Assembly: GCA_041486365.1 (NCBI GenBank) | Contig: JBGPLH010000010.1 | Location: 1 to 20,905, forward strand | Direction: 5' to 3' | DNA: 20,905 nucleotides | Origin: JBGPLH01 sp041486365 [NCBI: Thermodesulfobacteriota bacterium] | Lineage (GTDB): Bacteria > JAUYMQ01 | Shown: one piece after another, positions 1-20,905 of the stretch | Position numbering within the stretch: the stretch's first letter is position 1 | Layout: each line of letters opens with the position of its first letter | Made by a program: the position numbers and the translations under genes | Notes under the pieces: model-generated | Database searches by the model: none | Told to the model about the DNA's origin: nothing | Seen by the model: the letters and a program-made list of their open reading frames with translations, nothing else

Positions 1-487
1 CGATCAGAACACCGTGCAGCGCCGGGCAGACCGGATCGGCGAGGGCGACATGGACCGCCACGCCGCCGCCGAAGAAGGTGTCCGCCCGGTTCTTCGTGCG
101 GTCGATGAACTGGTCCGGGAGCACGATGTGGCCCGGGCGGATCTCCTCCTTCATGGAGCCCACGGCCGACACGCCGATCAGCCACTCCACGCCGAGCAGC
201 TTCATGCCATAGATGTTCGCGCGGAAGTTGAGCTCTGCGGGAAGGATCCGGTGGCCGCGTCCGTGGCGCGGGAGGAACACCATCGGCACGCCGTCGAGCG
301 TGCCCGTCATGAAGGCATCCGAAGGGGCGCCGAAGGGAGTGCGCACCTTCACCTCGCGCACGTCCTTGAGCCCGTCCATCTCGTACAGTCCGCTCCCGCC
401 GATGACTCCGACGGCGGGCGCCGGTCTCGAGGGGACGCGGCGGGCGCGGGAGGCCCTGGCGGCGGGGCGTTTCGTTTTCCTCGGCAC
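1..487 (-). CDS. mtnP: S-methyl-5'-thioadenosine phosphorylase (5' part; 3' end off window)
   Basis: Phosphorolysis of methylthioadenosine to adenine and methylthioribose-1-phosphate, a cytosolic step of methionine salvage and polyamine by-product clearance. The visible 162 residues carry the family's N-terminal signatures: GVIGGSGLY near residue 27 (phosphate loop), FLPRHGRGHRILP, then LNFRANI and VSAVGSMKEEIRPG followed by LPDQFIDRT, which fits MTA phosphorylase better than generic purine nucleoside phosphorylase. Family members are about 290 residues, so roughly the last 45% lies beyond base 1. The GTG start at 487 is chosen because AGGAGG lies 4 bases upstream. The first 25 residues are an Arg/Ala-rich extension before the conserved core, which is unusual; a later start cannot be excluded. 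A terminator separates it from ndk, so it probably has its own promoter, which I could not identify with confidence. Confidence 0.93.
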   Translation of the reverse strand, partial: MPRKTKRPAARASRARRVPSRPAPAVGVIGGSGLYEMDGLKDVREVKVRTPFGAPSDAFMTGTLDGVPMVFLPRHGRGHRILPAELNFRANIYGMKLLGVEWLIGVSAVGSMKEEIRPGHIVLPDQFIDRTKNRADTFFGGGVAVHVALADPVCPALHGVLI

Positions 488-552
488 GGCTCCTCCTGCT
501 CTCAGATAGGGGCCCCGGGAATTGTGCTTCCCGCCGCGCGGCTCCCGCGCGG

Positions 553-592
553 AAAAAAGGACGCCACCCCGCTTGCAGGGCGCGTCCTTCCG
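553..592 (-). terminator. Rho-independent terminator after ndk
   Basis: On the minus strand an AAGGACGC arm (589-582) pairs with GCGTCCTT (564-557) across a 17-base loop and is followed by more T residues (556-553). It lies 29 bases past the ndk stop, so it should end the ndk transcript before the MTA phosphorylase gene. Confidence 0.75.
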
Positions 593-620
593 GAATACCG
601 GCGCGCGTCGGGCCGCCGGG

Positions 621-1043
621 TCACCCGCAGATCTCCAGCGCGTTGAAGAAGTATCCGATCTCCGTCCGCGCCGTCTCGGGCGCGTCGCTCCCGTGAACGG
701 CGTTGTGCTCGATGCTCGTGCCGAGGGCCTTGCGGAGCGTCCCCTCCCCGGCCTTGGCCGGATCGGTGGCCCCCATGATCTCCCGGTTGCGGGCGATGGC
801 GTTCTCCCCCTCGAGCACCATCACCACCGCGGGGCCGCTCGACATGAACTTCGTCAGGCTCTCGAAGAAGGGCCGCTCGCGGTGCACCGCGTAGAAGCCC
901 TCGGCCTCCCGCTTCGACATGTGGATCATTCTCATCGCGATGATCCGCAGCCCGCCCGACTCCAGAAAGCTCACCGCCTTGCCGATCCGGCCCGCCGCCA
1001 CGGCGTCCGGCTTCACGATGGACAGCGTTCGCTCGATGGCCAA
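621..1043 (-). CDS. ndk: Nucleoside diphosphate kinase
   Basis: Transfers the gamma phosphate between nucleoside tri- and diphosphates through a phospho-histidine. The 140-residue length is normal for bacterial Ndk. Visible hallmarks are [12 protein letters not shown] at the N-terminus, the [10 protein letters not shown] segment near residue 51, and the active-site motif NAVHGSD with the catalytic histidine at residue 117. The reading frame opens with TTG at 1043 (Leu codon read as Met), preceded by a purine-rich GGGGGAGAGAGG; no ATG lies nearby in frame, and the first residues already match the family start. The gene stands between two terminators and so looks monocistronic. Its position just downstream of the sucCD/kor genes could help equilibrate GTP or ATP made by succinyl-CoA synthetase, but that is inference. 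Confidence 0.97.
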
Positions 1044-1058
1044 ACCTCTCTCCCCCTG

Positions 1059-1087
1059 CGAAAAGGACGCCCGCGGGCGTCCCTTTC
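1059..1087 (-). terminator. Rho-independent terminator after korB
   Basis: An 18-base perfect palindrome, GGACGCCCGCGGGCGTCC (1065-1082), is flanked by AAAA and CTTT, so on the minus strand the stem ends in TTTT. It begins about 18 bases past the korB stop and ends about 16 bases before the ndk start. Its outer stem sequence matches that of the terminator on the other side of ndk. Confidence 0.82.
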
Positions 1088-1104
1088 CGTTTGATGGGAA
1101 CCCG

Positions 1105-1995
1105 TCAGACGTCGAACTGCTTCAGCACGTCCGCCGGCTCGTACACACCCCGGGCCCGCGAGCGCTCGCGAACCTTCGCAAGGCGCTCGTGGTAGCTCGG
1201 CTTGTCCTCCCGGTAGACCAGCCCGAAGCAGTTCTGGTGATCCGTACGCCGCGCCACGCGCAGGGCCGCATCGAAGCTCGACGGGTCGTGCCCCTCCTCC
1301 GCCAGATCCACCGCGACCTCCTTGATGTGCTTGAACTGGTCGTGGCCGCGGAAGGTCGGGCAGGGCGAGATCACGTTGATCATCGCGAAGCCCGGGTGCC
1401 GGATCCCGTCGGCGATCAGGTCGCCGAGCATCTTCGTGTCACTCGAGAAGCACTGAGCCAGGAAGCCGACGCCGTAGGACAGGCACAGGAGCAGCGGATT
1501 GAGCGGGGACTCGATGCTCCCCAGCGTGGTGGACGTGGAGATGTCCCCCATGGGCGTCGTCGGGGAGTACTGCCCCTTCGTGAGGCCGTACACCTGGTTG
1601 TCCATGATCACGTAGGTGAGGTCCACGTTCCGGCGGGCGGCGTGCGGGATGTGGCCGCCGCCGATCGAGAAGCCGTCACCGTCGCCGCCCACGGCCAGCA
1701 CCGTGAGCTCGGGGTTCGCGAGCTTCACGCCCGTGGCGATCGGCACCGCGCGCCCGTGGATCGCGTTGAACCCGTAGGTGGCCACGTAACCCGGGAGCCG
1801 GCTCGAGCAGCCGATCCCGCTGATGATCGCCACGTTCTCCGGCGGGAGCTGGAGCTTGGCCAGCGCCTTGTACACCGAGCTCACCACGCCGAAGTCGCCG
1901 CACCCCGGGCACCAGATGCTCTTCAGATCGCTCCTGTAATCCTTCACTCCGTAGACGACGTGCGCCGCCTCGGGGACCTTCGTCTCCACGCTCAT
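1105..1995 (-). CDS. korB: 2-oxoglutarate (2-oxoacid):ferredoxin oxidoreductase, beta subunit
   Basis: Thiamine-diphosphate subunit of the enzyme converting 2-oxoglutarate plus CoA to succinyl-CoA with reduction of ferredoxin. At 296 residues it is a typical KorB. Four cysteines suited to one [4Fe-4S] cluster are visible: the pair in WCPGCGDFG (29, 32), IGCSS (63) and SPCPTF (212). The ThDP/Mg motif is [12 protein letters not shown] (104-115) followed by [17 protein letters not shown]. The ATG at 1995 overlaps the TGA of korA in the sequence ATGA, implying translational coupling. Substrate choice (2-oxoglutarate rather than pyruvate or a branched-chain acid) is inferred from the neighbouring succinyl-CoA synthetase genes, not from a diagnostic residue. 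No separate delta ferredoxin subunit is present. Confidence 0.93.
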
Positions 1996-3740
1996 GGGAA
2001 TACTCCTTCCACCTGTTCCATCACCTCGCGCACGTCGAACACGCGCCCCCCGCTCCGGTGGTACGTTTTCACCTTGCCCGCCGGGAAGTCCACGTGCATC
2101 CGCAGGTACCGGTAGAACTGGCCGAGGTGGTTCATCTCGATGATGAGAATGCGGTCCACCGAGTCCACGAATCGCTGCACGATCGCCGTGGGGAGGGGAT
2201 ACAGTACGCTCGGCGCGAGGATCTTGAAGTGCCTCTCCTTCTGCGCCAGCACGTCGAGGACCTCCCGCAGCGCGCTCACGGTGGACCCCCAGGAGATCAC
2301 GCCCACGCGGGCGTCCTCGGGGCCGAAGCGCAGGACGAGGTCCTCGCGGTCTCGAAGCGGCTCGAGCTTGCGGATGCGCTTCTCGTTCATCCGCTCGTGC
2401 ACGTCGCCGCTCGAAGTCGGATCGCCCAGCTCGTCGTGCTCGATCCCCGCGGCCACGTAGGCACCGCCGCGCATGCCGGGGATCGCCATGGGTGAGACGC
2501 CGTCGGCCGTCATCTTGAATCGCTCGTAGCCCTCGAGCTCCCCGGGCGCGGGCTTGCTCCGCTCGATCACCTTGATCCGATTGGGGTCGATCCGCTCGAT
2601 CGACACCTTGCGCTGCGCGATGAGCTGATCCGATAGCACCACCACGGGCGTCTGGTAGGCCTCCGCGATGTTGAAGGCCTCGACCGCCACCCGGAAGCAG
2701 TCGGGCACGTCGATGGGCGCCATCACGACGCGGGGCGCGTCGCCGTGGGCCGAGAACAGCGCCTGGTAGAGGTCGGACTGCTCGGGCTTCGTGGGGATGC
2801 CGGTGGAGGGGCCTGTGCGCTGGCAGTCGACCACCACCATCGGGAGCTCCGCCGTCGTCGCAAGACCGAGCGCCTCCGTCATGAGGGAGAGCCCCGGCCC
2901 CGCGGTGCTCGTCATGGGCTTGCCGCCCGCGAAGGAGACGCCCGCCAGCATGCCGATCGCGGCGATCTCGTCCTCGGCCTGCACGCAGGTGCCGCCGAAC
3001 TTCGGCAGCTCGCGGGCCATCCACTCGAGGATCTCGCTGGAGGGGGTGATCGGGTAGCCGGCGTAGAAGCGGCACCCGGCGTAGAGCGCGCCGGCGGCGA
3101 ATGATTCGTTCCCCGTGAGCGCGATCTTGGGCGTGCCGCGAACGTAGGTGAGCCGCCGCGGGATGTCCTGCAGGTGCTCCCGTGCCCAGCTCGCGCCGCC
3201 CTCCAGCGCCGCGATGTTCGACTCGATGACCTTCTCGCCCTTCTTCGCGAACTTGGTCCGGATCGCGTGCTTCAACCCCTCGGAGGGGAGGTGGAACGCT
3301 TCGCCGAGGATCCCGAGCGTCACGATGTTCTTGGCGAGCGCGGTGCCCGCCACGTCCATCGCGATCTTGGTGAGAGGGATCTTCTTCACGGTGCGCTTGA
3401 TGGCCGGGTCCAGCGGGATGTCGCTCTCGAGCGTGGGGTCCTTCTCCTCGTAGATCACGAAGACGCCGTCCTTCACGACGAGCTCGGAGCTCATCTTCAC
3501 GAAATCTTCCCAGTTGAAGGCGACGAGAACGTCGATCCCGGTGCCGTGGGTGTAGAGGCGGTGGTCGCTGATCCGCACGCGGCAGCTCGACTCGCCGCCG
3601 CGGATCTGAGGACCGAAGGCCTTCAGGAGATAGGCGTACAACCCCTCCGCCGCTGCCGCGGAGACCAGGAACTCGCCGGCGCTGACCACGCCGTCGCCGC
3701 CGCTGCCGACCATTCCGATGGTGATGTCTTTTACGTCCAT
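1992..3740 (-). CDS. korA: 2-oxoglutarate (2-oxoacid):ferredoxin oxidoreductase, fused gamma-alpha subunit
   Basis: Partner of KorB. Residues 1-190 form the gamma domain (GMVGSGGDGVVSAGEFL at 9-25, then FGPQIRGGESS at 42-52), and residues 205-582 form the pyrimidine-binding alpha domain, with the hallmark YPITPSSE at 229-236, a TSTAGPGLSLMTEA segment, and a C-terminal transketolase-like domain ending in NHLGQFYRYLR. Gamma-alpha fusion in this order is normal for two-gene KorAB enzymes. The start is set at ATG 3740 because residues match the family from MDVKDITIG onward; AAAGGAG lies about 12 bases upstream. A longer frame to 3782 would overlap sucD and has no family match. The gene follows sucD by 28 bases, so sucD-korA-korB is one transcription unit. 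Confidence 0.94.
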   Translation of the reverse strand: MDVKDITIGMVGSGGDGVVSAGEFLVSAAAAEGLYAYLLKAFGPQIRGGESSCRVRISDHRLYTHGTGIDVLVAFNWEDFVKMSSELVVKDGVFVIYEEKDPTLESDIPLDPAIKRTVKKIPLTKIAMDVAGTALAKNIVTLGILGEAFHLPSEGLKHAIRTKFAKKGEKVIESNIAALEGGASWAREHLQDIPRRLTYVRGTPKIALTGNESFAAGALYAGCRFYAGYPITPSSEILEWMARELPKFGGTCVQAEDEIAAIGMLAGVSFAGGKPMTSTAGPGLSLMTEALGLATTAELPMVVVDCQRTGPSTGIPTKPEQSDLYQALFSAHGDAPRVVMAPIDVPDCFRVAVEAFNIAEAYQTPVVVLSDQLIAQRKVSIERIDPNRIKVIERSKPAPGELEGYERFKMTADGVSPMAIPGMRGGAYVAAGIEHDELGDPTSSGDVHERMNEKRIRKLEPLRDREDLVLRFGPEDARVGVISWGSTVSALREVLDVLAQKERHFKILAPSVLYPLPTAIVQRFVDSVDRILIIEMNHLGQFYRYLRMHVDFPAGKVKTYHRSGGRVFDVREVMEQVEGVFP

Positions 3741-3768
3741 CCGATGCCGACGCTCCTTTCCGTTACGG

Positions 3769-4644
3769 TCATCCGCGCCCAATCAGGCCGGCCATCGTCT
3801 CGCCGATGTCCGCCGGGCCAGGCGCCACGGTGATCCCCGCGCGCTTCATCGCCGCCATCTTCTCGGCGGCAGTACCCTTCCCGCCCGCGATGATCGCGCC
3901 GGCGTGGCCCATTCGCTTGCCCTTCGGCGCGGTCTGCCCGGCGATGAATCCCACCACGGGCTTCGTCATGCGTCGCTTCACGAACTCCGCCGCCTCCTCC
4001 TCCGCCGTGCCTCCGATCTCGCCGATCAGAATCACCGCATCGGTGTCCGGGTCGTCCTGGAAGAGCGCGAGGATGTCGATGAATGAGGACCCGACGATCG
4101 GGTCGCCCCCGATCCCGACGCAGGTGGACTGGCCGATGTCGCGCGTGGAGAGCTGCTCGACGGCCTCGTAGGTGAGCGTGCCGGAGCGCGAGACCACGCC
4201 GACGCGGCCGGGCCGATGGATGTGGCCGGGCATGATCCCGATCTTGCACTGGCCGGGGGTGATGACGCCGGGGCAATTGGGGCCGACGAGTCGGGAGGAA
4301 CTGGTGCGGAGGTAGCGCTTCACGCGGAGCATGTCCATCACGGGGATGCCTTCCGTGATGCAGACGATGAGCGCGATGCCCGCATCCGCGGCCTCGAGGA
4401 TCGCGTCGGGCGCGAGTGGGGGCGGTACGTAGATCATCGTCGCGTCCGCCTTCGTCTGACCCACCGCTTCCTTCACGGTGTTGAAGACGGGGACGCCCTC
4501 GACGATGGTGCCGCCCTTGCCGGGAGTCACGCCGCCGACGATCTTCGTGCCGTACTCGATGGCTTTCTGGGTGTGGAAGAGGCCCTGGCTGCCGGTGATT
4601 CCCTGACAGATCACCCGGGTGTCTTTATGGACAAGGATTGACAT
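3769..4644 (-). CDS. sucD: Succinyl-CoA synthetase, alpha subunit
   Basis: Interconverts succinyl-CoA and succinate with substrate-level nucleotide phosphorylation, together with SucC. The 291 residues show the CoA-binding fold ([15 protein letters not shown] at 11-25, [10 protein letters not shown] at 36-45), the [13 protein letters not shown] segment and the phospho-histidine motif MGHAGAII with His247. Start is ATG 4644; the frame upstream to 4698 is not family-like. No strong ribosome-binding sequence precedes it. Unlike the usual arrangement, where sucD follows sucC almost directly, 163 bases separate the two genes, and this gap holds a promoter and a hairpin. sucD is therefore probably co-expressed with korAB from its own promoter as well as by read-through from sucC. 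Confidence 0.96.
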
Positions 4645-4692
4645 CAAGGTCCCGGGTCCCGCGGGAGCGCGCCGAAGGGCGATGCGGCTGGT

Positions 4693-4742
4693 GTCCACCC
4701 CCCGGGTCCCGGCGCGGTCCGGGCCCGGTCTCGCGGGTGGAC
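4693..4742 (-). promoter_or_regulatory. GC-rich hairpin in the sucD leader
   Basis: GTCCACCC (4693-4700) is complementary to GGGTGGAC (4735-4742), enclosing a GC-rich interior with its own CCGGGCCCGG palindrome. It would sit in the first part of the RNA made from the promoter at 4767-4795. There is no T-tract, so it is unlikely to be a simple terminator. It may act as an mRNA-stability or translation element; no known riboswitch was recognised. Confidence 0.5.
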
Positions 4743-4766
4743 GATTCAGAGGAGAATTCGGTCCTA

Positions 4767-4795
4767 TTTATAGCCGGATGGGTCGCCCCACGCAA
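4767..4795 (-). promoter_or_regulatory. Sigma-70-type promoter for sucD-korAB
   Basis: On the minus strand, TTGCGT (4795-4790) and TATAAA (4772-4767) are separated by exactly 17 bases. The -10 matches consensus at 5 of 6 positions. It lies 12 bases beyond the sucC stop in an unusually AT-rich island (CTATAAATAGG) in otherwise GC-rich sequence. The predicted transcription start is near 4760, giving a leader of about 115 bases before sucD. Confidence 0.6.
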
Positions 4796-4807
4796 GGTCC
4801 GGGGGGG

Positions 4808-5968
4808 TCACGCCGCGGCGGCCACGGCCTTCTGAGCGGCCTCTTTCATCCCCGTGGCCGCGGTGATCCGGAGGCCGGAGTCCGCGAGAATCTTCTTCCC
4901 CTCCTGCGCGTTCGTCCCCTCCAGCCGCACGACGAGGGGCACCTTCAGATTCACTTCCCTGGCCGCCGCCACGATCCCCTTCGCGATCACGTCGCAGCGC
5001 ATAATCCCGCCGAAGATGTTCACGAGGATCGCCTTCACGTTCGGATCGGCGAGGATCAGCTTGAACGCGGCCGCCACCTTCTCCTGGGATGCGCCGCCGC
5101 CCACGTCGAGGAAGTTGGCCGGGTTCCCGCCGTAGAGCTTGATCCCGTCCATGGTGGCCATCGCCAGGCCCGCGCCGTTCACCATGCAGCCGATGTTCCC
5201 GTCGAGCGAGACGTAGGAGAGATCGAATTTCGAGGCTTCGAGCTCCCGCGGATCCTCTTCCGTCGTGTCGCGCAGCGCCTCGATCTCCGGGTGGCGGAAC
5301 AGCGCGTTCGCGTCGAAATTCATCTTCGCGTCGAGTGCGAGGAGATCGCCCTGCTTCGTGACGACGAGCGGGTTGATCTCGGCGAGCGATGCGTCCTTCT
5401 CCGTGAAGGCACGGTAGAGCGCGAGGATGAACTTCACCGCCTTGCCCACCTGTTCCTTCGGGAGCCCGAGCCCGAAGGCGAGCTCCCGCGCCTGGAACGC
5501 CTGCATGCCGAGCAGAGGGTCGACATAGGCCTTGAGGATCTTCTCCGGCGTGCGCGCCGCAATCTCCTCGATCTCGACGCCGCCCTCCGCGCAGGCCATG
5601 ACCACGATCTTCTCGGTGGCGCGATCGATCGCCACGCCGAGGTACAGCTCGCGCGCGATGTCGCAGCCCTGCTCGACGAGCACGCGGTTCACCGTCTTGC
5701 CCTGGGGGCCCGTCTGATGCGTGACGAGATTCATGCCGAGGATCGTCCGCGCGGCCTCCTTCGCCTCCGCGGGGTTCTTCGCGACCTTGACGCCGCCGCC
5801 CTTCCCGCGCCCGCCGGCGTGGATCTGCGCCTTCACGACGACGGTTCCACCGCCCAGCTCCTTTGCGATGGCCTCGGCCTCATCGGCGGACAGCGCCACG
5901 CGCCCGGCGGGCACGGGCACGCCGTACTGCTTCAGGATCTCCTTGCCCTGGAACTCGTGAACGTTCAT
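4808..5968 (-). CDS. sucC: Succinyl-CoA synthetase, beta subunit
   Basis: ATP-grasp subunit that binds nucleotide and succinate and completes the SucCD enzyme. The 386 residues match the usual length. It begins [20 protein letters not shown], has the nucleotide-binding region [18 protein letters not shown] (about 46-63) and the C-terminal [15 protein letters not shown] segment that contacts the alpha subunit. Start ATG 5968 has GAGGA about 11 bases upstream. ADP versus GDP preference cannot be read reliably from the sequence. It is divergent from the flavoprotein gene at 6061 and shares a 92-base intergenic region with it; the tail ends in an Ala run (AVAAAA). It is followed by a promoter rather than directly by sucD. 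Confidence 0.96.
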
Positions 5969-6010
5969 CGGGGTGCGTCCTCAGTCGGAGGGGGTTTCGA
6001 ACGGGGCGAG

Positions 6011-6040
6011 AGTCTAGCACAATGGCCTTCCAACCCCGAA
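6011..6040 (-). promoter_or_regulatory. Possible sucC promoter (extended -10 type)
   Basis: On the minus strand TGCTAGACT gives a TGN-TAGACT extended -10 (hexamer 6016-6011), with a weak -35 TTCGGG (6040-6035) 18 bases upstream. It is the best candidate in the short divergent region, and is placed about 43 bases before the sucC ATG. It matches consensus only partly. Confidence 0.35.
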
Positions 6041-6060
6041 CCACCCCATGGAGGCACGCC

Positions 6061-6528
6061 GTGACCGCTCCATCCTTCGCCGAGATCCAGCACGATTTCC
6101 ACAAGCGCGTCTGCCGCATCGTCTGGTGCACGGTGGCCAGCGTGGACAGGGCGGGCCGCCCGCGCTCGCGGATCCTCCATCCAATCTGGGACGGCGCGAC
6201 CGGCTGGATCGCCACGGGCCGCCAGTCGCACAAGGCGAAGCACCTCGCCCGCAATCCATACGTCTCGCTGTCATACTGGGATCCGCAGCAGGAGCAGGCG
6301 TACGTGGATGCGAAGGCGGAATGGGCGGACGGGATGGAGGAGAAGAAACGGCTCTGGAAGCTGCTCGCGGACACACCCCCTCCGGTCGGCTACGACCCGG
6401 CGCTCTTCTGGAAGGACGTGAACGACCCGGGCTTCGGCGCGCTGAAACTCACGCCCTGGAGGATCGAGCTGTGGACGCTGGGCGAGATGGCGGGCGGGAA
6501 GCCGCCGACGGTGTGGCGGGCATCCTGA
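6061..6528 (+). CDS. Pyridoxamine 5'-phosphate oxidase-like FMN-binding protein
   Basis: The only plus-strand gene in the window. A 155-residue split-barrel flavin-binding protein of the general-stress/PNPOx-like superfamily: the VCRIVWCTVASVDRAGRPRSR strand pair, HPIWDGATGWIATGRQSHKAKHLARNPYVSLSYWDP and a C-terminal LTPWRIELWTLGE are typical. True PdxH enzymes are longer and have a different C-terminus, so pyridoxal synthesis is not claimed; small members of this group bind FMN, F420 or heme. The GTG at 6061 is chosen because GGAGG sits 6 bases upstream; an upstream ATG at 6022 lacks such a site. The gene converges on the propeller gene with only 23 bases between their stops and no clear terminator. 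Confidence 0.8.
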   Translation: MTAPSFAEIQHDFHKRVCRIVWCTVASVDRAGRPRSRILHPIWDGATGWIATGRQSHKAKHLARNPYVSLSYWDPQQEQAYVDAKAEWADGMEEKKRLWKLLADTPPPVGYDPALFWKDVNDPGFGALKLTPWRIELWTLGEMAGGKPPTVWRAS

Positions 6529-6551
6529 AGGGGTGCCGGAGACAGACGACC

Positions 6552-7820
6552 CTACGAGCGGGAGATCGCCCGACGCCGGCTCCTGAGAAGTGCCACTCCC
6601 CCCGCGACGAAGAGCAGCGCCAGGACCGCGCCGCCCCGTGCCGAGAGCGCCGGTGTGTCCGAAGCGCATCCCGTCCAGCGGACGATGTTGTTGGCGGTCT
6701 GTCCGTTCAGGGTCGAGAATAATCCCCCCACGTACAGCGCAGGCACCGTGCCGTCGTCGTGGCCCTTCAACGCGTACACCCCGGAACCGGACGAGAATGC
6801 GCCTCCCAGCGCGGACCAGGCGCTGCCGTCCCACCGCGCGACGTGCGAGGCGCTCACGCCGCCCGCCGTCGAGAAGAGCCCGCCCACGTACAGCTGCGTT
6901 CCACTCCCCTCGTTGAAGAGTTCGAGCGCCTGGACGCTGCCGTTCGTCCCCGTGCCGAGCGCCGACCAGGCGCTTCCGTTCCATTTCGCGATGTTGCTCG
7001 CAGTGACGGACCCTCCCACCGACGTGAACGCGCCTCCGACGAAGAGGGCGGGGCCCGCGCCGTAGTTCCAGGCTTTCATGGCGTTCACCACGGTGCTGCT
7101 CGTGCCGCCGCCCACTGCGGACCAGGCGGAGCCGTTCCACTTCGCGATGCGGCTCGCGGCGGCGCCCCCCGCCATCGTGAAGAGCCCCCCGGCGTAGAGC
7201 GCCGGCCCCGTGCCGTCGTCGAAGACTTCGAGGGCGAGCACGGGGTTGTCCATGCCGGTTCCCAGAGGTGCCCAGGCTGATCCGGTCCACCGGGCGACGT
7301 AGTTCATGCTCGTGGCGCCCGACATCGTGAAGTGCCCGCCGGCGTAGATCGCCGGGCCGCTGCCGTCGTCGAAGACCGCGAAGGCTTCCACGTTGTTGTT
7401 CAGCCCGGCACCCAGGGCCGACCAGGACGTGCCGTTCCACCGGGCGACCCGGGAGGCCGAGACGCCCCCCGCCGTGAGGAAGCCCCCGCCGGCGTAGAGC
7501 GCCGATCCCGAGCCATCGTCGAAGACCCCGAGCGAGAGGGTCTGGCTGTTCAGCCCGGTGCCGAGCGCGGACCAGGCGCTTACGTTCCAGCGGGCGATGC
7601 GATTGGCCGTGACGCCGCCGGCGGTCGTGAAAAGCCCCGCTCCGAACAACCGGGGCCCGCTCCCCTCGTCGTAGACGCCGAAACTCAACACGCGGTTGTT
7701 CATGCCCGGATCCCCGATCGCCGTGTCCCAGGCGGGGGTGCAGGTCTGCGCGGGGACCGGGGAAGGAGAGAGGATCGACATCGGGATCGCGAGCGCGAGA
7801 AGCAGAACGGGGGTTCGCAT
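6552..7820 (-). CDS. Secreted seven-repeat beta-propeller protein with C-terminal sorting-like tail
   Basis: A 422-residue exported protein. Residues 1-24 are a signal peptide ending SPVPA. Residues about 36-385 are seven imperfect 50-residue repeats with a consensus like VxALxVFDDGSGPALYAGGLFTxAGG followed by ASxIARWNGSAWSALGTG. The seventh repeat stops after VRWTG and lacks the SAWSALG strand, whereas the mature N-terminus begins with an unpaired PAWDTAIGD strand, suggesting a closed seven-bladed propeller with strand-swap closure. After TPALSARGG comes a hydrophobic segment (about 391-410) and an RSRRR cluster, resembling IPTL-CTERM-type surface-sorting tails. Start ATG 7820 has GGAGG 7 bases upstream. 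Function is unknown; a cell-surface display or binding role is inferred. It is not similar in content to its neighbours and follows a terminator. Confidence 0.85.
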   Translation of the reverse strand: MRTPVLLLALAIPMSILSPSPVPAQTCTPAWDTAIGDPGMNNRVLSFGVYDEGSGPRLFGAGLFTTAGGVTANRIARWNVSAWSALGTGLNSQTLSLGVFDDGSGSALYAGGGFLTAGGVSASRVARWNGTSWSALGAGLNNNVEAFAVFDDGSGPAIYAGGHFTMSGATSMNYVARWTGSAWAPLGTGMDNPVLALEVFDDGTGPALYAGGLFTMAGGAAASRIAKWNGSAWSAVGGGTSSTVVNAMKAWNYGAGPALFVGGAFTSVGGSVTASNIAKWNGSAWSALGTGTNGSVQALELFNEGSGTQLYVGGLFSTAGGVSASHVARWDGSAWSALGGAFSSGSGVYALKGHDDGTVPALYVGGLFSTLNGQTANNIVRWTGCASDTPALSARGGAVLALLFVAGGVALLRSRRRAISRS

Positions 7821-7862
7821 GATTCGCCTCCGGAAGGAGACGGAGTCCGGTCGGCCATGGCA

Positions 7863-7903
7863 ATAAAAGAAAAGCCGGCCAACCGCCTCCAGCGGTTGTC
7901 GGC
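7863..7903 (-). terminator. Rho-independent terminator between adh and the propeller gene
   Basis: On the minus strand CAACCGC pairs with GCGGTTG around TGGAG, extended by partly paired GCCG/CGGC flanks, followed by the T-rich tail TTTTCTTTTATTG. It most likely ends the alcohol dehydrogenase transcript. Because it is only about 45 bases before the propeller start, an attenuator in that gene's leader is an alternative. Confidence 0.65.
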
Positions 7904-7925
7904 ACCTCGTCGGGTTTGCCCGCCT

Positions 7926-7952
7926 GCCCGCCGGCGGCCACTGCCGGCGGGC
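7926..7952. repeat. Strong GC inverted repeat in the adh-propeller gap
   Basis: GCCCGCCGGC (7926-7935) and GCCGGCGGGC (7943-7952) form a perfect 10-bp stem with a 7-base loop. No T-tract follows on either strand. It may help transcription termination after adh or be a dispersed palindromic repeat of this genome. Confidence 0.55.
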
Positions 7953-8029
7953 TTCCCCTCACTTCCCCGCGTCACTATCCCACGTCGGCGAGCCGCAGAT
8001 CAAGACCTGAAGGAACCGTGCTCACCCCC

Positions 8030-9139
8030 TCATGCGAACCGGATCACGCTCCGGATCGCCTCGCCAGCGTGCAGCAGATCGAAAGCGCGGTTCATGTCCT
8101 CCAGCGGCATGGTCGCCGTGATCATCTCGTCGATCTTGATCCGGCCGTCCATGTACCGATCCACGTAGCCCGGCAGCTCGGTGCGGCCCTTCACGCCGCC
8201 GAAGGCAGTTCCCCGCCAGACCCGGCCCGTGACTAGCAGGAAGGGGCGCGCGTGGATCTCCTCGCCCGCTCCCGCCACGCCGATGATGATCGACTGGCCC
8301 CAGCCCTTGTGGGCGCAGGCCAGGGCCTGGCCCATGATCTCGACGCTGCCGATGCACTCGAAGGAGTAGTCCACGCCGCCGTCGGTCATGTCGACGATCT
8401 TCTGAACGACGTCGCCGACGTCTTTCGGGTTCACCGTGTCCGTCGCGCCGAGCTGTCGCGCGAGATCGAACTTCCTCGGGTTCGTATCGATCGCGATGAT
8501 CCGGTCGGCGCCCGCCATCACGGCCCCCTGCACCACCGAGAGCCCGATCCCGCCCAGGCCGAAGACGGCCACGGTGGCGCCCGGCTCGACCTTTGCCGTG
8601 TTCAGCACCGCGCCGATGCCCGTCGTGATCCCGCAGCCGAGCAGGCACACCTTGTCGAGCGGCGCATCCTTGCGGATCTTCGCGAGCGAGATCTCCGGGA
8701 CGACCGTGCGCTCGGCGAAGGTCGAGGTGCCCATGTAGTGATGGATCGTCCGGCCCCGGTGAGAAAGACGGCTCGTGCCATCGGGCATGAGTCCCTTCCC
8801 CTGCGTCTCGCGGATCCTCTGGCACAGATTCGTCTTGCCCGAGAGGCAGAACTTGCACGTGCGGCATTCGGGCGTGTAAAGCGGGATCACGTGGTCGCCC
8901 ACTTCGAGCGATAGGACGCCCGGCCCCACTTCCTCGACGACGCCCGCCCCCTCGTGGCCCAGCACCACGGGGAAGAGCCCCTCCGGGTCCTTGCCGCTCA
9001 TTGTATAGGCGTCCGTGTGGCAAACCCCGGTGGCCGAGAGGCGCACGAGGCACTCGCCCGCCTTCGGCCCGTCGAGATCGATCTCCGTCACCTCGAGGGG
9101 CTTCCTCGGCTCCCAGCAGACGGCAGCGCGGATCTTCAT
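8030..9139 (-). CDS. frmA: Class III alcohol dehydrogenase / S-(hydroxymethyl)glutathione dehydrogenase-type
   Basis: Zinc- and NAD-dependent medium-chain dehydrogenase; class III members oxidise the formaldehyde-thiol adduct and also reduce S-nitrosoglutathione. The 369-residue length is exactly typical. Catalytic zinc ligands are Cys40 (GVCHTD), His62 (GHEGAG) and Cys169 (LLGCGITTG); structural zinc ligands are Cys92, 95, 98 and 106. The nucleotide site is GLGGIG at 194-199 with Asp218 in IAIDTN, favouring NAD over NADP. The segment [16 protein letters not shown] followed by HYMGTSTF is characteristic of class III. Start ATG 9139 has GGAGA upstream; the longer open frame to 9352 crosses a terminator and is not family-like. 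No S-formylglutathione hydrolase gene is adjacent, so the thiol used (glutathione or another) is unknown. Confidence 0.92.
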
Positions 9140-9167
9140 CTGTCGTTCTCCGAGTCGATCATCAGTG

Positions 9168-9201
9168 CCCCTCGCGGCTCGGCGGGAGCCTCGCCCTCCC
9201 G
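9168..9201. repeat. Candidate short dispersed repeat of the [16 protein letters not shown] type
   Basis: The stretch contains GGCTCGGCGGGAGCC (5-bp stem 9176-9180 with 9186-9190) within GC-rich flanks. Conceptual translations read GSAGASPS on the plus strand and EGEAPAEP on the minus strand, strings I recall as hallmarks of a short interspersed repeat common in Planctomycetes and some other large GC-rich genomes. It lies in the leader of the alcohol dehydrogenase gene, outside any supported coding frame. Confidence 0.5.
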
Positions 9202-9246
9202 CACGGAGCCGATCTTCCCTGACTCGGGCACTGGGCGCAAGAAGAA

Positions 9247-9274
9247 CGGGGAGGCCGCCGGGCCTCCCCGTTTT
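9247..9274. terminator. Terminator after the deoxyhypusine-synthase homologue
   Basis: A perfect 10-bp stem CGGGGAGGCC/GGCCTCCCCG (9247-9256 with 9261-9270) around GCCG. The plus strand continues with TTTT, the minus strand with TTCTTC, so it can act in both directions. It starts 26 bases beyond the dhs-like stop and separates that gene from adh. Confidence 0.75.
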
Positions 9275-9296
9275 CGCTGCATCGCTCCGCCCGGGA

Positions 9297-10322
9297 TCAC
9301 CCGTTGTCGAGGGTCCGGGCCAGCCGCTTCTCCGTCCGCTCCTTCCACGCACCCGAATGGTACGCGTAGCCCACGAGCAGCGGCATGTTGATCGTGGCCT
9401 CGCCGAAGACCATCTGCTCGCTGGCCAGATCGACCTTGCCCCAGGAGCGGGCCTCCTTGAGCGTCGAGCCCGAGAGCCCGCCGTCGCGCTCGTCGGCCAC
9501 GGTGAGCTGAATAGCGTACTTGTGCATCGGGCTGTCGTAGCCCAGGAAGTTCGCCGCGACCACCGTGTCCTGCACGAAGTTCTTGGGAACCCCGCCCGAG
9601 ATCATCAGGATCCCGGTCTCCTTCGCGTCGATCTTCAGCTTCGTCAGCTCGCGGAAGTCCTTCACCGAGTCGATGGAGAGCATCGGGCCCTTCGCCTTCC
9701 ACTGGTGGTACACGAGCCCGAATCCCGCCGAGCAGTCGCTGAAGGCCGGCACGAAGATCGGCACGTCGCGCTCGTAGCAGGCCTGCACGACCGACTCGGG
9801 GTTCTTCCCGTGCTTCACGAGGTACTCTCCCATCGCGCGGATGAACTCGCGGGAGGAGTAGGGGCGCGGCGGAAGGGCGTTGGCGATCTTCTCGGTCGTG
9901 TGGTCCACCTCGTCGAGATGGTCCTCGTCCATGTAGTGGTCGTAGATCCGGTCGATGTTCAGATCGCGGAGCTCGGTGTCGTCCACGTGGGGGGTCCCCT
10001 GGTAATGGCGGAACCCGAGCCCCTCGTAGAAATCCTGATCCACCATGAGCGCGCCGGTGGACACGATCGCGTCCACCATGTTGCACGTCACCATGTCGTA
10101 GACCACCTTCCGGAGCCCCGCACCGAAGAGCGAGCCGGCGAGCGTGAGAATCACGGTGCACTCGCGGTCCCGGAGCATCCGCTCGTAGATCTGCGCCGCC
10201 CGCGCCAGGTTGCGCGCCTGGAACGCCGCACGCCCCATGGAATCGATCAAGGGGCGCACGTCCACCGTCTTGATGTCGATCTGCTCGACCGGCACCTTCA
10301 GGTAATCCGCCTTGGTCGCCAT
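9297..10322 (-). CDS. Deoxyhypusine synthase family protein
   Basis: A 341-residue member of the DHS fold. In eukaryotes and archaea this NAD-dependent enzyme moves the aminobutyl group of spermidine onto a lysine of eIF5A/aIF5A; bacteria lack that target, and bacterial homologues are thought to act on small amines to make polyamines such as homospermidine. Visible signatures are [19 protein letters not shown] (60-78), [23 protein letters not shown] (87-109), [18 protein letters not shown] (241-258) and SWGK with Lys296, which aligns with the catalytic lysine of human DHS. ATG 10322 is the start because GGAGG lies 9 bases upstream and the family begins here; the longer open frame to 10403 runs through the leader hairpin. 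It has its own promoter and a terminator, so is monocistronic. Confidence 0.9.
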
Positions 10323-10363
10323 CGCCTGTCCTCCTCGCCGCTTGAGGAATGCCTGGAAAACCC

Positions 10364-10422
10364 AAAGCCACCCGTCGGGCCTACGGCGCTGTCGCGCCGC
10401 CATCGGGACCCGGGGTGGCTTT
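10364..10422 (-). promoter_or_regulatory. Structured 5' leader (hairpin plus T-tract) of the dhs-like gene
   Basis: On the minus strand AAAGCCACCC (10422-10413) pairs perfectly with GGGTGGCTTT (10373-10364), enclosing a nested CGGCGC/GCGCCG hairpin with a 4-base loop and a possible CGGG/CCCG helix between them. The closing helix is followed by GGGTTTT. The predicted transcription start of the promoter at 10430-10458 falls almost exactly at its first base, so it would be the 5' end of the dhs-like mRNA. It could alternatively terminate the upstream secreted-protein gene. It fits no riboswitch class I could recognise. Confidence 0.6.
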
Positions 10423-10429
10423 CGAGGGC

Positions 10430-10458
10430 ATTAAATCAGATGCAGCCGGGAATGACAA
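10430..10458 (-). promoter_or_regulatory. Sigma-70-type promoter for the dhs-like gene
   Basis: TTGTCA (10458-10453) and TTTAAT (10435-10430) on the minus strand are spaced by exactly 17 bases; each hexamer matches consensus at 5 of 6 positions. The predicted start is near 10423, about 100 bases before the ATG. Confidence 0.68.
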
Positions 10459-10528
10459 GCCCCGATATCCCTCGGCGGTTCCGGACCGGAGCGCGCCGGG
10501 AACCCGATCGCCGCAGGAGCGGACCGGT

Positions 10529-11986
10529 TCAGCGGGCGTCGGCGGGACTTCGCGGCGGCGCGTGCGCCTCCGGCGCGGCCCCAGAGGTCCGGGCCACGGA
10601 GAAGGCCTGGGCCTTGACCGTGAGCGGACGATCCAGGATGTCGGTGAACTTCTTCTCGTCCCCGATGCGCCAGGGCGCCGCGAAGTACTGATAGAACCAC
10701 ATGCGGTGGGTCCCGCGGGGGATCTGCAGCACGTCCGTGCTGAACCCGAGGAGCGTCTCGCCCTTCTCCCGCTCGGGTTTGTCCTCGCGATTGCGGTCGT
10801 CGAGGTAGTACAGGGCGTAGTCGACCTTCGCCTTCAGGAGCGACTCGCCGTACACGATCCGCATCATCGTGCCCCCATTGGGGCCGTAGAGCCCGAACCA
10901 GCTCACGTTCATCTTCTCCAGACCCGATCCCTCCCCCGTCTCGCCGGTCACGGTGACCGGGGCCGGATTCCGCTCGCTGTAGAACTTCCATCCCCGGACG
11001 TTGGAGTCGAAGTCCAGGCCCCCCACGCTCGTGCTCCCTCCCCGCAGGACGAGCTTCGGGCTGAAGGGCACTTTCACCTCGCTCGGTCCGACCACCGCGT
11101 TGCGATAGAAGAGGTAGTCCACATAGCCGGAGGGCGTGACCTTGAGAAACCACAGCTTGATGTAGAACTCGCCCACCCGCACCGCACGGATCGGTCCGTT
11201 CTTGTAGGCGGGGATCCGGCTCGTGACACCGTCCTCGGTCAGATGCACGGTGAAATAGAGCCTCGTCTTCAGGACGGCCCGCATCTTGATTCGATCGAGG
11301 AGATTGGGGCCCGGGTTACCCGCCTGATCCTTGATGCGCAGATCGTCCAGCAGGATGGGGTTCTGTGCGTTGAAATCCACGAGGTACCGGGACGTTTCGA
11401 CGGCGTCCTTCGCGGGATCGTAGTGCACGTAGGAGATCGGGGAGAGCGGCGGCGGCGCGTCGAAATCGAAGACGGTGAACCAGCCCCGCCCGCCCGTCGT
11501 GGGATCCCGCACCTCCACGGCCGCGGCGGCGCGCGCGCCGCCCGGAGCGCGATCCGGCGGAGCCTGATCGCCTAAGTCCGAGGCCATGACCACCAACTCG
11601 TCGTTGTCGTCGAGCTCCCCCCCGTCCCCGTCCTCGTCCTCGCCGGGATGCTCCCCTTCGGTGGAGACGATGCGCCCCTTCTTGTCGAACTCGTCCACCT
11701 GGAAGGGGATGGGCGCCAGCGCTCCCTCCCGGAAAGCGAAGGCGCGCAGTCCGGCGATGGGCCGGCCGAGCATGCCGGGAAGGTCTTTGCCCTGGAGGAT
11801 CACGGGATCCTCCACGCGGGTGAGGGTTCTCGCGCTTTCGACCGGAGGCGAGGAAGGAGCGGGCGAGATCGCCGGAAGCCGCTCTGCCGGCGCGGAGGAG
11901 GAAACGGATGGCGCGACGAGGAGAAGGGCGGCGATAAGCGAGGCGACCGGGAAGACGCGGAGGGGAGCGCGGGCGCGTGCGTTCAA
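10529..11986 (-). CDS. Exported protein with acidic Asp/Glu/Gly-rich segment, function unknown
   Basis: A 485-residue protein I cannot assign to a named family with confidence. A basic N-terminus (NARARAPLR) leads into a hydrophobic stretch and SVSSSAPA, a Sec signal peptide of about 30 residues, then a Pro/Ser-rich linker. Residues 112-140 are strongly acidic (EDEDGDGGELDDNDELVV), resembling calcium-binding loops of EF-hand or thrombospondin type. The rest is rich in beta-strand-like segments (GWFTVFDF, YVDYLFYRN, VSWFGLYGPNGGTM, HRMWFYQYFAAPWRIGDE). TTG at 11986 is proposed as the start because AGGAG lies 6 bases upstream and the signal peptide begins immediately; the frame upstream of it overlaps the fumarase gene and is not protein-like. 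A periplasmic or surface location is inferred. Confidence 0.75.
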   Translation of the reverse strand: MNARARAPLRVFPVASLIAALLLVAPSVSSSAPAERLPAISPAPSSPPVESARTLTRVEDPVILQGKDLPGMLGRPIAGLRAFAFREGALAPIPFQVDEFDKKGRIVSTEGEHPGEDEDGDGGELDDNDELVVMASDLGDQAPPDRAPGGARAAAAVEVRDPTTGGRGWFTVFDFDAPPPLSPISYVHYDPAKDAVETSRYLVDFNAQNPILLDDLRIKDQAGNPGPNLLDRIKMRAVLKTRLYFTVHLTEDGVTSRIPAYKNGPIRAVRVGEFYIKLWFLKVTPSGYVDYLFYRNAVVGPSEVKVPFSPKLVLRGGSTSVGGLDFDSNVRGWKFYSERNPAPVTVTGETGEGSGLEKMNVSWFGLYGPNGGTMMRIVYGESLLKAKVDYALYYLDDRNREDKPEREKGETLLGFSTDVLQIPRGTHRMWFYQYFAAPWRIGDEKKFTDILDRPLTVKAQAFSVARTSGAAPEAHAPPRSPADAR

Positions 11987-12044
11987 TCGAGTCTCCTGCC
12001 GGCGGGTGGGGGACGGGCGAGTGCCCGGCTCCGAGACTCGAACC

Positions 12045-12067
12045 GGGGCGGGGCATTCGCCCCGCCC
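12045..12067 (-). terminator. Hairpin after the fumarase genes (possible terminator)
   Basis: GGGCGGGGC (12046-12054) and GCCCCGCCC (12059-12067) form a 9-bp GC stem with loop ATTC, 35 bases past the fumarase beta stop. There is no T-tract, so intrinsic termination is uncertain. A second, smaller GGGCGC/GCGCCC stem followed by ATTTT lies between it and the stop. Confidence 0.45.
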
Positions 12068-12102
12068 GCGCGAAAATCCCGCGGGGCGCCCGGCGCCCTG
12101 GC

Positions 12103-12666
12103 TCACGCCGTGCGCTTGTACTTCTCCCGCCCGATCTTGTAGAGGTCGTTCCCGTCGGCGTCGATGATCACGATCGCGGGGAAGTCCTCGACCTCCATGC
12201 GGCGGATCGCCTCCGTGCCGAGGTCTTCCCATGCGAGCACCTCGGACTTCTTGATGCTCTTCGCGATGAGCGCCGCGGCGCCGCCCACGGCGCCCATGTA
12301 GACGCAGCGGTGCTTCTTCATGGCCTGCACCACGGCGTCGCTCCGGTATCCCTTGCCGATCATCCCCGTGAGCCCCTCGGCGATGAGCCGCGGCGAGTAC
12401 TTGTCCATCCGCGACGACGTCGTGGGGCCCGCCGAGCCGATCACCTCGCCGGGCTTCGCGGGGCTCGGGCCGACGTAGTAGATCACCTGCCCTTTGAGAT
12501 CGACCGGAAGCTTCTCGCCCCTCTCCAGCAGCTCGACCATGCGCTTGTGGGCCGCGTCGCGGCCGGTGATCAGCGTGCCAGTAAGGTGCACGACGTCTCC
12601 GGCCTTCAGGCGCTCGACGTCCTCCCGCGAGAGCGGGACCCTGATCTTCAGCGGCGGGGCGGTCAA
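12103..12666 (-). CDS. Class I fumarate hydratase-type hydro-lyase, beta subunit (C-terminal domain)
   Basis: Second subunit of the two-gene iron-sulfur fumarase (FumA C-terminal / TtdB family), 187 residues, normal for the family. It has IRVPLSREDVERLKAGDVVHLTGTLITGRDAAHKRM at the start, the GPSPAKPGEVIGSAGPTTSSRMD substrate-site region and the Gly/Ala-rich MGAVGGAAALIA segment. TTG at 12666 is taken as the start: it overlaps the TGA of the alpha gene in TTGA, and the very strong ribosome site GGGAGGTGA precedes it by about 5 bases inside the alpha gene. The 279-residue open frame to 12942 is an extension into alpha. It could be an L-tartrate dehydratase subunit, but the mdh-icd context favours fumarase. 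Confidence 0.9.
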   Translation of the reverse strand: MTAPPLKIRVPLSREDVERLKAGDVVHLTGTLITGRDAAHKRMVELLERGEKLPVDLKGQVIYYVGPSPAKPGEVIGSAGPTTSSRMDKYSPRLIAEGLTGMIGKGYRSDAVVQAMKKHRCVYMGAVGGAAALIAKSIKKSEVLAWEDLGTEAIRRMEVEDFPAIVIIDADGNDLYKIGREKYKRTA

Positions 12667-13511
12667 AGCGTCACCTCCCGGTGCCGATGCGCGTGGCACT
12701 GGATGTTCACCGCGACGGGCAGCGACGCGATGTGGCAGGGGAACACCTCGACGTGCACGGCGAGCGCCGTCGTCCGCCCGCCCAGCCCCTGGGGGCCGAT
12801 CCCGAGGTCGTTGATCTTCCGGAGCAGCTCCTGCTCCAGGTCCGCGTAGAAGGGGTTCGGGTTGGGTTTGCCGGCCTCGCGGAAGATCCCCTTCTTGGCC
12901 AGGAACGCCGAGCGGTCGAAGGTGCCGCCGATCCCGACGCACACGATGAGGGGCGGGCAGGCGTTCGGGCCCGCTTCGCTGGCCACCTTGACCACGAACT
13001 CTTTCACGCCCTCCAGCCCGTCGGAGGGCTTCAGCATCTTCAACTGGCTCATGTTCTCAGAGCCGCCCCCCTTCGCGCTGAACTTTATGTGGATCCGGTC
13101 GCCCGGGACCATCTCCATGTGGATGTGGGCCGGCGTGTTGTCCTTCGTGTTCTTCCGCTCGATCGGATCGTTCAGGATCGAGGCGCGAAGATAACCTTCC
13201 TTGTAGCCGCGCCGGACGCCCTCGTTGATCGCGTCCTCGAGCCCGGCGCCCGTGATGTGCGCCTCCTGCCCGACCTCGACGAGGAAGCAGGCGAAGCCCG
13301 TGTCCTGGCAGTAGGGCATCTTCTCGCGCGCCGCGATGCCGGCGTTCTCTTCGATCTGATCGATGATCGAGAGGGCGAGGGGGGACTCCTCCGTCTGCTT
13401 CGCCTTCTCGAAGGCCCCGAGGATGTCCTCGCCGATGTCGGTGTTGGCCTCGATCACCATCTTCCGGACGGCTTCGGTGATCTTCCCGGCCTCGATCTCA
13501 CGAATGGCCAT
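12663..13511 (-). CDS. Class I fumarate hydratase-type hydro-lyase, alpha subunit (N-terminal domain)
   Basis: Catalytic [4Fe-4S] subunit that hydrates fumarate to malate; oxygen-sensitive class. The 282 residues are the full length of the FumA N-terminal/TtdA family. The three cluster cysteines are visible in PYCQDTG (68), GPNACPP (185) and IQCHAHRH (272). Other landmarks are NTKDNTPAHIHMEMVPGD (121-138) and KGGGSENMSQLKML (148-161). Start ATG 13511 follows a purine-rich AAGGAAAGGGA. It follows mdh after a 245-base gap that contains hairpins but no promoter I could recognise, and it is translationally coupled to the beta gene. Confidence 0.94.
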   Translation of the reverse strand: MAIREIEAGKITEAVRKMVIEANTDIGEDILGAFEKAKQTEESPLALSIIDQIEENAGIAAREKMPYCQDTGFACFLVEVGQEAHITGAGLEDAINEGVRRGYKEGYLRASILNDPIERKNTKDNTPAHIHMEMVPGDRIHIKFSAKGGGSENMSQLKMLKPSDGLEGVKEFVVKVASEAGPNACPPLIVCVGIGGTFDRSAFLAKKGIFREAGKPNPNPFYADLEQELLRKINDLGIGPQGLGGRTTALAVHVEVFPCHIASLPVAVNIQCHAHRHREVTL

Positions 13512-13648
13512 GTTCGATCCCTTTCCTTCGGATCAAGCTCGACCCTGATCCCCTTGCAGCGGTTCGCGACTTCCGGGCCGTCGAACCCGCGCGCGCAGGC
13601 GGGCGACTCCCGCGCGCCATGTGGCCCCGGCAACCGCCGCGAAACGCT

Positions 13649-13683
13649 GTGCGGGGGCGCGGGCGATAGCCCGCGTCCCGCAC
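13649..13683. repeat. Strong GC hairpin in the mdh-fumarase gap
   Basis: GTGCGGG (13649-13655) pairs with CCCGCAC (13677-13683), and inside it CGCGGGC pairs with GCCCGCG around GATA, leaving a small internal loop. The whole 245-base gap (13512-13756) otherwise holds GC-rich, partly repetitive sequence with a further imperfect copy of the GCGGGCGA/CCCGCG motif near 13601-13616, and a 6-bp GGATCA/TGATCC stem at 13530-13551 just upstream of the fumarase ribosome site. Confidence 0.5.
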
Positions 13684-13724
13684 GCGCGGGAGCGGGCCCC
13701 GCCGAGCACGCGGGACGACGGCCC

Positions 13725-13748
13725 AACTAAAGAAGCGGCAATCCGCTC
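13725..13748 (-). terminator. Possible weak terminator after mdh
   Basis: On the minus strand AGCGG-ATTG-CCGCT is followed by TCTTTAGTT, beginning 9 bases past the mdh stop. The stem is only 5-6 bp, so partial read-through into the fumarase genes is plausible. Confidence 0.45.
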
Positions 13749-13756
13749 GTGTCCGG

Positions 13757-16012
<2,256 letters not shown>

Positions 16013-16047
16013 TCAGGTCGAGCGATCGGGATCGGCAAAGAGAACCG

Positions 16048-16075
16048 AATATACGAAGCCTGCGCGAACTGTCAA
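16048..16075 (-). promoter_or_regulatory. Strong sigma-70-type promoter for icd-mdh
   Basis: A perfect TTGACA (16075-16070) and TATATT (16053-16048, 5 of 6) on the minus strand with a 16-base spacer, in the 103-base gap between the lipid-kinase stop and icd. The predicted start is near 16041, giving a leader of about 36 bases. Confidence 0.75.
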
Positions 16076-16108
16076 CGCGCGGCGCCGTATCCGGCAAGCC
16101 CGGTGAAT

Positions 16109-17032
16109 TCACGCCCCCAGGAAAGGCAGCACCCGGGGGATCAGCTCGATCGTGACCGGCAGGCGCCCGGGCTGCTCGCCGTCCATGTCGATCAGCGTGA
16201 CCTCCCTGGAAGAGGCCGTGACGCGACGGCCGCGGAGGACCTGGGTATTGGCGTGCTGGACGTGCGTTCCTTTATAGATGTCGCCGGCCCGGAGCAGGGT
16301 CTGCGTTCTCGAGGCGTCTCCCTGGATCACGACGTCGAAGAGGCCGTCGTCCAGGCTCGCATGCGGCGCGATCCACATGCCCGCCCCGAAGTACTGGCCG
16401 TTCGCCACGCTCACCTGCTGGATCACCCGCTCCTCGTCGAGCACGTCGTCGATCTTCAGGTGGACGGGACGGTTGCGGAAATTCAGCACGGCCATGAGGC
16501 TCGCCCACATGAAGGAGACCCGCCCGCCCAGCGCCTTGGAGGATCGGTTCACCCGGTCGTCCACGTCGCCCCCGAGACCGAAACTCGCGATGTTGAGGAA
16601 CATGTGCGAGGCCGTCGAACCGGAACGATCCACGCAGGTGAGGCGACCGACGTCGATGGGGACCGGCTTGGACTGTGCGAGCCGCGCAACCACGGCGTCC
16701 TCGTCCTTCGGGAACCCGAGGAGGCGCGCGAAATCGCCGCCCGTGCCGCCGGGGATGAGGCTCATCGCCGTCTCCGGCCTCACGGGCCGTCCGTCCTTGA
16801 AAAGGCCGTTCAGCACCTCGTTATTGGTGCCGTCACCGCCCACGGAGATCACCAGCTCCGCGCCGTCCGTGAGCGCCCTCCGGGCCAGCTCAGTCGCGTG
16901 CCGCGGCCGGGTGGTCATGTACACGCGCGCCTCGCCGAGGTGCTTCCTCACCGCGGCCTCGATCCCGGGCCACCGCTTCCCGGTCTTCCCATTGGCCGAG
17001 CGCGGATTCACGATGCAGGCGATCCGGGCCAT
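16109..17032 (-). CDS. Diacylglycerol/sphingosine-kinase-type lipid kinase (YegS family)
   Basis: ATP-dependent kinase of the DAGK catalytic family, phosphorylating a lipid hydroxyl. The 307-residue protein begins ACIVNPRSANGKTGKRWP, and has the nucleotide motif VGGDGTNNEVLNGL (GGDGT at 65-69) and LIPGGTGGDFARLLG, where the more usual Asn of GTGNDFAR is Gly, a variant also found in the family. The C-terminal half (NGQYFGAGMWIAPHASLDDGLFDVV) matches the conserved acceptor/metal region. ATG 17032 has GGGAGG close upstream. It follows the CCG-domain gene by only 29 bases, so it is the last gene of the redox operon, which hints at a glycerolipid link. The exact lipid substrate cannot be read from the sequence. 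Confidence 0.9.
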   Translation of the reverse strand: MARIACIVNPRSANGKTGKRWPGIEAAVRKHLGEARVYMTTRPRHATELARRALTDGAELVISVGGDGTNNEVLNGLFKDGRPVRPETAMSLIPGGTGGDFARLLGFPKDEDAVVARLAQSKPVPIDVGRLTCVDRSGSTASHMFLNIASFGLGGDVDDRVNRSSKALGGRVSFMWASLMAVLNFRNRPVHLKIDDVLDEERVIQQVSVANGQYFGAGMWIAPHASLDDGLFDVVIQGDASRTQTLLRAGDIYKGTHVQHANTQVLRGRRVTASSREVTLIDMDGEQPGRLPVTIELIPRVLPFLGA

Positions 17033-17061
17033 CTCCCCTCCCCGCGCGAATTTCGTGCTTC

Positions 17062-18288
17062 TCAGCGTTTGCGCCCCGCACCGGGCGCCTCAGGCGCCGT
17101 CGCCTCCGCCACGAGCGACGCCAGCGTGCGCACCGGGATCGTCCGGACCTCTCCGAGCATCGCCGCGCACTCCTCCGAGGCGGTGACGATCATCTCGAAC
17201 CCGCCTTCCACCGCCTGGTCCACCCGTGCCTGCGCCATGCGCGCCGTCGTCGCCGGGTCCACGAAGGCCAGCCCGCCGCTCCCGCCGCAGCACAGCGCGT
17301 TCTCACGGGACCAGGGGAACTCACCGGGTGGCTTCTCGAACAGCGTCGCGGCAAGCCGGCGTGGCGGGTCGTAGACGCCCGCGTGCCGGCCCAGGTGGCA
17401 GGGGTCGTGATATATCGCCCGCTGCGGGAATTTCCGTTGGATGCGCAGCCGCCCCTCCTCCATCGCACGGGCCAGCGCCGTCACGAGGTCCTCCACCCGG
17501 GGATGAAGCCCCACCCCCACGGCTGCGTACTCCCGTTCCAGGGTGCGGGCGCAGACCGCCGTGTCGCAGATCACGCGCTCGAAGCGCGAGAGCGCTTCGG
17601 CGTTCTTGCGCGCATGCGCCCTGAACTCCTCCTCGAAGCCGAGATCGAGGAGCGGCGCGCCACAGCAGCTCACCGAGGTCTCGGGCAGCGCGCATGCCTC
17701 GCCCGCGCGGGCGAGCGCAGAGGCGGCGTCGCGGGCGGCCTCGCCTGCTCGTATCTGATCTTGTCGGCCCGCGCGTCCTTCTTGGAGTCGTCCCTCGCTT
17801 TGCTCGGGACCTCCGGCGGGACCTCCGGCGCGCAGGCAGGAGACGAGAAGGGCCGAGCGCGATTGCGGATCGATGGACTCGCCGAGCGACTTCGCGAGGG
17901 CCTCCCGATCGCCGCCCGGGAACATCGATCCACTCCGCCGGAACCGCTCCGCCGCCTTCGCCACGGCTTCGGGCACCTGCGATTCCCGGACGGCCAGCGC
18001 CCGCGCGGCGCGCAGCGCGGAGGGAACGTCGTTTCCGTGCAGGCAGTACTCGCGGCAGAGGAGGCAGTTCGTGCAGTCGTAGAACGCGCGGGCGATCTCG
18101 GGCGTGAGGGCGAGATGGCCCTTGCGCACGTGGTTCGCCAGGCCCATGAGCGCCCAGGGCGTGGCCGATTCCTTCCCGGTCGCCGCCGCCACGGGGCAGC
18201 TGTGCCGGCACATCTTCGGGCAATAGGTGCACAGCTCGAGCGCCTGTTCGTGGGGCGCCAGCGCGGCTTCGGCGCCATGCTCGCTCAT
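17062..18288 (-). CDS. Iron-sulfur CCG-domain oxidoreductase subunit (GlpC/GlcF/HdrD-like)
   Basis: A 408-residue electron-transfer subunit. Two N-terminal [4Fe-4S] motifs (Cys20, 23, 27, 31 and Cys72, 75, 78, 82) are followed by two CCG domains: Cys151 with CCG at 208-210 and Cys241/Cys246, then Cys297 with CCG at 333-335 and Cys374. The layout is that of GlpC, GlcF and LutA/HdrD-type subunits that pass electrons from a flavin partner to quinone or a heterodisulfide-like acceptor. Oddities: 56 residues separate Cys151 from the first CCG, where about 31-38 is usual; the closing pair is C-X4-C; and the second domain's closing pair has Ser371 in place of its first Cys. ATG 18288 overlaps the TGA of the FAD oxidase gene in ATGA, so the two are coupled. 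Confidence 0.88.
   Translation of the reverse strand: MSEHGAEAALAPHEQALELCTYCPKMCRHSCPVAAATGKESATPWALMGLANHVRKGHLALTPEIARAFYDCTNCLLCREYCLHGNDVPSALRAARALAVRESQVPEAVAKAAERFRRSGSMFPGGDREALAKSLGESIDPQSRSALLVSCLRAGGPAGGPEQSEGRLQEGRAGRQDQIRAGEAARDAASALARAGEACALPETSVSCCGAPLLDLGFEEEFRAHARKNAEALSRFERVICDTAVCARTLEREYAAVGVGLHPRVEDLVTALARAMEEGRLRIQRKFPQRAIYHDPCHLGRHAGVYDPPRRLAATLFEKPPGEFPWSRENALCCGGSGGLAFVDPATTARMAQARVDQAVEGGFEMIVTASEECAAMLGEVRTIPVRTLASLVAEATAPEAPGAGRKR
17790..17829. repeat. Palindrome plus tandem 12-bp repeat inside the CCG-domain gene
   Basis: A 21-base imperfect palindrome with GTCCC/GGGAC ends (17790-17810) overlaps two exact tandem copies of GGGACCTCCGGC (17806-17817, 17818-17829). 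It falls in frame at about residues 154-167 of the Fe-S protein, within a hydrophilic stretch that lengthens the first CCG domain by roughly 20 residues. This looks like a small repeat element inserted and tolerated in a coding region. Confidence 0.6.
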
Positions 18289-19700
18289 GGGACCAGCTTT
18301 CCCGGGTTCAGGATGTTGTTCGGATCGAGCGCGCGCTTCACCGCCCCGTACATCGCGAGGAGCGGCCCGTGCTCGTCCTTCATCCAGGGCGCCTTGAGGA
18401 GCCCGACGCCGTGATGGTGCGTGATCGTGGCGCCCATCTTGACGCAGGCGTTCATCGCGTCGTTCCACACCGCCCGGTAGGTCTCGATGTCGCCCTCCGC
18501 TCCCGACGGACCGACGAAGGTGAAGTAGATCGATCCGCCCTCGGGGTAGACGTGGCTGAAATGGGCGAGGCAGGTCATGCGCTTGCCGATCGCCGCGCGC
18601 ATGGCGTCGTAGAGGCGCCCGAGGCTCGACCAGGTGGTCGCCACCTCGATCGTGTCCACCATCATGCCGCCGTGGTAGATGAAGCTCTGCTTGTAGGAGA
18701 TGTCGTAGCGGTGCTTCCACCAGTGCTCGCCCGGACCCGGACCGAGCGCTTCGCCTCCCGACTCGCGGCAGATCCCGTCGGCCATGTCGGCCTTCACGTC
18801 GCACAGCCCCGCCACGTCCTCGAAAATCAGGACGAGCAGGCATCCGGTGGCGTCGAAGCCGAGCGCCGAGAGCGAGATCGCCGTGTCCGTCTCGTCGTAC
18901 AGGCGCACCGCGGCGGGGTCGAGCCCCTTCCGCATGATCTTCCGGATCGTCTCGAGCCCCGCGGGAACATCCTTGTAGACGTACCCGGCGAAGCGCCGCG
19001 CCTCGGGGAGCGGCCTCACGCGCGCGGTGGCCGCGGTGATCACGGCGAGCGTCCCCTCGCTCCCCACGAGGAGCTGGTCCAGGCGCGGGCCTGCCGCCGT
19101 GCGCGGCGAGACCTTCGACGCGAAGACCGTCCCGTCGGGGAGCACGCCCTCGATCCCCATCACCATGTCCTCGATCTTCCCGTATTTGGTCGAGAGCTGC
19201 CCCGCGCTGCGCGTGGCGATCCAGCCGCCGAAGGTCGAACAGTAGATGGACGACGGGAAGTGCCCCATCGTGTAGCCGCGCCCGTTCAGCCACTCCTCCA
19301 GGTGCTGACCGATGATCCCCGCCTCGGCCGTCACGAGCAACGACGCCTCGTCGAGGTGCCGGACGCGCTTCATGCGCTTGAGATCCAGGATCACGCCGCC
19401 CCGATGGGCGAGCGTGCCGCCGCACACCCCCGAGCCGGCGCCCATGGGGATCACCGGGAAGCGGCGCTCGTTAGCGAGCTGGAGCAGCGCGACGATCTCG
19501 CCCAGCGACTCGGGCCATACGATGGCGTCGGGCGGATGGGGGAAGACGCCCTGGCGCGCCCAGAACTGCCCCATGGGCCAGCAGTCCCGGGCGTAGGCGA
19601 TGCGATCGGGAACGGTGGCGGAGAGGCGATCGGCCGGGAAGATCGTCGCCAGCGCTTCGGCGAGCGCGGGATCCGCGGGACGGACGATCTCCGGTGGCAT
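18285..19700 (-). CDS. FAD-linked oxidase of the alkyl-DHAP synthase/GlcD family
   Basis: A 471-residue flavoprotein of the vanillyl-alcohol-oxidase superfamily. The PCMH FAD domain spans about 59-225: VWPESLGEIVALLQLANE, VIPMGAGSGVCGG (83-95), the GHFPSSIYCSTFGGWIATRSAG stretch from 146, STKYGKIEDMVMG (170-182) and LLVGSEGTLAVIT. The C-terminal cap includes ITHHHGVGLLK (His428-430), and it ends NNILNPGKLVP. The STFGGWIATRSAG, GKIED and HHHGVG motifs are those of alkylglycerone-phosphate (ether-lipid) synthase rather than of glycolate oxidase. However, its coupling to iron-sulfur subunits is typical of GlcD-like dehydrogenases. ATG 19700 shares a base with the preceding TGA (TGATG). Substrate is unresolved: acyl-DHAP or a 2-hydroxyacid are the main options. 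Confidence 0.88.
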   Translation of the reverse strand: MPPEIVRPADPALAEALATIFPADRLSATVPDRIAYARDCWPMGQFWARQGVFPHPPDAIVWPESLGEIVALLQLANERRFPVIPMGAGSGVCGGTLAHRGGVILDLKRMKRVRHLDEASLLVTAEAGIIGQHLEEWLNGRGYTMGHFPSSIYCSTFGGWIATRSAGQLSTKYGKIEDMVMGIEGVLPDGTVFASKVSPRTAAGPRLDQLLVGSEGTLAVITAATARVRPLPEARRFAGYVYKDVPAGLETIRKIMRKGLDPAAVRLYDETDTAISLSALGFDATGCLLVLIFEDVAGLCDVKADMADGICRESGGEALGPGPGEHWWKHRYDISYKQSFIYHGGMMVDTIEVATTWSSLGRLYDAMRAAIGKRMTCLAHFSHVYPEGGSIYFTFVGPSGAEGDIETYRAVWNDAMNACVKMGATITHHHGVGLLKAPWMKDEHGPLLAMYGAVKRALDPNNILNPGKLVP

Positions 19701-20149
19701 CAGATCGACCCCTCTTCCGCCATCTTGTCCGCCATGAACCGCACCATCCGCCTGAGCGGCGTGCCGGTGGGGCAGACCTCCTCGCACAGGCCGCAGGACG
19801 CGCACTGGCGCACGATGTCGCGGGCGGCCCAGAACTCCGGGATCGATCGGGCGTAGGAGACCGCCAGTGCCCGCGGGTCAAGCGGGGCGTCGGCGGCGAC
19901 CCTCCCCGCCGGGCGCGTGAGAGCGCACTCGGAGGTGCACAGGCCGCAGGACACGCAGGCCTGAAAACCGGGGAAGATCGCGCGCTCCTCCGGTGTCAGC
20001 GGGAGGATGTGATCCTCCCGGTAGTTCCGCAGGAACTTGTCGAGCCCGTTCTCCACCGGCTTGCGCCGCCATCCGAGGATCCGGCCGATGTGATGGCCGA
20101 AGTAGAACCGCCCCATGAACGCGTAGGTGGCGAGCTTCTTGCGGTTCAC
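19700..20149 (-). CDS. Small two-cluster [4Fe-4S] protein (HdrC-like)
   Basis: A 149-residue soluble protein with two complete CxxCxxCxxxC motifs: Cys65, 68, 71, 75 (CVSCGLCTSEC) and Cys116, 119, 122, 126 (CASCGLCEEVCP), the arrangement of HdrC and of the N-terminal part of GlpC-like proteins. The first 60 residues are basic and aromatic (YAFMGRFYFGHHIGRILGWRR) without a transmembrane helix and may dock on a membrane partner. The start is GTG 20149, with GGGAGGACGAGGA just upstream; the preceding glpB-like gene ends 30 bases before. It is coupled to the FAD oxidase gene by TGATG. Role as an electron wire among GlpB-like, FAD oxidase and CCG subunits is inferred. Confidence 0.87.
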   Translation of the reverse strand: MNRKKLATYAFMGRFYFGHHIGRILGWRRKPVENGLDKFLRNYREDHILPLTPEERAIFPGFQACVSCGLCTSECALTRPAGRVAADAPLDPRALAVSYARSIPEFWAARDIVRQCASCGLCEEVCPTGTPLRRMVRFMADKMAEEGSI

Positions 20150-20179
20150 GTCCTCGTCCTCCCGAACTCTGGCCCCGCG

Positions 20180-20905
20180 TCAGGCCGACGCCGCGCGCTC
20201 GCCCGCGGCAAAGCCGGTGAGCAGATCCACCCCGGGCCCCGTTCCATCCAGCGCCAGGTCGTAGCCGCCGAGGATCGTCCCGGCGGCGATGAGGTTCTCG
20301 AAGGCCGCGCGCCCGTCCGTGCCCAGCGGCCGCAGGTCCGAGCCCGCCCGGATCCCGGCGTCGAAGAGCGGCTGGCGCGTGAAGTAGCCGGGCCTGAGCA
20401 GGCTGAACACCGCGCGGTCGCCCAGGGGCTTCGCGCGGTGGAACACGGGGAGGCCGAAGATCGCCTCCCGCACCGTGACGCGTCCCGTGAGGCCGCCGCC
20501 CGCGAAGCGCCCCGTGGCGAGCACGAACCGCTCCGCCCGGATCTTCACCGCGCCCGCGTCGTCCTCTCCCTCGAGGGCCAGGATCCTCCGCCCCGAAATC
20601 TCGGCGCCCGTCACGCGCGCGGAAACGAGCCGCACGCGCGAGGAAGCCAGCGCCCGGTCCAGCGCCTTCTGCATCCGGAGTCCGTGGATCGCATGCGGGG
20701 GCGGAACGAGCGGCTCGGAAACCGGGATCCCCAGGCGCCGCGCGAGGAGCTCGAGGACCTCCGCATGCCGCTCGAGCCCGAGCACCGGGGCGACGATCAC
20801 GTGGGTGAAGGACGGACCGGAGATGGCGCGGGCCACTTCCTCCGCGAAGGCCTCCCGCCGCTCGGCGTCGTCCAGATCGCGCGCGACTTCCGCCGGAAGG
20901 ATCCC
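20180..20905 (-). CDS. glpB: Anaerobic glycerol-3-phosphate dehydrogenase subunit B-like protein (C-terminal part; 5' end off window)
   Basis: The frame stays open to the right edge, giving 241 residues of a protein whose family is about 420 long. Segments typical of GlpB are PPHAIHGLRMQKALDRAL, the flavin-fold region with RFVLATGRFAGGGL, TVREAIFGLPVFH, and the C-terminal FENLIAAGTILGGYD, which closely parallels the end of E. coli GlpB. In E. coli GlpB joins GlpA (FAD) and GlpC (Fe-S) to oxidise glycerol-3-phosphate to DHAP at the membrane. A glpA gene would be expected just beyond the edge. It is the first visible gene of the redox operon, 30 bases before the small Fe-S protein gene. Confidence 0.85.
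   Translation of the reverse strand, partial: GILPAEVARDLDDAERREAFAEEVARAISGPSFTHVIVAPVLGLERHAEVLELLARRLGIPVSEPLVPPPHAIHGLRMQKALDRALASSRVRLVSARVTGAEISGRRILALEGEDDAGAVKIRAERFVLATGRFAGGGLTGRVTVREAIFGLPVFHRAKPLGDRAVFSLLRPGYFTRQPLFDAGIRAGSDLRPLGTDGRAAFENLIAAGTILGGYDLALDGTGPGVDLLTGFAAGERAASA

What the first reader, a model, noticed from the sequence alone, without database searches (positions are those of the whole stretch)
16109..20905. Compact operon joining GlpB-like, two Fe-S proteins, an alkyl-DHAP-synthase-like flavoprotein and a lipid kinase
Five genes are packed with overlaps (TGATG, ATGA) or gaps of about 30 bases. The sequence shows a GlpB C-terminus, an HdrC-like protein, an FAD oxidase with the ether-lipid-synthase motifs STFGGWIATRSAG and HHHGVG, a CCG Fe-S protein and a YegS-type kinase. 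Known: GlpABC makes DHAP from glycerol-3-phosphate, and alkyl-DHAP synthase uses acyl-DHAP to start ether lipids. Inference: this may be a redox-coupled glycerol-phosphate/ether-lipid module, or a five-part dehydrogenase in which the AGPS-like protein has been recruited to an electron-transfer chain. I know of no described system with this exact composition.
Basis: partly seen in the sequence, partly recalled or inferred. Interest (0 to 1): 0.62.

Follow-up and report, generated by a model that had tools for sequence, protein, structure and literature searches.

The report
GlpABC operon with AGPS-like redox pair
Genes for the anaerobic glycerol-3-phosphate dehydrogenase sit in one tight operon, found in Asgard archaea and some bacteria, with a relative of the eukaryotic ether-lipid enzyme AGPS that here has an iron-sulfur partner, so it probably moves electrons rather than builds ether lipids.

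Summary
Five minus-strand genes (20905 to 16109) encode a GlpB C-terminus, a short two-cluster Fe-S protein, an AGPS-family flavoprotein, a CCG-domain Fe-S protein and a YegS lipid kinase, joined by 1- and 4-base overlaps and 29-30-base gaps. A 75%-identical relative has glpA directly before glpB. The grouping is not accidental: 47 of 59 Asgard glpB loci continue GlpA-GlpB-GlpC-AGPS-like, and 5 of 13 glpB loci seen in the phylum of L043 have a window-like layout. The flavoprotein has the AGPS fold and most of its active-site residues, but no arginine at the guinea-pig Arg515 position (0 of 79 relatives), and it usually lies beside an Fe-S/CCG-type gene (67 of 81 loci). Two fusions tie parts together. 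Best reading: a redox subunit sharing a CCG relay with GlpABC in breakdown of glycerol-phosphate units. Ether-lipid synthesis is not supported; a lipid-derived substrate is not excluded. The substrate is unknown, and many relatives carry the flavoprotein without GlpABC. The listings show no description of this composition.

The parts
20180..20905 (-). GlpB-like subunit, C-terminal 241 residues, cut by the window edge
   Evidence: NCBIfam GlpB models, best E 3e-35; 56% identical to full GlpB of L001
19700..20149 (-). short GlpC/HdrC-like protein: two 4Fe-4S motifs, no CCG domain
   Evidence: Pfam Fer4_8 E 1e-10, no CCG; same short form in L001, L032, L043, L184, L186, L187
18285..19700 (-). AGPS-family FAD protein (HHHGVG, Tyr578/Arg419 equivalents kept, Arg515 equivalent is Gln)
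   Evidence: model pLDDT 87.4, Foldseek best hits AGPS
17062..18288 (-). Fe-S protein with Fer4_8 and CCG domains, presumed electron partner of the flavoprotein; carries a short insert in its first CCG half
16109..17032 (-). YegS/Rv2252/BmrU family lipid kinase
   Evidence: TIGR00147 149.2 bits over cut-off 118.65; DAGK_cat and YegS_C
14749..16038 (-). isocitrate-dehydrogenase-like gene 70 bases after YegS; may be co-transcribed but not part of the unit
   Evidence: 70-base gap; 67% identical to the PF00180 protein that follows YegS in L043; the window protein itself was not scanned

Best explanation
A multi-subunit flavin/Fe-S dehydrogenase of glycerol-phosphate breakdown. GlpA (off the window edge) oxidises glycerol-3-phosphate to DHAP; its electrons pass through GlpB and the 4Fe-4S protein. 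The AGPS-like flavoprotein is a second dehydrogenase that oxidises a related polyol-phosphate or glycerol-phosphate unit and feeds the same CCG electron relay to the membrane quinone pool. Kinases supply the phosphorylated substrate: FGGY sugar/glycerol kinases in archaea, a YegS lipid kinase in this bacterial branch. Shown: gene content, conserved order, domain make-up, residue pattern, predicted fold, fusions. Inferred: that the AGPS-like protein turns over as a redox enzyme, that it shares the relay with GlpA, the quinone acceptor, and the direction (catabolic). Not known: its substrate. My best guesses, in order, are the other glycerol-phosphate enantiomer (G1P), another polyol phosphate, or an alkyl-glycerol phosphate.
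For: Linkage: 47 of 59 Asgard glpB loci run on into AGPS-like (5 others end at a contig edge, 7 do not); 5 of 13 glpB loci seen in the phylum of L043 (L043, L184-L187); also L004, L001 and the window. Partner: a CCG-type gene by my HMM within 6 kb on the same strand in 67 of 81 loci (the model does not separate GlpC from the extra CCG protein). Complementary CCG loss: short protein without CCG plus a separate CCG gene (window, L001/L002, L043, L184, L186, L187), or full GlpC with two CCG stretches and no separate gene (L007, L008/L119, L010, L035). Fusions: CCG-CCG-DAO-BFD in L021 next to AGPS-like; Fer4_8 plus YegS kinase in L040 next to AGPS-like. Three unlike G3P-dehydrogenase-type neighbours: GlpABC; a DAO/BFD protein with Pyr_redox and DUF1667 (L013 type, under its G3P-oxidase cut-off); GlpD-like (L112, L114 by Pfam, Streptomyces and Microbacterium by annotation). 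FGGY kinase in 27 of 81 loci. No Arg at position 515 in 79 of 79 relatives, while none of 5 Arg-bearing homologs (L112, L114, L116, L194, L195) shows a CCG-type gene in the stretch seen.
Against: No biochemistry is known to me for any of these proteins. 79 of 132 Asgard genomes with the flavoprotein (E <= 1e-60) have no GlpB (E <= 1e-12), so GlpABC is not a fixed partner. Lack of Arg515 does not track the Fe-S partner: one clade of 12 myxobacterial or 'delta' loci has neither Arg nor a CCG-type gene, nor have L100, L111, L113, L115. In 35 of 79 the position is an alignment gap. Of the 67 CCG-type partners, ten (PVC group) have no CCG motif, and that of L017 has Fer4_8 only. A CCG-type gene shows in only 1 of 8 plasmid contexts. 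Structure comparison does not separate AGPS from D-lactate dehydrogenase: Z 38.4 (rmsd 2.3) against 38.8 (rmsd 2.8). Tyr578, Arg419 and His617 equivalents are kept in 79 of 79, so synthase-like chemistry cannot be ruled out. The lipid kinase and its fusion to the Fe-S part point to lipids rather than free glycerol. L021 and L040 are single MAG contigs. On the GlpB tree the AGPS link needs 6 gains or losses. The 59 Asgard genomes are related, so not independent.
Confidence: 0.5

Rival explanations
1. Ether-lipid synthesis module: GlpABC supplies DHAP, the AGPS-like protein forms the ether bond on acyl-DHAP, YegS phosphorylates the lipid product; the Fe-S proteins serve GlpA only.
For: Closest solved relatives are AGPS; Thr309, Arg419, Tyr578 and HHH positions kept in the window; a Streptomyces plasmid has a G3P dehydrogenase gene, a regulator, an AGPS-like gene with the Arg and a YegS kinase side by side; YegS in 17 of 81 loci.
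Against: The 515 position is Gln in the window and never Arg in 79 relatives; 57 of the 67 loci with a CCG-type gene show no GlpB within 6 kb (some because the contig ends), so the Fe-S partner goes with the flavoprotein rather than with GlpA; no acyl-reductase or acyl-DHAP transferase among the neighbour proteins that I scanned, though the rest of the window was not scanned; present in Asgard and Thermoplasmatota MAGs, which build ethers by unrelated enzymes (recalled).
Confidence: 0.16
2. Anaerobic ether-lipid breakdown: kinase makes alkyl-glycerol-phosphate, GlpABC-type complex oxidises it to alkyl-DHAP, the AGPS-like protein runs AGPS chemistry backwards or oxidatively to release fatty alcohol and a triose phosphate, with electrons going to CCG.
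For: Explains AGPS ancestry, the lipid kinase, the Fe-S partner and the fusion of Fe-S with YegS together; an alpha/beta hydrolase lies within three genes in L050, L055 and L074.
Against: Five of eight cultured contexts read are sugar or polyol operons, four of them with a LacI and one with a DeoR/GlpR regulator; PVC relatives lie in sugar-isomerase/aldolase clusters (L076 scanned; others by shared families); no direct evidence of a lipid substrate.
Confidence: 0.13
3. A GlcDF/lactate-type hydroxy-acid dehydrogenase that merely lies beside glp genes.
For: GlcD model TIGR00387 scores 193 bits; a second FAD_binding_4 protein between flavoprotein and CCG in L025 and L046, as in GlcDEF; Z tie with D-lactate dehydrogenase; the flavoprotein is common without GlpB.
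Against: GlcD and GlcF cut-offs missed by far; the window's branch has HHHGVG where GlcD-type paralogs of the same genomes have GEH or AEH; in the loci I read the neighbours are Glp, FGGY or sugar genes, not glycolate or lactate genes.
Confidence: 0.15

Closest known systems
Alkylglycerone (alkyl-DHAP) phosphate synthase, AGPS
   Same: Fold (TM-score 0.85-0.90 by query length against mammalian chains), FAD_binding_4 plus FAD-oxidase_C, HHHGVG, Tyr578, Arg419 and Thr309 equivalents
   Different: No Arg515 equivalent; aligned part starts at about AGPS residue 148-155, so the N-terminal part is absent; beside a CCG Fe-S gene, in a glp operon
GlpABC anaerobic glycerol-3-phosphate dehydrogenase (E. 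coli)
   Same: GlpA-GlpB order (in L001), GlpB family, two-cluster Fe-S part of GlpC
   Different: E. coli glpABC is followed by rpnE, no AGPS-like gene; E. coli GlpC has two CCG motifs, the window's short protein has none
GlcDEF glycolate oxidase
   Same: FAD protein plus CCG Fe-S protein, with a second FAD_binding_4 protein between them in some relatives
   Different: Different FAD subfamily (HHH instead of GEH), curated cut-offs not reached, no glycolate context seen
Streptomyces G3P dehydrogenase - TetR - FAD oxidoreductase - YegS group (and, recalled, M. tuberculosis Rv2249c-Rv2252)
   Same: G3P dehydrogenase, AGPS-like protein and YegS kinase together
   Different: GlpD-type on the other strand instead of GlpABC, Arg515 kept, no Fe-S genes beside it

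Membership tests
AGPS | FAD_binding_4 and FAD-oxidase_C domains with HHHGVG and the Tyr578, Arg419 equivalents | tested here: met
AGPS | Arg515 equivalent in the active site (role recalled, not from a call) | tested here: not met
   Gln in the window; Arg in 0 of 79 relatives (35 of them a gap there); Arg in 2uuu, 4bby, L112, L114, L116
AGPS | Forms alkyl-DHAP without net redox change | not testable with these tools
   needs enzyme assay
GlpABC | GlpA and GlpB subunits together | tested here: inconclusive
   GlpB fragment in the window under cut-off; GlpA present in the 75% relative L001, under its cut-off; window ends before glpA
GlpABC | GlpC with 4Fe-4S motifs and two CCG domains | tested here: not met
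   window protein has Fer4-type hits only; CCG lies in a separate gene
GlcDEF glycolate oxidase | GlcD and GlcF reach curated model cut-offs | tested here: not met
   GlcD 193.3 of 567.9 bits; GlcF 48.9 of 333 bits
YegS/Rv2252/BmrU lipid kinase | TIGR00147 over cut-off, DAGK_cat and YegS_C domains | tested here: met
   149.2 of 118.65 bits

The most novel reading that the evidence does not exclude
GlpABC and the AGPS-like/CCG pair are one complex with two active sites of opposite stereochemistry on a shared electron relay, linking sn-glycerol-3-phosphate, DHAP and sn-glycerol-1-phosphate. In Asgard archaea it would give a way to burn, or by net redox-neutral exchange to make, the archaeal lipid backbone G1P; eukaryotic AGPS, which falls among these mostly Fe-S-partnered proteins on my quick tree (rooting and long branches unsure), would descend from such a redox enzyme.
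Probability: 0.1. Interest if true: 0.85.

Novelty: new variant of a known kind. Interest (0 to 1): 0.55.

Why it matters
If right, a flavoprotein family known for building ether lipids is used, in many Asgard archaea and some bacterial groups, as a redox subunit tied to glycerol-3-phosphate dehydrogenase. It would correct likely misannotation (ether-lipid synthase or glycolate oxidase), add a partner to the Asgard GlpABC recently described (PMC11291895, passages read, no mention of such a protein in them), and make the substrate question testable. How G1P is recycled is called unexplored in the start of the abstract of PMC12718374 (search listing).

Tried and rejected
G1P dehydrogenase test. 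If the module made G1P, carriers should lack EgsA. Of 227 Asgard genomes, AGPS-like was found in 20 of 79 with a strong EgsA hit, 41 of 46 with a middling hit and 71 of 102 with weak or none (the classes are my own E-value cuts at 1e-70 and 1e-50). [quoted passage not shown] I do not count it as evidence. PF13685 proved too broad: it hits 12 of 14 control genomes.

Is Arg515 a clean marker of lipid synthesis or of the lack of an Fe-S partner? No. Paralogs L100, L111, L113 and L115 and the 12-locus clade L026, L038, L039, L041, L045, L048, L049, L051, L053, L057, L058, L059 lack it without a CCG-type gene. I had no bacterial AGPS of proven function to compare: MXAN_1676 (PMC9131029, passages read) was not among my sequences. 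Of the 4 papers listed none pairs Arg515 with AGPS.

Origin of eukaryotic AGPS: the quick tree puts 2uuu and 4bby with paralogs among these proteins, but they are the longest branches and the program warns of false joins; kept as a lead only.

Other neighbours scanned by Pfam (methyltransferase, diphthamide synthase, CNNM, SAICAR synthetase, PrsW, TrmO) show no common theme. Radical SAM/B12 proteins in L011 and L035 were not followed. Of nine other window proteins compared with the survey ORFs, isocitrate dehydrogenase recurs only in L043, and the KorB-like one in L043 and L023. The phylum of L001's genome holds only that one genome, so no wider survey of the window's own group was possible; in the phylum of L004, 1 of 7 genomes has GlpB.

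Limits: all 80 loci come from one scan seeded with the window protein; gene calls are mechanical ORFs. For Asgard I fetched the best glpB place of 59 of the 61 genomes with a hit; G095 and G172 and second, weaker places were not fetched. L001 and L002 are contig ends 96% identical over 480 bases, read as strain variants in one bin, not one contig. P0001 begins one codon before the ATG.
Full report
What is there. Pfam and NCBIfam identify a GlpB C-terminal fragment, a two-cluster ferredoxin-type protein, an FAD_binding_4/FAD-oxidase_C protein, a Fer4_8 plus CCG protein and a YegS/Rv2252/BmrU lipid kinase (GlpB by NCBIfam only). The junctions are TGATG and ATGA overlaps and gaps of 30 and 29 bases. 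An isocitrate-dehydrogenase-like gene follows YegS after 70 bases; malate dehydrogenase, fumarase, succinyl-CoA synthetase and 2-oxoacid:ferredoxin oxidoreductase genes seem to lie beyond it. The names of those beyond isocitrate dehydrogenase are my reading of the translations, not a family search.

Relatives. One scan of the species-genome collection with the flavoprotein kept the best 80 of 287 loci. The closest, L001, is a MAG contig labelled Deltaproteobacteria; it carries GlpA, GlpB (56% identical), the short Fe-S protein (63%) and the flavoprotein (75%) up to the contig end. L002, a contig of the same bin, overlaps it at 96% over 480 bases and continues with the CCG gene (53%), but then with an AAA-domain gene instead of YegS. 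So the missing upstream gene is very probably glpA.

Conservation. In the 81 loci (80 plus window) the HMM survey finds on the same strand within 6 kb: CCG-type gene 67, FGGY kinase 27, YegS 17, GlpA-type 15, a second AGPS-model hit 15, GlpB 10. The CCG model does not separate GlpC from the extra CCG protein, and its 67 include ten PVC partners without a CCG motif. Of the 14 loci without a hit, L021 and L040 have the partner fused to another gene; the other 12 form one myxobacterial/'delta' clade. GlpB was then searched in whole genomes. Of 227 genomes in the phylum of Jordarchaeum (an Asgard MAG), 61 have GlpB. I fetched the best place of 59 of them: 47 run on into the AGPS-like gene, 37 as GlpC-AGPS-CCG and 10 as GlpC-AGPS; 5 end at a contig edge; 7 do not (in one of these, L126, an AGPS-CCG pair lies nearby on the other strand). 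GlpA precedes in 57 of 59 and an FGGY kinase in 43 of 59. Conversely, of 132 of the 227 genomes with the flavoprotein at E <= 1e-60, only 53 also have GlpB, so the flavoprotein does not depend on GlpABC. In the phylum of L043, 14 of 46 genomes have GlpB. Of the 13 loci seen (L043 and the 12 fetched), 5 show GlpA-GlpB-(short Fe-S)-AGPS-second AGPS-model hit-CCG, with YegS in 4 of these; in L185 no short Fe-S gene was called. The other 8 do not. The second protein has an FAD_binding_4 domain in L025 and L046, but that of L043 has no Pfam hit. E. coli glpABC has no such neighbour. On a tree of 53 GlpB sequences the AGPS link needs 6 changes, against a mean of 13.8 in shuffles: clustered, but gained or lost several times.

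A shared electron relay. E. coli GlpC has two CCG motifs. In the window, L001, L043, L184, L186 and L187 the protein after GlpB keeps the 4Fe-4S motifs but has no CCG domain, and a separate CCG gene follows the flavoprotein (L002 for L001's bin). In L007, L008/L119, L010 and L035 the reverse holds: full GlpC with two CCG stretches and no separate gene. Of the 47 Asgard loci, 37 have both. In the loci with GlpB next to an AGPS-like gene I found none without a CCG-bearing gene, except L001, whose contig ends. Two fusions add physical links: in L021 the CCG protein is one chain with a DAO/BFD dehydrogenase, and in L040 a Fer4_8 protein is one chain with a YegS kinase. In Thermoplasmatota and Chloroflexota MAGs the AGPS-CCG pair lies beside another G3P-dehydrogenase type, in most with Pyr_redox and DUF1667 genes. 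PMC11962113 (passages read) describes a Thermococcus group of G3P dehydrogenase, NADH oxidase and a molybdopterin-oxidoreductase-named protein; that DUF1667 is the latter is my inference. In other family members the neighbour is GlpD-like. A recurring tie to unlike G3P dehydrogenases is hard to explain by chance.

What the flavoprotein is. The AlphaFold2 model (39 sequences, mean pLDDT 87.4) matches AGPS best by Foldseek (E 7.5e-39), while VIA-align gives a tie between D-lactate dehydrogenase (Z 38.8, rmsd 2.8, 443 residues) and AGPS (Z 38.4, rmsd 2.3, 459 residues). Aligned to guinea-pig AGPS, 79 of 79 relatives keep Arg419, Tyr578 and His617, 77 keep His616, 58 keep His615, and none has Arg at 515 (Gln 25, Met 8, gap 35, others 11). 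The window has Gln there. Arg is present in 2uuu, 4bby and paralogs L112, L114 and L116, the last from the genome of L001, which thus may hold a separate AGPS; none of these three, nor the Arg-bearing L194 and L195, shows a CCG-type gene in the stretch seen. But several homologs lack both Arg and a CCG-type gene, so the residue alone does not mark the redox form. GlcD-type paralogs of the same genomes have GEH or AEH in place of HHH. The quick tree joins AGPS and the Arg-bearing paralogs, together with Arg-less L100, L111, L113 and L115, in one group among these proteins, with long-branch warnings.

Substrate clues. Cultured relatives found on plasmids (206 records; 8 contexts read) lie in operons with a LacI regulator, a xylulokinase, a UgpC-type ABC transporter and an alcohol or glycerol dehydrogenase (Roseibium, Paracoccus, Shinella), beside xylB, a CCG-type gene and LacI (Mesorhizobium), beside PdxA and a four-carbon acid sugar kinase (Methylobacterium), beside glpK and a G3P dehydrogenase gene (Microbacterium), or between a G3P dehydrogenase gene and YegS (Streptomyces); one Mycobacterium context shows none of these. 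PVC-group relatives lie in clusters with KduI, PfkB, FGGY kinase, isomerase and aldolase genes (L076 scanned; others share the families). This points to phosphorylated polyols or sugars, with a possible lipid branch marked by YegS.

Mechanism proposed. Kinase, then flavoprotein oxidation, then Fe-S/CCG relay to quinone, with GlpA and the AGPS-like protein as parallel entry points. Domain content, order, residue pattern and fusions are shown; redox turnover, relay sharing, acceptor and direction are inferred; the substrate is unknown.

Literature. Five searches bear on novelty: AGPS with archaea or G3P dehydrogenase (25 of 326 rows listed), ether lipid with Asgard and glpA (20 of 41), Asgard with glycolate oxidase and G3P dehydrogenase (12 of 86), AGPS with Asgard (10 of 10) and AGPS names with glpABC, glpB, glpC (15 of 15). 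No listed row describes this combination; all 15 papers hold neither AGPS term. PMC11291895 (passages read) reports GlpABC in Atabeyarchaeia and Freyarchaeia and predicts anaerobic growth on glycerol; FAD-linked, HdrC and GlcD do not occur in it. The library lacks most subscription papers, so absence there is weak evidence of novelty.

Verdict. A real operon, conserved between Asgard archaea and some bacterial groups and undescribed as far as I could search, in which an AGPS relative most likely works as an Fe-S-coupled dehydrogenase with GlpABC. The ether-lipid synthesis idea is not supported for this protein; a lipid-derived substrate remains possible.

Noticed in passing
window 17700-17830 (CCG protein residues about 157-178): The window's CCG protein carries an insert of about 20 residues in its first CCG half, with a 12-base tandem repeat (17805-17828); it is absent from L002 and the other 5 relatives aligned.
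   Followed up: partly
L040 11301-13118: One chain with a Fer4_8 domain and a YegS-type lipid kinase, next to the AGPS-like gene in a Bdellovibrionales MAG.
   Followed up: yes
L021 4961-7774: One chain with Fer4_8, two CCG stretches, a weak BON hit and a DAO/BFD dehydrogenase, next to the AGPS-like gene in a Syntrophomonadaceae MAG.
   Followed up: yes
L112 4466-8436 and L114 36-3787: AGPS-like paralogs with the Arg515 equivalent but HQH, overlapping a GlpD-like (DAO, DAO_C) gene, in myxobacterial MAGs G001 and G004.
   Followed up: partly
L054 and L060-L080 except L074: A branch with Glu (19) or Asp (2) in place of the first His of HHHG; in ten of its loci the partner gene (family F12) has no CCG motif, and the one scanned has no Pfam hit; sugar-catabolic clusters.
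   Followed up: partly
window 9297-10403: A deoxyhypusine-synthase-like gene (name recalled from the translation, not searched by family) near bacterial TCA-type genes.
   Followed up: no
L011 6604-8253 and L035 3302-4720: B12-binding radical SAM proteins lie two genes before (L011) or directly after (L035) the AGPS-like gene.
   Followed up: no
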